Shown piece after piece: positions 1 to 64,000 of a stretch of DNA of 64,000 nucleotides; position 1 is the first letter of the stretch, and each line of letters begins with the position of its first letter. The stretch is taken from contig NZ_MUXE01000001.1 of assembly GCF_003063245.1 (NCBI RefSeq), positions 62,001 through 126,000 of the forward strand, read 5' to 3'. The translations under genes were made by a program, and so were the position numbers. The notes below the pieces were generated by a model, which saw only the letters and a program-made list of their open reading frames with translations, was not told where the DNA came from and did not search any database. Source of the DNA: Arcobacter caeni (GTDB lineage Bacteria; Campylobacterota; Campylobacteria; Campylobacterales; Arcobacteraceae).

Positions 1-1
1 A

Positions 2-619
2 TATAAAGAATCTTTATCTCAATCAAAAATTATAACTGGGACTAAAGATGCTACAAGAATAAAAACAATTGGTGCAAGAATAGCTAAAGTCGCCAATAGA
101 AGTGATTTTCAATGGGAATTTAATCTTGTAGAAGATGAGGCTGTAAATGCATTTTGTTTACCTGGTGGAAAAGTTGTAGTTTATACAGGTATCTTAAAAA
201 TGGCAAAAAATGATGACCAACTAGCAACCGTGATTTCCCATGAAATAGCTCACGCATTAGCTCGTCATGGTGCTGAAAAAATGAGTGCTTCTATGGTTCA
301 ACAAGGTCTTCTAGTTGTAGGCAATATTGCATTAGGTACAACTGCTCCTCAATATCAAGGGCTATTTAATCAGACTTATGGGATTGGAAGTCAAGTAGGA
401 GTAATGCTTCCTTATGGAAGAATGCAAGAAAGTGAAGCTGATGAGATTGGTATTTATCTAATGGCTCAAGCTGGATATAATGTAAATGAAGCTCTGAAAT
501 TTTGGGAAAATATGAGTGAAGGTAAAAAAGATGAAAGTGATTTTTTATCTACGCATCCAAGTTCTGCAAATAGGATAAGTGATATTAAAAAAGTAATTGA
601 GAAATTACCAAAATCTTAA
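2..619 (+). CDS. M48-family zinc metalloprotease (C-terminal part)
   Basis: The gene runs in from the left edge. The frame is open from base 2 with protein-like sequence, so the ATG at 200 is internal. The visible part (about 205 residues) has the zinc motif HEIAHALARH near bases 239-268, the later glutamate ligand in a helix reading ESEADEIG near 430, the upstream stretch NAFCLPGG, and a C-terminal STHPSSANRI. This order is typical of the BepA/LoiP/Oma1 branch of peptidase M48, which acts in the periplasm on misfolded envelope proteins. The N-terminal signal is outside the window, so localisation is inferred from the family. It ends just before a bidirectional hairpin shared with yebC. Confidence 0.9.
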   Translation, partial: YKESLSQSKIITGTKDATRIKTIGARIAKVANRSDFQWEFNLVEDEAVNAFCLPGGKVVVYTGILKMAKNDDQLATVISHEIAHALARHGAEKMSASMVQQGLLVVGNIALGTTAPQYQGLFNQTYGIGSQVGVMLPYGRMQESEADEIGIYLMAQAGYNVNEALKFWENMSEGKKDESDFLSTHPSSANRISDIKKVIEKLPKS

Positions 620-623
620 AAAT

Positions 624-649
624 AAAATATAGGAAAATTCCTATATTTT
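624..649. terminator. Bidirectional hairpin between convergent genes
   Basis: Ten-base inverted repeat (AAAATATAGG / CCTATATTTT) with a 6-nt loop between the convergent M48 and yebC genes. It is followed on the minus strand by ATTTTT, which fits an intrinsic terminator for yebC. The plus-strand tail is poorer in U. Confidence 0.65.
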
Positions 650-660
650 AGAAAAAAGTT

Positions 661-1371
661 TTAAGCTATATTTGTATAAACCGCTTGAACATCATCATCA
701 TCTTCAAGCTTTTCTATTAGTTTACCAATATCTTCTTGTTGAGCTTCACTAAACTCTTGAGGATTATTTGAAATTCTTTTTAATTCTGCTTTTGTAAGTT
801 CAATTCCTAATTCTTCAAATTTTTGATTCATATTTCCAAAATCTGTATAATTAGAATATGCTAAAACTAAACCGTCTTCTTCATCAATCTCTTCAAGACC
901 AGCATCAATAAGTTCTAACTCTAACTCTTCAAGTTCCATATTTGCAGGTTTTGTAAATTCGAAAATTGCTTTTCTATCAAAAAAGAACTCTAAAGAACCC
1001 GTAGGAACTAATTGTCCGTTTGTTTTATTGAAATACATTTTTACATTTGCAACTGTTCTTGTATTATTATCTGTTGCAGTTTCCACAAATATTAAAACTC
1101 CATGAGGACCTTTTCCCTCAAAATTAACTTCAGCAAAATTTGCAGAATCTTTTCCCGATGCTCTTTTTATTGCAGCATCAATATTTGCTTTTGGCATGTT
1201 TTCAGCTTTTGCATTTAAAATAGCTGTTCTAAGTGCTGAATTTATTTCAGGATCAGCAACACCTGCTTTTGCTGCCATTTCAATTGCTTTTGCTAATTTT
1301 GGGAAAATTCTTGACATATTTCCCCATCTTTTCATCTTAGCAGCTTTTCTATATTCAAAGGCTCTACCCAT
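661..1371 (-). CDS. yebC: YebC/PmpR/TACO1-family protein
   Basis: A 236-residue full-length member of the YebC family, starting MGRAFEYRKAAKMKRW. The N-terminal helical domain includes PKANIDAAIKRASGK and a glycine-rich segment FEGKGPHGV near residue 85. An acidic central domain and a C-terminal domain ending DDDDVQAVYTN follow, as usual. Members were first described as DNA-binding regulators; recent work on YebC and TACO1 points to a role in translating proline-rich stretches. The ATG at 1371 has GGAG upstream at good spacing. It is a single gene, convergent with the M48 gene and divergent from mlaA. Confidence 0.93.
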   Translation of the reverse strand: MGRAFEYRKAAKMKRWGNMSRIFPKLAKAIEMAAKAGVADPEINSALRTAILNAKAENMPKANIDAAIKRASGKDSANFAEVNFEGKGPHGVLIFVETATDNNTRTVANVKMYFNKTNGQLVPTGSLEFFFDRKAIFEFTKPANMELEELELELIDAGLEEIDEEDGLVLAYSNYTDFGNMNQKFEELGIELTKAELKRISNNPQEFSEAQQEDIGKLIEKLEDDDDVQAVYTNIA

Positions 1372-1507
1372 AATAACTCCATTTTGTTTTTCAAAATTTT
1401 CGCAATTATATCAAGTTTGTAATAAATACTTAATAAGTAAATTAACACTTAATCATTGTTTCTATATATTTAGAATATAATACGGGTTATTAAAAAAAAG
1501 GGCTAAT

Positions 1508-2260
1508 TTGAAAAATCTTATTTTTATACTATTACTATTAACTTTTAGTTTCGCAAATGAAAGCAACGATACTAATAATAATGATTTCGACAATGAATTT
1601 GATTCTGAATTTTCAACAAATAATGAAGAAATATTTGATCCATTAAGTGGTTATAATAGAATAATGACTACTTTTAATGACAAAACTTTTATCTATGTTT
1701 TAAATCCTATTTCAAAAGGTTATGCTTATGTTACACCTGAGCCAATTCGAATAGGAATTAATAATTTTTTTGAAAATATTATGTTTCCAGTTAGGCTTAC
1801 CAATAATTTATTACAACTAAAATTTCAAAATTCTGCTGAAGAATTAGGTAGATTTTTGGTTAATACACTTTGGGGATTGGCAGGTTTTTTAGATCCAGCA
1901 ACAAATGAACTTCATATGGATGCACATAAAGAAGATTTTGGTCAAACTTTAGGTTTTTATGGAGTTGGTGAAGGATTTCATGTTGTATTACCATTTTTAG
2001 GACCATCAAATTTAAGAGATATTGCTGGACTAGTTGGTGATGCTTTTGTTAGCCCATTAACGATAACAGGTGATGGAGATATGCAATATAAAATTCCAAA
2101 TACTTTTGAACAACAAATGGCTATTCAAGCAGTTAACGCAGTTAATTCAAACTCATTAAAACTTGGACAATATGAGTCTTTAAAAAAAGATGCATTAGAT
2201 TTATATCCATTTTTAAGAGATATTTATACACAAGCAAGAAAAAAACAGATTGAGGAATAA
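1508..2260 (+). CDS. mlaA: MlaA (VacJ)-family outer-membrane lipid-asymmetry protein
   Basis: A 250-residue MlaA family protein. After a signal peptide (about residues 1-16) and an Asn/Asp-rich linker comes the conserved core: DPLSGYNR, the channel region INNFFENIMFPVRLTNNLL, LGRFLVNTLWGLAGFLDPA, and EDFGQTLGFYGVGEGFHVVLPFLGPS. In E. coli MlaA is a lipoprotein that removes phospholipids from the outer leaflet. Here the signal region (FSFANESNDT) shows no lipobox cysteine, so it may be a non-lipidated form. The start is TTG with AAGGG upstream. mlaC follows 2 bases later and an RND permease after that, the order known for Cj1371-Cj1373 in Campylobacter jejuni. Confidence 0.93.
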   Translation: MKNLIFILLLLTFSFANESNDTNNNDFDNEFDSEFSTNNEEIFDPLSGYNRIMTTFNDKTFIYVLNPISKGYAYVTPEPIRIGINNFFENIMFPVRLTNNLLQLKFQNSAEELGRFLVNTLWGLAGFLDPATNELHMDAHKEDFGQTLGFYGVGEGFHVVLPFLGPSNLRDIAGLVGDAFVSPLTITGDGDMQYKIPNTFEQQMAIQAVNAVNSNSLKLGQYESLKKDALDLYPFLRDIYTQARKKQIEE

Positions 2261-2262
2261 AA

Positions 2263-2865
2263 ATGAAATTAAAAAATTTATTTAAAATTTTATTATTAGT
2301 TGGCTTTATTATTACATCAGCAAATGCTTTAAAACAAGATGAAATACAAGATACAATGACAAAAAAAATTGATAATGTTTTAACAATCCTAGAACAAAAA
2401 AATTTACCAACAAATAAAAAAGGTGAACAAATTATTAAAATAATTGATGAAGTTTTTGATTATGAATTAATGGCGAGAATTGCTCTTGGAAAAGAGACTT
2501 GGGATACATTGTCTGAACCAAAACAAAAAGAGTTTACAAAAATATTTGAAACAAAATTAAAAAATTCATATATTGAAAAGTTAGAATTATATAATGACCA
2601 AAAAGTGAAAATTCTGGGTTTAAATCCATATAAAAATGCAAGATTACAACTAGAAACTGAACTTTTAGGAAAAGAAGGTACTTATAAAATAAACTATAAC
2701 TTTTATAACAAATCAAAAAACAATAATGAACAATGGTTGATTTATGACGTTGATTTAGTGGGAGTTAGTATTATTCAAACATATAGACAACAATTTGCAG
2801 GATTATTAAAAGAGAAATCTTTTGATGAAATGTTAGTTTTACTTGAAAATCCAAATACAAAATAA
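2263..2865 (+). CDS. mlaC: MlaC-family periplasmic lipid-binding protein
   Basis: A 200-residue protein with a signal peptide (about residues 1-22, ending SANA) and the MlaC/Ttg2D layout: an N-terminal helical region with FDYELMARIALGKETWDTLSE near residues 65-85 and a C-terminal half with WLIYDVDLVGVSIIQTYRQQF. MlaC carries phospholipid between the outer-membrane MlaA complex and an inner-membrane transporter. It sits between mlaA (2-base gap) and the RND permease, whose ATG overlaps the end of this gene, so the three are likely co-translated. No mlaFEDB ABC genes are visible nearby. Confidence 0.92.
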   Translation: MKLKNLFKILLLVGFIITSANALKQDEIQDTMTKKIDNVLTILEQKNLPTNKKGEQIIKIIDEVFDYELMARIALGKETWDTLSEPKQKEFTKIFETKLKNSYIEKLELYNDQKVKILGLNPYKNARLQLETELLGKEGTYKINYNFYNKSKNNNEQWLIYDVDLVGVSIIQTYRQQFAGLLKEKSFDEMLVLLENPNTK

Positions 2866-5354
2866 TGATGAAAAAAATATATGATACTTTTATTTTAAAG
2901 TATCCAATCCTTGTTTTATTACTTTTATCTTTATTTGTCTCAATTCTTGGATATTACTCTACAAAAGTGGAAGTTGATGCTTCTGCTGAAACTTTACTTT
3001 TAGATGATGACAAAGATTTAAAATTTTTTAGGGAAGTTAATAAAAGATATAACAATTCAAACTTTTTAATTGTAACTTTTACTCCAAAGGAAGATTTACT
3101 TTCAGATCAAAGTCTTGATACTATAAGAAATCTTTCAAAAGATTTTTTAAGCGTTGAAAATATTGAAGGTGTTGATTCTATTTTAACAGTTCCACTACTT
3201 CAATCTCCAATTAGACCTATTTCTGATTTAGTTGCAGGTGTTGATTCTATGGAAACTAAAGAGTTTGATAAAAAACTTATTAAAAATGAGTTTTTAACAT
3301 CTCCTTTATACAAAAATGCTTTAGTAAGTGCCGATTTCAAGACAACTGCATTAATTTTAAATCTAAAAAATGATACAAAATATTTTGAACTTCTAGAAAA
3401 AAGAAATGCTTTATCAGCAAAAGAAAAAGATAAAACTATTACTAATGAAGAAAAAAATGAATTAAAAAATACACTTATTGAATTTAAAAACCATAGAGAT
3501 TTAATAAGAAAAAATGATGCTAAAAATATAGAAAATATAAGAAGTATCATAAAAAATCACGAAACTAATGGAAAAATATTCCTAGGTGGAGTAAATATGA
3601 TAGCAAGTGATGCTATTAGTTTTGTTAAAAATGACCTTCTTATTTATGGTATTAGTTTAGTTTTAATATTCATGTTTATTTTATGGTATATCTTTAGACG
3701 AATAAGATGGGTTATAATCCCTCTTTTGATTTGTTTTATATCTATTATTTCAACGGGTGGTATTTTAGGATTATTTGGTTGGGAAGTTACTGTAATATCT
3801 TCAAATTTTATTGCTTTACAACTAATAATTACTATGTCAATTGTTATACATTTAATTGAAAGATATAGAGAATTAAATATTAGATATAAAAATGCAAGTC
3901 AATATAAATTAGTAATAAACACTGTTTTATCAAAACTAATACCTTGTTTTTTTGCGATTATTACAACCGTTGTAGGATTTGCTTCTTTAATTTTATCAAA
4001 TATTGAACCTGTTATAAATTTAGGTCTTATGATGAGTATTGGTATTATTATTTCATTAGTTTTATCATTTATTATTTTTCCTATTATTTTATTGATTATT
4101 GGAAAAAAAGATGAATTTGAGAAGGAAAATACAAACTTTTCTTTTACACAAAAATGTTCATATATTGTTGAAAATTATGGAAAAACAATAATAGTTGTAA
4201 CTATTCTTAGTGTTATATTTTCAATAACTGGAAGTTCAAGACTTTTTGTTGAAAATAGTTTTATAAATTATTTTAAATCATCAACTGAAATTTACAAAGG
4301 AATGAAAGTAATAGATGAAAATCTTGGAGGAACAAGTCCTCTTGATATTATTATTAAATTCAAAGATGATGAAAAAGTAGCTACAAGTAAAAATGAAAAG
4401 CAAGATGAATATGTTGATTTTGAAAATGAATACATTGAAAAAAATGATGATAAACAATATTGGTTTAGTCAAGATAAAATGGATACGATTATGGCTATCC
4501 ATGATTATTTAGAATCTATTCCTGAAATCGGGAAAGTTCAATCATTGGCTACACTTTTAAAAGTTGGTGAAATTTTAAATAAAAATGAAAGATTAGATGG
4601 TATAACTTTAGCTTTATTATATAATCAATTACCACCTAAATATAAAAACTTAATACTTTCTCCTTATATAAATATTGAAAAAAATGAAGCTAGAATCACT
4701 ATGAGAATTATAGATTCAAATCCAGATTTAAGAAGAAATGTTTTATTAACAAAAATCAATACTGATTTAAGAGAAATTATAAAAAATAAAGAGACAACAT
4801 ATAGATTATCAAACCTAATGGTTTTATATAATAATATGCTTCAATCCCTATTTAATTCACAAATATCGACGCTTGGTGCATCTATTATCATTTTATCTAT
4901 TATGTTTTATGTATTATTTAGATCATCAAAAATAGTTTTTATTGCATTAGTTTCAAATATTACTCCAATTTTTCTTCTTTTTGGAATTATGGGTTGGTTA
5001 AATATTCCTTTGGATATTATGACTATTACCATTGCCGCAATTGCTATTGGTATTGCTGTTGATGATACTATTCACTTTATTCATAGATTTGAAGATGAAT
5101 TTAAAATAGATAAAGATTATGTAAATGCAATGAGAAGGTCTCATCATGGAATTGGACATGCTATGTATTATACAACCATAATAATTGTGATTGGTTTTTC
5201 TATTTTGATGTTATCAAATTTAGTTCCAACTATTTATTTTGGATTATTAACGGGTATTATCATGATAAGTGTATTATCAGCAGATTTATTGCTTTTACCA
5301 AAATTATTATTAATGTTAAAACCATATGAAAAATTAAAGGAAATTACGAAATGA
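2865..5354 (+). CDS. RND/MMPL-family permease, likely lipid transport
   Basis: An 829-residue inner-membrane protein with the MMPL/HpnN-type arrangement: one N-terminal helix (about 14-30), a periplasmic domain, a block of about five helices (about 260-420), a second helix (about 440) with a second periplasmic domain, and a last block of helices (about 665-815). The second block holds the RND signature TIAAIAIGIAVDDTIHFIHRF. Directly downstream of mlaAC, as in Campylobacter, it is likely the energised partner in lipid trafficking in place of an ABC complex; that role is inferred. The ATGA overlap at 5351-5354 couples it to the LOG gene. Confidence 0.85.
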   Translation: MMKKIYDTFILKYPILVLLLLSLFVSILGYYSTKVEVDASAETLLLDDDKDLKFFREVNKRYNNSNFLIVTFTPKEDLLSDQSLDTIRNLSKDFLSVENIEGVDSILTVPLLQSPIRPISDLVAGVDSMETKEFDKKLIKNEFLTSPLYKNALVSADFKTTALILNLKNDTKYFELLEKRNALSAKEKDKTITNEEKNELKNTLIEFKNHRDLIRKNDAKNIENIRSIIKNHETNGKIFLGGVNMIASDAISFVKNDLLIYGISLVLIFMFILWYIFRRIRWVIIPLLICFISIISTGGILGLFGWEVTVISSNFIALQLIITMSIVIHLIERYRELNIRYKNASQYKLVINTVLSKLIPCFFAIITTVVGFASLILSNIEPVINLGLMMSIGIIISLVLSFIIFPIILLIIGKKDEFEKENTNFSFTQKCSYIVENYGKTIIVVTILSVIFSITGSSRLFVENSFINYFKSSTEIYKGMKVIDENLGGTSPLDIIIKFKDDEKVATSKNEKQDEYVDFENEYIEKNDDKQYWFSQDKMDTIMAIHDYLESIPEIGKVQSLATLLKVGEILNKNERLDGITLALLYNQLPPKYKNLILSPYINIEKNEARITMRIIDSNPDLRRNVLLTKINTDLREIIKNKETTYRLSNLMVLYNNMLQSLFNSQISTLGASIIILSIMFYVLFRSSKIVFIALVSNITPIFLLFGIMGWLNIPLDIMTITIAAIAIGIAVDDTIHFIHRFEDEFKIDKDYVNAMRRSHHGIGHAMYYTTIIIVIGFSILMLSNLVPTIYFGLLTGIIMISVLSADLLLLPKLLLMLKPYEKLKEITK

Positions 5355-5914
5355 ATGTAGCAATATATTGTGGTTCTTCTTTAGGAAATAATAAAATCTA
5401 TGAAGAATCAACAAAACTTTTAGCACAAAAATTAGTGCAAAAAGATTTTAAAATAGTTTATGGTGGTTCATTACAAGGATTAATGGGAATTATTTCAAAT
5501 GAATCATTAAAATTAAATAATAGTGTAACAGGTGTAATAACACACGATTTAGTTTCAAAAGAGATTGAAAATACAAATATTACAAAAATCTACAAAGTTG
5601 ATACAATGAATCAACGAAAAGAAAAAATGGCCGAACTTTCAGATGCATTTATAGCAATTCCTGGAGGTTATGGAACTTTTGAAGAGATTTTTGATGTTAT
5701 TGCATCAGCACAAATTGGTTATCATAAAAAACCATGTGCTTTTTTTAATGTAAATGGTTATTACAACTATTTGATTGAGTTTCTAAGAAATTGTGAAAAA
5801 GAGGGATTTATCAAAAATGATTATGTAGATATGTTAATTGTTTCTGATGATATAGATGAATTAATAGAAAAAATATCTACATATAAAGCTCCAAAAGATA
5901 AATGGATAAAATAA
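5351..5914 (+). CDS. LOG-family nucleotide phosphoribohydrolase
   Basis: A 187-residue Rossmann-fold protein of the LOG (TIGR00730) family. It has CGSS near residue 7, YGGSLQGLMG at about 37-46, and the diagnostic PGGYGTFEEIFD at about 104-115. MNQRKEKM, just upstream, carries the arginine typical of the active site. LOG enzymes release ribose 5-phosphate from cytokinin riboside monophosphates or AMP-like nucleotides; the bacterial substrate is usually unknown. It overlaps the RND gene by 4 bases, so it is expressed in the mla operon although its link to lipid transport is unclear. Confidence 0.88.
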   Translation: MNVAIYCGSSLGNNKIYEESTKLLAQKLVQKDFKIVYGGSLQGLMGIISNESLKLNNSVTGVITHDLVSKEIENTNITKIYKVDTMNQRKEKMAELSDAFIAIPGGYGTFEEIFDVIASAQIGYHKKPCAFFNVNGYYNYLIEFLRNCEKEGFIKNDYVDMLIVSDDIDELIEKISTYKAPKDKWIK

Positions 5915-5938
5915 GAGTTTTTTAATCGTATTTATATT

Positions 5939-5984
5939 GTGTTAACCTTTTATTTAACAAAGGTTAACACATAGGGATTATAAT
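5939..5984 (+). promoter_or_regulatory. 12-bp inverted repeat and -10 box
   Basis: GTGTTAACCTTT (5939-5950) and AAAGGTTAACAC (5959-5970) form a perfect inverted repeat with an 8-base spacer, directly followed by TATAAT at 5979-5984. The repeat lies where an operator or activator site would sit for a promoter firing near 5991. It has no U-tract, so it is a poor terminator for the LOG gene. Confidence 0.5.
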
Positions 5985-5990
5985 TACTTT

Positions 5991-6096
5991 ACAGGTTGAT
6001 TAGAGCTTAATTGCGATGTTAAGATTTAATTTAACTTATTTCTCCTCCTAAAATATACAAACCTAAAGGGAAGCTAATAACGCTTCCCTTTTTTTA
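5991..6096 (+). ncRNA. Candidate small RNA with C/U-rich single-stranded motif
   Basis: This 224-base gap between genes holds a promoter-like TATAAT, about 100 transcribed bases without a convincing ORF, and a strong intrinsic terminator at 6065-6095. Near 6041-6049 the RNA would read UCUCCUCCU, complementary to Shine-Dalgarno sequences, as in C-rich regulatory RNAs such as RepG of Helicobacter. A small hairpin (GTTAA 6018-6022 / TTAAC 6031-6035) precedes it. The sequence matches no RNA family I know (not SRP RNA, 6S or tmRNA). It could instead be the leader of the HAD gene at 6139, but the terminator in between argues against that. Confidence 0.4.
6065..6095 (+). terminator. Intrinsic terminator
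   Basis: AAAGGGAAGC / GCTTCCCTTT stem of 10 bp with a 7-nt loop, followed by a run of T (6089-6095). It ends the candidate small RNA, or late readthrough from the mla operon. Confidence 0.85.
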
Positions 6097-6138
6097 TTCA
6101 ATTAATAATCTGCAAAATTTAAATCTAGGAAAAATTTA

Positions 6139-6774
6139 ATGAAAAAATATATTTTATTTGATAATGATGGCGTTTTAGTTCATACTGAACCTTTATATTT
6201 TAAAGCTAATATAATGGCTTTACAAGAGTATTTTAATATCTCTTTAGAGTTTGAAGAGTATATGAAAATTATGAGTGAGGGAACAACTGTTTGGCAAAAA
6301 GCTTTTGAAAAAGGTTTTTCACAAAAAGAGATTGAAAAAGCCAAAAATCAAAGAAATGAATATTATCAAAACTTTTTAAGAACTGAAAATATTTTAATAC
6401 CACAAGTTAAAGAAGTACTTGAAAAACTCTCTAAAAAATATAAAATGGGAATAGTAACAACTTCTAGAAGAGTTGATTTTGAAATAATTCATAAAAATCT
6501 AGGAATTGTTGACTATATGGATTTTGTTCTTTCTGAAGAAGATTATAATTTTGCAAAACCACATCCAGAACCTTATTTAAAAGGCTTAGAAATGTTTAAA
6601 GCAGATAAAGATGAAACTATTGTAATTGAAGATTCAACAAGAGGTTTAAGCTCTGCTTATAAAGCAGGAATCCAATGTGTTATTGTAAAAAATGAATTTA
6701 CAATAACACAAGATTTTTCAAAAGCTAGTTATTTTATAGATACTTTAAGTGAATTGGAAACTATTTTAAATTAG
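6139..6774 (+). CDS. HAD-superfamily phosphatase, phosphoglucomutase-like
   Basis: A 211-residue HAD subfamily I hydrolase. It has motif I DNDGVLVHTEP (about 8-18, nucleophile Asp8 and acid/base Asp10), an alpha-helical cap (about 18-85), motif II TTSR near 113, motif III lysine in KPHPEPY near 138, and motif IV VIEDSTRG near 160. Members include beta-phosphoglucomutase, phosphoglycolate phosphatase and sugar-phosphate phosphatases; the substrate cannot be read from sequence. It is a single gene whose stop overlaps by 4 bases the stop of the convergent TlpA-like gene. Confidence 0.88.
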   Translation: MKKYILFDNDGVLVHTEPLYFKANIMALQEYFNISLEFEEYMKIMSEGTTVWQKAFEKGFSQKEIEKAKNQRNEYYQNFLRTENILIPQVKEVLEKLSKKYKMGIVTTSRRVDFEIIHKNLGIVDYMDFVLSEEDYNFAKPHPEPYLKGLEMFKADKDETIVIEDSTRGLSSAYKAGIQCVIVKNEFTITQDFSKASYFIDTLSELETILN

Positions 6775-7343
6775 TTTTCAATTGCAATTTTAATATATTT
6801 TTCTATCTCTTCTTTTGGAATTTTCCCTACAAATTTTTTTACAAATTTTCCATCTTTAGAAAATAAAAACATTTCAGGAACTTTTTTTACATCACCTAAT
6901 TCTTTTGCCAATCTAAAATTTTCTTCACCAATTGTAATTGGATAATTTATTCCATGTTTTGCAATAAACTCAAGTATCTCTTCTTTTGTTTTATCTTGTT
7001 CAAATAAAATAGAAACAATTTCAAAATTATCTTTATATTTTTCTTTTATTTCTTTAAGCACAGGAATTTCTTCAATACAAGGAGGACACCAAGTCGCAAA
7101 AACATCTATTAATACAGCTTTTTTTCCTTTAAATTCATCAAAATCTAAGCCATTATCTGTACTTTTAAAACTTATGTTTTTTTCATTTGTTGTAGTTAAA
7201 TTAAATGATTGGGGAACAAATTCATATTTATTATTTTGTACTGATTTTTTTGCAACGACACTACTATCAATAGGTGATTTTGAATCACAACCACTAAATA
7301 AAAATCCTAATAACACTAAACCTATTAAAAAATTCTTTTTCAT
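6771..7343 (-). CDS. TlpA-like thioredoxin-fold lipoprotein
   Basis: A 190-residue periplasmic thiol-disulfide protein. The signal sequence ends LLGFLFSGCDS, a lipobox with Cys19 as the probable lipidated residue. The thioredoxin-like domain carries ATWCPPCIEE near residues 83-92 (CPPC active site) and a cis-proline loop KKVPEMFLF near 153. TlpA/ResA-type proteins reduce cytochrome c haem-site cysteines or other periplasmic thiols. It is the last gene of a redox operon with DsbB- and DsbA-like genes, so it may handle the reducing arm of that pathway. Confidence 0.88.
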   Translation of the reverse strand: MKKNFLIGLVLLGFLFSGCDSKSPIDSSVVAKKSVQNNKYEFVPQSFNLTTTNEKNISFKSTDNGLDFDEFKGKKAVLIDVFATWCPPCIEEIPVLKEIKEKYKDNFEIVSILFEQDKTKEEILEFIAKHGINYPITIGEENFRLAKELGDVKKVPEMFLFSKDGKFVKKFVGKIPKEEIEKYIKIAIEN

Positions 7344-7642
7344 TATTTTCCTAAATTCGATAATTCTTGTATTAAATTTCTAGCTTCTTCTTTTTCAAAA
7401 AAGATATTCATTGATAACTCAGAATTTACTCTTTTAAGAAAATTTATTCTTTCTTGAAATTGTAATTCTTTATTATCTTCATATTTTTCTAAAATTTCTA
7501 AAAGCTCAACTCTATAATTTTGGATTAATTCATCTTTTTTTACAGCTTTTGGTTTTATAAATATCGTTTTATTTTTTCGAAAATAAATATAAATTACTGT
7601 AAAAAAGGCACTTAAAACAAGTGCAATTAAAATATCCATCAA
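7343..7642 (-). CDS. Small membrane-anchored protein, unknown
   Basis: A 99-residue protein with one N-terminal transmembrane helix (about residues 4-20), a short basic segment (FRKNKTIFIKPKAVKKDE) and then a charged alpha-helical region with many Glu and Lys residues that may form a coiled coil. No domain is recognised and it has no cysteine, so it is not itself a redox enzyme. It sits in the operon between the DsbA-like gene and the TlpA-like gene and abuts the latter at position 7343, which suggests co-translation. Confidence 0.7.
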   Translation of the reverse strand: MMDILIALVLSAFFTVIYIYFRKNKTIFIKPKAVKKDELIQNYRVELLEILEKYEDNKELQFQERINFLKRVNSELSMNIFFEKEEARNLIQELSNLGK

Positions 7643-7651
7643 ATTTTCCTT

Positions 7652-8299
7652 TTATTTATAAACTTCAGCTTCAACTAAATCAAATAAATCTTTTTCAGAT
7701 AATCTTTCTAACTTTTTGTCATTAACAAAAATTGTTGGTGTTCCTTTTACATTTAAGGCACTTGCATCTTTTGCATCAATATCTAAAATCTCATCTATTT
7801 TTGTATTTTTCATATCTTCTTTTAGTTTATCAATATTTAAACCATCAATTTGTTCTAAAAATGTCCATAATAACTCTGGTTTTTCATTATTATGTTGCGC
7901 CCAAAGTGGCTGTTTTTCAAAAATAACACTTAAAACTTCTTCATATTTATTTTGTTCTCTTGATGCTTCAAGAATTTTTACAGCAAATTTTGAATTTTTA
8001 TGATTTGCTAAATATCTAACAACTAATTTTATATCTGAATAATGTTCTTTATACACTCTTCTCATTATTGGATGAAAAAGAGCGCAAGATTCACACTCTG
8101 GATCTAAAAATTCAACAACAGAAATATTTTTTCTATTGTCTCCAAATGAAACTGAATGCTCTTTTACTAAAGATACAGCACTTGATGAAACTATTAAAGC
8201 TTCTTTAGTATTTTGACTATTTTTATAAAAATATGTTAATCCTAAGAATAGAATAACTAAAACGAATGAAGATATTACTACTAATTTTTTATTTTGCAT
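7652..8299 (-). CDS. DsbA-like thioredoxin-fold protein
   Basis: A 215-residue protein with a single N-terminal membrane or signal segment (about residues 8-25) and a DsbA/DsbG-like thioredoxin_4 domain. The active site is PECESCALFHP near residues 68-78 (CESC), followed by a helical insert and the cis-Pro region VKGTPTIFVNDKKL near 184-197. Such proteins oxidise or isomerise periplasmic disulfides. Its start overlaps the end of the DsbB-like gene by 11 bases, so it is probably the oxidised partner of that membrane protein. Confidence 0.87.
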   Translation of the reverse strand: MQNKKLVVISSFVLVILFLGLTYFYKNSQNTKEALIVSSSAVSLVKEHSVSFGDNRKNISVVEFLDPECESCALFHPIMRRVYKEHYSDIKLVVRYLANHKNSKFAVKILEASREQNKYEEVLSVIFEKQPLWAQHNNEKPELLWTFLEQIDGLNIDKLKEDMKNTKIDEILDIDAKDASALNVKGTPTIFVNDKKLERLSEKDLFDLVEAEVYK

Positions 8300-8735
8300 T
8301 TATTTCCTTTTTTAAAATTATTAATAAAATAAGAATGATAGTATAAGCAAGAAAAGATAACAAAGGAATTGTTATAAATCCAAACCAATTAAGATAATCA
8401 ACTGAACAAGGTACCCCTTGAACGCAAGGAGATAATTCTTCAGGAATTATTTTAAACATTAATAAATTATGATAAACCGAAATACTCCAACCAATAATTA
8501 CTAAAGGAAAAGCATATTTGAACATTTTATCATCAGGAAATAGTAAATTTATTAAAAAAATAAAAACTAAAGGATAAATAAATATTCTTTGATACCAACA
8601 TAATGAACATGGAATAAAATTCATAATTTCTGAGAAAAAAAGACTTCCAAAGGTTGCTATTAATGAGACTAAAAAAGCGGAAAAAACTAAGGTCAAACTC
8701 TTTGAGTTTGACCTTGAAGATAAATCAACAGACAT
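8289..8735 (-). CDS. DsbB-family disulfide oxidoreductase
   Basis: A 148-residue membrane protein with four helices (about 16-36, 45-62, 70-88, 118-140). It has the first cysteine pair in PCSLCWYQR (about 42-50), where quinone-linked oxidation occurs in DsbB, and a second loop pair in CVQGVPC (about 103-109). It would re-oxidise the DsbA-like protein and pass electrons to quinone. The ATG at 8735 is preceded by GGAGGAG. A 12-bp hairpin typical of a terminator lies inside its first 15 codons. Confidence 0.9.
   Translation of the reverse strand: MSVDLSSRSNSKSLTLVFSAFLVSLIATFGSLFFSEIMNFIPCSLCWYQRIFIYPLVFIFLINLLFPDDKMFKYAFPLVIIGWSISVYHNLLMFKIIPEELSPCVQGVPCSVDYLNWFGFITIPLLSFLAYTIILILLIILKKEINAK
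8683..8715 (-). terminator. Terminator-like hairpin inside the start of the DsbB gene
   Basis: On the minus strand AAGGTCAAACTC / GAGTTTGACCTT form a perfect 12-bp stem with a 3-nt loop (8689-8715), followed by AGTTTTTT. This is the shape of an intrinsic terminator 26 bases after the stop of the upstream 94-residue gene, yet it lies within codons 7-16 of the DsbB gene. It may attenuate the redox genes unless ribosomes start on the DsbB message. Confidence 0.6.
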
Positions 8736-8740
8736 AAACT

Positions 8741-9025
8741 TTAAGCTCCTCCGCCAATTTCTGAATTTAATTCTGCATGAATTGGGTTTCTAGGAATTGA
8801 ATCACATAAAGCAATAGATTCATTTAACGCTTTTAAAAATTCTTCTATATTTTCATAAGGGATTTCTACTTCAGAAGTTTTTGTTTTTCCATGAGAAAAA
8901 ACAGCAATACTTACAACTGGACTGCTATATTCACCATAAGGTTTTTCTATATGTTCGATTCTTAAGGTATCATCTGTTGAATGAGCTAACTTAAAAGTTT
9001 TTACTTCAATATGTTTTGATGGCAT
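8741..9025 (-). CDS. Conserved small protein, unknown function
   Basis: A 94-residue soluble protein without signal peptide, membrane helix or recognised domain. It is mainly beta-sheet-like in the first two thirds (alternating hydrophobic residues such as SPVVSIAVFSHG), then a short helix near IEEFLKALNESIALC, ending in IGGGA. One cysteine (about residue 73) is present. It is the first gene of the redox operon; its stop lies only 5 bases upstream of the DsbB start. A function cannot be assigned. Confidence 0.7.
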   Translation of the reverse strand: MPSKHIEVKTFKLAHSTDDTLRIEHIEKPYGEYSSPVVSIAVFSHGKTKTSEVEIPYENIEEFLKALNESIALCDSIPRNPIHAELNSEIGGGA

Positions 9026-9089
9026 AATATACTCCTTTTATTTAATATGTTAATTGTAACAAAAAAAACATTATTAATGAAATTTTTTT

Positions 9090-10019
9090 TTATTTAATAG
9101 AAGTTGCTGTTAAAAAAAGATAATTTTTCCCCGTCAAAGTAACTCTATATTTCTTTTGTTGAAGATATTTTTTACAAAAATAAACATCTTTATATAAAAC
9201 AGATTGTTCACTATATGAGTAGTTTGCAGCTTTTGCTCCATAAATCATTTCACCATTTATCCATCTACAATTTGGAAAACCTAAAATTATAGAACCTTTA
9301 TCTTCTAAATAATTTTGAATTAGCTCCATAAATAAAAGTTTAAAATTCAACGAAGAACTTTGAAGAGTTCCAATAGAAATAATTAAGTCTGATTTTTTTA
9401 AATTTAGTTCATCTAATTTATTTATATCATGATTATAAAAAGTAAAATTCTCAAAAGGAAACCTTTTTTTGGCAAAATCAATAGCACTTAATGAATAATC
9501 AATTCCTACAAAATTCATCTGTTTTAAAATATCTTCATTTACTATTTCTTTTATTATTTCAAACTCATCTGCTTTATTTATTCCTAAATTTAAAATATTT
9601 GATTTTTCTTCTATTTTCACATTTTTCAAAGCATTTGTGTATGCATATAAAAAAGCTGGTTCCTCATTTTTATTTATTCTAAAAAAAGTTGAATTTTCAC
9701 CATATTTTTCTTTTTTTTCATCATTTAAATCTTTATGAAATGAATCATTTTTATTTAGTTTTTGTAATTTAATTATAATTGTAGTTGAGTTTATTGAGCT
9801 AATTATCATCTTACAAAATAATAATTCAGCCAAATCACACCAAGATTTATAAGACCTATAAATAAACTCTTGATTTTCAATCTTTAGTATTTCTCCTGCA
9901 TAAATATCAATATTAACATCTGGATTTAGTACTTCAAACAAAATCTCATCTTTATTTTTTAGTTCTTCTTCTAAATAAGAAATTATCATTAACATCGATT
10001 CATTGGTAAATTTTTTCAT
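9090..10019 (-). CDS. Class I SAM-dependent methyltransferase
   Basis: A 309-residue cytosolic protein. The C-terminal two thirds have the methyltransferase fold: motif I is modified to NILNLGINKADEFEI (about 142-156), followed by FVGIDYSLSAIDFAKKRFP (motif II acidic Asp near residue 174), FYNHDINKLDELNL and SDLIISIGTLQS. The first 130 residues do not match a domain I know and may bind the substrate. Methylated target unknown. It is a lone minus-strand gene followed by the redox operon and divergent from rraA across a 179-base AT-rich gap. Confidence 0.75.
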   Translation of the reverse strand: MKKFTNESMLMIISYLEEELKNKDEILFEVLNPDVNIDIYAGEILKIENQEFIYRSYKSWCDLAELLFCKMIISSINSTTIIIKLQKLNKNDSFHKDLNDEKKEKYGENSTFFRINKNEEPAFLYAYTNALKNVKIEEKSNILNLGINKADEFEIIKEIVNEDILKQMNFVGIDYSLSAIDFAKKRFPFENFTFYNHDINKLDELNLKKSDLIISIGTLQSSSLNFKLLFMELIQNYLEDKGSIILGFPNCRWINGEMIYGAKAANYSYSEQSVLYKDVYFCKKYLQQKKYRVTLTGKNYLFLTATSIK

Positions 10020-10198
10020 TTTTTCTCACATATTTTTTTTTGATTATAGTATATTTCATATAATTATCATATTGTTACTTTTTAGCTTATTTAATAAAAT
10101 TAATATTTTATTTTAATATTTATTTAATTTATACACTTTTTATACATTTTATTTCATTACTATAGGAGTATTATTTATTTAGGAAAGAAGGAACAATT

Positions 10199-10681
10199 AT
10201 GAGTATTCAAACAGCAGATTTATGCGATGATAATAGAGATAAAAATATACAAGTTTTATCAGCAAAATTTAAAAATTATGGTGGATTAAAACAATTTAGT
10301 GGAGAAATAGTAACGGTTAAACTTGATAAAAGTAATTGGCGTTTATTAGAAATGTTAAGAGATGAAAGTGGAAAAGGAAAAATTGTAGTTGTTGATAATG
10401 CTCAACAATTTTTTGGAGTTGTTGGAGATAAATTAATGGCATTTGCAAGAAATAACAACTGGAAAGCAATCATTTTAAATGGTTATGTAAGAGATATAGA
10501 TGAAACAAAAAATATTAATGTTGGATTATACGCAATTGGAACTTGTCCACTTAGAAACTTTGAAATAACAGACTCACAAAGAGATATAGAACTTAATTTT
10601 GAAGGAGTTACTTTTAATAATGGAGATTATATTTATGCTGATAATGACGGAGTAATTGTTACAAAAAGTAAACTTCACTAA
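10199..10681 (+). CDS. rraA: RraA-family protein
   Basis: A 160-residue protein matching RraA: N-terminal ADLCD, the FSGEIVTVK strand, KIVVVDNAQQFFGVVGDKLMAFARNN (about 60-85) and the conserved NGYVRDID (about 97-104) with the Arg-Asp pair of the family. In E. coli RraA binds RNase E and slows mRNA decay; related proteins are aldolases acting on 4-hydroxy-4-methyl-2-oxoglutarate. Campylobacterota generally use RNase J and Y rather than RNase E, so the real partner here is uncertain. AGGAAAGAAGGA precedes the ATG. Confidence 0.88.
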   Translation: MSIQTADLCDDNRDKNIQVLSAKFKNYGGLKQFSGEIVTVKLDKSNWRLLEMLRDESGKGKIVVVDNAQQFFGVVGDKLMAFARNNNWKAIILNGYVRDIDETKNINVGLYAIGTCPLRNFEITDSQRDIELNFEGVTFNNGDYIYADNDGVIVTKSKLH

Positions 10682-10798
10682 CAAAAAACAAATATTATGT
10701 AGCATAAAGCAAAATAACTATCTCAATATTAGTAATTTTTATATCAAAATTATCAAAAAATGGTAATATTACGCAATTAATTATAAAAAAAGGAAACT

Positions 10799-13327
10799 GT
10801 GTTGAGATATATTATCTTAGGGCTTATACTTGCTGGACTATTTCAAGTGTTTTTTTGGATTACACAAGACAATAGAATATCATTAAAGCAAGATGCATCG
10901 GAAAGAATTGAATCGCTTTCATATTCGCCGTATGAGGGGTATGATAAAAAAGTATTATCACCTAAACAAATAGAAGAAGATATTGGTATTTTGTTAAATT
11001 TTACCAACAAAGTAAGAACTTATTCAGCAGCTGATGCTAAAGTAATTTTAGAAGAAACTTCTAAAACTAACATGATGGTTGATTTAGGTCTTTGGTTAAG
11101 TGGCGATTATGAAGAGAATTTCTTAGAAATACAAAGAGCTGTGAAGCTTTTAGAAAAATATCCTAATAGTATTAATAATGTAATAGTTGGAAATGAAACT
11201 TTACTTAGAACAGATTTAAATGCTACTGAGTTAGGTGCTTATTTAGATTTCATGAGAGAATTTACGAATAAACCAATTACAACTGCGGAAGTTTGGCATA
11301 GTTTAGTTAAATATCCTGAGATTGGAACTCATGTTGATTTTATTATGGTTCATATTCTACCTTATTGGGAAAAAATTCCTATTGATAGATTTAATGAATT
11401 TGTTATCGAAAAATATACTTTAGTTGAAAAACAGTATCCAAATAAAAAAATAACTATTGGGGAGACTGGTTGGCCAAGTCATGGTTATAATTTTAACGGT
11501 GCTGTTCCTGGTTTAAAAAATCAAGCTATTGCCATAAGAGGATTTTTAAATCTTGCAAAAGAGAGAAATTGGTCTTACAATATAGTTGAAGCTTTTGATC
11601 AACCATGGAAAGGTTATGATGAGGGTAATGTTGGACAATATTGGGGAATATTTACTACTGATAGATCTTTAAAATTCTATTTAAATGGAGATATTGAACT
11701 AAATCAATATTGGTTTTATCAAATGATTGCTGCAATTATTATTGGAGCTTTATTAACATTATTTGGACTAAGAAACCAAAGATTAAATTTAAGTCATGCA
11801 TTAGCTTATGGTATTGCAGCACAAGGTATGGCTTTTGGTATTGTTATGGCAATTACATATCCATTTATTAACTACATGAATTTTGGTATGTGGGTTATGT
11901 GGGGGATGGGAACCTTTTTAATGATTCCACTTATTGTAATTACTCTTGCAAAAGCTAATGAGTTATTTAAATGTTCAATTGGAATTCCGCCTGTTAGGTT
12001 AGTTCCACTAGATTTAAAATCAGATAATATTCCTTTTGTTTCTATTCATGTTCCAGCTTATAAAGAGCAACCACATGTTTTAGCTGAAACTTTAAGAGCA
12101 TTAGCAAAATTAAGATATCCAAATTATGAAGTTCTAGTTATTATAAATAATACACCAGAAGAATTTTACTGGAAACCAATCGAGGAGTTATGTAAAGAAC
12201 TTGGAGATAAATTTGTATTTATGAATATTACATGTACTGGATTTAAAGCAGGTGCTTTAAATGCAGCATTAGAACAAACAAATAAAGATGCTGAAATTAT
12301 TGCGGTTATTGATGCGGATTATGTTGTTGAGTCGCCTTGGTTAGTTGATTTAGTTCCATTATTTGATGATCCTAAAGTTGCAATCGTTCAAGCTCCACAA
12401 GATCATAGAGATGGTGATGAATCTATAATGAAAGCAGCAATGAATGCAGAATACGCAGGTTTCTTTGATATTGGAATGATTGATAGAAATGAAGAAAATG
12501 CTATTGTTGTTCATGGAACTATGGTAATGGTAAGACTAAGTTCTATGATGGAAGTTGGTGGTTGGGGAACTGATACTATCGTTGAAGATAGTGAATTAGG
12601 TCTTAGACTATTTGAAGCTGGATACATAGCTCACTATACAAATAGAAGATATGGATATGGACTTCTTCCTGATACTTTTGAAGCATTTAAAACGCAAAGA
12701 CATAGATGGGCGTATGGAGCTATTCAAATTCTTAAAAAACACTGGAGAGAATTTACTCCATCTGCAAAAAAACTTGAATCTAGACAAAAAACTAAATTTG
12801 TTGCGGGTTGGTTTTTCTGGTTAAGTGATGCGATGGGTCCTGTAATGGCTGTCATGAATATTATTTGGGTTCCTGTTATTATTTTTGTTGGAGTTACAAT
12901 TCCAACAATTCCATTAACGATTCCAATTATTACAGCTTTCTTAGTAAATATTTTACATACATTTATTTTGTATAGAATGAAAGTAAGAGCTACATTAAAA
13001 GATACAATTTTAAGTTCTATTGCTTCTATGAGCTTACAACTTATTATTTTTAAAGCTGTATTTGACGGATTTGTAAAAGATGGTTTACCATTTAAACGAA
13101 CTCAAAAAGGTGGAAAAGCTAAAAAAAGTGATAATCCAGTAAAATATGAAACTATTTTAGCTATATTATTATTAATTGCATTTTTTGCTTTAATTTTTAC
13201 AAACTTTACAGGAATTGTAGAAATTTATGTATTTGCAGCAACTATATTTATTCAAAGTATTCCTTATATCTCAGCTATTATAATGAGATATTTAGAACTA
13301 GCTTCTATCAAAAATCAAAAGCCTTAA
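10799..13327 (+). CDS. GH17-GT2 fusion, beta-1,3-glucan synthase/transglycosylase-like
   Basis: An 842-residue membrane protein. After a signal-anchor helix (about 2-18), residues about 40-295 form a glycoside hydrolase family 17 domain with the acid/base motif VGNETLLR and the nucleophile motif IGETGWPSHGY. Helices near 305-390 follow, then a GT2 domain with VHVPAYKEQP, AVIDADYVV (DxD-like), EDSELGLRLF (general base) and the QRHRW motif near 645, and C-terminal helices. This is the BcsA-like plan for processive beta-glucan synthesis with export. Similar GH17-GT2 fusions (NdvB-type and related) make or remodel cyclic beta-1,3 glucans in proteobacteria. The start is GTG with AAAGGA upstream. 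Confidence 0.87.
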   Translation: MLRYIILGLILAGLFQVFFWITQDNRISLKQDASERIESLSYSPYEGYDKKVLSPKQIEEDIGILLNFTNKVRTYSAADAKVILEETSKTNMMVDLGLWLSGDYEENFLEIQRAVKLLEKYPNSINNVIVGNETLLRTDLNATELGAYLDFMREFTNKPITTAEVWHSLVKYPEIGTHVDFIMVHILPYWEKIPIDRFNEFVIEKYTLVEKQYPNKKITIGETGWPSHGYNFNGAVPGLKNQAIAIRGFLNLAKERNWSYNIVEAFDQPWKGYDEGNVGQYWGIFTTDRSLKFYLNGDIELNQYWFYQMIAAIIIGALLTLFGLRNQRLNLSHALAYGIAAQGMAFGIVMAITYPFINYMNFGMWVMWGMGTFLMIPLIVITLAKANELFKCSIGIPPVRLVPLDLKSDNIPFVSIHVPAYKEQPHVLAETLRALAKLRYPNYEVLVIINNTPEEFYWKPIEELCKELGDKFVFMNITCTGFKAGALNAALEQTNKDAEIIAVIDADYVVESPWLVDLVPLFDDPKVAIVQAPQDHRDGDESIMKAAMNAEYAGFFDIGMIDRNEENAIVVHGTMVMVRLSSMMEVGGWGTDTIVEDSELGLRLFEAGYIAHYTNRRYGYGLLPDTFEAFKTQRHRWAYGAIQILKKHWREFTPSAKKLESRQKTKFVAGWFFWLSDAMGPVMAVMNIIWVPVIIFVGVTIPTIPLTIPIITAFLVNILHTFILYRMKVRATLKDTILSSIASMSLQLIIFKAVFDGFVKDGLPFKRTQKGGKAKKSDNPVKYETILAILLLIAFFALIFTNFTGIVEIYVFAATIFIQSIPYISAIIMRYLELASIKNQKP

Positions 13328-13347
13328 TCTAGGCTTTTGATTTTTTT
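13313..13347 (+). terminator. Intrinsic terminator of the GH17-GT2 gene
   Basis: AATCAAAAGCC / GGCTTTTGATT stem of 11 bp with an 8-nt loop that contains the stop codon of the GH17-GT2 gene, followed by T7. Confidence 0.88.
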
Positions 13348-13408
13348 GTTTCTAATAAGTAACATTATTGTTATATAATAACTACAAATACTTAGTTATG
13401 GAAAAATT

Positions 13409-14191
13409 ATGCAAACAAAAAAACTAATCTCATATCTTACTTGTGAAAAATTCAACAACAATATATTTCAAATTATAGAAGACCGATATAAATGTAATAT
13501 CATAAAAGATGCAATTATTATAAATATAAAAGAAGATGAACAAATCATATTATTTAAATATGGTGTTTTTATTTGTTGGAATATTGAATTTGAAAATATA
13601 AAATTTTTCCTTGATTTCATAAAAGATTTACAAATTAATAGTTTTAAAAAACCTATAATTGAAGAATTTAATTATCTTTTTGATGATGAATTTAAAATAA
13701 ACCTTGACACTATTTATTTAAGTGATTCCTCAACTACATCAAAAATTGCTATTTCTCAAGCATTAGCTCAAAATGTAAAACTACAACAATTTGAAGAAGA
13801 AGTACAAACAACAATCGAAAATAATTCACATATTCCTTTACAACTTTCAACAACAGGAAAAATAAAACTTACAAAAAAAGAGACTTCAAAAAAAATTGGT
13901 GAGCTATTTTTAGTAAAAACTAAAATAAATCTACACTACGATTTGCTCGATACTCCTGAGTTTTTTTGGGAATATCCACAATATGAAAATCAATATGAGA
14001 AAATGGTGAAATATTTAGATATAAAATCAAGAGTTGAAGTTCTAAATAAAAAAGTTGAGATTATTCAAGAACTTCTACATGTTTTGGGTGATGAACAAAA
14101 ACATAAATATTCATCATTTTTAGAGTGGATTATTATTATACTTATTGCTTTTGAAATAATTATAAATCTAAAAGACCATTATTTTAATTAG
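13409..14191 (+). CDS. RMD1/DUF155-family protein
   Basis: A 260-residue protein with the family's C-terminal pattern: LLDTPEFFWEYPQYENQYEKM near residues 178-198, a helical region LDIKSRVEVLNKKVEIIQELLHVL, and one transmembrane helix near the C-terminus (about 234-252). The RMD1/Sif2/Sif3 family includes yeast and mitochondrial proteins (human RMND1 supports mitochondrial translation); the bacterial role is unknown. It is a tail-anchored membrane protein by topology. It is a single gene, with its stop overlapping the stop of the convergent amidase gene by 8 bases. Confidence 0.82.
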   Translation: MQTKKLISYLTCEKFNNNIFQIIEDRYKCNIIKDAIIINIKEDEQIILFKYGVFICWNIEFENIKFFLDFIKDLQINSFKKPIIEEFNYLFDDEFKINLDTIYLSDSSTTSKIAISQALAQNVKLQQFEEEVQTTIENNSHIPLQLSTTGKIKLTKKETSKKIGELFLVKTKINLHYDLLDTPEFFWEYPQYENQYEKMVKYLDIKSRVEVLNKKVEIIQELLHVLGDEQKHKYSSFLEWIIIILIAFEIIINLKDHYFN

Positions 14192-14831
14192 ATTTTAAAT
14201 CAGGAAAATTATCTCGTAAATTCTCCATAAATTCTGCACTTGGGTCATGTTTAATTGTTCTATAATTTGCATTTTTTTCTAAAAACAAAGGATGCTTATC
14301 AAAATTTTGATATTCATAATGTCCAATTAAATACTCTATTGTTTTATATTTTTCTTTTAAATATTTTACTAACTCTATATTTGCTTTTAACTGCTCAAGT
14401 GTTAGCGCTTTTTTATTTCCACCAACATTTTCGATTCCAATACTTGAAAGATTTAAGCCAATTACATGTCTTGCCATATAAGTTTCTGGCATTAAAGAAT
14501 ATATTGTTCCATCAAAATCTACTAAAAATTGAGCTGAAACATTTAGATTTCCAGCATTTGTTATATCTTTTCTGTCTGTTAATAAGATTTCTGGATTTAA
14601 TCTATTAAATGAGTCTTTTAAATCATCACATGCCGTATGATGAATTACTATTATTTTTGGAATAATATTTATATTTTTTACATCCAAACCATAGGAATTT
14701 TTTATATATTGTTTTGTTAAATCTATTCGATTTTGACTAAATTCGATTGGCATTTGTTTTATCTCAATAGCATACGAATAAAAAGTAAAAATAAGGATTG
14801 TGATTAATGTTTTCATTTTGTATTGTAACAA
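14184..14831 (-). CDS. N-acetylmuramoyl-L-alanine amidase (AmpD/PGRP fold)
   Basis: A 215-residue secreted amidase_2 enzyme. The zinc ligands are seen in VIHHTACDD (about 61-69), in the region IGHYEYQNFDKHPLF (about 168-182) and in KHDPSAEF near 194. It would cut the bond between muramic acid and the stem peptide. The reading frame starts at TTG (14831) with a weak AAAGA upstream; an ATG five codons later (14816) gives a cleaner signal peptide starting MKTLITILIF, but no ribosome site is seen there, so the start is open. The signal ends near SYA. Confidence 0.87.
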   Translation of the reverse strand: MLQYKMKTLITILIFTFYSYAIEIKQMPIEFSQNRIDLTKQYIKNSYGLDVKNINIIPKIIVIHHTACDDLKDSFNRLNPEILLTDRKDITNAGNLNVSAQFLVDFDGTIYSLMPETYMARHVIGLNLSSIGIENVGGNKKALTLEQLKANIELVKYLKEKYKTIEYLIGHYEYQNFDKHPLFLEKNANYRTIKHDPSAEFMENLRDNFPDLKSN

Positions 14832-14905
14832 ATTATCTTTAGAATTTTCATTTGTAATTTAATCAAATAAAGTAATATAATAGAATATCAATAAAAAGGA
14901 AACAA

Positions 14906-15196
14906 ATGCTAGATATAAAAGAGAAACTAAAAGATTTAGTTGAAACGGTAATGATTCCAGAAGTTGAAGATTATTTAGAAGATTTATCAAAACTTTTAGA
15001 GACACATTCACAAACACCAGATGATATGTTGGCAATACAAGAAATGGAATCTTTTTTGGTTGAACTTCAAAATATTTTAGCTGTTATTGAAGAAAATAAA
15101 ACTCCTGATTCTGAGTATCAAAGAATTTATGATTATATTATGCAAAATTTAGATGAACATGAACATGGACACAATCTTAAAGAACAAGAAGATTAA
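14906..15196 (+). CDS. Small acidic helical protein, unknown
   Basis: A 96-residue soluble, strongly acidic protein predicted to be nearly all alpha-helical (for example VETVMIPEVEDYLEDLSKLL and MESFLVELQNILAVIEE), ending with a His/Glu-rich tail DEHEHGHNLKEQED. No signal, membrane helix or known motif. The His-rich tail could bind metal, which is a guess. AAAAGGAAAC gives a clear ribosome site. It is convergent with the antiporter gene, with only 3 bases between stops. Confidence 0.7.
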   Translation: MLDIKEKLKDLVETVMIPEVEDYLEDLSKLLETHSQTPDDMLAIQEMESFLVELQNILAVIEENKTPDSEYQRIYDYIMQNLDEHEHGHNLKEQED

Positions 15197-15199
15197 AAT

Positions 15200-16810
15200 T
15201 TACTTCTTTTCTAAATTTACTAAAGCTTCTTGAACTAACAATCGCCCTACTTCAAAATGGGCGTGAACAAATTTTTTAATATTCAAATCTTTTAATTGTG
15301 ATTTTTCTTCTAATGATTCTATTTTTAATATTATATTTGCTTGAGCATGAAATTTTAAAACTGCCTCACAAATCAATCTTTTTATATGAGTATCACTCAC
15401 AGTTATAATAATACTTGAAGCCTCATCAACTTTTAATGACTCTAAAACGGGTAATTTATCTAAGTGACCAAAATATGCCATATATCCTAATTTTCTTCCC
15501 AAAATAACATGTCTTAAATCATCTGAAATAATTACAAAAGGAATTTTTCTTTCCTTTAAATCATGTGCAATTACTCTTCCTAAAATTGAAAAACCACAAA
15601 TAACCACATGATTTTTTACTTCAATTGGTGTAATTTTATCTGATTCATAAAACTCAACGACAAAATATGAAGCTAATTTATAAATATTATTTACTATAAA
15701 TGGTGTTAAAATCATTGATAAAACAGAAACCAAAATTAAAAAACTAGTCATTTCATGGCTTAACAAATTGCTACTTGAAGCTAATGCAAATACAGCAAAA
15801 GAAAATTCTCCCACTTGACAAAGTGCAAGTGCTGATTTTACAGCAGTACTTTTGTCTGATTTTCTTCTAATAATTACATAAATAACCAAAGCTTTTATAA
15901 GCATGATTGCCATAAATATTCCTAAAATAATATGAACATTATGCAAAAAATATAAAGCATCTATTTTTGTCCCAACTGAAAAGAAAAAAGCTCCTAAAAG
16001 TAAATCTTTATAACTTGCAATATCAGATTCAACTTTTACACTAAAGTTTGTATCTGAAATAATCATACCAGCTATAAAAGCTCCCAAAGAGTAAGTAAAT
16101 CCCATTTCATGGGCTAAAAGTGAGGTTCCAATTACGATTGATAAAACAGACCCTAAAAACAACTCTTCAATTCTGGTATTTGAAGCAAATTTCAAAAGCC
16201 AAGAAATAAGTTTTTTTCCAATTGTAAACATAAAAACTATAATTATAAGAGCTGAAACAAAAGTTTTTGTTAGAACTTCACTAATAGATAGGGTATCATT
16301 TGTTAAAAATGTAATAAGTAATAAAATAGGGATAACCGCTAAATCTTGAAATATCAAAATTGCAGTTGATTTCTCACCATAAGGTGTATGAATATCTTTT
16401 GATTGTTTTAAATAAGTCAAAACAATCGCAGTTGAAGATAAAGAAAAAGCCAATGAAACAATAAGTGAAACTTCAATACTTAAAGAAAAAACAAAAAAAG
16501 CGACTAAATAAATCAAACTAGCACTAATACTTACTTGTAAAAAACCATTTAATAAAAGGATTTCTTTCATTTTTTTGATTTTATCAAAACTCATTTCAAG
16601 ACCAATTGTAAACATCAAAAACACTATCCCAAACTCTGCGATTAGGTCTAAAGAGTGAATATCTATACTTGAAAAATTAAAAAAATAACTAATCAAAGTT
16701 CCTGTTATTATATAGCCGATAATATGAGAAATTCTAAATTTTTTGAAAAAAATATTTAAAATTGTAGAGATTGTTATACTCAAAAATAATGTAAATAAAA
16801 TGTGTTCCAT
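15200..16810 (-). CDS. KefB-type cation:proton antiporter (CPA2)
   Basis: A 536-residue inner-membrane transporter with about 12 helices in residues 1-375, including the core region STAILIFQDLAVIPILLLI near residue 150, where QDLAV is the CPA2 ion-binding Asp motif. A C-terminal RCK/TrkA-N domain of about 140 residues carries the nucleotide-binding segment HVVICGFSILGRVIAHDL. This plan is that of KefB/KefC-like K+/H+ or Na+/H+ antiporters. It lacks an obvious ancillary subunit gene. Transported ion and gating ligand cannot be told from sequence. Confidence 0.88.
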   Translation of the reverse strand: MEHILFTLFLSITISTILNIFFKKFRISHIIGYIITGTLISYFFNFSSIDIHSLDLIAEFGIVFLMFTIGLEMSFDKIKKMKEILLLNGFLQVSISASLIYLVAFFVFSLSIEVSLIVSLAFSLSSTAIVLTYLKQSKDIHTPYGEKSTAILIFQDLAVIPILLLITFLTNDTLSISEVLTKTFVSALIIIVFMFTIGKKLISWLLKFASNTRIEELFLGSVLSIVIGTSLLAHEMGFTYSLGAFIAGMIISDTNFSVKVESDIASYKDLLLGAFFFSVGTKIDALYFLHNVHIILGIFMAIMLIKALVIYVIIRRKSDKSTAVKSALALCQVGEFSFAVFALASSSNLLSHEMTSFLILVSVLSMILTPFIVNNIYKLASYFVVEFYESDKITPIEVKNHVVICGFSILGRVIAHDLKERKIPFVIISDDLRHVILGRKLGYMAYFGHLDKLPVLESLKVDEASSIIITVSDTHIKRLICEAVLKFHAQANIILKIESLEEKSQLKDLNIKKFVHAHFEVGRLLVQEALVNLEKK

Positions 16811-16939
16811 CGAGCTTCTTTCTTTTTGTATGTGTAAATATTATATCAAATTATGATTGTTTATTTTATGATTAAGTGTATATATTTTATTCATTAAATA
16901 AATTGAGATTTTTTGCTATAATTGCGCCAAAGGATTAAT

Positions 16940-17269
16940 ATGAAAAAAACATTCCAACTAATAGTTGCTAATAAAAACAAAGATAGACAAGTTGAATCTA
17001 TCAAAAATGATGTAAGAAAATATATCAAAAGAGAAAGAACAAAAAGATTACCAGAAAATTGTAATTACTGGAATTTTGATTGTAAATTTGGTAAAACACA
17101 AGAAGAAGCTACTGAAATTAGATTTGTAGATATTACAAAATCAATTGATATTGCAGCAAGTGAAGATCTTGAAAGTTTTTATTTAGAACTGGTTGCTCGT
17201 GCTGAATTTAGAAAACCAAAAGAGAGAAATCAAGAAAATAGTGAAGATGATGAAGAGTTAGAAGATTAA
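16940..17269 (+). CDS. DUF6172-like conserved small protein
   Basis: A 109-residue soluble, charged protein. I place the start at the ATG at 16940 because AAAGGA lies 5 bases upstream; an in-frame TTG at 16922 precedes that site and is unlikely. The N-terminal half is basic (VRKYIKRERTKRLPE) and contains the unusual aromatic/Cys segment NCNYWNFDCKFG; the C-terminus is acidic. The pattern resembles the DUF6172 family from memory, widespread in proteobacteria and without known function. It lies upstream of glyA in the same direction. Confidence 0.72.
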   Translation: MKKTFQLIVANKNKDRQVESIKNDVRKYIKRERTKRLPENCNYWNFDCKFGKTQEEATEIRFVDITKSIDIAASEDLESFYLELVARAEFRKPKERNQENSEDDEELED

Positions 17270-17354
17270 TTTTTATTCTAAAATAGCAATTTTTGGATTG
17301 TTTAATATTTATAATTAAGTTATTCTTTTAAAAATAAACATGAAGGATACAAAG

Positions 17355-18617
17355 ATGAGATATATAACAAACGCAACGCTAGAACAAGCAGATAAAGAAG
17401 TATTTGACATAATAGAGAATGAATTAAAAAGACAAACTAATCATTTAGAAATGATTGCAAGTGAAAACTTTACAAGTCCAGCTGTTATGGAAGCTATGGG
17501 TTCTGTTTTTACTAACAAATATGCTGAGGGTTATCCTTATAAAAGATATTATGGTGGTTGTGAGTTTGCTGATGCTGTTGAGCAATTAGCAATAGATAGA
17601 GCTTGTGAAATCTTTGGATGTTCTTATGCTAATGTTCAACCTCATTCTGGTTCTCAAGCTAATGGTGCTGTTTATGCTGCACTTATAAATGCTGGTGATA
17701 GAATCTTAGGTATGGATTTATCTCATGGTGGACATTTAACTCATGGTTCTAAACCATCTTTTTCTGGAAAAAACTATTCTGCATTTTATTATGGTGTTGA
17801 ACTTGATGGTAGAATCAATTATGATAAAGTTATGGAAATTGCAAAAGTTTGTCAACCTAAAATCATTGTTTGTGGTGCTTCTGCATATGCAAGAGAAATT
17901 GACTTTAAAAAATTCAGAGAAATAGCTGATAGCGTTGGTGCTATTTTATTTGCTGATATTGCTCATATTGCAGGACTTGTTGCTGCAAATGAGCATATGA
18001 GTCCATTTCCTTATGCACATGTTGTAACAACTACTACTCATAAGACTTTACGAGGTCCAAGAGGTGGGATGATTATGACAAATGATGAAGAGATAGCTAA
18101 AAAAATCAATAGTGCAATTTTCCCAGGAATTCAAGGTGGACCACTTGTTCATGTAATAGCTGCAAAAGCAGTAGCATTTAAAGAGATTTTAGATCCTGCA
18201 TGGAAAGATTACGCAAAACAAGTAAAAGTAAATATAAAAGTATTAGCTGATGTGTTAATTAAAAGAGGATATGATTTAGTTTCAGGTGGAACAGATAATC
18301 ATCTAGTATTAGTGAGTTTTTTAAATAAACCATTCAGTGGTAAAGATGCAGATGCAGCTTTAGGAAATGCAGGGATAACTGTAAATAAAAATACAGTTCC
18401 AGGTGAAACAAGAAGCCCATTTGTAACTTCAGGTATTAGAATAGGAAGTCCTGCATTAACAGCTAGAGGAATGAAAGAAAAAGAGTTTGAAATAATTGCA
18501 AACAAAATTTGTGATGTATTAGATAATATTGAAGATACAGTTTTACATGCTAAGATTAATAAAGAACTAGAAGAATTGGCTAGTGGTTTTGTGATTTACA
18601 ATAAATCGACTTACTAG
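17355..18617 (+). CDS. glyA: Serine hydroxymethyltransferase
   Basis: A 420-residue PLP enzyme converting serine and tetrahydrofolate to glycine and 5,10-methylene-THF. It has [19 protein letters not shown] at the N-terminus, the [16 protein letters not shown] loop, [11 protein letters not shown], and the PLP lysine in [14 protein letters not shown] near residue 225. I use the ATG at 17355 because AAGGA lies 7 bases upstream; the in-frame ATG at 17340 has no ribosome site. The next gene, an Ada-like regulator, starts 25 bases after the stop and may be co-transcribed. Confidence 0.97.
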
Positions 18618-18642
18618 GAATTTTTAATCATTTGGAGAGGAA

Positions 18643-19440
18643 ATGTCTACTTTAAATAACAACTATAAACAAATAGAAAAAGCAATAAAATATATTGATG
18701 AGAATTTCAAAGAAAATCCATCAATAGATGAAATTGCAAAAAACACAGGTATGAGTAAATACCATTTTATAAGAGTTTTTAAAGAATATGTAGGCGTTAC
18801 TCCAAAACAATTTTTGCATAGTGTTACTTTGAATTATGCAAAAGAACATATAAAAGAATCCAAATCCATACTAGATAGTAGTTTGGATATTGGATTATCC
18901 AGCAGTAGCCGTTTACATGAACTTTTTGTAAACTTAATTGGAGTAACACCAAAAGAGTGGAAAGAAAAAGGAAAAGATGTTTTTATAACATACGGTTTTG
19001 GACAAACTCCTTTTGGTGAAGCTTTGATTGGATTTACTGATAAAGGAATATGTTATTTAGGGTTTATTGATGAAAATAAAACTGAAATTTTTAACCGATT
19101 TAATGAACTTTGGGAAAATGCAACTTTGCATTTTGATGAAATTACTGCAAATGAATATTTAGAAAATATCTTCGTAAAAAATAAAAAATATTCTCTTTTT
19201 GTAAAGGGAACAAATCTTCAAGTAAATGTTTGGAAAGCTCTTTTAAATCTTCCAAATGGAATAGTTGCAACCTATCAAGACATCGCAAACTATTTGGATA
19301 AACCAAAATCTGTTCGAGCAATTGCAAGTGCAATTAAAAAAAATCATATTGAATATCTAATTCCATGCCATAAAATTATCACAAATAGTGGAGCTATGAG
19401 TGGTTATAGATGGGAAATTGAGAGAAAAGAAATATCTTAA
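18643..19440 (+). CDS. AraC regulator fused to O6-alkylguanine-DNA alkyltransferase (Ada-like)
   Basis: A 265-residue fusion. Residues about 8-105 are an AraC-type double HTH (DEIAKNTGMSKYHFIRVFKEYVG; VGVTP and IGVTPKEW repeats). Residues about 120-265 are an Ogt/MGMT domain with GIVATYQDIANYLDKPKSVRAIASA and the acceptor cysteine in IPCHKII near residue 240. It would move alkyl groups from O6-guanine onto this Cys and may regulate repair genes. It lacks the N-terminal zinc Cys domain of E. coli Ada that senses phosphotriesters, so activation must differ. The stop overlaps the convergent MOSC gene by 4 bases. Confidence 0.9.
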   Translation: MSTLNNNYKQIEKAIKYIDENFKENPSIDEIAKNTGMSKYHFIRVFKEYVGVTPKQFLHSVTLNYAKEHIKESKSILDSSLDIGLSSSSRLHELFVNLIGVTPKEWKEKGKDVFITYGFGQTPFGEALIGFTDKGICYLGFIDENKTEIFNRFNELWENATLHFDEITANEYLENIFVKNKKYSLFVKGTNLQVNVWKALLNLPNGIVATYQDIANYLDKPKSVRAIASAIKKNHIEYLIPCHKIITNSGAMSGYRWEIERKEIS

Positions 19441-20138
19441 GTATGATAATAAGAAAATTGCTCATCTTTATCTTTTAATTCATATCTTTTTTTTAGTGAA
19501 TTATAAAAAGCTCTTCCTAATTCAATACAATCCAAAGCTTCAAGGGTTAGTTTTTCTTCAATCATTGGATTTACTATGATTTGATTTAATTTTTTAATAG
19601 TTAAATTTGGATAACTTCTTTTTTCTAAAATAACTTCATCATTTTGACTTATCATCCCCTCTTGTAAAACTTTTGCATACCAACCTGTCAAACCATTATT
19701 AAAAATAAAATTTGTCATATTTTTTTCATTTGTATTTGCACTTAATTTCCAACAAGGTTGTCTTGGTTGTGTTATTTGTACTTTTGTTTGCCCTATTTTT
19801 AGAATATCTCCAATACAAATATCTTCTTCTGTAATATTAGATAATATAAGATTTTCTCCAAAAAATGCAGTTTTGCTCATATCAAATTTATTATCATAAA
19901 AAGAGTTAATTTTTTTATAAGTTAGAGATGAAAAAAGAAATAAAGCTTTATTTTCTCCACCATGATGAAGTAAATCAGCTTGAAAGTCATCTTTAAAACC
20001 TGTTTTTGTAAGATAAGAAGAAGAAATTGGATTTTTTTTGATTCCAGAAATCAATTCATCTCTTTTACTATTATTTAATTTTGTAGTAGTTACACTTCCT
20101 ACTTTTAGATGTAAAATATTTGCTATTTTTCTATTCAT
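19437..20138 (-). CDS. MOSC-domain protein (YiiM-like)
   Basis: A 233-residue cytosolic protein of the YiiM/MOSC type, with KTGFKDDFQADLLHHGGENKALF near residues 45-67, FGENLILSNITEEDICIGDIL near 93-113 and the conserved cysteine in QPRQPCWKLS near 140. MOSC domains bind the molybdenum cofactor or carry sulfur; YiiM reduces N-hydroxylated compounds with Moco. This fits a genome with a molybdenum/tungsten formate dehydrogenase nearby. It is a single gene with no ribosome site of special note. Confidence 0.88.
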   Translation of the reverse strand: MNRKIANILHLKVGSVTTTKLNNSKRDELISGIKKNPISSSYLTKTGFKDDFQADLLHHGGENKALFLFSSLTYKKINSFYDNKFDMSKTAFFGENLILSNITEEDICIGDILKIGQTKVQITQPRQPCWKLSANTNEKNMTNFIFNNGLTGWYAKVLQEGMISQNDEVILEKRSYPNLTIKKLNQIIVNPMIEEKLTLEALDCIELGRAFYNSLKKRYELKDKDEQFSYYHT

Positions 20139-20215
20139 AGAAATACTCCAATTTTTTTGGTAATTGTATCAGTAAAAGAATAAGAATATGACTGTTATGA
20201 AAACGAACCCTTTAT

Positions 20216-20500
20216 ATGCTGATGATTTACTTATATGATGATATTGATTTTATTTATAAAGAGTTAGAATTTTTTAGAAAATCATAAAAAAATGGTAAAA
20301 AAGTTTTTGGTATTTGTTTGGGAACTTAACTTATAGCAAACGAAGAATCTGTAAAATCTATTTTAAAAGCTGATTCTAATTATTTATCATTTGATTCACC
20401 ATTTATTCAAGATATAATAACTATTAAAGAAAATATCAAATATATAAAAGATGCAAATAAAGCACTTTTTAATTTACTTGATAATTGGAAGAATTTATAA
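20216..20500 (+). pseudogene. Remnant of a class I glutamine amidotransferase
   Basis: The 387-base gap between the MOSC gene and the cytochrome gene holds a decayed coding frame. In one frame it reads YKELEFFRKS, stop, KNGKKVFGICLGT, stop, LIANEESVKS and continues to LFNLLDNWKNL. GICLGT-Q-LIA is the nucleophile elbow of class I glutamine amidotransferases, and the second stop (TAA) stands exactly where CAA (Gln) is expected. The tail resembles the C-terminus of GMP-synthase-like amidotransferases, so the middle of the domain has been deleted. Two stops plus a deletion mean it is not functional. Confidence 0.72.
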
Positions 20501-20525
20501 AATCAAAGTTAACATTGGAGAAAAA

Positions 20526-20825
20526 ATGAAAAAGATAGCATTAATTTTATTATGTATATATAACTTCTCTTACGCTGTAGAATATGATGAGATTGAAGCT
20601 GAAATGTTAGCTGTTTCATGTACTTCATGTCATGGAATTAACGAAGAAACACAATCAGTTGCACCTGTACTTGCAGGTATGCCTAAAGATAGTTTATATG
20701 AAATACTATTGAATTATAAAAATGGTAAAAAAACTGGAACTATGATGAAAGAACATGTAAAAGATTATACGGATGAACAATTAGAACAAATTGCTTATTT
20801 TTTCTCAAATATTGAAAAGGATTAG
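20526..20825 (+). CDS. Small periplasmic c-type cytochrome
   Basis: A 99-residue protein with a signal peptide (MKKIALILLCIYNFSYA) and one haem site CTSCHG near residues 37-42, with a methionine ligand candidate in TGTMMKEH near 74. It fits cytochrome c553-type electron carriers or the small subunit of sulfide dehydrogenase-like enzymes. I place the start at 20526 with GGAG 5 bases upstream; an upstream ATG at 20451 falls in the pseudogene. It is convergent with the formate dehydrogenase operon (3-base gap) and could serve as an electron acceptor in respiration, which is inference. Confidence 0.85.
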   Translation: MKKIALILLCIYNFSYAVEYDEIEAEMLAVSCTSCHGINEETQSVAPVLAGMPKDSLYEILLNYKNGKKTGTMMKEHVKDYTDEQLEQIAYFFSNIEKD

Positions 20826-20828
20826 TTT

Positions 20829-21809
20829 TTAATTTCCTAAGCTTTTAATCTGTTTATATTTTAAATAAACAGTATTTACAACTTTTTCTATCTCTTTTTC
20901 ATTTAACTCATCAACAAAAGAAAAACTTATAGAATTTCTGCTTGTAAGCTCATCATATCCCATAACTTGAATAATTCTTGATGGTTTTGAAAGCCCCAAA
21001 GAACAACCCTCTCCATTTGTAATAAATATTTCATTTAAGGCCAATGTTCGTATGAGTTCTCTAGCTTTTATACCTTTTAATCCAAAATGTAAAGAGTATT
21101 CCAAAGTATCATTTGGGTTTACAAAAAAGTAAATATCTTCTTTTAATTTTTCTTTTAATTTTTCTAAAAAAATTGTTTTTAATTTATAGTTAAATTTTTG
21201 ATTTTTAAGAGCATCTAAACAAAGTTTTACAGCTAAACTATCTATTTGTCCAATAGATAACAAAGAAAAAATATCATCATTAAATAATAAAACACATGAA
21301 AGATTAAAACCTGTTAATTTATAATTATCAAAATAAACAGCATCACTATTTTTATCAAAATTAGCACTTGCATTTGAAATTATTTTTGCATTGGTTAGCT
21401 TTTTTATCTCTTTTATAGAAGTTTTTACGAAAGTATCCATAACATAAGAAGATAAAAAAAGAAAATCTATATTTTCATTTTCTATTTTCTTTAAATTTAC
21501 TTTTCCATCTTTATTTAAATTTATCCAAGTTATTTCAAAACCTAAAGTTTCATAAAATAATCCAGCTTCAATTAGTGCTTCACATTCTCCATAACTTATT
21601 GCAATTTTTCCTTTTAATTCTAAAAAAAGTCCTAAAAATCCCTCTTTTGAAAAGGCAGTTGTTTTTAGTTTATTAAACCCAAATAGGTTTTTATATTCTA
21701 TATTTAAAGCTTCAAATTTATCATTTGGAATTAATGCACTTAATGAAAAATCATTTGATATTTCTATATTTTTTAGTTTTGAGTATTGCAGATAATTTAG
21801 TTTAATCAT
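20829..21809 (-). CDS. NifS/aminotransferase class V-like protein, degenerate
   Basis: About 326 residues with the overall layout of a cysteine desulfurase or class V aminotransferase: ISYGECEALIEAGLFYETLGFEITW (about 75-100), LFLSSYVMDTFVKTSI in place of the Asp-binding loop, a lysine in YFDNYKLTGFNLSCVLLF where PLP lysine is expected, and a Cys loop NGEGCSLGLSKPSR like the mobile cysteine loop of NifS. The usual His before the lysine is absent. I prefer the ATG at 21809, overlapping the upstream gene by 8 bases; a further in-frame ATG lies at 21863. As the last gene of the fdh operon it may donate sulfur or selenium, which is inference. Confidence 0.7.
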   Translation of the reverse strand: MIKLNYLQYSKLKNIEISNDFSLSALIPNDKFEALNIEYKNLFGFNKLKTTAFSKEGFLGLFLELKGKIAISYGECEALIEAGLFYETLGFEITWINLNKDGKVNLKKIENENIDFLFLSSYVMDTFVKTSIKEIKKLTNAKIISNASANFDKNSDAVYFDNYKLTGFNLSCVLLFNDDIFSLLSIGQIDSLAVKLCLDALKNQKFNYKLKTIFLEKLKEKLKEDIYFFVNPNDTLEYSLHFGLKGIKARELIRTLALNEIFITNGEGCSLGLSKPSRIIQVMGYDELTSRNSISFSFVDELNEKEIEKVVNTVYLKYKQIKSLGN

Positions 21810-22221
21810 TCTTTTTATTTTTCTTTTCTCGAAAGCATCCAAGTTGACAATGGGTAACTTCAATATCAGAATTTTTTACAGTAGAACCTACTGTTTTTAG
21901 TGTAGAATTTACAGCTTCATCCCATAATACTTTACATTCTAAAGTTTTATGTCCCATATAATTTTGTTTTAATTTATTATAAACTTGAATATTAGGGTCT
22001 TGAAACTTTAATTTTCCAAAAACTCCAAGTTCACAATTTGTGATTTTAATACCTAAACTTTTAGTAATTGAACTCATTTCTTTTGGTTCTTTACCAATTA
22101 ATCTTGCAACTTTAAATGCTTTTAGACAAGATAGTTTCCCCTCTTCATCTAAGTTTGTCATCAAAAGTTCTTTTTGAATATTATCCAATTCAATACTACT
22201 ATTATCATCTATACTAGACAT
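21802..22221 (-). CDS. Unknown protein with duplicated Cys motif, fdh operon
   Basis: A 139-residue soluble protein with two related halves. Each begins with a helical segment (KLSCLKAFKVARLIG; ECKVLWDEAVNSTLKTVG) and ends with a similar motif, KITNCELGVFGK near residue 60 and EVTHCQLGCFREKK near 125. The paired cysteines could bind metal or carry sulfur. I do not recognise the family. It overlaps fdhD by 8 bases and the NifS-like gene by 8, so it is tightly tied to formate dehydrogenase maturation. Confidence 0.65.
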   Translation of the reverse strand: MSSIDDNSSIELDNIQKELLMTNLDEEGKLSCLKAFKVARLIGKEPKEMSSITKSLGIKITNCELGVFGKLKFQDPNIQVYNKLKQNYMGHKTLECKVLWDEAVNSTLKTVGSTVKNSDIEVTHCQLGCFREKKNKKND

Positions 22222-23044
22222 TTATTCTTCCTGAGTGAGTATATACATTCATTTTATTACCTCTTGCGAATCCTACAAGTGTAACTCCATGTTCGTTTGC
22301 TGATTTAATACCTTGAAAAGTAACTGCTGCTTTTGAAACAACTATTGGTATTTTATGCATTACACATTTTACAACCATTTCCATAGATAATCTTCCAGTT
22401 GCATATAAAACAGATTTTTTAACATCTTTTTTATTCATACTTGCAAGTCCAATAACTTTATCAATTGCATTGTGTCTTCCAATATCTTCAGCGATGAAAA
22501 TTGTACCATCTTCTAAAACTAATTCTGCTTTATGAACACATCCTGTGTTATCAAAAAGTTTTGATGAGTTATTAAATAACTTCATATTTGCTAAAATATC
22601 TTTTGCTTTTACTTTATAATCTGTATTTATAAATGCACAATCAAAAACTTTTTCTGCATTTCCAGTAACTCCAATACAGCATCCTGATGTTAATGTTTTT
22701 TCCTTAAAAAGATTTTCATATCCTTCATCACTAACATTTGCAATAACTTCTACTTTTAATCCATCTTCACTAATAATTATTGATTCAATATCACTAAAAT
22801 TATTTATTACAGCTTCACTTAATAAAAATCCCACAAGATGTGCATCTTGATGTTGGGCTATACTCATAACTGATAAAAATCTTTTTCCATTTAAGAAAAA
22901 TTCAATTTTATCTTCTTTAATAACATAATCTTCAACTGCTTCTATCCCATTTTCATAGAACTTTTCGATAATTATTTCTTTTGTATAATCATCTAAACTA
23001 TCTTGAAAAAGGGAGAAGTTTTCACTTCTCACAGGGCTTGTCAT
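22214..23044 (-). CDS. fdhD: Formate dehydrogenase accessory sulfurtransferase
   Basis: A 276-residue FdhD protein. FdhD passes sulfur from a cysteine desulfurase to the bis-MGD cofactor before insertion into formate dehydrogenase. The Cys loop reads TSGCCIGVTG near residue 140 instead of the CxxC of E. coli, and the core shows CVHKAELV, ED-I-GRHNAIDKV (about 186-198), LYATGRLSMEMVVK and IPIVVSKAAVT, all typical. It overlaps fdhC by 4 bases. The NifS-like gene two positions downstream could be its sulfur donor. Confidence 0.93.
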   Translation of the reverse strand: MTSPVRSENFSLFQDSLDDYTKEIIIEKFYENGIEAVEDYVIKEDKIEFFLNGKRFLSVMSIAQHQDAHLVGFLLSEAVINNFSDIESIIISEDGLKVEVIANVSDEGYENLFKEKTLTSGCCIGVTGNAEKVFDCAFINTDYKVKAKDILANMKLFNNSSKLFDNTGCVHKAELVLEDGTIFIAEDIGRHNAIDKVIGLASMNKKDVKKSVLYATGRLSMEMVVKCVMHKIPIVVSKAAVTFQGIKSANEHGVTLVGFARGNKMNVYTHSGRINV

Positions 23045-24000
23045 GCCATTTTTCCTTTTTTATTTTCAATATCTGCTAAAACATCAGGAGCTAATTGTTC
23101 CAAATGTTCTCTTGGATATTTACCTGTTAGTAATCCTTTTAAATTTCCTTTTACTGCAACTAATGTTGAATAAACGAAATCCATTAAGAAAAACATAATT
23201 AATACACTAGAACCAAAATGTACATAAAGTAATGCTCTTTTAAATTGAATAACATGAGCATTTGTAAATGCATCTGGATGTAAAAACCAAATAATAAATC
23301 CACTTGTTAATAATCCAGCACCCATTAAAACAAACACTATAAAAATAACTCTTTTCATAGGTTTATATTTTCCTGGCAAAATTATCTTTCTTAACAAACT
23401 ATTTTTTGATAATAGTTTAATATCTTTAAAGGCAATAATTGTCATTAGTAACCAAATAGGAAACCAAAGTAAACCTGTAAATTCATGTGTTCCTCTAAGA
23501 ATAAAAGGGATAAATCCACCTTCACTTCTTAAACTCCATGTTATGTTAAATCCAGTAATTATTAAAGCAATTATAATAATTACATTTAACCAAATTACAG
23601 CTCTATGAAATAGTGAAAATACTTCCACTTGATCATTTGGTCTTGTAATAACAGCTTCTTGTCTACCATTAAATGTATACATTACACAAAAAATTACAAT
23701 TTCAGCAACAAAAACCCACCAAATATATAGTTGTCTTTCATTACTAGCTCTTATAATTTCAGGTGCAATTGCTTCATAATTTGGTCCAAAAGCCGCATTT
23801 ACCATAGCTTTATAATTGGTATCAGCCGGAATTAAAACTCCGTCTAATTTTCCAGTTGTAATTGCATGGATTGTGTACTTAAATAAGTACTCCCAATCCA
23901 TAATCATAAAAAATTTAACAAATACAAATCCTACTAATCCTAGCCCAACAAGTGTAAGTATATACGCTTTATTTTTTTGAAAAAATGAGCTATTTTCCAT
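23041..24000 (-). CDS. fdhC: Formate dehydrogenase cytochrome b subunit
   Basis: A 319-residue inner-membrane protein with an N-terminal helix (about 13-32), a periplasmic loop, and four further helices (about 98-115, 130-150, 165-190, 215-240, 258-285 in rough outline). Haem-ligand histidines are likely in VFSLFHRAVIWLN, LRGTHEFTGLLWFP and ALLYVHFGSSVLIMFF. This matches the FdnI/FdhC family that passes electrons from the Fe-S subunit to menaquinone. The N-terminal helix and loop before the core are the longer form seen in Campylobacterota. Confidence 0.92.
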   Translation of the reverse strand: MENSSFFQKNKAYILTLVGLGLVGFVFVKFFMIMDWEYLFKYTIHAITTGKLDGVLIPADTNYKAMVNAAFGPNYEAIAPEIIRASNERQLYIWWVFVAEIVIFCVMYTFNGRQEAVITRPNDQVEVFSLFHRAVIWLNVIIIIALIITGFNITWSLRSEGGFIPFILRGTHEFTGLLWFPIWLLMTIIAFKDIKLLSKNSLLRKIILPGKYKPMKRVIFIVFVLMGAGLLTSGFIIWFLHPDAFTNAHVIQFKRALLYVHFGSSVLIMFFLMDFVYSTLVAVKGNLKGLLTGKYPREHLEQLAPDVLADIENKKGKMA

Positions 24001-24009
24001 AATTAATTC

Positions 24010-24606
24010 CTACCATCCATAAGATTCAGTTGCAATACCTTTACTTTGTGATGTCGCTCTATATGTTTTAATTAAAGCAACCTCATTGGCATCACCAACA
24101 AGTAAAGCTTTAGTTGAACACATTGACGCACACATTGGTACTTTACCTTCACTAATTCTATTTTGCCCATATTTATGAAACTCTTCATGAGAATTTGTTT
24201 CTTCAGGACCACCAGCACACATAGTACATTTGTCCATTTTACCTTTTGTACCAAATGCGCCATTTTTTGGAAATTGTGGGGCACCAAAAGGACACGCAAA
24301 TAAACAATATCCACAACCAATACATTTATCTTTATCATGTAAAACAATACCATCTGTTCTAATATAAAAACAATCAGTTGGGCAAACTTGTTGGCAAGGT
24401 GCATCACTACAATGCATACAAGCCATAGAAATAGAAATTTCTTTTCCAACTATTCCTTCGTTTACTGTGATTACTTTTCTTCTATTAACTCCAACTGGAA
24501 CTTCGTGAGCTTCTTTACAAGCTACAACACAACCGTTACAATCAATACAAAGGTTCTCATCACAATAAAATTTCATTCTTGAATAATCTACAGTATTTTG
24601 ACTCAT
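24010..24606 (-). CDS. fdhB: Formate dehydrogenase iron-sulfur subunit
   Basis: A 198-residue ferredoxin-type subunit with four 4Fe-4S cysteine groups: CDENLCIDCNGCVVAC (about 14-29), MACMHCSDAPCQQVCP (about 62-77), CIGCGYCLFACPFG (about 95-108) and CTMCAGG plus CASMCSTKA (about 132-170). It links the active-site subunit to the cytochrome b subunit. Shorter than E. coli FdnH because it lacks the C-terminal anchor helix. It lies 9 bases after fdhA and 10 before fdhC. Confidence 0.94.
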   Translation of the reverse strand: MSQNTVDYSRMKFYCDENLCIDCNGCVVACKEAHEVPVGVNRRKVITVNEGIVGKEISISMACMHCSDAPCQQVCPTDCFYIRTDGIVLHDKDKCIGCGYCLFACPFGAPQFPKNGAFGTKGKMDKCTMCAGGPEETNSHEEFHKYGQNRISEGKVPMCASMCSTKALLVGDANEVALIKTYRATSQSKGIATESYGW

Positions 24607-24615
24607 GATAATCTC

Positions 24616-27417
24616 CTATGCTCTTTCAATTCTAACCAAAGAACATTTAGTCTCTGGGCAAGAAGTTTGTTGATCGTAACCGTAACTTGTAACTTGATTT
24701 GAGTTTTCACCAAATCCATAAGGTTGAGTTCCAGCTGGGTATCTATGTCCTAAATGCTCTCCACTCCAAATTCCTGAGAAGTTTTGAGGTAAGAATACAG
24801 AATGTTCATCTACTCTTAAACTATATTTACATTTAATTTTGATTTTTCCACCACCAGTTCCATAAACCCACATCATTTCATCATCTTTAAGCCCTAATTT
24901 TCCAGCTAATGTTGGATGTAATTCTCCATACATTTCACCTGAAAGTTCAGCTAGATATTTTGATGCTCTAGTTTCTGTTCCTGTTCCCATATGTTCAACG
25001 ATTCTTCCTGAAACAATATTGATTGGATAATCTTTTGTCCAATCTTGAGCATTTTGCTCACTTTCGTATCTAACATCAACTCTAAAGAAATTAACTTTAT
25101 CTTTGATTGCAGGATATTTTGCAATTAAATCAGGTCTGAATGAATGTAACGGTTCTCTATGTTTTGGAATGGGATCTACGAATTCCCACACATTTGTTCT
25201 AGCTCTTGCGTTTCCATAAGGAGCAAGTCCAGCAGCAAGTGCATATTTAACTAAAAGTCCACTGTCATCATTTTTCCAGTTTTTACCATCAAGTAATTTT
25301 TTCTCATCTTCACTTAATGTAATTCCTGCTAATTCTTCAATATTTTTAGCAGTAATTTCATCATAACCGCCTTTGATTCTACTTCCTTTTGGCGCACTTC
25401 CTTCTGCTGATAGTAAACTAACACCATTTCTCTCTGTTCCAAATCTAGTTCTGAATCCCATACCACCTTGAGATACTGGTAAATTAATATTATATAAAAC
25501 AGGGCTTCCAGGATGTGATTCACTCCAACAAGGCCATGGTAATCCATAATATTCTTTTTCAGTAACTCCTCTTCCTTTTAAAGAAGTTGAATTAAATAAA
25601 TGCCAATTTTCAGTATGTCTTTTAATTCTCTCAGCTGTTCTACCTTGCATTCCAATACTTTTTAAAGCTCTTGCAATCTCATCTGTAGCATCTTCTGGCC
25701 AAGTGAATTTATCACCTTTTCCCATACCTGCAACAAATTCATTATAGAATCCCATTCTTTTTGCAAAGTCAAATAAAATTTCATGGTCAGCTCTTGCTTC
25801 ATATAATGGCTCAACAACTTTTGTTCTCCATTGAGCTGATCTTGAAGTATTTACAACTGTTCCAGAAGTTTCTACTTGAGAAGCAGCTGGTAATAAGAAC
25901 ATATTGTCATTTCTTGTAGTAATTACAGCCGCATCATTTACATAAGGATCAATAAATACAACTAATTCTAATTTATCTAAAGCTTCTTTTGTTTTATGTG
26001 TTTGCGTTACTGTTGAAATACCATTTCCAATACAAATTAATGCTTTTAAAGGAGCATCAGCATTATGTTTAGTATTTGATTCTTCTAGTACACTATGAAT
26101 CCATAAAGATAAACTATTACCTGTTTTTTGCATCATTTCAGGAGTTTTAAATCTTGCTTTTAACCAATCAAAATCAACTTTCCATTGTTTTGCAAAATAT
26201 TTCCAAGAACCATCAGCTAAACCATAATATCCTGGCAAAGTATCAGCAAGACATCCCATATCTGTTGAACCTTGAACATTATCATGACCTCTTAGAATAT
26301 TACATCCACCACCTGGTTTCCCTAAATTTCCTAAAGTTAACTGCATAATTGAACCAAGTCTTGTATTTGATGAACCAACTGTATGTTGTGTCCAACCTTG
26401 ATTCCAAATTAATGCACCTGGATCTGCTTCTGCAAACACAGTTGCTGCTTGAATTAATAGCTCTTTTGAACATCCCGTTATATCTTCAACATGCTCAGGA
26501 GTATACTCCTCACACTCTTTAAATATATCGTCCATTCCATAAACTCTATCTTTAATAAATGATTCATCGTACCATTTATTTTCACGAATTAGTCTAATCA
26601 TTCCATATAAAAATGCAATATCAGTTCCTGGTCTAATTCGGCAATAAATATCAGCTTTTGCAGCTGTTTTTGTAAATCTTGGATCTACAACTATAATTTT
26701 TGCACCATTTTGCTCTTTAGCTTTTAATATATGCTGCATTGCAATTGGATGGTTTGACGCTGGGTTTGATCCCATAATTATAATTGCTTTCGAGTTTTGC
26801 ATGTCACCTAGATGATTTGTCATAGCTCCATAACCCCATGTATTTGCCACACCGGCAACTGTTGGACTATGTCAAATTCTAGCTTGGTGATCTATGTTGT
26901 TTGTTCCAAACATAGCTGCAAATTTTCTAATGTAATAAGCTTGCTCATTACTTACTTTTGCAGAACCCAAAAATTGTACTGAATCAGGACCGTATTTTTC
27001 TCTAAGAGCTAATAACTTATCAGTAACTTTACTCATAGCATCATCCCAAGAAATTCTATTCCATTTTCCAGCTACTTTTTCGATTGGATATTGTAATCTG
27101 TTAGTTGCTCTGATTTTATCAATCATATCAGCACCTTTACAACAATGTCCACCGTGACTTATAGGATGGTCTTGAGCAACTTCTTGTCTCACCCATACAC
27201 CATTATAAACTTCTGCAATAACTCCACAACCAACTGAACAATGCGAACAGATTGTTTTAATTAATTTTGAACCAGGAAAAGGATTTTTAATCTCTTCTTG
27301 TGTCGCATCTCTTAAAACTTTTTCTGTCGAGGCAAAGGCAGATGTTGCTGTTACAGCAGTTGCAAGTGAAGCTACTTTTAAGAAACTTCTTCTTCCAAAG
27401 CTTTTAAGCATTTCCAT
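24616..27417 (-). CDS. fdhA: Formate dehydrogenase catalytic subunit, selenocysteine-containing
   Basis: A 933-residue molybdopterin oxidoreductase read through an in-frame TGA at 26872-26874 (codon 182). The context is HQARI-U-HSPTVAGVANTWG, where U replaces the active-site Cys/Sec of the family. Upstream: twin-arginine signal GRRSFLKVAS (about 8-17) and a 4Fe-4S site CSHCSVGCGVIAE with GGHCCKGAD. Downstream: molybdopterin domains with IIIMGSNPASNHPI, WNQGWTQHTVGSSN, GSTDMGCLADTLPGYYG and the C-terminal dinucleotide-binding domain. Exported by Tat, it oxidises formate in the periplasm. Both halves are otherwise open, and selA, selB, selC and selD lie in this window, so the TGA is a Sec codon rather than a break. 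Confidence 0.96.
26844..26874 (-). other. Selenocysteine UGA and SECIS-like hairpin in fdhA
   Basis: After the UGA (26874-26872) the message forms UUGCC / GGCAA (26858-26854 and 26848-26844) with loop GGUGU. The loop GGU starts 18 nt after the UGA, the same spacing as the bulge-loop GGU of the E. coli fdhF SECIS element. It would bind the SelB C-terminal domain. Confidence 0.8.
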
Positions 27418-27437
27418 TTTATCCTCCTTTTATTTTA

Positions 27438-27656
27438 TTATTTTGCAGCGCCGTAAAATTCATTCCACGCGGCAGTTTTTTTATAAAGTATCTCTTTTTT
27501 CTTAGATCTACCAGTTACAACACCACTACCTGTGTCATTTCCAGCACCTCTAGATTGGCTTTGTGTTGTTGCAGCTGTTGCAACGACAGAACCAGCAATA
27601 ACAGTAGCTGCTATTCCGGCTCTTTTGATAAAGTCTCTTCTTAACTCATCAGCCAT
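27438..27656 (-). CDS. Small Tat-signal protein of the formate dehydrogenase cluster
   Basis: A 72-residue protein with twin-arginine signal RRDFIKRAG (about 6-14), a hydrophobic stretch IAATVIAGSVVATAA and a short polar tail ending WNEFYGAAK. It lies 20 bases upstream of fdhA. A similar small Tat protein precedes fdhA in Campylobacter (Cj1513c). It may be an additional small subunit or assembly partner; no catalytic motif is present. Confidence 0.82.
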   Translation of the reverse strand: MADELRRDFIKRAGIAATVIAGSVVATAATTQSQSRGAGNDTGSGVVTGRSKKKEILYKKTAAWNEFYGAAK

Positions 27657-27690
27657 GATAACTCCTTATTTAGATTTGGGTAAAAAGCCC

Positions 27691-27718
27691 CTCTAAAAAC
27701 TCTATTGAGTTTTTAGAG
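27691..27718 (-). promoter_or_regulatory. Hairpin between the chaperone gene and the fdh structural genes
   Basis: CTCTAAAAACTC / GAGTTTTTAGAG, a perfect 12-bp stem with a 4-nt loop, in the 86-base gap inside the operon. On the minus strand it is followed by GGGGCTTTTT, so it may end part of transcription or mark an mRNA processing site. Confidence 0.55.
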
Positions 27719-27742
27719 CGACCTTTTTCTAATTTCTAAAGC

Positions 27743-28354
27743 CTATTTTTTAGGTTTAGCAACTTCTAAATACGCTCTTTCAAGATTACAAATATTTCCA
27801 AGAATTAATCCAACTTTTGAATAAACAACACTTGAACTTGATATTAATTTATAAAATAATTCTTCACAATAAGGATTTATCACTTCTTTAAATAGCTCTT
27901 TTTGTAAGTCTTCTTTTATTTCATTATTAATTTGTTGTTCAATTAAATATGAACTTAAAGTAAAAATAAATCCATAATGATCCTCAGGTGCGCTAAAAGA
28001 TTTTTCATCTTTTCTAATTTTTGTTTTAGCTAGAATATCTCTAACTTTTATTTGCATATAACCACCTTCTCTTTGTTCATGATACCAAGAAGCACTCAAA
28101 TGAATGAACTCTCCAAAAGGCACAATAAACAAATCTTGATAATCAACATACAATTTTTCATTACCATTTTGTTTTAGATACTCTAAAATATCATTTGAAG
28201 CAATTGCAACTTCATCATCAAAAGCATTATTTGACAAAATTTCCAAACATTCAATAATTTTTGCAGTATTATTTTTTACATTCTCTTCTACAAATAAAAG
28301 AGATAAAATGTTGTATAAAAAACCTCTTGCTTTGTCTATTTCAACATTATGCAT
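27743..28354 (-). CDS. TorD/DmsD-family Tat-enzyme chaperone
   Basis: A 203-residue all-helical protein of the TorD-like family, with the region LFIVPFGEFIHLSASWYHEQREGG (about 71-93) and PEDHYGFIFTLSSYLIEQQ (about 117-135), the usual positions of the family's P-Y and E-P-D-H motifs. Such chaperones hold the signal peptide and insert cofactor into Tat-exported molybdoenzymes, here most likely FdhA; the equivalent in Campylobacter is Cj1514c. It overlaps the upstream Fe-S gene by 8 bases. Confidence 0.85.
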   Translation of the reverse strand: MHNVEIDKARGFLYNILSLLFVEENVKNNTAKIIECLEILSNNAFDDEVAIASNDILEYLKQNGNEKLYVDYQDLFIVPFGEFIHLSASWYHEQREGGYMQIKVRDILAKTKIRKDEKSFSAPEDHYGFIFTLSSYLIEQQINNEIKEDLQKELFKEVINPYCEELFYKLISSSSVVYSKVGLILGNICNLERAYLEVAKPKK

Positions 28355-30023
28355 CTAATAATCCTTGTTTTATCATAATTTTTGGTTTACAATCTTCACA
28401 GCAATAAAGTGTTCTTTTTTTAGTTTCACTTGAAAGGGCAAAAATTGAGCCCATCATATTTGCTATTTTTTCAATAGATTTTGTTGTGGCAAACTCTTTA
28501 CCACACTCAACACAGGCAAAAAGTGTATCTTTTGCTAAAATATTTTCTTTAAACCATGTTGGTTGTAACTCGATTTCATCTCTTACAATTGTTAAACAAT
28601 CAGCTTCTGGACATGAAACTTCACAATAACCACAGGCTGTACATAAAGATGGATTAACTCGAAGAGTAAAGTCACTTTCATTTGCAAATAATGCATCAAC
28701 ATTGCATGCTCCAACACAGGCTAAACATAAAGTACAATTTGCTTCATTTACTAAAACTCTTCCATAATGAATATGTTCACCTGTTTTAACTACACCTAAA
28801 TCTTCTGTTCCCACGATTTTTTGTAATCTTTGAGAAAAAGCTTCTCTTTTTTTAAGGTCATTTTGGTTGAAGTTAAAATAAGAATCTTCTATAAAACATA
28901 CTTCATTTAGTGCATCTTCTAATTCTTCTTTATCCATTGCTACTAAAATTGCGTCTTTTTGGTATTTTCTTTGATAAATATCATTTACAATTCTAATTGA
29001 TTCTTTTGTTCCTTTAGATAAAACATCACTATAAAAAACTACTTGAGAACCTGACATTTGAAGTAGTGTTAAAAAAGAGACTTCACTTAAAAACTTTTCA
29101 CCCTCAATTGCAAAAGGTAAAACATTTTCTTTTAAATTTAACATCAAATTTTGCATATTCATTTTAGAAGGAACTATCAAAGGATGAGTTTCTTTATAAA
29201 ATTTACTCATTTCAAAAATAGAATCTCTATTTGTTGGAGCATAATCAAGCGCTCCACTTGGGCAAACAGAAACACAGCCACCACAGCCATCACAGTCGAT
29301 TTGAGAAAAAGTTAAAGTTTTAGTTTTATCATCTTTTGTAATTGCAACTGTTGGACAAACTTCTTCACATTTACTACAAATTTCAACTCTTCTTTCATTG
29401 TATTGACAAATAGCTGCATCATAAGTTGTGAATTTTTTATATGAATATGAATTGATATTTTCTTTTAATTCTTTGATAATATCTTCAACATTTAATAAGT
29501 TTGTATCAAAAACACCACTTCTTTCTTTTCCTGTTTGTTTTACATCAAACCAAACTATTTGAGAAACATTTAAAGTAATATCTTCATTTTCATCAGTTAC
29601 AATAACTTGTAAATCTCCGATATTCCCAGAAATTGATTTTATAATATCTTCATTTATTGAAAATAGTTCAAAATCTTTTGCTTCTATATTTGATATAAAT
29701 TTGTCATATTGTTCTTGATTTTGAGTGATTAATAAAACATTATTTGAAATTTCTGCTGAAAAAGGAATATCAAGTGCTAAATCATATTTTGTAGCAGCTA
29801 TTTCATAAAGTTTTGAAACATTTTTAATTTTATTTGATAGGTTATCTTGTGAATTTTTAATATAAAAATCTATTTCTTGTGCAGTTAATTCACTAGGGAT
29901 TTCAGTTGTATTAGAAATCAAAAAATTCTTATTTTTAGTATCTTCAATATTTGTTGTTACAAATATTTGCTCACTAACGGGAAAATCTAGCCCTGAAGCA
30001 TTATAATAAATAAAATCTTGCAT
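28347..30023 (-). CDS. Multi-cluster 4Fe-4S ferredoxin-like protein
   Basis: A 558-residue cytosolic protein with two pairs of ferredoxin motifs: CSKCEEVCPTVAI and CDGCGGCVSVCPSGALDYAP (about 216-265), then CTLCLACVGACNVDAL and CTACGYCEVSCPEADCLT (about 428-478). A C-terminal zinc-ribbon-like segment has CVECGKEF and CCEDCKPKI. The first 200 residues are not recognised. It heads the fdh operon as in Campylobacter relatives and may feed electrons or help cofactor assembly; which one is unknown. Confidence 0.83.
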   Translation of the reverse strand: MQDFIYYNASGLDFPVSEQIFVTTNIEDTKNKNFLISNTTEIPSELTAQEIDFYIKNSQDNLSNKIKNVSKLYEIAATKYDLALDIPFSAEISNNVLLITQNQEQYDKFISNIEAKDFELFSINEDIIKSISGNIGDLQVIVTDENEDITLNVSQIVWFDVKQTGKERSGVFDTNLLNVEDIIKELKENINSYSYKKFTTYDAAICQYNERRVEICSKCEEVCPTVAITKDDKTKTLTFSQIDCDGCGGCVSVCPSGALDYAPTNRDSIFEMSKFYKETHPLIVPSKMNMQNLMLNLKENVLPFAIEGEKFLSEVSFLTLLQMSGSQVVFYSDVLSKGTKESIRIVNDIYQRKYQKDAILVAMDKEELEDALNEVCFIEDSYFNFNQNDLKKREAFSQRLQKIVGTEDLGVVKTGEHIHYGRVLVNEANCTLCLACVGACNVDALFANESDFTLRVNPSLCTACGYCEVSCPEADCLTIVRDEIELQPTWFKENILAKDTLFACVECGKEFATTKSIEKIANMMGSIFALSSETKKRTLYCCEDCKPKIMIKQGLLDA

Positions 30024-30172
30024 AAACTATGCCCTTTTGGTAAAGAATATTTTACTTTATTTTATAAGTTTAAAAATTAAATGAACCTTAAAAGTTAAAA
30101 TATTTTTTACCATTTGACTATATCGTGTTACTTTTTAAAAGTATTTTTTGTAATTTTTTTGTACACTTCTTT

Positions 30173-31321
30173 ATGTTAAAAAAATCACTTATATTTATAC
30201 TTATTTTCATTATTTTTTACACCTACTTTAAAGATGAAGTTTTTGAAGAAAAAACTATAGTTGTGGGAGCATCTTTACCAAATACAGGAATTATCAAATC
30301 TTGGGGTGAATCTGTATCAAAAGGTGTGAATGCTTACTTCAATTATACAAATGAAAATAATCTTATAAAAAATAGAAAAATAGAATTTTTAGTTTATGAT
30401 GATAAATATGAACCTGAACTAACCCTTGAAAATACAAAAAAATTACTTTTTAAAAATAAAGTATTTGCTCTTTTTGGTTTTGTTGGAACTCCTACAATAA
30501 AAAGAGTTTTACCTATTTTATATGATGAAAATGTTCCGTTTTTTTCTGCATTTTCAGGAGCTTCATTTTTAAGAAACAATAAAAATCAAAAATTTATAAA
30601 TTTTAGAGGTTCTTATGAACAAGAAATAGATACTTTGATTAACTATTTAAATGAAGAAAAAAAGCTAAATAAAATTGCTGTTTTTTATCAAAATGATGAT
30701 TATGGAGAAGAAGGTTACATCTCTTTAATAAATTTATTAAAAGAAAGAAATCTAAAATTAGTAGCGGAGGGTTCTTATAAAAGAAATACTTTGTCTATAA
30801 ATCATGCTTTTAATGAAATAAAAGATGCAAAACCTGAAGTTATTTTTATGATTGGTGCTTATAAAACAAACTCTTTATTTATAAAAAAAGCAAAAGACAA
30901 TGAGAATTTAAAAGATGTAATATTTTGTAATATCTCTTTTGGTGATGCAAATTCAATGGTAAAAGAGCTAAAAAACCTAAATGCAACAACACAAAACATA
31001 ATCTTTTCTCAAGTAGTTCCTAGTTATTCTGATTTAAATATAAAAGCGGTTAAAGAGTATCAAACTATTATGCGAAAATATTTTCCAGATGAACCTTTTG
31101 GATTTTTATCTTTTGAAGCATTTTTATCTTCAAAAATTTTGGTAAACGCACTTTCAAGAATAGAGGGAAAAATAACAAGAGAAAAACTTATTTCAACTTT
31201 AAAAACTACACCTGAACATTTATTAGAAGGAATTCCGTTAGAGTATAAAAATTCACAACTTCTAAATAAAACTTTTCTATTTGAGTACAAAAACAATGAA
31301 TTTGTAGAGATTAAAAGATGA
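30173..31321 (+). CDS. Periplasmic amino-acid-type ABC binding protein, probable sensor partner
   Basis: About 382 residues: an N-terminal hydrophobic segment and a periplasmic-binding domain of the Leu/Ile/Val type (peripla_BP_6), with VVGASLPNTGIIKSWGESVSKG, LVYDDKYEPELTLENTKKL, FGFVGTPTIKRVLPIL and KIAVFYQNDDYGEEGYIS. No permease or ATPase genes are near. The next two genes, a histidine kinase and a response regulator, overlap it, so it probably presents a ligand to the kinase. I prefer the ATG at 30173; a GTG at 30125 is possible and neither has a clear ribosome site. It diverges from the fdh operon. Confidence 0.8.
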   Translation: MLKKSLIFILIFIIFYTYFKDEVFEEKTIVVGASLPNTGIIKSWGESVSKGVNAYFNYTNENNLIKNRKIEFLVYDDKYEPELTLENTKKLLFKNKVFALFGFVGTPTIKRVLPILYDENVPFFSAFSGASFLRNNKNQKFINFRGSYEQEIDTLINYLNEEKKLNKIAVFYQNDDYGEEGYISLINLLKERNLKLVAEGSYKRNTLSINHAFNEIKDAKPEVIFMIGAYKTNSLFIKKAKDNENLKDVIFCNISFGDANSMVKELKNLNATTQNIIFSQVVPSYSDLNIKAVKEYQTIMRKYFPDEPFGFLSFEAFLSSKILVNALSRIEGKITREKLISTLKTTPEHLLEGIPLEYKNSQLLNKTFLFEYKNNEFVEIKR

Positions 31322-32904
31322 GAGATATATTAAGAAAATTAATTTTATATTTTGATAGTTTAAATTTCAACTATAAAACAGCTTTTTTAGTTTTTATAAT
31401 CGCAGGTGGAATGATTTGTATAATTATTTTATCTCAAATTTCTATTTTTACAATGAAACAAGATTTTGATACTTTATTTGATAAAAGAACAAAAAGTTTA
31501 ATGCAACTTGAACAAGTAAAAGATTCTTATAAAGTAAATATTCAAGATACTTTATTTGATTTCGAGAAAAAACAGATTAATTATGCGCAAACTATTGAAG
31601 TTTTGCAATTAGCCCAAGAAATAATAGATAAAAATTGGATTTTATATAAACAAGAAATTGAGTTACAAAATAGAGAATTTTTAACTTCATTTGTAAAAGA
31701 TTCTATTATAAAAGAAGAAAATTATTATGAGAATAAACCTTTAAAAGATTCTATAATAAAAAATATTGATAAAAAAAATGAGCTAATAAAAAACGAAATT
31801 AATAAAATAACTCTTATAAAACCAGATGATTATTTTGTAAATTTAAATCTTGAAATAAATGCTATTTCAATATATTTAACAAGTTTGATAAATTATGATT
31901 TATCACTTGCAATTAATGAAAAAAGAAATACTGATAGGATTTTTAATACTATTATGATTTTTTCAATAATTTCGATTTTTATAGTATTTTTGTTTTCAGT
32001 AATTTTGTCTTTATTTATTATTGGCAACTTTAAAAAACTTCATAATTCTTTAGCACAAAAAGTAAATGAAAAAACTAAAGAACTTCAAAACCTAAATAAT
32101 TCTCTTGAAAAAAAGATTTCAAAAGAGGTTTTACAAAATAGAAAAAAAGATATTATCATGTTCCAACAAGCTAGATTTGCCTCTTTGGGTGAAATGCTAA
32201 ATAATATTGCTCATCAATGGAGACAACCTTTGGGCTCAATTACTATGATTATTCAAAGTTTCCAAACAAAAATGTCTTTAGGAAAATTAACCCCTGAATT
32301 TATAGATGAGAAAGTAAATGATGCCCTACTTTTAGCAAATAATATGTCAACAACACTTGATGATTTTAGAAATTTCTTTTCTCCAAATAAAATTAAAATA
32401 GAATTTAGTATAAAAAGTTGTATCGAAAGATCTATTGAGTTATCAAAATATTTATTAACTCAAGAAAATATTGAAGTTAAATTAAAAGTTAGAAAAGATG
32501 TAGAAATAAACAGTTATTACAATGAATTATCTCATGTGTTTTTAAATATTATTTCTAATTCAAAAGATGCTTTATGTTCTAATGTTGACAAAAATGATAG
32601 AATGATAAAAATAATTGTAAATAAGTTTAAAAATCATCTTGTTGTAAATATTCTTGATAATGGTGGCGGAATTCCACAAGAAATTTTATCAAAGATTTTT
32701 GAGCCTTATTACACAACAAAATATAAAAGTGCAGGAACGGGAATTGGGCTTTATATGTCAAAACAGATAATTGAAAAACATATGAATGGTGAAATATTTT
32801 GCAAAAATATCATTCATAAGATGAAAAATGACAAAGTATTTGATTGTTCATTATTTACAATAAAAATCCCTTTACAAAATGAAAGTAGTGAGATAAAAGA
32901 ATGA
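31318..32904 (+). CDS. Sensor histidine kinase
   Basis: A 528-residue inner-membrane kinase. Helix 1 (about 18-42), a periplasmic sensor of about 160 residues, helix 2 (about 210-235), a coiled coil, and the dimerisation helix with phospho-His in NIAHQWRQPLGSI near residue 300, a variant common in Campylobacterota. The ATP domain has VFLNIISNSKDAL (N box), ILDNGGGIP (G1) and GTGIGLYMSKQIIEKH (G2). It overlaps the binding-protein gene by 4 bases and the regulator gene by 4. The sensor may read the bound state of that binding protein, as TorS does with TorT. Confidence 0.9.
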   Translation: MRDILRKLILYFDSLNFNYKTAFLVFIIAGGMICIIILSQISIFTMKQDFDTLFDKRTKSLMQLEQVKDSYKVNIQDTLFDFEKKQINYAQTIEVLQLAQEIIDKNWILYKQEIELQNREFLTSFVKDSIIKEENYYENKPLKDSIIKNIDKKNELIKNEINKITLIKPDDYFVNLNLEINAISIYLTSLINYDLSLAINEKRNTDRIFNTIMIFSIISIFIVFLFSVILSLFIIGNFKKLHNSLAQKVNEKTKELQNLNNSLEKKISKEVLQNRKKDIIMFQQARFASLGEMLNNIAHQWRQPLGSITMIIQSFQTKMSLGKLTPEFIDEKVNDALLLANNMSTTLDDFRNFFSPNKIKIEFSIKSCIERSIELSKYLLTQENIEVKLKVRKDVEINSYYNELSHVFLNIISNSKDALCSNVDKNDRMIKIIVNKFKNHLVVNILDNGGGIPQEILSKIFEPYYTTKYKSAGTGIGLYMSKQIIEKHMNGEIFCKNIIHKMKNDKVFDCSLFTIKIPLQNESSEIKE

Positions 32905-33563
32905 CAAATAACGATTTAACTATATTACAAAATTTCAATGTTTTATATCTTGAAGATGATGAAAATTTATTAAAACATACAAAAAGTATTTTAGAAGATT
33001 TTGTAAACAATATTTACACGGCAAAAACTTCAAGTGAAGCTTTGGATATTTTATTACACAAAAGAATAGATGTGATTATTTGTGATATTTTATTAAAAGA
33101 TGAAAATGGAATAGATTTCTTAAAATACATAAAAAGTAAAAATATAAATACTCCAGCAATAGTTACAACAGCTCATACAGATACTCAATATTTACTTGAT
33201 GCAATAAAATTAAAAGTAGAAAACTACATAGTAAAACCTATAAATATCAAAGAACTTTTAAATAGTTTATACGATATTTTACTTCCAATTGTTCAAAAAA
33301 AAGAGATTCAGAAAAACAATAATGTAATAAAAACAATCTCAGCAATATCAGATGGGAAACAAGTAGAAATTATAAAACATATAATCAATAATCTGGATAA
33401 TCAAAATCTTTTTACAGCTTCATATACAGATATTATGGATAATTTCTCAATCTCAAAACCAACTTTAATAAAACTTTTTAAAGATTTAGCAGAAAAAAAT
33501 ATCCTTACAAAAGTACAACATAAAACTTATAGATTTAATGAATCGGCTTTGGAAAATTTATAA
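32901..33563 (+). CDS. Response regulator with C-terminal winged-helix-like domain
   Basis: A 220-residue regulator. The receiver domain (about 10-125) has acidic LYLEDDENL, phospho-Asp in DVIICDILLKDENG near residue 61, TTAHTD and VKPIN. The C-terminal part (about 150-218) is not the OmpR type; it reads as a short winged helix with FSISKPTLIKLFKDLAEKNIL. With the divergent position it is a plausible regulator of the formate dehydrogenase operon, but no binding site is identified. Confidence 0.86.
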   Translation: MTNNDLTILQNFNVLYLEDDENLLKHTKSILEDFVNNIYTAKTSSEALDILLHKRIDVIICDILLKDENGIDFLKYIKSKNINTPAIVTTAHTDTQYLLDAIKLKVENYIVKPINIKELLNSLYDILLPIVQKKEIQKNNNVIKTISAISDGKQVEIIKHIINNLDNQNLFTASYTDIMDNFSISKPTLIKLFKDLAEKNILTKVQHKTYRFNESALENL

Positions 33564-33587
33564 TTTTTTCTTAAAATATCTCAATTA

Positions 33588-34031
33588 TTAATCTAATATT
33601 TCTAAAATTTCTTCTATTTTTAAAATATTAGATTTTACAAATTTATCATCTTTATTATCTTCAAAATAAGTTTTGTTTAACTCCAATAGATTTGATAATT
33701 CTTCTCGTAAAATAAACTCTTTTTCACTTACAACTCGATGACTAAAGTTTTCTTTTAAATCAAACTCTACATTTGACTGAATATCTATTGAGAAATTTAA
33801 ACTATAATGAACTTCTTTACCTTCAATATAAGCTCTTGAAGCAACTAAATAAGCTGCATAAAAAAATACATCATCCATTTCTCTTGATGTGTATGTCATT
33901 TTAATTAGATTTTTTGCATTTTCTATTAAATCATATTTAGTATAATTTTCTCCTAATTTTGTAAGAATTTCTAGAGTCTTATCAAAATCAAAATCATTTA
34001 TTAGTTTTTCTTGTATTTGTTCTAAGTCCAA
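33588..34031 (-). CDS. Unknown soluble protein, mer-like operon
   Basis: A 147-residue acidic protein with no signal or membrane helix and no recognised domain. Largely helical, with YTSREMDDVFFYAAYLVASRAYIEG in the middle and a more beta-like segment VHYSLNFSIDIQSNVEF. It is last in the operon that holds the transglutaminase-like, MerT-like and MerP-like genes, 13 bases after the MerP-like gene. Its role is unknown. Confidence 0.65.
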   Translation of the reverse strand: MDLEQIQEKLINDFDFDKTLEILTKLGENYTKYDLIENAKNLIKMTYTSREMDDVFFYAAYLVASRAYIEGKEVHYSLNFSIDIQSNVEFDLKENFSHRVVSEKEFILREELSNLLELNKTYFEDNKDDKFVKSNILKIEEILEILD

Positions 34032-34044
34032 CTGTTTTTACCTT

Positions 34045-34314
34045 TTATTTAATAGTTGAAATCTCTACACCCTCATAAGAAGTTGTTTTAATTGCAGTTA
34101 AAATATCTTTTAAATTTGTTTTGTCATTATATGTAACTGTAACTTCTTTTGTATTTAATATTACACTTACTTTTTCAATTCCATCTAACTCTTTTATAGC
34201 TTTTTTAACAGCCGTTGTACATAAAGGACAATGCATTGCCTCTACTTTTATAACTGAAATAGTTGAAGCAAAACAATAACTAATAAATAAAACAAATATA
34301 ATAAATATTTTCAT
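34045..34314 (-). CDS. MerP-like heavy-metal-binding periplasmic protein
   Basis: An 89-residue protein with a signal peptide (about 1-17, ending CFA) and one HMA domain: VEAMHCPLCTTAVKKAIKEL with the metal site MHCPLC near residue 27-32, then VSVILNTKEVTVTYND. MerP delivers Hg(II) to MerT in mercury resistance; related proteins carry Cu or other soft metals. It follows a MerT-like gene by 3 bases. No merA reductase or merR gene is seen, so mercury detoxification is not shown. Confidence 0.85.
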   Translation of the reverse strand: MKIFIIFVLFISYCFASTISVIKVEAMHCPLCTTAVKKAIKELDGIEKVSVILNTKEVTVTYNDKTNLKDILTAIKTTSYEGVEISTIK

Positions 34315-34317
34315 AAA

Positions 34318-34644
34318 CTACTCCATAAACAGTGACAAAAATTCAGGATAAAAAAGCAAAGCCATTATCAAAATAAAAAATATGAAAAAAAATAGATATT
34401 GTTTAAAAATCTCTTTTCTTTCACATTTGCAGGAAATCTTTTTCTTCAAACTTTTAAATGCAAAAATAAAAAGTATTATTGTTAAAATAACAAGAGGAAT
34501 TCTTGTATATTCCAAAGTTGCAAAATATGTCAAAACTCCACTTGAAAAGCCAAAAAAAATAAATAAAAATGCTGGTAAACAGCAAAGAGTTGATAAAAGT
34601 GCAGTTGTAACTGCACTTATTATCACAAATCTTTCTTTTTTCAT
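34318..34644 (-). CDS. MerT-like metal transport protein
   Basis: A 108-residue inner-membrane protein with three helices (about 8-38, 44-62, 82-104). Helix 1 carries the vicinal cysteines CCLPAFL near residue 21, as in MerT, and a cytosolic loop has a second metal site CKCER near 72-76. MerT takes Hg(II) from MerP into the cytosol. The start overlaps the transglutaminase-like gene by 4 bases. Substrate may be another thiol-loving metal. Confidence 0.82.
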   Translation of the reverse strand: MKKERFVIISAVTTALLSTLCCLPAFLFIFFGFSSGVLTYFATLEYTRIPLVILTIILFIFAFKSLKKKISCKCERKEIFKQYLFFFIFFILIMALLFYPEFLSLFME

Positions 34645-35735
34645 AATCTTTCTTGTGAAGAATATGTATATGAAAATGCTTTAGTATCATAATAATCTAA
34701 AGCATCTTCACCAACCTCAGCATAAGGATAACCTAACATATTAAGAGGAAATTGAGTTGGTTTTGGAGTTAAAACAAAATCTCTTGCACTATTAAATGCA
34801 ACCCAATTCATTTCCCATGAACCAAAGAAATATTTTTTTACATCTTTTATTTTTTGGTCTTCATTTGTTAATTTTTCTGAAAGTCTTACTTTTGTAACAT
34901 CAGCTGGATCTGCTGGAACCCAACCTAATCCATCTATATAAAACTCAGCTCTGCAATGTTGCGCGCCTGTTATATTTGCAAATCCTTTTTCATCAGCTTT
35001 TCCACAAGCATTTGAAATTTTTGATTGTCCAGCACGAATACCAAAAATTTCCCTTGATGGAATTCCTACATTTCTTAATAAACAAACAAATACTGAACTA
35101 GTATCTGTACATTTTCCTCCATAAATTTTTTCTTCAATAGCTTTTTTAGCATCACCAATTCCACAACCTTTTACGCTCTCATCTCTGTACATAGTTGTAA
35201 CCGTCCAGTCATAAATTACTTGTGCTTTTTCAAGTGGTGTAATTGCCCCTTTTATGATATTTTTTGCATATTCTTGTAAACCAGAAGTTACAGGAACATG
35301 AGTTGTTCCTTTTAAATAAACTTTTATATCCTCAGGATAATTCATATTTGATGTAGCTTTTGAGAAATCAGTAGTTCTTTCTTGCATAATCACATCAAAT
35401 GAAACTTCTAATTCAGATTTTTTATCTGATTTATCCCATTTTACATATAAAACTCTTGTATCATAATCATTTTTTACAACTTTTGCTTCAGTAAAATTTC
35501 CTTTATATGAGAAAGATACAACCTTATGATAACTTTCATCTTTTGGAAGAGGAATCCATAATTGTGTTATTTCTTTTGCTGGATTAATTGAATAGTTATT
35601 TAAAATACTGAATTTTCTAGGTTTTGCAGTAATACCAAATGGATTTTTTTCTTCATTTGCAAAAGCAAAATTTGGAGCTAATAAAACAGCAGATGATAGG
35701 ATTGCTGAACCTTTTAAAAATGTTCTTCTTTGCAT
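34641..35735 (-). CDS. Tat-exported transglutaminase-like protein
   Basis: A 364-residue protein with a twin-arginine signal (QRRTFLKGSAILSSAVLLA) and a transglutaminase core: catalytic Cys in GGKCTDTSSVFVCLLRNVGIPSR near residue 197, His in AQHCRAEFYIDGLGW near 260 and Asp in VPADPADV near 276. The N-terminal half is a beta-rich domain found in similar bacterial proteins. These enzymes act as proteases or amidases; the substrate is unknown. It is the first gene of an operon with MerT- and MerP-like genes, an unusual link. Confidence 0.86.
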   Translation of the reverse strand: MQRRTFLKGSAILSSAVLLAPNFAFANEEKNPFGITAKPRKFSILNNYSINPAKEITQLWIPLPKDESYHKVVSFSYKGNFTEAKVVKNDYDTRVLYVKWDKSDKKSELEVSFDVIMQERTTDFSKATSNMNYPEDIKVYLKGTTHVPVTSGLQEYAKNIIKGAITPLEKAQVIYDWTVTTMYRDESVKGCGIGDAKKAIEEKIYGGKCTDTSSVFVCLLRNVGIPSREIFGIRAGQSKISNACGKADEKGFANITGAQHCRAEFYIDGLGWVPADPADVTKVRLSEKLTNEDQKIKDVKKYFFGSWEMNWVAFNSARDFVLTPKPTQFPLNMLGYPYAEVGEDALDYYDTKAFSYTYSSQERL

Positions 35736-35803
35736 GGGAATTAACCTCTAATAGTTTTTGTTCTATTAAGAGATAAAGTGAGTAAAAGCTCTCTTTATGT
35801 CAA

Positions 35804-35818
35804 ACCATAACCTATGGT
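35804..35818. promoter_or_regulatory. Dyad in the gap between the mer-like operon and selD
   Basis: ACCATA-ACC-TATGGT, a 6-bp dyad, flanked by TCAA and TTGA so that a longer imperfect palindrome is seen. On the minus strand it lies just upstream of TTGACA, about 70 bases from the transglutaminase gene start. It could be a regulator site; no -10 box at ideal spacing was found. Confidence 0.35.
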
Positions 35819-35968
35819 CTTGAACTAATATTTATTAATATTAATATATGATTTATAAATAGATGCTTAAAAGGTAAAAAATAATTTACTTAATCTAATC
35901 TACAATTTAATAAAAATATTGTTATAATCAAAGTCAAAAAAAATTGCAATATTGCAAGGATTAGTTTT

Positions 35969-37006
35969 ATGAATAATGAATATAAACTAACAAAATTCGT
36001 TCAAGCTGCTGGTTGAGCTGCAAAAATGGGTCCGGGTGATCTCAAACAAACTATTTGCGGTTTAGTACCAAATGATGAAAGAATTTTAGTAGGTTTTGAT
36101 ACAAGTGAAGATGCTAGTGTTTACCAAATAAACGAAACACAAGCTATTGTTCAAACACTTGATTTTATTACGCCAGTTGTTGATGATCCATATATTTATG
36201 GACAAATAGCAGCTGCAAATGCACTTAGTGATGTGTTTGCAATGGGTGCTGATGTAAAAACGGCTATGAATATAGTAGGCTTTGATAAGAAAAATATATC
36301 AAAAGAAGCTTTAGGATTGATTTTAAAGGGTGGAAATGAAAAAATAAAAGAGTGTGGTGGAGTCTTATTAGGCGGTCACACTATTGAATCCCCTGAAATG
36401 TATTATGGTTTATCAGTTACAGGGATGATTCATCCAGATAAAATCATTAGAAATAATACACCAAGAATTGGTCATGTTTTAGTTTTAACAAAACCTTTGG
36501 GAATGGGAATTTTATCAACAGCAATAAAAAGAGATTTATTGCCTTTAGATAGTATTAAAGATTGTGCAAAAATAATGGCTAGTTTAAACTTCTTACCATC
36601 AAAAATTATGAGAAAATATGATGTAAGTTCTTGTACAGATATTACAGGATTTGGACTTATGGGTCATGCTTTAGAATGTATAAATGAACTAGTTTCATTT
36701 TCTATTTCATGCAATAGTGTTCCAATAGTTTATGAAGCAATTGATTTAGCAAATGATGATGTAATTCCAGGTGGAACAAAAAGAAATATGAAATATGTTG
36801 AAGATAAAATTACATATATGAATAATTTATCAATTTATTGCAAAGCCCTACTTTGTGATGCTCAAACTTCTGGTGGATTGTTAATAGCCATGAAAGAAGA
36901 AGATGCTAAAGAATATATAAAAGACATAGAAGAGTTATCATTTGGATATGCAAGTATTATAGGGCAAGTAATTCCAAGAGGAATTACGCCTATAATTATT
37001 CACTAA
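35969..37006 (+). CDS. selD: Selenide, water dikinase, itself selenocysteine-containing
   Basis: A 345-residue SelD, read through TGA at 36014-36016 (codon 16). The N-terminus reads KFVQAAG-U-AAKMGPGDL, with Sec at the catalytic position that is Cys17 in E. coli SelD. Conserved parts follow: GFDTSEDASVYQ, QTLDFITPVVDDPYIYGQIAAANALSDVFAMGA, and GGLLIAM near the end. SelD makes selenophosphate from selenide and ATP, the donor for SelA. The ATG at 35969 has AAGGA 8 bases upstream; a start at 36026, after the UGA, would lose the active site. Using Sec here makes the enzyme depend on its own product. Confidence 0.95.
36014..36042 (+). other. Selenocysteine UGA and SECIS-like hairpin in selD
   Basis: Downstream of UGA 36014-36016 the message can pair GGGUC (36028-36032) with GAUCU (36038-36042), two of five pairs being G-U, around loop CGGGU. 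The loop GGU begins 18 nt after the UGA, exactly as in the fdhA element of this window. Confidence 0.65.
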
Positions 37007-37007
37007 A

Positions 37008-37460
37008 TTATTTACATAAAGTAGAATCTTGTTCACATAATATTTCAAGATTCTCTTTTGCTTCTTTATGCCCTTGATTAGCAGCTAATTTATAATACAT
37101 AACTGCTTTTCTTAAATCTTGATCTACTCCAATAGCATTTTGATACATAGTTCCCAGATTATATTGAGCTTCTGCATATCCTTGATTTGCTGATTGTTCA
37201 AACAATTTTAAAGCTTCTTTATTTGAAGGATCTGAAATAGAACCATTAGCATACATATTTCCTAATTCATTCTGAGCTTTAGAATCACCTTTTTTAGCTT
37301 TTTCTTGTAAAGTTTCAAATCCCTGTTTAGGTTTTTCTTTATTATTTTGAACATTTTGTTTTGAACCATTTGAGTCATTTGAAGATAGAGGTTTATTAAC
37401 AAAAATTATTATACCAACTACTACAATTAAAACTATTAATCCTAAAATTATTTTTTTCAT
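37008..37460 (-). CDS. Sel1-repeat protein with N-terminal anchor
   Basis: A 150-residue protein with one N-terminal helix (about 4-22) as uncleaved anchor or signal, a low-complexity Asn/Ser/Lys linker, and two to three Sel1-like repeats (AKKGDSKAQNELGNMYANG, ANQGYAEAQYNLGTMYQNA, ANQGHKEAKENLEIL). Such repeats bind proteins in the periplasm. Two cysteines near the C-terminus (CEQDSTLC) resemble those of Helicobacter cysteine-rich proteins. The name Sel1 is unrelated to selenium. It is convergent with selD, one base apart. Confidence 0.82.
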   Translation of the reverse strand: MKKIILGLIVLIVVVGIIIFVNKPLSSNDSNGSKQNVQNNKEKPKQGFETLQEKAKKGDSKAQNELGNMYANGSISDPSNKEALKLFEQSANQGYAEAQYNLGTMYQNAIGVDQDLRKAVMYYKLAANQGHKEAKENLEILCEQDSTLCK

Positions 37461-37477
37461 TTTTTTCCTTAAATTTT

Positions 37478-37509
37478 GTACTAAAAAATAGCCTTTTAAA
37501 AGGCTATTT
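37478..37509 (-). terminator. Intrinsic terminator of the YceI gene
   Basis: AAATAGCCTTTTAAAAGGCTATTT is self-complementary (37486-37509) and on the minus strand runs into TTTTTTAG, 4 bases after the YceI-family stop codon. Confidence 0.85.
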
Positions 37510-37512
37510 CAT

Positions 37513-38061
37513 TTATTTGAAGGGAAGTGTAAACTCTATATTTACATCCGAATAAGATTTATTTTCATGAAGTGTTCCACATTTTTCAGTAAAAGCCAGA
37601 TATGAGCTTTTCATATCAAAATCTAACATATCAATTGCTCCAGAAGCAATAATTTTACCTTCAATAATCTCATATTTCATAGGAACTTTTTTTGTAACAT
37701 TATTTAAAACAACATCTAAAACTAAGTTTTTATTTACTTCATCAACACTTGAAATTTGTCCTTCAATTGTTTTTGCAGTTGTTAGTGAAAATAAAGTTGA
37801 AACTATATTAATATTTCTTCCCTCATTTTTTGACTCAAGAGAAGTTGCATCTATTTTAACTTTTGCACTTTTTAAAAAATCACTTAAATTTTCAGATTTT
37901 TTAATATCTAAATCAATTTTATTAAAAGTTCCAGAAACTCCAACTTTAGAAGCCAGTTTAAAACCTGTCCATTTAACCCCTAAATCTCCATTTAGTTCAT
38001 AAGCATTTAAACTAGTAATTAAACCAAAAGCAACGATACTTAAAATTATTTTATTTTTCAT
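37513..38061 (-). CDS. YceI-family periplasmic protein
   Basis: A 182-residue protein with a signal peptide (about 1-20, ending LNA) and a YceI lipocalin-like beta barrel: GDLGVKWTGFKLASKVGVSGTF, then SFTLTTA-like strands and FDMKSSYLAFTEKCGTLHENKSYSDVNIEFTL at the end. YceI proteins bind isoprenoids such as polyprenyl or quinone-like lipids in the periplasm. Helicobacter HP1286 is an example. It is a single gene on the minus strand, upstream of tRNA-Sec. Confidence 0.86.
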   Translation of the reverse strand: MKNKIILSIVAFGLITSLNAYELNGDLGVKWTGFKLASKVGVSGTFNKIDLDIKKSENLSDFLKSAKVKIDATSLESKNEGRNINIVSTLFSLTTAKTIEGQISSVDEVNKNLVLDVVLNNVTKKVPMKYEIIEGKIIASGAIDMLDFDMKSSYLAFTEKCGTLHENKSYSDVNIEFTLPFK

Positions 38062-38201
38062 TTTTTATCCTTATATTTAGTATGTTTAATTGTATCTAAA
38101 ATGATAATAGAAGGTAATAAATTTAGAATTTAGTAAAAAAAACTTTACCTAAGTTAAGCTTTTTAGTATTGTGGATGAGATATAATAATTTAGATTTACA
38201 G

Positions 38202-38301
38202 TGGCGAGAAGGTGTAGGAATCGAACCTACCACGGCGTATTACACATAAACCGTCAATCAGGGTTGAAACCTGTGGTGCCCACCAGGTACACTAACCTCC
38301 C
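38202..38301 (-). tRNA. selC: tRNA-Sec (anticodon UCA)
   Basis: About 100 nt including an encoded CCA (TGG at 38202-38204 on the plus strand). On the minus strand: 8-nt acceptor strand GGGAGGTT against ACCTTCTC, long D stem TGGTG-GG-CACCA, anticodon loop TTTCAAC with UCA, a long variable arm ACGG...CCGT, and T arm GTAGG-TTCGATT-CCTAC. The 8-bp acceptor, long D stem and big variable arm are marks of bacterial tRNA-Sec. There are two G-U pairs and one apparent U-C mismatch (position 7) in the acceptor. It lies 57 bases from selA, in divergent orientation. Confidence 0.93.
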
Positions 38302-38358
38302 ACTTGTAAGAAACAAATATTACATAAAACAATTTTAAAACCATCTGAAAGGGTAAAA

Positions 38359-39705
38359 ATGTCTTTACTAAAATCCATTCCAAAGGTTGATAAGTTTATC
38401 ACAAACAAAACTTTTGAGGGATTATCTACAACTTTAATTACTAAAATTTCAAAAGAAGTAATAGCAAATTTAAGAGAAGATATATTAAATAATAAAATCC
38501 AAAATATAGATGAAAACATCTTAGTTTCAAATGTACTAAAAGAATATGACTCAATCACAGCACCATCTTTGCAAACCGTGATAAATGCCACAGGAATCAT
38601 AATCCACACCAATCTTGGTAGAAGTTTAATAAACAAAAAAAGCTTAGAAAAAGCCATAGAAATAGCAACTTCTTACAACAATCTTGAATATGATTTAATT
38701 GAAGGGAAAAGAGGTGAAAGATACTCACATATTGTAAAAACTCTTCAAAATCTAACAGGTTGTGAAGATGCAATTGTAGTAAATAACAATGCAAGTGCTG
38801 TATTTTTGATTTTAAATACTTTTGCAAAAAATAAAGAAGTAATTGTAAGCCGTGGCGAACTTGTGGAAATTGGCGGAAGTTTTAGAGTTCCTGAAGTTAT
38901 GACTCAAAGTGGAGCTATTTTAAAAGAAATTGGAACTACAAATAAAACTCATGCAAGAGATTATGAAGATGCAATTTGTGAAAATACTGCAATGCTTATG
39001 AAAGTTCATAAATCAAACTATTCTATTGAGGGCTTTACAAGTGAAGTTGATTTTGAAGAGATTGTAAACATATCTTTTAAAAACAACTTGATTGATTATT
39101 ACGATATGGGAAGCGGTCATATTATTGATTTGCCATTTAATTTATCTCAAAAAGAACCATCTATTTTAGAAATTATGAAATATAATCCATCACTTTTGAG
39201 TTTTTCAGGTGATAAACTTTTGGGAAGTGTACAAGCTGGAATTATAATTGGAAAAAAAGAGTTAATTGAGAAAATCAAAAAAAATCAGCTTTTACGAATG
39301 TTAAGGGTTGATAAAATAACTCTTAGTATTTTGGAAGATACTCTAAATTCATACTTAAAAAATGAACTAAATGATATTCCAACTTTAAAAATGCTTTTTA
39401 TTTCTCTTGAAACTTTAGAGCAAAAAGCAAATACACTTTTTGAAAAAATAAAAGATATTTGTAAATGTGAAGTTATAAAAACTCAAACTTTAATTGGTGG
39501 TGGAACAACTCCAAATAAAAAAATACCATCAATTGCACTTTGTATAAATGATGAAAAATATAAAGCAAACCAACTGGAAAAACTTTTGAGAAAAAACAAT
39601 CTAATTACAAGAATTGAAAATGAAAAAATTCTTCTTGATTTTAGAACTATTCAAGAAAATGAAATAGAAAAAATAGCTGATATTTTCAATAAGGTTTTTA
39701 ACTAA
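38359..39705 (+). CDS. selA: L-seryl-tRNA(Sec) selenium transferase
   Basis: A 448-residue PLP enzyme that changes Ser-tRNA(Sec) to Sec-tRNA(Sec) with selenophosphate. It has the N-terminal tRNA-binding part (LLKSIPKVDKFI), TVINATGIIIHTNLGRS near residue 75, EDAIVVNNNASAVFLILN near 135-152, ELVEIGGSFRVPEVM, and the PLP lysine in SFSGDKLLGSVQAG near 295. The length is near the usual 460. AAAGGG lies 5 bases before ATG. Its last base overlaps the selB start. Confidence 0.96.
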   Translation: MSLLKSIPKVDKFITNKTFEGLSTTLITKISKEVIANLREDILNNKIQNIDENILVSNVLKEYDSITAPSLQTVINATGIIIHTNLGRSLINKKSLEKAIEIATSYNNLEYDLIEGKRGERYSHIVKTLQNLTGCEDAIVVNNNASAVFLILNTFAKNKEVIVSRGELVEIGGSFRVPEVMTQSGAILKEIGTTNKTHARDYEDAICENTAMLMKVHKSNYSIEGFTSEVDFEEIVNISFKNNLIDYYDMGSGHIIDLPFNLSQKEPSILEIMKYNPSLLSFSGDKLLGSVQAGIIIGKKELIEKIKKNQLLRMLRVDKITLSILEDTLNSYLKNELNDIPTLKMLFISLETLEQKANTLFEKIKDICKCEVIKTQTLIGGGTTPNKKIPSIALCINDEKYKANQLEKLLRKNNLITRIENEKILLDFRTIQENEIEKIADIFNKVFN

Positions 39706-41534
39706 TGTCAAATATAATAATAGGAACAGCAGGTCATATTGACCATGGAAAAACAGCACTAATCAAAGCTTTAAATGGTTTTGAGGGTGATAGTACAAAT
39801 GAAGAAAAAGAAAGAGGAATAACAATAGATTTATCTTTTTCTAATATGACAAAAGGTCAACAAAATATCGCTTTTATTGATGTTCCAGGACATGAGAAAC
39901 TGGTGAAAAATATGATTGCTGGAGCTTTTGGATTTGATTATGTAATGCTTGTAATTAGTGCATCTGAGGGAATAAAACCTCAAACAGTTGAGCATATTGA
40001 GATTATTAATCTTTTAGGTTTAAAAGAGATAATTGTAGTACTTACAAAAAAAGATTTGATTACAGATGATGAATTAATTTTAAAAAAAGAGGAGATTTTA
40101 GAGTTTTTATCAACTTTTGATTTTGAAATAAAATTTGTAAGTTGTGTATCTATTTATGATGAAACTTCCGTAGAAAAACTAAAAAATCAACTTTTTTCTA
40201 TAAACAGTAGCACAAAACAAGAAGAGAATTTCTTTAGATTTTATGTGGATAGAGTTTTTTCACCAAAAGGAATTGGAACAGTTGTAACAGGAACTGTTTT
40301 GGGAAAAAAATGTGAACTAAATGAAAAATTATATATTTGTCAATCTCAAAAAGAGACAAAAATAAAAAATATTCAAGTTCATAACCAAAATGCACTTGAA
40401 GCAAATATCTCAAATCGAGCTGCTTTAAATCTGCAAGGTGTAAATATTTCTCACATAAATAAAGGTGATTTAATTACAAAAAAAGGTCATATTAGAGGAT
40501 TTGATGGAATTGATATATCTTTTAAATGTCTAAAAACAAAAAAATTAAATCACAATCAAACCTATTCTTTATTTATTGGAGCGAAAAAAATAGAAGTAAA
40601 AATATTGCTTTTTGATTGTATTACAAATCTTGAAGAGGGCTTTGCAACAATAAAAGCAAGCGAAAATCTATATACAATTTTTGGTGAAAAAATCTTACTA
40701 AGAAGTGGAAACGATACGATTTGTGGGGGAATTGTTTTAAATCCAATTATTGACCCAATGAAAAAAAATCAAAAAAGAAATTTATTAGAAGCTTTAGATA
40801 AAAAAGATTTTACAAATGCTTATAAAGAGCTACTTGAAGCGCACAAAAAAGGTCTAGGAATCATCTCATCAACTCAAAGATTTGCACTTTCTCATAGTGA
40901 AGCAATAGAATTTGCAAAAAAAATGCAAGATGTTTTTATAGATGAAAAAGAGTTAGTTATTTATCCTCTTTCTACAAAAAAATTTGTAAAAGATTTTATA
41001 AAAGAGATTTATACAAAAAATGCTTATGCCCTACTTTCAAACACTTCAATAGCTTTGCGATTAAAATGGGCAAGTGTTGCATTTATTCAAAGTGCTTTAG
41101 ATGAACTTGAAGCTGAGAATTTTCTAACAAAAGATGTATCTTTATATAAAAATGCAAATATCAAAGAAGATTTTGCAAAAGATTTAGAAGATATTGTTTT
41201 AAAAAGATTAAAACAAGAAGATATAATCCCAACTGCTCCTTATAATATTTATGATGATTTAGATTTAGATAGAAAATTAGGTGATGATATTTTGAAATCT
41301 TTAACCGCAAAAAAACAAGTAATACGACTACAACATAATTTATTTATTCATTTTGAAAGTTTAAATAAAATCGTAAAAGCTATGAGAGAAATCATAAAAA
41401 ATGATGGATTTATAGGAATTCCAAACTTTAAAGAAAGATTTGATTTAAGTAGAAAATATCTGATTACTTATCTTGATTATTTAGATAATTATTCAGATAT
41501 TAAAAAAGTTGACGATAAACGATTATTCGTTTAA
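39705..41534 (+). CDS. selB: Selenocysteine-specific elongation factor
   Basis: A 609-residue GTPase that brings Sec-tRNA to UGA codons with a SECIS hairpin. G1 is GTAGHIDHGKTALI (about 7-20), then ERGITIDLSFSNM, the DVPGHEKLVKNMIAG box (about 60-74) and LTKKDLI. EF-Tu-like domains follow (PKGIGTVVTGTVLG near residue 190). The C-terminal 230 residues hold winged-helix repeats that bind SECIS RNA. It shares base 39705 with the selA stop, so the two are translated together. It is convergent with the chemoreceptor gene. Confidence 0.96.
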   Translation: MSNIIIGTAGHIDHGKTALIKALNGFEGDSTNEEKERGITIDLSFSNMTKGQQNIAFIDVPGHEKLVKNMIAGAFGFDYVMLVISASEGIKPQTVEHIEIINLLGLKEIIVVLTKKDLITDDELILKKEEILEFLSTFDFEIKFVSCVSIYDETSVEKLKNQLFSINSSTKQEENFFRFYVDRVFSPKGIGTVVTGTVLGKKCELNEKLYICQSQKETKIKNIQVHNQNALEANISNRAALNLQGVNISHINKGDLITKKGHIRGFDGIDISFKCLKTKKLNHNQTYSLFIGAKKIEVKILLFDCITNLEEGFATIKASENLYTIFGEKILLRSGNDTICGGIVLNPIIDPMKKNQKRNLLEALDKKDFTNAYKELLEAHKKGLGIISSTQRFALSHSEAIEFAKKMQDVFIDEKELVIYPLSTKKFVKDFIKEIYTKNAYALLSNTSIALRLKWASVAFIQSALDELEAENFLTKDVSLYKNANIKEDFAKDLEDIVLKRLKQEDIIPTAPYNIYDDLDLDRKLGDDILKSLTAKKQVIRLQHNLFIHFESLNKIVKAMREIIKNDGFIGIPNFKERFDLSRKYLITYLDYLDNYSDIKKVDDKRLFV

Positions 41535-41556
41535 CTTCTTTGGACGAAGGAAGAGT

Positions 41557-43584
41557 TTAAAAACTCTCCCACTCATCATTATCTTTTGTATTAGCTGTTA
41601 TTTCTCTTTTAGCTTCTTTTATAACTTCTTTTTTTATGCTTACTGTTGGTTCAGTTTTTTTAGCTTGTGGTTTTGAAGTTATTGTTTGATTTGAAATAAT
41701 TTGTCCATCATATTTTTTTGCTTTAACATTATGTTTACCCTCAAACTCTTTTTCATCTGCATCAGAAACAATAGTTAAAGCGATACTTTGTGTTTGATTT
41801 GCAATATCTTTAGTTTGACTAGCAACATTAGCATTTGCTTGTGTTTGTTGATCAAGTGAATTAATTGCGTTGTTGATTTGTTCTATTCCTTGTTGTTGCT
41901 CTTTTATAGCTACTTCAACACCTTTTATTAATTCCATTGTTTTAGCAATATTTTCAGTTAATCCACTATATCCAGCAATCATTTTACCAGCTATATTTTT
42001 CCCATCATTTGCTTTATTTGTAGCATTTTCAACTAGTGATTTTATCTCTTTAGCTGCATCTGCACTTCTTGAAGCTAGATTTCGCACTTCAGCTGCTACA
42101 ACTGCAAATCCTTTCCCTGCTTCACCAGCAGTTGCTGCTTCTACGGCTGCATTTAATGAAAGAATATTTGTTTGGAAAGCTATTTGGTCAATTACCGTAA
42201 TTGCTTCATTTATCGCATTTACTTGAGTATTAATTTGATCCATTGAAACAGTTGTTTCACTTGCAAGTTTTTGTCCCTCATTTGCAGAATTTGTAAGTTC
42301 ATTTGCATAAGAAACCATTTGTATTACATTTTGTGTATTACTTGCCATATTTCCCGTAATTTCTTCTAAAGCTGCTGCTGTTTCTTCAATACTTGCGGCT
42401 GCTTGTGTTGAAGCTTGACTTAATTTATCCACATTTGATAAAAGATAATCAGCACTATCTTGAAGTGATAAACCATTTGTTTTATTTAAAACTAACATAT
42501 CACTTATAACTTTTGCCAAAGCATTTAATCCAATTGCTGTTTGTCCTGTTGCTTCTGGAATTCTATATGCAAAATTTAGCTTTTGGAACTGTATTAATGC
42601 AACCTCAATTTTATTTATATCTGTTGAAACTTTTTGAGCTACGACATTTAACATTTCATTAAAAATTATTTTTAGTTCTTCTAAAGATTCATTTTCAGTA
42701 TTTGCATTTACTTTAATACTTAAATTACCTGTTTTTACAACTTCAACAACTTTTTTAACATCTGTAATTAATTGTTCATCTTGTCCAATTAATTTTCTTG
42801 TTTTTTCAATATTAGTATTTACAACTTCTGAAATTTTGCTAATTTCGTCATTTGAACTTGTATCAAGTAAAGAAACATCTTTTGTTTGTTTATTTAAAAA
42901 AGCAAAGAATCCTAAAAGACCATCTTCTAATTTTTTTATAGAATCATTTATGTTTTTTCCAAGTGCGAATGAAAAAATAATAGTCATTAAAATTATCAAT
43001 ATTGAAATTACCAAAAATATAGTTAATGAAGCTTCAATTAAATCACCTGTATCTTTTTTATTAGTATCAATAACTTTATAAGTTTCATCTGTAAAATAAT
43101 TAATCAACTCTCTCATTGCTTCATAATCTTTTAGATAAGTAGTAAAATAAAAATTCTTAGCTTCTGTAACATCTTTATTTTTTACTAAAGTTAAAATCTT
43201 TTCAGTATTGGCTTTTGTTAAGGCATAATTTTTTTCAAATTCATTAAATTTATCCTTGTTAGCTGATAATTTAGTTCCTAATCTAGCTTTGAATTTCTCA
43301 TATCTTTGAGAAATTTGTAGTATATTATCATTCACACCTTTGTCAATTAGCTTATTAATTTTTTCATTATCATCCAAATTCATAATCTGAATTAAGGCTA
43401 CATTTGACTGATAAGAATCTCTATCTGCTTCAAGAAGAAATGTTATCCCAGAGAAATTTACATCTGATAACTCTTTTACATTTGATTCTATATTTGATAT
43501 ATTGTATGAAACATATACGCTTGATGATATTGATAACATCAATAATATTAAAAACGCTCCAACAATTTTATTTCTTATACTCAT
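41557..43584 (-). CDS. Methyl-accepting chemotaxis protein
   Basis: A 675-residue transmembrane chemoreceptor: helix 1 (about 8-30), a four-helix-bundle-like periplasmic domain (about 31-185), helix 2 (about 190-212), a HAMP-like and linker region with two similar repeats, and the signalling domain with the hairpin tip [40 protein letters not shown] near residues 470-510. The C-terminal tail ends WESF after a long polar linker, as in receptors with a methylation-enzyme tether. The ligand is unknown. Confidence 0.93.
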
Positions 43585-43701
43585 TTCATTTCCTCCTGTA
43601 TATTTTATATAATAATTCTATCATAAAATTTAAGTAATTTATTGAAAAATAATTTCTAGGATTTTTATTGATAATTTATTCTTTATTGCTACAATTGCAA
43701 A

Positions 43702-45321
43702 ATGATATTAACCAAAGAACAAGAAAAAATAATCAATAGCGATAAACTCTCATTTAAAATAAATGCCGTTGCTGGAAGTGGAAAAACAACAACACTTTTA
43801 GAATATGCGAAAAAAAACTCCCACTTAAAGATTTTGTATCTTGCATATAATAAATCTTTACAAACTTCATTACAAGAAAAACTGAAAATTTATAATTTGC
43901 CTTTTATGCATGTAAGCACCATTCATTCACTTGCCTATAATAAAATCGAAGCTTACAACTACAATCTTGCCCATGATTTAAAAAATCAAGTTATAGAAAA
44001 TATAATAACTACTCATGAACTTACAGTGAATCAAAAAGCCTATTATCCAATTCCTGAATATGTGGCTTTGATAAAAGATTTAGTAAATTTTTATTGTAAC
44101 TCTTCACTGATTGCGCTTGATTCAAAACTTTTGGATTCATATAAAAAACAATCAGAATTAGGTGCAAAAATCCTAGAACTAATAAGTAAAAATGAAACAA
44201 GAGTTATTGAACATCTAAAAACAATTTTAAGCGCCATGAAAAATAAAATCATAGATGCAACCCACGATTTTTATTTAAAGATGTTTTATCTAAATAAAAA
44301 AGTATCGACAAATCTTCCTTATGATTTGATTTTGGTTGATGAAGCTCAGGATATTAGCGATGTAATGATTGGAATTGTTGAAAATCAAAGTTGCAGACGA
44401 ATTTATGTTGGAGATTCTTTTCAACAAATTTATACTTTTAGATTTGCTACAAATGCCTTAAATAAAATTGATTTACCATCTTTTGATTTAACACAAAGTT
44501 TTAGATTTGGAGATAATTTTGCCAAAGTTTTACAAAATAATCTAAACAGTTTATATGAAATAAACTCCTCAAAACCTCTTAAAATTTCAGGTTTAGAGAA
44601 AAGCACTTTGATTGGAAAAAATCATATTGATTTTTCTAAACAATTTTGTGTGATTGCACGAAGTACTTTTGGCTTAATTCAGCAATTAGTCTATTTTATC
44701 CATGATAAAAAAAAGGTCTATTTTGAGGGTGGTTATAACTCTTATTCATTTATGAACCAAACTGTTTATTCTATTTTTTATCTAAAACAGAAAAAAAACG
44801 ACAAAATCACAATAGATGAAATCAAAGATTTTGAAACTATAAATGAGCTAGAACAGTTTGCAAAAGATACAAAAAATCAAGATTATTTAAATATTATCAA
44901 GTTCATAAATACTTATGGTGATAATATTTTTGAGATAAATAAAAAGATAAAAGAGTTTTTAGTAAGTGATAAAAATCAAGCAGATATTATTTTTACAACA
45001 ACCCATAAATCAAAGGGTTTGGAATACAATCAAGTAATTATGGCTGATGATTTTATCTCAAAAAAAGAGATAACAAACACAAAAAACAAACTCTCATATC
45101 AAAGAATAAATGAAGAGTTAAATATCTATTATGTTGCAGCAACAAGGGCAAAAGATGTTATACAACTAGCTGATTTAAATCTATCTTACACTTACAATGA
45201 AAATGATGAAACCACATCTTATGTGAAATCAAGATTTATAAGCAAACGAGCTGATAATAAAAAAAGCAAAGAACTTCAAGATGAATGGTTGAAAAAAAAT
45301 AGAGTCAAAAAACTAATATAA
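43702..45321 (+). CDS. UvrD/Rep-like superfamily 1 helicase
   Basis: A 539-residue helicase, shorter than UvrD (about 720). Motif I is INAVAGSGKTTTLLEYAK (about 17-34), Ia near MHVSTIHSLAYNKI, motif II LILVDEAQDISDVM near 210, III VGDSFQQIYTFR near 235, V FTTTHKSKGLEYNQVIMADDF near 435 and VI YYVAATRAKDVI near 475. It lacks large 1B/2B insertions, resembling FBH1-like or UvrD-like helicases of Campylobacterota. It could unwind DNA in repair or restart of replication. The next gene of unknown function lies 56 bases downstream. Confidence 0.88.
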   Translation: MILTKEQEKIINSDKLSFKINAVAGSGKTTTLLEYAKKNSHLKILYLAYNKSLQTSLQEKLKIYNLPFMHVSTIHSLAYNKIEAYNYNLAHDLKNQVIENIITTHELTVNQKAYYPIPEYVALIKDLVNFYCNSSLIALDSKLLDSYKKQSELGAKILELISKNETRVIEHLKTILSAMKNKIIDATHDFYLKMFYLNKKVSTNLPYDLILVDEAQDISDVMIGIVENQSCRRIYVGDSFQQIYTFRFATNALNKIDLPSFDLTQSFRFGDNFAKVLQNNLNSLYEINSSKPLKISGLEKSTLIGKNHIDFSKQFCVIARSTFGLIQQLVYFIHDKKKVYFEGGYNSYSFMNQTVYSIFYLKQKKNDKITIDEIKDFETINELEQFAKDTKNQDYLNIIKFINTYGDNIFEINKKIKEFLVSDKNQADIIFTTTHKSKGLEYNQVIMADDFISKKEITNTKNKLSYQRINEELNIYYVAATRAKDVIQLADLNLSYTYNENDETTSYVKSRFISKRADNKKSKELQDEWLKKNRVKKLI

Positions 45322-45377
45322 GCAAGGTATTTAGGAATATTTGATAATATATATTTAATAATAAATAAGGGATTTTA

Positions 45378-46124
45378 ATGCAATATTTTGGAACAATTGA
45401 AACTAAATATGAAGAGATTTTTTTAACTGAAAGTTATATGTATTTTAATGCAGAAGATGAAGAAATTACAGTTAAAGAGTTTAAAGAAAAAATAAAAACA
45501 ACAAAAGATAGAAAAAAAAACATAATAGGAACTGTGATTTTATATAGTCCTTTAGTAACTCCAGTTGGGTTTGATTCAAACAAATATTTACTTGAGCAAG
45601 ATTTTGAAGATTTTGGAAAAATGATTGAATTAAAAGGTGAACATCATATCACTATATTCAAACAAGCCATGAGAGAACATTGTGCTGGAAAAATAGTTGA
45701 AATAAGAAATTTATTTAATTTAATAGAGAGAAATATTGATATTCCAGTGTTATTAGAAAAATTTAATAACGATTTAGAAAGTTACAATTCTTTTCAAACT
45801 ACACAATTTGATAGAGAAATAATGTATTTAGATGCTGCAAATTTAATTCCAAGTGGAAAATTTGTATTCTTTTGCTGGGGAGATAAAATCAAAGAAAAAG
45901 AGTTTCCATATATAAACGATTATGCAAAACTTTTATATGAAAACAGTGTAAAACTTGGCAAAAAAGTGGTTTTTGTTTATAAAAAAGAAAAAACTGAGCA
46001 AGGAGCTATTGATTATCTACAATTTTCAAATCCTATGCAAAATCATAAATACAAAAACTCAATTATAAATGCTATAAAAAAAGCTTTTGAAGAGTTTCCT
46101 CCAACGGTTACTCCTTACGAATAA
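45378..46124 (+). CDS. Unknown cytosolic protein
   Basis: A 248-residue protein without signal peptide or membrane helix. The first half reads as beta strands and loops with a charged helix (KEFKEKIKTTKDRKK) and PLVTPVGFDSN; the middle is helical; the last third has a Rossmann-like pattern KFVFFCWGDK followed by KLGKKVVFVYKKEK. No family is recognised. It sits between a helicase and a response regulator, all plus strand; a ribosome site AAGGGA precedes its ATG. Confidence 0.65.
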   Translation: MQYFGTIETKYEEIFLTESYMYFNAEDEEITVKEFKEKIKTTKDRKKNIIGTVILYSPLVTPVGFDSNKYLLEQDFEDFGKMIELKGEHHITIFKQAMREHCAGKIVEIRNLFNLIERNIDIPVLLEKFNNDLESYNSFQTTQFDREIMYLDAANLIPSGKFVFFCWGDKIKEKEFPYINDYAKLLYENSVKLGKKVVFVYKKEKTEQGAIDYLQFSNPMQNHKYKNSIINAIKKAFEEFPPTVTPYE

Positions 46125-46135
46125 AAGGAAAAATT

Positions 46136-47383
46136 ATGTTAACACCTGATTTCTTAAAAAACCAAAGAGTTCTTTTTATTGAAGATGAAGAGTTAGCTAG
46201 AGAAAAACTAGCTAAGATATTAAGTAAACTTTTTAAAGAGGTTGTTTTAGCATCAAATGGTCTTGAGGGATTAGAAAAATACGAAAAATCAAAAATTACA
46301 AATGAAAAAATTGATTTAATCATTTCTGATATTAATATGCCAATTATGAATGGTCTTGAAATGTTAGAAAAGATTAGAGAAATAGATACTGTTATTCCTT
46401 TGATTTTTACAACTGCTAGAAGCGAATCTGATAATTTACAAAAAGCTATTGATTTAAATGTTAGTAATTATATTATGAAACCAATAGATACATTAATTCT
46501 TGTAAAAAAAATAACTGAAGTTTGTGAAAAAAGCTATTTTGAAACAGAACTTCAAGAAAAACAAAAAGAGCTTCAAACATATTTAGATGCTGTTGATAGT
46601 GTGGCATTAATTTATAAAATGGATGAAAATGGTGTTATTTCATTTGCAAATAAAAGCTTATTACTTGCTTCAAAATATACACTTGATGAATTAAAAAATA
46701 TTAATTTTAGCGAACTTCTTCATCCTGATGTTCCAAAACAATCAATTGATGATACATGGGAAATTTTGAAAAAAGGTAAGATTTGGACTGGAAATACTAA
46801 ATTTATCACAAAAGACAAAGAAACTTTTTATTTAAAAAATACAATTTTTAAAATAGAATCTCATCACAAAGATGAGTATATAACTATTGGTTTTTCTACA
46901 ACTCAAGAAAATAATGAAAAGAGAGAATTTCAGAAAAAAGTTATAAAAACAATTCAAGAATTTAATAAAAAAGAGTTTACATATAAAAAGCTTATAGTTG
47001 AACTAAATGATAAAATTGAACAATTAGAGTCATATATTCCTAAATTACAAGAAGAATTAGAAGAACAAAAAGCAAAAACACTAAGTAGACAAAGACAACT
47101 AGAACATTATGAACTGCAAATGCACAATGTTGATGAAAAATACCTAGGACATATGACTGTAAAAAGTAAAGAATCAGATGAATATACAAGAACAATTGCA
47201 ATTTTAAAACAAGAAAAAAACATACTCGCAGATAAAAACAAAGAAGCTAATTTAGAAATAGCTGCTACAAAAAAAGAACTTGATCTTTTAACAAAAACAA
47301 ATGCTGAAAAAATGAAAAGAATAAATGACTTAACAGATGTTATAAAAACACTTGAATCAAGAATTAGAGATTTGATGGAATAA
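46136..47383 (+). CDS. Response regulator with PAS domain and coiled coil
   Basis: A 415-residue protein. The receiver (about 8-130) has FIEDEELAREKL, phospho-Asp in LIISDINMPIMNG near residue 62, FTTARS and MKPID. A PAS domain follows (about 145-260: AVDSVALIYKMDENGVISFANKS and GKIWTGNTKFITKDKE). The last 130 residues form a long coiled coil (LEEELEEQKAKTLSRQRQLEHYEL). It has no output domain of known enzyme or DNA-binding type, so it may act through protein contacts, as such regulators do in Campylobacterota. Confidence 0.87.
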   Translation: MLTPDFLKNQRVLFIEDEELAREKLAKILSKLFKEVVLASNGLEGLEKYEKSKITNEKIDLIISDINMPIMNGLEMLEKIREIDTVIPLIFTTARSESDNLQKAIDLNVSNYIMKPIDTLILVKKITEVCEKSYFETELQEKQKELQTYLDAVDSVALIYKMDENGVISFANKSLLLASKYTLDELKNINFSELLHPDVPKQSIDDTWEILKKGKIWTGNTKFITKDKETFYLKNTIFKIESHHKDEYITIGFSTTQENNEKREFQKKVIKTIQEFNKKEFTYKKLIVELNDKIEQLESYIPKLQEELEEQKAKTLSRQRQLEHYELQMHNVDEKYLGHMTVKSKESDEYTRTIAILKQEKNILADKNKEANLEIAATKKELDLLTKTNAEKMKRINDLTDVIKTLESRIRDLME

Positions 47384-47392
47384 AGGAAAAAT

Positions 47393-47938
47393 ATGTTTAC
47401 AAAAATAATATTAACTTTGATACTAACTTTTAGTTCAATAATTGCAAAGGAAAATAAAATGAGTATTTATGACTTTAATGTAAAAACAATAGATGGTGAA
47501 GAAATTTCAATGCAAAAATACAAAGGAAAAGTTCTTTTGATTGTAAATGTTGCTAGCAAATGTGGATTTACAAGCCAATATGAGGGTTTAGAAAATCTTT
47601 TTGAAAAATATAAAAATGAAGATTTTATGGTTTTAGGATTTCCATCAAATCAGTTTGCAAATCAAGAACCTGAATCAAATGAAAAAATCAAAGAGTTTTG
47701 TTCTTTAACTTATGAAGTAAAATTTGATATGTTCGCAAAAGTAGATGTAAATGGAGATAATGAAGCTCCTTTATATAAATTTTTAAAATCAAATCAAAAA
47801 GGTATTTTAGGAACAGAAGCCATAAAATGGAATTTTACTAAGTTTTTAGTTGATAAAGATGGAAATATTGTAAATAGATATGCATCAACAACTACACCTG
47901 AATCAATAGAAGATGACATAAAAAAACTTCTAAAATAA
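47393..47938 (+). CDS. Glutathione peroxidase-family thiol peroxidase
   Basis: A 181-residue peroxidase. An N-terminal signal peptide (about 1-18) suggests periplasmic location, unlike most bacterial members. Catalytic residues are Cys in NVASKCGFTSQYEGL near residue 52, Gln in GFPSNQFANQEP near 87, and Trp-Asn in IKWNFTKFLVDKDG near 143. The active residue is Cys (TGT), not selenocysteine, despite the Sec machinery in this genome. A conserved second Cys in IKEFCSLTY may form the resolving disulfide, as in thioredoxin-dependent types. Confidence 0.9.
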   Translation: MFTKIILTLILTFSSIIAKENKMSIYDFNVKTIDGEEISMQKYKGKVLLIVNVASKCGFTSQYEGLENLFEKYKNEDFMVLGFPSNQFANQEPESNEKIKEFCSLTYEVKFDMFAKVDVNGDNEAPLYKFLKSNQKGILGTEAIKWNFTKFLVDKDGNIVNRYASTTTPESIEDDIKKLLK

Positions 47939-47990
47939 AGGAACTATAATAGAAAATTTTACAAATAATATCCAAGAAGCAATATCTTAT

Positions 47991-48563
47991 ATGACTTCTT
48001 GGGAAATGTTAGCTGTTTTTTTATCAGTTAGTTATTTATTACTTGCCATTAAACAAAATCTTTGGTGTTGGGGTGCTGCATTTTTTAGTACATTAATTTA
48101 TAGTATTTTATTTTTTGATGCTTCGCTTTTAATGGATAGTGTTTTAAATATCTTTTATTTAATAATGGCTGTTTATGGTTGGTATTCGTGGAAATATGGA
48201 AATAGTGAAAAAATAGAAAAAGAGTTGGGAATAACTAGTTATAGTTTTTTCACAAATATAAAAATCATATTTATTTTAATATTTATCTCTTTATGTTTGG
48301 GTTATTTTATGGCAAATTATACAAGTGCTGATTTTGCATATTTAGATACTTTTACAACTGTATTTGCTGTATTTGCTACTTATATGCTTACAAAAAAAGT
48401 ATTAGAAAACTGGCTTTATTGGGTTGTAATTGATGCTATTTCAATTTATATTTATATTCATAAAGGTTTTTATTTAACAGCTGTATTATTTTTAATATAC
48501 ACACTTCTTGCAATGATTGCGTATAAACAATGGAAAAAAGAGTATTTAAGTTTTGACAATTAA
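47991..48563 (+). CDS. pnuC: PnuC-family vitamin transporter
   Basis: A 190-residue inner-membrane protein with about seven helices. WEMLAVFLSVSYLLLAIKQNLWCW, IYSILFFDASLLMDSVLNIFYLIMAVYGWYSWKYG and the C-terminal YWVVIDAISIYIYIHKGFYLTAVLFLIY are typical of PnuC. The family takes up nicotinamide riboside, or thiamine or riboflavin in relatives. The ATG at 47991 lacks a good ribosome site; AAGGA at 47938-47942 is placed ideally for an ATA codon at 47949 in the same frame, which would add 14 residues. A kinase-like gene overlaps its 3' end, hinting at phosphorylation of the imported vitamin. Confidence 0.87.
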   Translation: MTSWEMLAVFLSVSYLLLAIKQNLWCWGAAFFSTLIYSILFFDASLLMDSVLNIFYLIMAVYGWYSWKYGNSEKIEKELGITSYSFFTNIKIIFILIFISLCLGYFMANYTSADFAYLDTFTTVFAVFATYMLTKKVLENWLYWVVIDAISIYIYIHKGFYLTAVLFLIYTLLAMIAYKQWKKEYLSFDN

Positions 48564-49299
48564 AGAATTAAAAAAATATAATATTTTTAAAGAAGAGTTA
48601 TTAAGCCTTGAGTTATTAAAAAATCAAGGTTTTAATAATATATCTTATCTTCTAAAAACTATCGAAAATTCTTATGTAATAAGAGTTTTTAAATCAAATG
48701 AAAGTGTAAATATAAGCCGTGAATTTGAGTATAAAATTCAAAAAAAAGCTTACAAAAAAAACATAGCTTCAAAACCTATTTTTTTAAATGCTAAATTTAT
48801 GATTTATGAGTATGAAAAAGGTATTCATAAAACTAAATTATCAGATTTTGAATTAAAAGAATTGGTTTTAAAAGTAAAAATATTTCATAAATTTAAAATA
48901 AAAGAAAAACCTTATGATTTACTTTTGGATTTAAAAAATTATTCGCAAAAACTTACAAATAAGAAAAGTAAAAAATTAATAAAAAATTGTTATAAAAGTT
49001 TGCAAATACTAAAAAAATACAAATACAATTTTGCATTAACACATCATGATTTAAACCCTAAAAATATAATTTTTAACGAAATGAGCTTGAAAATTATTGA
49101 TTGGGAATATGCAGGAGTTAATGATTGTTTTTTTGATTTGGCTTCTATTTGTATGGAGTTTAAACTAAACAAAAATCAAGAAAAAGTAGTTTTAAATAGC
49201 TATTTTAAAACTAAAAAAAGTTATCACAAAATAAAACTAAAACATTACAAAATTATTTATGATAGTTTCTGTAAACTTTGGTTTGAAGCAAATATTTAA
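48553..49299 (+). CDS. Choline/thiamine kinase-like phosphotransferase
   Basis: A 248-residue APH-fold kinase. The N-lobe has a glycine-like loop NNISYLLKTIENSYVIRVFKS with the lysine-equivalent Arg, the catalytic loop reads LTHHDLNPKNIIF near residues 162-174 (Asp and Asn) and the metal site is LKIIDWEYAG near 181-190. It resembles choline kinase or ThiK thiamine kinase. The TTG start lies inside the end of pnuC (11-base overlap), so the two are coupled. Thiamine or nicotinamide riboside are reasonable substrates. The lysine-rich composition is high even for this genome. Confidence 0.8.
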   Translation: MTIKELKKYNIFKEELLSLELLKNQGFNNISYLLKTIENSYVIRVFKSNESVNISREFEYKIQKKAYKKNIASKPIFLNAKFMIYEYEKGIHKTKLSDFELKELVLKVKIFHKFKIKEKPYDLLLDLKNYSQKLTNKKSKKLIKNCYKSLQILKKYKYNFALTHHDLNPKNIIFNEMSLKIIDWEYAGVNDCFFDLASICMEFKLNKNQEKVVLNSYFKTKKSYHKIKLKHYKIIYDSFCKLWFEANI

Positions 49300-49335
49300 A
49301 AGAGATATTTAACCTCTTTCGGGTATTATTCCCTA

Positions 49336-51189
49336 ATGAATCTACTAGACAAACTCAAACAACTTCCCGATGATGCAGGCGTTTATCAATACTTTGATAA
49401 AAATGGTCATTTACTTTATATTGGAAAAGCAAAAATTCTAAAAAATAGAGTTAAATCGTATTTTAAATTTACTCCAAAACTTCTTCCTGCTGATAAATTA
49501 GGTGCAAGAATTTATAAAATGATTAGCGAAGTTGAAAGTTTAGAATGGATTGTTGTTCCAAGTGAGCATGATGCTTTGATTTTGGAAAACTCTTTAATCA
49601 AACAGCTAAAACCAAAATACAATATTTTACTTCGTGATGACAAAACTTATCCTTATATTGTCATTGATTATGGTGAAGATTTTCCACGACTTGAAATCAC
49701 AAGAAAAATTCATAAAGGCAAAAATATCAAATATTTTGGACCATATTCAACGGGTGCAAAAGATATGCTTGATAGCATTTATGAAATAGTTCCATTGGTG
49801 CAAAAAAAATCTTGCATAAAAGGAAAAACTGCTTGTTTATTCCATCAAATAAAAAAATGTTTTGCTCCATGTGAAAATAAAATATCAAAAGAAGAGTACG
49901 CAAAAATAGTAGAAAATGCTTTAGAATATATCTATAATAAAACAAAATTAATCTCAAAACTAAATGAAAGAATGTTGCAATATTCAAATGATTTTAGATT
50001 TGAAGATGCAATGATGATACGAGATAGAATAAAAACTATAGAAAAATCTCAAATAAAATCAGGAATTGATTTAACAACAAACGAAGATATAGATATTTTT
50101 GCAATAACAGCTTCAAACAAAAAAGCTGTAATTGTTCGAATGTTCATAAGAGATGGAAAAATCACATCTTCAAGCCATGACTTTTTAAAAGTTGATAACT
50201 TTGATGAAGAGTTTGAATTTGATTTCCAAGAAGCTTATAAAAGAGCAATTATCAACTACTATGATAATGAAATTCCACTTTTACCAAAAGAGATTTTAGT
50301 GGGAATTGAACTATCTGATACTTCTGATTTAGAAGAATTTTTACAAATAAAATTTAATAAAAAAATCAAAATTATAAATCCAAAAAAAGATAAGAAAAAA
50401 GATATTGTTCAAATCGCTCTTAGCAATTGTGATGAACTTTTACGAATTGATTCAAGTAAAAACCAAACAAGTATTTATGAAGAGTTAAAAGATTTATTTA
50501 CACTTCAAACTCTTCCATATAGAGTTGAAAGTTATGATAACTCACATATGATGGGACAAGCAACTGTAGGAGCTATGGTTGTTTGGAGTGAAGAGTTAAA
50601 TGCTTTTGATAAAAAATCTTTTAGACATTATAATCTTGAATCAAAAGATGAATATTCTCAAATGAGAGAGATGTTAATTAGAAGAGTTGAGAGTTTTGAG
50701 AAAAATCCAGCACCTGATTTATGGATAATTGATGGTGGTGAAACTCTTCTAAAATTAGCCTATGATATTGTGTTATCAGTTGGAGTAAATCTTGATATAA
50801 TTGCGGTTGCAAAAGAGAAAATCGACGCAAAAGCTCATAGAGCAAAAGGTGCAGCAAAAGATATTATTCACTATAAAGATAAGAAAAGTGGTGAATTTAA
50901 AAATTTTAAATTATCAACAAGCGATAAAAGATTACAATTTGTGCAAAGACAAAGAGATGAAGCTCATAGGTTTGTAATCAATTTTCATAAGAAACAAAAA
51001 AGAGCAGAAGATAAACAGATTTCATTATTACAAATCAAAGGAATAGGAGAAGCAAAAATCAAAAAACTTCTTTTATATTTTGGAGAATTTGAGAAAATCA
51101 GAAATGCAACTTTTGATGAATTAAAAAATGTTTTAAATGAAAAAGATGCAATGACTATATTAAATTATTTTACAAATCCAAAGGATTAA
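49336..51189 (+). CDS. uvrC: Excinuclease ABC subunit C
   Basis: A 617-residue nucleotide-excision repair nuclease. The GIY-YIG domain (about 10-95) has [19 protein letters not shown] and [25 protein letters not shown]-type segment is near 205-235 ([13 protein letters not shown]), the RNase H-like second nuclease starts near 390 with [28 protein letters not shown] follows, and helix-hairpin-helix motifs are at the C-terminus ([20 protein letters not shown]). A cysteine set [23 protein letters not shown] near 155-180 fits the 4Fe-4S cluster reported for UvrC. Confidence 0.96.
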
Positions 51190-51191
51190 TT

Positions 51192-52214
51192 TTGGCAAAA
51201 ATTTTATTAAATAAAGAAAATTTACTTTACAATTTTGGTGTTATTTCAAAACAAACAGGTTCTGTTGAAAAGGTCGCTGTTGTTCTAAAAGATAACGCTT
51301 ATGGGCATGGACTTTTAGAAATTGCAACAATGGCAAGTGAATTTGGAATCAAAAAAGCAGTAGTGAAATCAATAGAAGAAGCGTTAGTAATTGAGAAATT
51401 ATTTGATGATATTTTAATCCTTGCACAAAAAGATATTCACACTTATTCACATACTTTTCACATAGCTTTAAATAGCCTTGATGCTATAAAAAACTTACCT
51501 GAAAATATAAATGTTCATATCAAGGTAGATACGGGAATGCACCGAAATGGTGTAATGCCAGAAGAGTTAGAAACGGCTATTTTAGGGCTTTTAGAAAAAA
51601 ATATTAAAATCACGGGTGTATTTACACATCATAAAAACTCAGATGAATTAACAACTGACTTTTACTGGCAGAAGTCCGTATTTAAAGGGGTAAAAGAGAA
51701 TGTGAAAACAATATGTGAAAAACTTTCTTTAGCAATCCCCGCATTCCATTCTTGTAACTCAGCAGCACTTTTTAGAACCACTGATTTTGACGAAGATTTT
51801 GCAAGAGTTGGAATTGCAACTTATGGATATTTAGATAATGCAGGAGTTTTTGATTTTCCAGTTTTAAAACCAGTTATGTCACTTTGGGCTTCAAGATTAG
51901 CAACACGAGAGTTAAAAAAAGGACAAAGTGTTGGTTATGGTGGAACATTCACTGCAAGTGAAGATATGACTGTTTCTACTTATGATTTAGGTTATGGAGA
52001 TGGATTTTTAAGATTAAATGAAAGAACAGCTTACACAACACCAAAAGGTTATAAAGTTTTAGGTCGTGTTTCTATGGATAATCTTTCACTAAACACAAAA
52101 GATGAGGATGTTTGTATTTTTGATGATGTTCATGTATTGGCAAAATTACACGATACTATCACATACGAAATCACAACAACACTAAGTCCATTTATAAAAA
52201 AAGAAATAGTGTGA
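51192..52214 (+). CDS. alr: Alanine racemase
   Basis: A 340-residue PLP racemase making D-alanine for peptidoglycan. The PLP lysine is in [14 protein letters not shown] near residue 33, [13 protein letters not shown] near 110-122, [11 protein letters not shown] near 145, and the second catalytic Tyr in SVGYGGTF near 248, with GRVSMDNLS later. It starts with TTG two bases after uvrC and overlaps the Sel1 gene by 4 bases. It is slightly shorter than the usual 360-370. Confidence 0.93.
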
Positions 52215-52879
52215 AAAAAACTCTACTTTTTCTATTTATTCTAGGAAGTTTTTTAAATGCCATGACTTTTGAAGAAGCAAATGCTATTCAAAAAGTTCAA
52301 GGAAGTTTAAAAGCTCTTGGTGCATATAAAGAATTAGTAGAGCAAAATAATCCTCAAGCAATGCATGAATTGGCGCTTATTTATCTAAAAGGTGATGGAA
52401 TTGCAAAAAATATAAATAAAGCTCAAGAACTTCTAAAAAAAGCTTCTGATTTAGGAAATGCTGAATCTACATATATTTTGGCAAAACTTTATCTTTCAAA
52501 TAAAACAATATTTTTCGATGAAAAAAAAGCTTATAACACTTTTGTAGATGCAGCAAATCAAAATCACGCAAAAGCCCAACTGATGATTGGACGATTCTTT
52601 TTATTAGGAGAAATCGTATCAAAAGATTACGAAAAAGCCCTACACTATTTCAAACTAGCTTCAAAACAAAAAGAGTACGAAGCAAACTGTTATATTGCCT
52701 ATATGTACGCAAGTGGAACAGGTGTTTTTCCAAATTTTGGAAGAGCAAATAGTTTCGCAAAAAGTGAATATGAAAAAGGCAATAAATTTTGTATAAAAGT
52801 ATGGAATGATTATAATTTATTTAAATATCCAAAAGATGAGGGGTTTAGGATTGGGGATTATAATGTGCCTGTTGAATAA
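52211..52879 (+). CDS. Sel1-repeat periplasmic protein
   Basis: A 222-residue secreted protein with signal peptide (about 1-17, ending LNA) and about four Sel1 repeats: [76 protein letters not shown]. Two cysteines lie in the last part. GTG start overlapping alr by 4 bases. Such proteins are common in Helicobacter and Arcobacter relatives and mediate protein contacts. Downstream lies a decayed region and then the convergent RADAR operon. Confidence 0.83.
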
Positions 52880-53172
52880 TTTTTAGTTATATTAGTCCAA
52901 GAAAATGGAAGTAGAATAAATGAAATAAAAGAAGAAATTAGTAGCATCTTTGGTATTTCTGTTGATTTAGCTGATAGTTCAGGAATGGGGAAAACTGCTA
53001 AAAAATTTATTCTTGATAGAGCTATTTATTTCTAAAATATATTTGATAAAGATGATTTAAAAAGTATTTATGATATTAGAACTTATCAACCATTGAATGA
53101 ATAATTAAATTTGGTCTTCCAAAGTTTAAAGAGCAGCGTCTTAAAGTTATATCTAACTATAAAGCAAAATGA
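52880..53172 (+). pseudogene. Decayed coding remnant next to RADAR
   Basis: The 351-base gap between the Sel1 gene and rdrB has no intact gene. One frame reads VILVQENGSRINEIKEE, then ISVDLADSSGMGKTAKKF, ends at TAA after RAIYF, then continues IFDKDDLKSIYDIRTYQP to a second stop; a further piece, FGLPKFKEQRLKVISNYKAK, follows in a shifted frame and ends at 53172. Composition and flow are protein-like, with a possible P-loop GMGKT. The family is not recognised. It may be the end of a gene cut when RADAR was inserted or an older defence gene. Confidence 0.5.
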
Positions 53173-53230
53173 TAAAATAACTTCTATTTAAATAAAAATC
53201 CTATTTTTATGCTAATCTAATTAAATGAGT

Positions 53231-55957
53231 TTAAACTCTTCTAAACTCACTTTTTTGATGGTCACAATCAAATATTTCAATTCCTAATTTTCTAATATTT
53301 TCACACCAATTTTCTATTTTTTCTTTACTCTTACTATGAATTCCAAAAGCAGTTCTTTCCAATAAATCAAACTCATTTCGAAGTGTCGTTGGCATAATAG
53401 CTGGGTCATCTGTATTTACACAAACTTTCATTCTTGATGTTCTAATCTTATATTTGTTGAATTTTGGATTATCTGCATTTAAATCTAAATCATCACATTC
53501 AATAGGATTCCATCTAAATATTGGATGTTTATCAAAGGCGTGAATATGAGCTATATAAACATTCGAAGATGGATTTGTCTCGATAATGATTCCTTTTTCA
53601 CAAAACTTTTGAATAAGCCTATCTTGTACGGCTTCAATAAGCTCTAAATCTTCATCTGTAATAAAATATTTATATAAATTTCTATTTATATTTTCATATT
53701 CTATTTTTATAACCTCATCACCTTTTTTTCTTACACTTGCACAAGTATGATATTTTTTATAAATATCTATTGCTTTTTTATACTCTTCTTTACATAGTTT
53801 TTCATTATCAAAATCTGCAATTTTTAGATATTCATCTGCTTTATTTAGCATTTCATCTTCTGAGAACATTACAATAGGACAAAATTCTCTTAGTTTCCAA
53901 GCCTTATACATATCTTCTATTTCACAACTTAAATCATCATTTTTTGATAAATAAATATCTTTATAAAGTTCTTTTATAACTCGTGCGTATTTATCTCTTA
54001 ATTTATCAGTATTTTTATAATAAGCTAATACTTCTATACTTTGATGATATAACCAAACAAGATTATCAAGATGTTCTTGTTTAGTGACAAAAATATCTCC
54101 GTTTAGCTCACACCACTCTTTTGGATTTAATCCAATTGCAAGTGCATGACCTAGTCTATCTTTATCACTCATTCCATAAAACTTAACTGTTTCATGTACT
54201 TTTCTCATACCTGTAACAATATGATTAAAATCTTCTCCTGCATGAACTGAAAGTCTTAGTTTATAATTTTCTACAAAGTCGTGTCCATCTTTTTGGTATT
54301 TCAGATAATCAGATTTAAAATCATCAAGCTTTTTTACATCTCTTCTTAAATACTTGATAATAGGAGCAAAAACTTCTGGAGGAGTTCTGTTTTCATCTCC
54401 TGCTACATCTATGGTTGTTATTAGTTTTGTTAGATCTATATAATCATTTTCTAAATCTTTTTTATGTTCTAATACTCTTGTAATATTAGAATAAAACTTA
54501 CTATAAAAATCAAATTTATTTATGATATGTGATTCTTGATATAAAAAATTGTTTATATTCCTAGCTTCTTTTTTAAGGTCAGTTCTTAACTTATTAAATC
54601 TTGCTAAACAATAGTTTGTATCATTTGATTTTTTTGTTTCATCTTTTTTTCTAACAAAATGAACACAAAAATGATAATTTCTTTTTGAATGGTTTGTGTT
54701 TAAAAAATATTTTTCATGGGTTTTATTTATAAAAGTAGATTCTTTTTTTATTATCTCTTTATCAAAAGCTAATTTATATGAGATAAATTCTTTATCATTT
54801 CTCAAAAGTGCATCAGGTGATATTTTTGCTTCAACTTTTGAAGTACCATTTGAGATAATATTTGAAGCGATATTATTGTGTCTATTTTTTTCTTGTTTTC
54901 GCAAACTTGAGCCAAAAAATTCAGAAAAATGACTAAGTCCAATATTTTGAGACATTACCATATAAGAGCGCAAAATATTAATAATATGTAAAAATATTTT
55001 TATCACTTTTCTTATATCTCTATTTCTACAAGTTTCATGGGTTTTAAAAAGCAAGATATTATATAAAAACCACTGTTTTGTAGTATATCCATCTTTTTTA
55101 TAAGTAATTATCTCTTTTAAAAATTCATCTTTTAGATTCATACGATTATCAGATAGTTTTTCAATCATTGTAAATGAAGCAAAATCAATATCTATCATTG
55201 ATAATTTTTCATATTTAAATAAATTATCCAAATCTCTTTTTATATCTGTTCTAACACCTTTTTTTAATACAAAATCATTTATCACACTTACACAATATTT
55301 TGATATATCTATTAGATTTCCAAAAGATAAGTTTCCATTGTTTATATATGAAAATTCATTTATTCGAGGAAGTTCGTTTGTATATTTCATATTATAAAAT
55401 TTATTATTTGTAGGAAGAGAAAGTAATGCCATGAAATTTAGTGCTACATCATTTGCTCCACCAAGATGCAAATGATTTTCTGCATATTCTTTATAGTCTC
55501 TATTTACACTAAGAGCAAGTGGTGTGATGTATTTTGTAAACTCTTTGATATTTGTAAATGAAAAGTGATTTTGATTATATAGTTTGGCTAACTTATGTCC
55601 TATTATATTAAAAGGATGAATTTTACTAATAACTGAACTATATTTATCCAAAAGCTCACTTTTTGCATAGATATGGTTTCCATCAAATTTTAGATAATTA
55701 TCAAATAACTCATCTAAAAAATCAAACTCATAATCAAGTGTAAAAAATTTTGAATCACTATGAGATAAAGTATGATTCATACTATTTTCAATAGCTCCCT
55801 TTCGAAAACTATTTGAATAAAAATCCCTCATACCATGTTCGTAAGATAGATTTTTATCTAGTTTTTCATATGAATCTATATTTAATAAATCATATAGTAT
55901 TTTGTCACTTCTAAGAAGTACGATATTTGAGATGTCTTTTAGGTTATTTTTAAGCAT
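53231..55957 (-). CDS. rdrB: RADAR adenosine-deaminase-like protein RdrB
   Basis: A 908-residue cytosolic protein with the metal site of adenosine deaminases spread along a much longer chain: HLHLGGAND at residues 162-170 (HxH), SVHAGEDF near 570 (His and catalytic Glu), RLGHALAIGL near 600, TNPSSNVYIAH near 800 and NTDDPAIMPTTLRNEF near 847 (Asp pair). Large size and pairing with an ATPase match RdrB of the RADAR phage-defence system, where RdrB forms a shell that deaminates adenosine nucleotides or RNA. Its ATG overlaps rdrA by 8 bases. All expected catalytic residues appear present. Confidence 0.9.
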   Translation of the reverse strand: MLKNNLKDISNIVLLRSDKILYDLLNIDSYEKLDKNLSYEHGMRDFYSNSFRKGAIENSMNHTLSHSDSKFFTLDYEFDFLDELFDNYLKFDGNHIYAKSELLDKYSSVISKIHPFNIIGHKLAKLYNQNHFSFTNIKEFTKYITPLALSVNRDYKEYAENHLHLGGANDVALNFMALLSLPTNNKFYNMKYTNELPRINEFSYINNGNLSFGNLIDISKYCVSVINDFVLKKGVRTDIKRDLDNLFKYEKLSMIDIDFASFTMIEKLSDNRMNLKDEFLKEIITYKKDGYTTKQWFLYNILLFKTHETCRNRDIRKVIKIFLHIINILRSYMVMSQNIGLSHFSEFFGSSLRKQEKNRHNNIASNIISNGTSKVEAKISPDALLRNDKEFISYKLAFDKEIIKKESTFINKTHEKYFLNTNHSKRNYHFCVHFVRKKDETKKSNDTNYCLARFNKLRTDLKKEARNINNFLYQESHIINKFDFYSKFYSNITRVLEHKKDLENDYIDLTKLITTIDVAGDENRTPPEVFAPIIKYLRRDVKKLDDFKSDYLKYQKDGHDFVENYKLRLSVHAGEDFNHIVTGMRKVHETVKFYGMSDKDRLGHALAIGLNPKEWCELNGDIFVTKQEHLDNLVWLYHQSIEVLAYYKNTDKLRDKYARVIKELYKDIYLSKNDDLSCEIEDMYKAWKLREFCPIVMFSEDEMLNKADEYLKIADFDNEKLCKEEYKKAIDIYKKYHTCASVRKKGDEVIKIEYENINRNLYKYFITDEDLELIEAVQDRLIQKFCEKGIIIETNPSSNVYIAHIHAFDKHPIFRWNPIECDDLDLNADNPKFNKYKIRTSRMKVCVNTDDPAIMPTTLRNEFDLLERTAFGIHSKSKEKIENWCENIRKLGIEIFDCDHQKSEFRRV

Positions 55958-58544
55958 TAAAAATTAAGTTCTGATAATTTTTTACTAATTCATCATCACT
56001 AAACCTAAGATTAATTTCGTTCATATCTTCTAAAATTAAACTAAACACTTTATGATATTTTCTATTTTCATCTGAAAGTAATTCTTGAGATATTTTTTTA
56101 TTTTCTAAATTTTGTTGATTAAATATATCCATAATTTTTTGTAAATAATCTTTATAGCAATTTTCTGCTTTAATACCCTCTTGATATGAATCATTTTTGA
56201 AATATTTACTATAAGGAGTATTATAAAGATTATTTAATTTTTTAATACTTGACTTATATTTATTTTCTTTTTCTTTCTTTATAGTAGTTTTTGGTGTATT
56301 ATCACTTATTATTTTCTTCAATATTTCATCTAATTTTTCTTTAAAAACTATTTCATTTAATTTCTGATAAATAAAATTAGTTAGTGTGCCTTCTTTTAAT
56401 TTTTGAATATTATTTATAAAGACTTTTGAATGAGTTTTTATATTTTCTATTCTTCCATCCACGGCAATATTTTCTGTTGAAATATTTTCTCTTGATTCAA
56501 AACTTGCTATTGAATTTAAAAATATATAACTCACTCTTTGCACATAATCATATAATGGAGAAAGCATTATAATTGGATTAGGTTGAGCCTCTATTGATTC
56601 ATAGCTTTTTGAATAATTTGCGACTTTAAATATATTAAGATTGTTAATATATTTTTTCAACATCTCATACAAGAAAACAGATGTAAATTTTAAATCCATA
56701 ATTTCATTAAAAGAATTTATAAAATTTGAATAATCATTATTAGAAAGAGTACTATTCTTGTCTTTTTCTTCTTCATATTCATCTTTACTCACTCCATCAA
56801 GATATTTATTTTTATTAATTCCAGCTAAAAATGGTATTCCATAATTTAGTACGTTAATTTTTTCTTTTCTATCTTCTACGGTTATAGTTTTGTCAATTAT
56901 ACAAATCATTGCTTCCACAAACTTTCCAGTTATCATTAAAATTTTATTCGTTGTGTTTGAATAATAATTATCGTGAAGCATTAAATATAAAGCTAAATAT
57001 TCATTACTAGTTTTATCTTCAAGCTCCTTCAAAAATTCTTTTTTAGGTAAATATAATTTATCTCTCACAATTTCTTTATCTATCTTATTATATGGATATT
57101 TCTCATTCAAAAAGAAATTTCCCTTTAATGCTTTATGTATTGAATAACCAAGATTATTGTCTTTGCTAAATATAAATGCTTCAACATCATTATCTAAAAG
57201 CAAAGATAGTCTTTTTTTATCTGTATCATTTGCATATCTATAAAAATCTGCAGTTAGTTTTAAAGTTTTTTGATGTTCAGCAGGATTGTCAATAATCTTT
57301 TTTTTAATCAAGTCATCAAATCTATTAGTAATTATTGTATAAGATTTTTTTTCATTCTTTTCTTCGTAAGAGTTTTTATTATAGTCTTTATCAAATATCT
57401 TCTCAAATATTACTTTTTTATGATACAGATATTGCACAAAATCTCTAGTATTATTTGTAAATACTTGGTGAGTAAACTCTTTTTGATTTATACCCCAATT
57501 TATAACTCTAATCTCAAAATCTTTTAAATCTTCATAAGGTATCTGATTACCTTTAATTTCTATTTTTACTGTATTTAATTTTAAAATTGCAAAAATATCC
57601 TTTAATTTGATGTGATATTCACTTGGAAAAACTTTATGTAAATACTGTTCGACAAGATTATCAACAAGTTTTATTTTTTCTTTATATTCATCACTATTTT
57701 TTAAATCACTGTTTAAATCTTTTAGATATTTTACATCTTTAAAAAATTGTATTTTTTCTTTAAATCTTGTTTCAACTATTTCTCTATAAAGTTTCATATC
57801 TCCAGCAACAATAGGAATAAGAAAAGGTGAAGCTAGATACTTTCTCACAACTTCAAGAACATCAAAACCTTTATCAAATGCCATATCAACATCATCTATA
57901 AGCATTACAATTGCATTTACTCCAAACATTGTACTTACTATTTGAAAAAACTCATGTGCATATTGTTCAAGTTTTTGACTTGATTTATATGAAGCAATCT
58001 CTTCAATACCAACATCTTGTTTATTTTCAAGAGAAGATACAGAACTAAGTGATTTAGATAAATTTTCTAGTGCTTTATAATATTCATCTATACAATTTTT
58101 TGCAGGTTTCTCATTTTTATATTTTCTATCACAATTACTATCTAAATAATAATCATCTTCATCTAGACAATTATTTTTTAGTCGTTTAGATACCATCTCT
58201 ACAATTTTCCCAAAAATAACACCCAAAAACTTTTCTGTATGTTCCAAAAGTGTCGGGTCAACAGGTTTTAAAAAAATATAATTAGGTTTTTCAATCTTTG
58301 CAATATTTTTATAATAATTTTCAATATTTACCATAAAAGCAGTTTTTCCAACACCTCTATCACCATCAATAAAAATAGTATCATGGAATCTACAATCAGT
58401 TATATCATTCGTATCTCTGCCAACTTTATGCTCTTTTAATATTTCAGATACTCTTTTAAAAGCATCAATTTGAAAAAGTTCATTTTCATTTTGATATTTT
58501 TGTGCCTTATTTGCTTCATTGATATTTATAATAATTTCATTCAT
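55950..58544 (-). CDS. rdrA: RADAR AAA+ ATPase RdrA
   Basis: An 864-residue ATPase. Walker A is GDRGVGKT at residues 61-68 and Walker B IVMLIDDVD at 212-220, an AAA/STAND-like core in the first 350 residues. The last 500 residues are helical and highly charged, with no other known domain. Size, order and neighbour fit RdrA, the ring-forming ATPase that senses phage infection and works with RdrB. AAGGAAGAAG precedes the ATG, which lies inside the small membrane-protein gene. Lysine and asparagine content is high, as in the neighbours, so base composition does not mark it as foreign. Confidence 0.88.
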   Translation of the reverse strand: MNEIIININEANKAQKYQNENELFQIDAFKRVSEILKEHKVGRDTNDITDCRFHDTIFIDGDRGVGKTAFMVNIENYYKNIAKIEKPNYIFLKPVDPTLLEHTEKFLGVIFGKIVEMVSKRLKNNCLDEDDYYLDSNCDRKYKNEKPAKNCIDEYYKALENLSKSLSSVSSLENKQDVGIEEIASYKSSQKLEQYAHEFFQIVSTMFGVNAIVMLIDDVDMAFDKGFDVLEVVRKYLASPFLIPIVAGDMKLYREIVETRFKEKIQFFKDVKYLKDLNSDLKNSDEYKEKIKLVDNLVEQYLHKVFPSEYHIKLKDIFAILKLNTVKIEIKGNQIPYEDLKDFEIRVINWGINQKEFTHQVFTNNTRDFVQYLYHKKVIFEKIFDKDYNKNSYEEKNEKKSYTIITNRFDDLIKKKIIDNPAEHQKTLKLTADFYRYANDTDKKRLSLLLDNDVEAFIFSKDNNLGYSIHKALKGNFFLNEKYPYNKIDKEIVRDKLYLPKKEFLKELEDKTSNEYLALYLMLHDNYYSNTTNKILMITGKFVEAMICIIDKTITVEDRKEKINVLNYGIPFLAGINKNKYLDGVSKDEYEEEKDKNSTLSNNDYSNFINSFNEIMDLKFTSVFLYEMLKKYINNLNIFKVANYSKSYESIEAQPNPIIMLSPLYDYVQRVSYIFLNSIASFESRENISTENIAVDGRIENIKTHSKVFINNIQKLKEGTLTNFIYQKLNEIVFKEKLDEILKKIISDNTPKTTIKKEKENKYKSSIKKLNNLYNTPYSKYFKNDSYQEGIKAENCYKDYLQKIMDIFNQQNLENKKISQELLSDENRKYHKVFSLILEDMNEINLRFSDDELVKNYQNLIFNA

Positions 58545-58789
58545 CTACTTCTTCCTTTATTGATTTTATTTTTATTTGTTGTTTATTTGGTTTATTTTCT
58601 TTGAGTAAATAATTTATATACAATTTTTTATTTCGTGCTTTGTATCTTGATTTTACTAAATAATGAAAAATTACAATTAAAAAGTTTATCGTTAAAAAAA
58701 AGTAATACAAAAAAGATTGAAGAAGGAGCGACAGAACGAGTAAAAAATCCAATAAATCTATCAGCAAATTTTTCTAAAAATTTATCCAA
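58537..58789 (-). CDS. Small membrane protein of the RADAR operon, apparently frameshifted
   Basis: The intact frame is 58537-58767 (76 residues, TTG start, one to two hydrophobic segments, charged tail ending KSIKEEVDE). However, another frame from TTG 58789, with AGGA upstream, reads MDKFLEKFADRFIGFFTRSV and APSSIFFVLLFF, which looks more like a real N-terminus. The two frames would join if the A8 tract (plus strand 58694-58701; T8 in the gene) were one base shorter, giving a protein of about 83 residues. Small membrane proteins accompany many RADAR loci (SLATT or Csx27 types); this one matches neither clearly. It overlaps rdrA by 8 bases. Confidence 0.6.
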
Positions 58790-58874
58790 GAAATTTCCTA
58801 TTAATAAAATATTAGTGATTCTATTACTTATTTCTTTATATAAAAGTAAATATTTAAAATATTTTATTATTTAT

Positions 58875-59642
58875 TTATAAATTTATACTCACATCCTCAA
58901 AAACAAACTCTTTCCCAAACTCCACACAATAATCAACAAACATCTCAAAATATTTATTTACCTCATCCTTATCGTATCCAGCCAAAGAAATTACTACTTT
59001 TCTTTTATCTCCTAAAATCTTTGGCAATGATGAAAAGTCTAAATGCTCAGGGATTTTTTTCATGGTATCTATCAAGTCATTTTCACTTGCATTTATTGTC
59101 ATTACTTTTCGATATTTTTCTATATTTGATTTTGGATATAACTTATCCAAAGCCTCGACAACCATAGCTTGGCTCATTGATGGAAAACCTGGGGTGAAGA
59201 AAAATCTATCTTCTAGGTAAAATCCTGCTACATTATTTACTACATTTGTGAGAAGTTTTGCATTTATTGGCAAATATGCCATATTTATTCTATGCGGGTA
59301 AGCTTCCTGCGCAAACTGATTTATGATTTTATTTTTTGCCTCTTTGTGAAACTCCATTTTTCCATCACGAAAAACTTTTCCTGCTACCTCTCTTGTATAA
59401 TCATCAGGAGTTGCACCGATTCCGCCAAAACAGAACATTACTGAATTTGGGTCGCCTTTAATTAGATTAAAAATATTTTCCATAAGATTTGTATCATCAG
59501 CTATTACAAAAGAGGCTTTGTGTTCCCAACCACGACTTAAAAGTTGTTGGTTTAAAAATGTAAAATGGGCATCTTTACGACGCCCATTTAAAAGTTCTGT
59601 TCCTATAATTACACTATAAAAATTTGGTTTTTTTTCTAACAT
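58875..59642 (-). CDS. CinA N-terminal / molybdopterin-binding-like protein
   Basis: A 255-residue protein with the MoaB/Mog-like fold of the CinA N-terminal domain: YSVIIGTELLNGRRKDAHFTFLNQQLLSRGWE (about 9-40) and FCFGGIGATPDDYTREVAGKVF (about 70-91). It lacks the C-terminal deamidase domain (PncC). In CinA this domain has ADP-ribose or NMN-related pyrophosphatase activity. It follows the short adenylate kinase gene by 3 bases on the minus strand, and RADAR begins about 85 bases after its stop. Confidence 0.85.
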   Translation of the reverse strand: MLEKKPNFYSVIIGTELLNGRRKDAHFTFLNQQLLSRGWEHKASFVIADDTNLMENIFNLIKGDPNSVMFCFGGIGATPDDYTREVAGKVFRDGKMEFHKEAKNKIINQFAQEAYPHRINMAYLPINAKLLTNVVNNVAGFYLEDRFFFTPGFPSMSQAMVVEALDKLYPKSNIEKYRKVMTINASENDLIDTMKKIPEHLDFSSLPKILGDKRKVVISLAGYDKDEVNKYFEMFVDYCVEFGKEFVFEDVSINL

Positions 59643-59645
59643 AAT

Positions 59646-60215
59646 TTAAATTTTTAATTGGATATATTTATCCATTTCAATTACTATTTTTTCGATAGTT
59701 CTTTCGCCATTTATTTTTTTTAGTAAATTTTTAGCTGTATAAAACTCTTGGATTTTTTTTAAAGGCTCAAGATAAACTTTCATTCTGTTATTAAATACTT
59801 CAACATTATCATCAGCACCACGAGAACGCCCTAAAACTCTATCTCGTGCAACTTCTTCTGATACTTCAACTTCAATAACATTTACGAGTTTAACTTCATT
59901 TTCATTTATCAAGTATTTATCTAATTCAACCATTTGTTCAATACTTCTGGGATATCCATCAATGATTACAATATCTGTTGATGCATTTTTAATAGCTCCT
60001 AAAATCGTCTCAATTGCAATATCAATTGGTACAATATTTCCAGCACTAATATAAGTATTGATTATTTCACCTCTTTGGCTTCCGCTTGAAACCTCAGCTC
60101 TAAACATATCTCCAGTTGAATAATGAGTGATATTATTGTGTTTTGCAGCGATTAATTCTGCATCCGTAGTTTTGCCGCTTCCAGGTGCTCCAATAATTAA
60201 AAATAACTTTTTCAT
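59646..60215 (-). CDS. adk: Adenylate kinase, short form
   Basis: A 189-residue kinase with P-loop [17 protein letters not shown] (about 7-23), the AMP-binding segment [16 protein letters not shown] (about 30-45), [13 protein letters not shown] (about 84-96) and a short lid [11 protein letters not shown]. It makes 2 ADP from ATP and AMP. This short-lid type is the usual adenylate kinase of Campylobacterota. It is transcribed away from a second adenylate-kinase gene at 60342, an unusual pairing. Confidence 0.92.
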
Positions 60216-60341
60216 CTATGCCCTTTGAATTTATAAGGCATAATTGTATCAAAAATCATTTAAATTCTTTATGTACTATTAAAAGCTTATCTATTATTAA
60301 AACCTTTTTCTATACAATAAGAAAAAACTAAGGAAACAAGT

Positions 60342-60983
60342 ATGAATTTAATGCTATTTGGTGCACCAGGTGCTGGAAAAGGGACACAAGCAAAATTTCT
60401 AATTGAGAAATATAATATTCCACAAATCTCAACAGGTGATATTTTAAGAGCTGCGATTGTTGATAAAACAGATATGGGAATGGAAGCAAAAAAATTCATG
60501 GATGAGGGGAAATTAGTTCCTGATTCAACTATCATTGGTATTATTAAAGATAGATTAGCTGAGGCTGACTGTAAAGATGGTTTTATTCTTGATGGATTTC
60601 CTAGAACTTTAGCTCAAGCAGAGGCTTTAAATGAACTAATGTCAAATATGAAAATTTCACTTGATAAAGTAATTTCATTAAATGTTCCTGATGAATTAAT
60701 CGTGGGGAGAATTACAGGAAGAAGAGTTTGTTCTAAATGTGGAGCATCTTTTCATGTAGAGTTTAATCCATCTAAAAAAGAAGCTAATTGTGACTATTGT
60801 GATGGTGAATTAATCATCAGAAAAGATGACAATGCCCAAACTGTAATAAGCAGATTAAATGCATATCATGAGCAAACATCACCACTTATTGATTTTTATA
60901 CAAAAATGGGTGTATTTGTAGAACTTGATGGAACAAAAGATGTTTCAGAAGTTACAACTGATATGTTATTGGCACTTAAATAA
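60342..60983 (+). CDS. Second adenylate kinase, zinc-lid form
   Basis: A 213-residue kinase with P-loop LFGAPGAGKGTQAKFLI (about 4-20), ISTGDILRAAI (AMP site), FILDGFPRTLAQAEAL and a long lid with four cysteines, CSKCGASFHVEF and NCDYCDGEL near residues 128-150, a zinc ribbon typical of Gram-positive enzymes. It differs greatly from the short enzyme encoded divergently 126 bases away. It could be the main enzyme or one with other nucleotide preference. AAGGAAAC gives the ribosome site. A bidirectional terminator follows. Confidence 0.92.
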   Translation: MNLMLFGAPGAGKGTQAKFLIEKYNIPQISTGDILRAAIVDKTDMGMEAKKFMDEGKLVPDSTIIGIIKDRLAEADCKDGFILDGFPRTLAQAEALNELMSNMKISLDKVISLNVPDELIVGRITGRRVCSKCGASFHVEFNPSKKEANCDYCDGELIIRKDDNAQTVISRLNAYHEQTSPLIDFYTKMGVFVELDGTKDVSEVTTDMLLALK

Positions 60984-61001
60984 CTCTTTTTTTAGAAAAA
61001 T

Positions 61002-61039
61002 AAAAAGGGCAACTATTTTTAATAGTTACCCTTTTTTTT
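61002..61039. terminator. Bidirectional intrinsic terminator
   Basis: AAAAAGGG-C-AACTATT / AATAGTT-A-CCCTTTTT hairpin with one C/A mismatch, followed by T8 on the plus strand and by TTTTTATTTTT on the minus strand. It separates the convergent zinc-lid adenylate kinase and YgiQ genes. Confidence 0.85.
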
Positions 61040-61063
61040 AACTTATGATTATTAAAAAATAAT

Positions 61064-62830
61064 CTAACCTTGCATTCCTGAACTGCCGCTTTTTTTACTT
61101 TTACAAGAAAATTGTTTTTTTGCAACAACTATCTCTTTTTGTTTTTCTTTTCTTCTTTGGTCTTTTTCAACAAAGATTTTCTCTTTTGTAAATGGATCAA
61201 GTTCTGTGTAATACATAACTGCTGAATAAGTTCCTGGAGTTGGCGTGAAAACCTGCGCTTGTTCTGGATTCATTTTTAATTCATGGGTTGTAAACTGTTT
61301 TAACTCATGCATATGTTTTTCTTCACATCCAGGATGTGCTGCAATCAAATAATATGTCAAGAACTGCTTTTTCCCTGATTCTTTATTTAGTTTGTCATAC
61401 ATAGCTTTAAAATCAATAAGTGTTTGTTTCCCTGGCTTTCCCATATGATGTAAAACTTCATCATTTGTATGTTCGGGAGCAACTTTCATTTGACCTGAAA
61501 TATGATGATCCACCATTTCTTTTAAATACTCATATCCATGTTTTTTATCAGCTGTGATTAAATCATATCTAACTCCTGAGGCTACGAATGCTTTTTTAAT
61601 CCCTGGAATTGCTCTTATATCTTTTAGTAATTGAATATTTCTGCTATGGTCAACCTTCATAGTACGGCAAAGTCTATGTGCATCTACACATCTTTTGTTT
61701 TCGATACAAGTTCCTAAAGTCTCTTTTTTTACACATTCATAACCGTACATATTTGCAGTTGGTCCACCAACATCTGAAATGATTCCTTTGAAATCTTTTA
61801 ATGTTGTAAAATGTTTTGCTTCTTTTAGAATATTCTCTTCGCTTCTTGTTCTAATAGTTCGTCCTTGATGAGCGGCAATTGCGCAAAAGTTACATTCACC
61901 CCAACATCCATGATGTGTCATAATAGAAAATTTTATTGTTTCAAGACATTTAACTTTTCCATCTTTTGTATTATATGGATGAGCATCTCTTTGATATGGG
62001 TAAGATGCGATTTTATCCATCTCATTTTCTTCCATATGTCTACTTGGTGGATTTTGAATTAAATATCTTCCATCTACTTCTTGACAAAGACCTTTTGAAT
62101 AAATAGGGTCATTATTATCATAAAAAGTTTTGAATAAATCTATGTATTTTTCTTTTTCATCCAAACACTCTTTATGTGAAGGTATTTGAATATACTCATC
62201 AACTGGTTCTTTTGAAATATAACAAAGCCCTCTTATAGTTCGAGGATCCTTACCATCTTTAAGATAATTTCCTAAATCAATAATAGCTTGTTCACCCATA
62301 CCATAAACCATATAATCGGCTTTTGTATCAAATAATATTGGTTTTCGTAATTTATCACTCCAATAATCATAATGAGTAAGCCTTCTCAAACTAGCTTCAA
62401 TTCCTCCAAGAACGATAGGAACAGTATTTTTAAAATATCTTCTGATTAGATTTGTATAAACTAAAGTTGCCCTATCAGGTCGTTTATCGTTTTTTCCACC
62501 TGGTGTATAATCATCTGTACTTCTGTATCTTTTTGTGGCTGTGTAATTTGAAACCATAGAATCAATACTTCCACCACTAACCCCCCAAAAAAGTTTTGGT
62601 TCACCCATTCTACTTACATCAACATCACTATTTACATCTGGCTGACCTATGATTCCCACACGAAGACCCATATCTTCAAGGATTCGTCCAACAACTGCAA
62701 TTCCCATAAAAGGGGAATCTATATATGCATCACCTGTGATTAAAACAACATCTAGTTCGTCCCAACCTCTTTGATTCATCTCTTCTTTTGTTGTAGGTAA
62801 AAATTTGTTTGGTTTATTAATATTACTCAT
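61064..62830 (-). CDS. YgiQ-family radical SAM protein
   Basis: A 588-residue protein of the YgiQ (UPF0313) family. An N-terminal cobalamin-like Rossmann part (about 25-200) has DVVLITGDAYIDSPFMGIAVVGRIL; the radical SAM cluster is HHGCWGECNFCAIAAHQGRTI near residues 300-320 (CxxxCxxC reads as C-WGE-C-NF-C). Later comes PEHTNDEVLHHMGKPG and the YgiQ C-terminal region. Function is unknown; it probably modifies a biomolecule. A Ser/Gly-rich tail ends SGSSGMQG. Confidence 0.9.
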   Translation of the reverse strand: MSNINKPNKFLPTTKEEMNQRGWDELDVVLITGDAYIDSPFMGIAVVGRILEDMGLRVGIIGQPDVNSDVDVSRMGEPKLFWGVSGGSIDSMVSNYTATKRYRSTDDYTPGGKNDKRPDRATLVYTNLIRRYFKNTVPIVLGGIEASLRRLTHYDYWSDKLRKPILFDTKADYMVYGMGEQAIIDLGNYLKDGKDPRTIRGLCYISKEPVDEYIQIPSHKECLDEKEKYIDLFKTFYDNNDPIYSKGLCQEVDGRYLIQNPPSRHMEENEMDKIASYPYQRDAHPYNTKDGKVKCLETIKFSIMTHHGCWGECNFCAIAAHQGRTIRTRSEENILKEAKHFTTLKDFKGIISDVGGPTANMYGYECVKKETLGTCIENKRCVDAHRLCRTMKVDHSRNIQLLKDIRAIPGIKKAFVASGVRYDLITADKKHGYEYLKEMVDHHISGQMKVAPEHTNDEVLHHMGKPGKQTLIDFKAMYDKLNKESGKKQFLTYYLIAAHPGCEEKHMHELKQFTTHELKMNPEQAQVFTPTPGTYSAVMYYTELDPFTKEKIFVEKDQRRKEKQKEIVVAKKQFSCKSKKSGSSGMQG

Positions 62831-63047
62831 TTTTCTTCTTTAAAATATATTAGTTTTTTCGTATTGTGCCTAAATATATTTTAACCCCTACTATGGCAAC
62901 TTTTGAGATTTCTAAGTCATTTAGTTAAATTTAAAAGTTTTCTTTTGTTTTTCCAATAATGCTAACATATCTAATGAAGAGCTTAATATTCTCAATTCAT
63001 CTTTATAATTTACAATATTTTTTAGGAAATATAATTTTTTTATGTAT

Positions 63048-63827
63048 TTATTCTGTGAGGTGCTGTGTGAAATCTAAGATATTTAATTGCCAAAAATCAT
63101 TGAAAATATTATCTTCTATGGCCTTAATATTTAAATTTTTTGTAAGAGAAGTAATAAAATCTTGTTTATCATCTTTTGAAAATAATAATTTTGTAATATT
63201 TTTATCTTTGGTATATTCATTTAATTGTGAAATTTCTGTAACATTTAAATTCTTTTTTTCTCTAAAAGTAGTTACTATTCCAAATCTTTTTGCAAAATAT
63301 TCCCAATAATCATCAAAAACATAGATATTTTGAACTTCACAACTATTTAGTTTTTGTTTAATTGTTAAAAAAGTTTGATCTATTTCATCAAGAAATTTTT
63401 CATAATTTTCTTTATAATAACTCTCTTTACTTTTATCATATTCTACAAAAGTATCATAAATATTTTTTGCAACAGCTCTCAAATTAAGGGGATCAGTCCA
63501 AACATAAGGATTGTTTTTTATTTTATTTATATTAGAAGAAATATCAACTACTATTAATTTAGGATTATATTTTAATAAAGCTTCGGCATATTGTTTTTCA
63601 ACATCTAGGCCAAAATGGAAAAATATTTTTGTATTTGCTAATTTAGAAAGTTCAGAAATAGGAAGTTCTTTATAAGTATCCAAATATCTACTTGTAATTT
63701 CCCTTGCTCTCACCTCTTTTTGTGCAATTTTATTCACAAGATGAGTTTCCAAAGGGAAATATGTAACAACTAGATTTTTTGAAAAAAGAAAAAGAGGAAA
63801 TAACAACAAAAGAATGACTCTAAACAA
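63048..63827 (-). CDS. ZnuA-like metal-binding periplasmic protein
   Basis: A 259-residue protein with signal peptide (about 1-16) and the cluster A-I binding fold: VVTYFPLETHLVNKIA near residue 20, FFHFGLDVEKQYAEALLKYNPKLIVVDIS (about 69-97) and NPYVWTDPLNLRAVAKNIYDT (about 106-126), where ZnuA has a His ligand before the WxDP motif. It resembles zinc/manganese ABC binding proteins, yet the usual His-rich loop is absent and some His ligands appear replaced (HFG retained, NPYVW instead of DPHVW). The metal may differ. No permease or ATPase genes are in the window. Confidence 0.78.
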   Translation of the reverse strand: MFRVILLLLFPLFLFSKNLVVTYFPLETHLVNKIAQKEVRAREITSRYLDTYKELPISELSKLANTKIFFHFGLDVEKQYAEALLKYNPKLIVVDISSNINKIKNNPYVWTDPLNLRAVAKNIYDTFVEYDKSKESYYKENYEKFLDEIDQTFLTIKQKLNSCEVQNIYVFDDYWEYFAKRFGIVTTFREKKNLNVTEISQLNEYTKDKNITKLLFSKDDKQDFITSLTKNLNIKAIEDNIFNDFWQLNILDFTQHLTE

Positions 63828-63861
63828 TATATTATTTCCTCTAATTTAAACTAAACAATTA

Positions 63862-64000
63862 CTAAAGTTCAGAAACTGTTTTTCTTAATCTAATACCTAA
63901 CTCTTTTAATTGCTCTTCATCAACACTTGATGGTGCTTGAGTTAATAAACATTGAGCTTTTTGAGTTTTAGGGAATGCTATTACATCTCTGATTGAATCA
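63862..64000 (-). CDS. aspS: Aspartyl-tRNA synthetase (3' end)
   Basis: The last 46 codons of a gene that extends past the right edge. The frame reads [20 protein letters not shown] then [20 protein letters not shown] to the stop at 63862. [12 protein letters not shown] followed by APS is the characteristic C-terminus of bacterial AspS. It charges tRNA-Asp, or also tRNA-Asn in Campylobacterota, which lack AsnRS in many species. The ZnuA-like gene follows 34 bases later in the same direction. Confidence 0.9.

What the first reader, a model, noticed from the sequence alone, without database searches (positions are those of the whole stretch)
53231..58544. RADAR anti-phage system in an Arcobacter-like genome
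Two overlapping minus-strand genes encode an 864-residue P-loop ATPase (GDRGVGKT, LIDDVD) and a 908-residue protein with every adenosine deaminase signature (HLHLGG, SVHAGED, RLGHALAIGL, NTDDP). Size, order and pairing match RdrA and RdrB of RADAR. They sit at the end of a housekeeping operon, beside decayed DNA, as expected for a defence gene insertion site.
Basis: partly seen in the sequence, partly recalled or inferred. Interest (0 to 1): 0.85.

Follow-up and report, generated by a model that had tools for sequence, protein, structure and literature searches.

The report
RADAR defence operon with exchanged module
This is a genuine copy of RADAR, a known bacterial anti-phage system that is thought to poison the cell's ATP pool; the unusual part is that the suspected phage-sensing half of one protein has been exchanged between relatives while the rest stayed in place.

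Summary
Both match NCBIfam and PADLOC models and PDB RADAR chains; the RdrA model matches solved RdrA rings (Z 26, 602 residues) far above the next fold (Z 11); the mapped catalytic residues are present. Both score below NCBI's curated cut-offs, so they are divergent members.
Three things go beyond the finding. (1) The interval is a defence hotspot: of 12 informative genomes of the genus, 2 carry RADAR, 2 McrBC-type genes, 1 a MNT-HepT pair, 2 other genes, 5 nothing. The 'decayed DNA' beside rdrB is a broken MNT-HepT pair. (2) A third, membrane-type gene stands upstream of rdrA in relatives; here only its ends remain. (3) RdrA is mosaic. Its C-terminal lobe, which the structure paper suggests is the phage sensor, is 68% identical to one from another family but 26% to the congener at the same site, whose ATPase part and RdrB are 73-75% identical; trees conflict (AU p 6e-63 one way, 3e-5 the other). 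A Bacteroidales pair shows the same discontinuity. RADAR is known; the exchangeable lobe is the lead worth testing.

The parts
53231..55957 (-). rdrB, 908 aa, RADAR adenosine deaminase
   Evidence: NCBIfam NF041744 E 2.5e-169, 565.5 bits against a curated cut-off of 800; PADLOC RdrB 1.3e-103; PDB 8fnv/8fnw 2.4e-19; H162, H164, H572, E575, H604, D850, D851 invariant in the five RdrB of alignment A1
55950..58544 (-). rdrA, 864 aa, RADAR AAA+ ATPase; overlaps rdrB by 8 bases
   Evidence: NCBIfam NF041743 E 1.7e-80, 271.5 bits against a curated cut-off of 600; PADLOC RdrA 3e-41; PDB 8hr7/8fnt about 7e-20; AF2 pLDDT 82; VIA-align Z 26.1 to 8hr8
57525..58544 (-). RdrA N-terminal ATPase part (residues about 1-340): Walker A G66 K67 T68, Walker B D217 D218, D249
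   Evidence: residue correspondence to E. coli RdrA; 73% identical to the congener L050/G020 over residues 1-366
56340..57512 (-). RdrA C-terminal lobe, exchanged segment (residues about 345-735, the limits used for the trees)
   Evidence: After residue 366, 68% identical to L051 but 25-29% to L050, L052, L053, L054; sliding profile; tree conflict and AU tests; dS
55953..56339 (-). RdrA C-terminal tail (residues about 736-864), divergent from all five relatives
   Evidence: 13-16 of about 40 identical even to L051; residues after 746-747 are outside the aligned range with solved RdrA
58540..58789 (-). remnant of a third operon gene (membrane-type protein of 220-234 aa in relatives); only about the first 40 and last 53 codons remain, in different frames
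   Evidence: blastn 81% and 83% to the intact gene in G020; tblastn 70% and 57% to the L050 protein; a profile search of the genome finds only these two pieces
52910..53163 (+). remnant of a nucleotidyltransferase (MNT)-HepT pair, interrupted by stops
   Evidence: DNA matches of 88-92% over its first part to uninterrupted copies in G020 and G001 (ORFs); the ORFs of the G001 copy hit NTP_transf_2 and HepT-like in Pfam
52211..52879 (+). left border of the hotspot: Sel1-repeat gene (after alr and uvrC)
   Evidence: Pfam Sel1; matches of 70% identity or more in 11 of 31 genomes of the genus, own included
58875..59642 (-). right border of the hotspot: MoCF-domain gene
   Evidence: Pfam MoCF_biosynth; found in 29 of 31 genomes of the genus, own included

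Best explanation
The locus is a divergent RADAR anti-phage operon inserted between housekeeping genes of an Aliarcobacter-like chromosome. Mechanism, largely taken over from the characterised family: RdrA, an AAA+ ATPase ring, responds to an unknown sign of phage infection through its helical C-terminal lobe and docks on the RdrB deaminase shell. RdrB then converts ATP/dATP to ITP/dITP, which stops phage replication at the cost of the cell. Shown here: family membership, active-site residues, RdrA fold within residues 3-746, hotspot setting, loss of a third gene, purifying selection on the RdrA N-terminal part and RdrB. Inferred: ring assembly, deamination, phage protection. My specific addition, at about 0.55: the C-terminal lobe is an exchangeable recognition module, replaced as a unit by recombination, which would change what triggers the system without touching the ATPase-deaminase engine.
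For: Family models and PDB chains; fold: the 20 Foldseek matches at E <= 0.001 are RdrA chains, and VIA Z is 26.1 over 602 residues against 11.1 for the next unrelated chain. Active sites: H572/E575/H604 align to E. coli H498/E501/H530 and G66-K67-T68, D217-D218, D249 to G81-K82-T83, D221-D222, D253. The two genes stay together: of 101 sequences scanned (the window and 100 loci, some cut short or from the same genome) 73 gave an RdrA-RdrB pair long enough to use. Variable presence at one site. Exchange: pairwise identities, sliding profile, conflicting trees with AU rejection both ways, dS of the lobe between window and L051 0.61 against 1.07 for RdrB, and an independent Bacteroidales pair L074/L076 with RdrB 94% (dS 0.27) but lobe 39% (dS 2.09).
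Against: Both proteins fall below NCBI's curated cut-offs (565/800 and 271/600 bits). Sequence similarity to the solved RdrA ends near residue 345; about the last 118 residues are outside the structural alignments, and against S. suis RdrA only 300 residues within 21-435 align, so the lobe match rests on the E. coli-type chains. The third gene is broken, so the system may be crippled in this strain. The RdrA C-terminal part also evolves fast where no exchange is evident (median 41% at ATPase-part identity 60-70%, 57 pairs), and identity to L050 declines over residues 260-385 rather than at a sharp point. Clades and segment limits for the AU tests were chosen after seeing the identities. In the N-terminal tree L051+L053 has weak support (64/83). 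All five comparison genomes are MAGs by their titles, and L053's rdrB is split into two ORFs. Nothing here shows phage sensing or deaminase activity.
Confidence: 0.88

Rival explanations
1. A RADAR operon that is no longer functional in this strain, because the third gene has been deleted and the operon is on its way out like the neighbouring MNT-HepT pair.
For: The third gene survives only as two fragments in different frames; a neighbouring toxin-antitoxin-type pair has decayed; a crude scan finds no promoter-like site on the minus strand upstream of rdrA.
Against: rdrA and rdrB are intact long ORFs; dN/dS between window and G020/L050 is 0.19 for RdrA residues 1-290 and 0.26 for RdrB, near the neighbouring housekeeping genes at 0.14-0.18, though a pairwise value does not show that the constraint outlived the deletion. 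PMC9994260 describes RADAR as a two-protein system and reports defence by three systems. L054 keeps only the 3' end of the third gene and also has intact rdrAB; L052 has intact rdrAB and no recognisable trace of it.
Confidence: 0.12
2. The RdrA lobe differs between congeners because it evolves very fast in an arms race, not because it was exchanged.
For: The lobe is less conserved than the ATPase part and RdrB across the 2628 pairs as binned; PMC9994260 reports conservation limited to the ATPase domain.
Against: Fast evolution alone does not make the window's lobe 68% identical, with lower synonymous divergence than RdrB, to that of a genome in another family (G428 = L051), nor give a 100/100-supported tree that conflicts with the rdrB tree. 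L086-L104 and L078-L119 show that lobes can stay 81% and 70% identical at comparable divergence of the other parts.
Confidence: 0.1
3. A metabolic ATPase-deaminase pair unrelated to defence.
For: RdrB belongs to the adenosine deaminase superfamily (Pfam A_deaminase 2.5e-07).
Against: The RdrB model beats general deaminase models by more than 150 orders of magnitude in E-value; RdrA matches RdrA rings specifically; presence is sporadic (5 of 104 in the family) and the site holds other defence-type genes in congeners.
Confidence: 0.02

Closest known systems
RADAR of Escherichia coli (RdrA/RdrB; PDB 8fnt, 8fnv, 8fnw, and chains of the same length in 8hr7-8hrc; PMC9994260)
   Same: Two adjacent genes, AAA+ motifs, zinc-site histidines and catalytic glutamate, RdrA fold including much of the helical C-terminal lobe.
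   Different: Sequence similarity limited to RdrA residues 53-345 and RdrB 569-864 with phmmer; RdrB is about 110 residues longer; 17% identity in the RdrA structural alignment; the operon appears to descend from a three-gene form.
Campylobacterota RADAR clade: L050 Aliarcobacter sp. STC_124, L051, L052, L053, L054
   Same: RdrB 61-75% identical to the window's and RdrA ATPase part 64-79%; L050 sits at the same chromosomal site.
   Different: L050, L051 and L053 keep an intact third gene; C-terminal lobes fall into two classes, window + L051 against the other four.
Csx27- and SLATT-associated RADAR subtypes (described in PMC7699616, passages read)
   Same: RADAR with an added gene; PMC11676413 speaks of a small membrane protein (passage read).
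   Different: The Campylobacterota third gene (intact in relatives only) hits no Csx27 model in PADLOC and no SLATT model in Pfam or NCBIfam at the thresholds used, whereas L082's upstream gene does hit Csx27.
Cad1 / CARF-fused adenosine deaminase (PMC11645235, title and start of abstract seen in a search listing)
   Same: Adenosine deaminase superfamily; ATP-to-ITP conversion as immunity, according to its title.
   Different: No CARF match stands out here: PADLOC CARF_ADA only 4.4e-05, over the deaminase part, against RdrB 1.3e-103.

Membership tests
RADAR | RdrB-type adenosine deaminase sequence over its full length | tested here: met
   NF041744 residues 40-900 to model 34-850, E 2.5e-169; the score (565.5) is under NCBI's annotation cut-off (800); PADLOC 1.3e-103. 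No genome of the 104 or 397 searched passes that cut-off.
RADAR | RdrA-type AAA+ ATPase sequence | tested here: met
   NF041743 residues 10-725 to model 3-717, E 1.7e-80; the score (271.5) is under the annotation cut-off (600); PADLOC 3e-41 over residues 15-329.
RADAR | RdrA Walker A, Walker B and sensor 1 residues | tested here: met
   G66 K67 T68, D217 D218 and D249 align with E. coli G81 K82 T83, D221 D222 and D253. The sensor 2 partner is probably R367, nearly invariant in 44 RdrA, but it was not aligned directly to R377.
RADAR | RdrB zinc-site histidine tetrad and catalytic glutamate | tested here: met
   H572, E575, H604 align with E. coli H498, E501, H530; H162 and H164 are invariant in five RdrB and fall in the full-length model match, but were not aligned residue by residue to H152/H154.
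RADAR | RdrA two-layer fold with helical C-terminal lobe | tested here: met
   AF2 model of one chain, pLDDT 82; VIA-align Z 26.1, rmsd 4.8, 602 residues to 8hr8 within model 3-746, so about 230 or more of them in the lobe. Residues 747-864 are outside the aligned range; to S. suis RdrA only 21-435 align.
RADAR | rdrA and rdrB adjacent in one operon | tested here: met
   8-base overlap on one strand; same order in the five closest relatives. Co-transcription not tested.
RADAR | RdrA heptamer docking on an RdrB dodecamer | not testable with these tools
   Needs biochemistry or cryo-EM.
RADAR | ATP/dATP to ITP/dITP conversion on phage infection, and protection | not testable with these tools
   Needs expression, mass spectrometry and plaque assays.
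Csx27-associated RADAR | A csx27 gene in the operon | tested here: not met
   The window has only a gene remnant; the intact homologue in L037/L050 has no Csx27 hit in PADLOC at E <= 1, while L082's gene hits at 6.6e-09 with the same models.
SLATT-associated RADAR | A SLATT-domain gene in the operon | tested here: inconclusive
   No SLATT hit for the intact homologue in Pfam at E <= 0.5; whether the family is diverse enough to be missed was not tested, and the AF2 model is poor (pLDDT 61).

The most novel reading that the evidence does not exclude
The RdrA C-terminal lobe is RADAR's interchangeable recognition cassette: natural recombination near the ATPase/lobe junction swaps it between RADAR loci, even across bacterial families, so that one ATPase-deaminase engine can be re-aimed at new phage triggers, as happens with specificity subunits of type I restriction systems. 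The Campylobacterota operon also carries a dispensable membrane-type protein that matched no family searched.
Probability: 0.5. Interest if true: 0.75.

Novelty: new member of a known kind. Interest (0 to 1): 0.5.

Why it matters
What triggers RADAR is stated as unknown by its structural authors, who only hypothesise that the C-terminal domain of RdrA is the sensor (PMC9994260, Limitations). Natural pairs whose RdrB and ATPase part are alike but whose lobes differ (window/L050, L051/L053, L074/L076), and the converse pair (window/L051), turn that hypothesis into a direct test: if the lobe senses, lobe partners should share triggers and site neighbours should not. The locus also shows a defined intergenic defence hotspot in this genus.

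Tried and rejected
RADAR on viruses: scans of viral contigs for RdrB and for the third gene, each by two short peptide patterns, gave 67 and 75 candidate stretches but no relative by tblastn; distant ones could be missed. Plasmids: 7 records with a distant RdrB, the best 27.7% identical; no third-gene match. The lobe alone: in 397 phylum genomes only G000 and G428 (= L051) match strongly; three others match weakly (7e-5 to 8e-4) over 67-109 residues, not followed up.

Identity of the third gene: PADLOC, Pfam, NCBIfam and PDB sequence searches gave no credible match. Its AF2 model from five sequences has pLDDT 61, too low for a fold search, so none was run. A profile search of my own loci found more distant homologues in RADAR loci L056/L140, L058 and L139.

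The first automatic split of RdrA, at the envelope end of an iterated profile, gave meaningless C-terminal values because the envelope ran into the lobe; it was redone with a fixed alignment column, and only the latter is used. In one search rows were dropped where RdrA was under 600 aa or RdrB under 700 aa; L053 was kept with the longer of its two RdrB pieces.

Promoter and terminator scans of the two borders found fewer sites than shuffles. Rfam at gathering thresholds found no RNA family in the window. The only tRNA found in the window, tRNA-Sec at 38206-38301, is far away, so there is no tRNA insertion site. No flanking repeat was searched for by program at the insertion; I only looked at the printed junctions.

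Literature: seven searches. The one naming Arcobacter with RADAR returned 0 papers; the one on swapping of sensor domains with all five terms returned 0; in the other listings I saw no title about exchange of the RdrA lobe, but most listed papers were not opened. Of PMC9994260 I read the abstract, sections 8 and 14 in full and passages elsewhere; of PMC7699616, PMC11676413, PMC10952713 and PMC12948488 passages only; the others in the listings only as titles or abstract starts. The second RADAR structure paper (behind PDB 8hr7-8hrc) is recalled, not read. The comparison to type I restriction specificity subunits is recalled.

Full report
What is there. The two minus-strand ORFs are exactly as described. 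RdrB (908 aa) matches the NCBIfam RdrB model over its full length (E 2.5e-169) and RdrA (864 aa) the RdrA model over residues 10-725 (E 1.7e-80); PADLOC agrees. By sequence the significant PDB matches of single-sequence searches are RADAR chains: 8fnv/8fnw for RdrB, 8hr7/8fnt for RdrA. With profiles RdrA again finds only these, while adenosine deaminases follow RdrB at about 1e-5. Both scores lie under NCBI's curated annotation cut-offs (565 of 800; 271 of 600 bits), and no genome among the 104 of the family and 397 of the phylum searched has an RdrB above it, so these are divergent members.

Active sites. PMC9994260 names E. coli RdrA G81/K82/T83, D221/D222, D253, R377 and RdrB H152, H154, H498, H530, E501. 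The alignments place G66/K67/T68, D217/D218, D249 and H572, H604, E575 at those positions. H162 and H164 are invariant in five RdrB, and R367 is nearly invariant in 44 RdrA; these three were not aligned residue by residue to the E. coli chains.

Fold. AlphaFold2 with 44 RdrA rows gave pLDDT 82. The 20 Foldseek PDB matches with E <= 0.001 are RdrA chains (whole-chain TM-scores 0.31-0.50). VIA-align gives Z 26.1, rmsd 4.8 over 602 residues (within model 3-746) to 8hr8, and 11.1 for the best unrelated chain, BrxC. With an ATPase part of about 372 residues, some 230 or more aligned residues must lie in the C-terminal lobe, at 17% identity overall. Residues 747-864 are outside the aligned range, and against S. 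suis RdrA only residues 21-435 align (Z 19.5, 300 residues).

The site. The window's genome G000 shares its genus code with G020, whose contig is that of L050, titled Aliarcobacter sp. STC_124. The interval between alr/sel1 and the MoCF gene was examined in 14 of the 31 genomes of the genus, own included; in 2 of these (G005, G016) the borders lie apart or on different contigs, leaving 12. RADAR: G000 and G020. McrBC-type genes: G022 (a 611-aa AAA protein plus a 405-aa McrBC-domain protein) and G023 (a 409-aa McrBC-domain protein plus a 387-aa protein with DUF4357 and a partial AAA match). MNT-HepT pair plus a 266-aa ORF: G018. An EAL/GGDEF gene: G002. DUF817 and VanZ genes: G025. Nothing: G021, G029, G010, G009 (4-6 bases between the borders as printed) and G001 (133 bases). 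The remaining 17 genomes were not inspected. The 'decayed DNA' at 52910-53163 matches uninterrupted MNT-HepT pairs in G020 and G001 at 88-92% over its first part; Pfam was run on the G001 pair. RADAR is rare: an RdrB match in 3 of 31 in the genus, 5 of 104 in the family, 7 of 397 in an even sample of the phylum; with the window's RdrB as query, 15 of 228 in L051's family, several of them weak.

A lost third gene. In G020/L050, L051 and L053 a gene of 220-234 codons precedes rdrA, with two to three hydrophobic segments by a hydropathy count and an all-helical but low-confidence model. In the window about its first 40 and last 53 codons survive in different frames around a net deletion of roughly 450 bases (blastn 81% and 83%; tblastn), and a profile search finds no other copy in the genome. 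L054 keeps only about the last 30 residues (84% to L051, E 2e-13), apparently an independent loss; L052 shows none. The RdrA N-terminal part and RdrB are under purifying selection between window and L050 (dN/dS 0.19 and 0.26, housekeeping neighbours 0.14-0.18), but a pairwise value cannot date that constraint relative to the deletion.

A mosaic RdrA. Window against L050: ATPase part (residues 1-366) 73%, RdrB 75%, C-terminal part 26%. Window against L051: 79%, 67%, 68%. L051 against L053: 82%, 82%, 28% (for L053 the first RdrB piece only). In the sliding profile identity to L050 declines from about residue 260 and collapses after 380, while window 341-740 stays at about 80% to L051; RdrB 460-780 is about 90% to L050. 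Trees of six rows: RdrA 1-290 and RdrB 430-908 join window with L050 (95/92 and 96/97) and reject window+L051 (AU p 0.0045 and 3.5e-5); RdrA 345-735 joins window with L051 (100/100) and rejects window+L050 (6e-63) and L051+L053 (8e-78) (L053's second RdrB piece). L051+L053 is well supported by RdrB (100/99) but not by RdrA 1-290 (64/83). These limits and clades were chosen after seeing the identities. Synonymous divergence agrees: window-L051 lobe 0.61, RdrB 1.07.

Is it general? Of 101 sequences scanned, 73 gave usable RdrA-RdrB pairs (2628 comparisons). At ATPase-part identity of 70% or more (18 pairs) the C-terminal part ranges from 29 to 81%. Low outliers include window-L050, L051-L053, window-L053, and Bacteroidales L074-L076 with RdrB 94% (dS 0.27) but lobe 39% (dS 2.09). 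Conserved cases exist (ATPase part/lobe/RdrB): L086-L104 (86/81/88), L078-L119 (78/70/63). The C-terminal part is in general less conserved than the rest (median 41% at ATPase-part identity 60-70%), so I claim exchange only where trees or synonymous rates point to it. L101-L102 (92/66/90) is intermediate and I do not count it.

Reading. The system is RADAR. By the established mechanism (PMC9994260) it should convert ATP/dATP to ITP/dITP on infection; that was not tested here. The paper hypothesises that the RdrA C-terminal domain is the sensor. The exchange found here is what such a sensor module would show, but it does not prove sensing. PDB titles of 8hra and 8hrb speak of an 'RNA-loading state' of RdrA rings, so RNA handling by RdrA remains possible.

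Noticed in passing
L038 2631-4103, L039 10343-11821, L128 2617-4125: In three other Campylobacterota RADAR loci (a different RdrB type of 751-756 aa) a DndC-like gene (PADLOC DndC 5e-77, 9e-74, 2e-82) lies next to rdrA or rdrB, which suggests a RADAR-DndC association in this phylum.
   Followed up: partly
L074 and L076, RdrA: Two Bacteroidales genomes have RdrB 94% identical but RdrA lobes only 39% identical, a case of lobe replacement outside Campylobacterota.
   Followed up: partly
L071 and L073, RdrA from about residue 283: Two Kordia RdrA align at about 95% over the first five blocks of 50, then show no identity for three blocks of 50 residues before recovering; frame change or replacement, not resolved.
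   Followed up: no
L061, L062, L063, L066, L067, upstream of rdrA: Pseudoalteromonas and Shewanella RADAR loci carry membrane-type genes of 196-288 aa directly upstream of rdrA, without PADLOC hits and without clear similarity to the Campylobacterota third gene.
   Followed up: partly
L045 5156-5956: A 266-aa ORF beside a MNT-HepT pair in the same hotspot in G018 has no Pfam or PADLOC match at the thresholds used; candidate uncharacterised defence gene.
   Followed up: no
L121 (Oceanirhabdus sp. W0125-5): Two complete RdrA-RdrB pairs lie in tandem within about 13 kb; the same chromosome has a further RdrB locus, L117, whose rdrA appears in pieces.
   Followed up: no
L053 8001-10703: rdrB is split into two ORFs of 416 and 467 aa in a MAG labelled Helicobacter cetorum (isolate SulCav_PC08); broken gene or assembly error, and the species label looks doubtful.
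   Followed up: no
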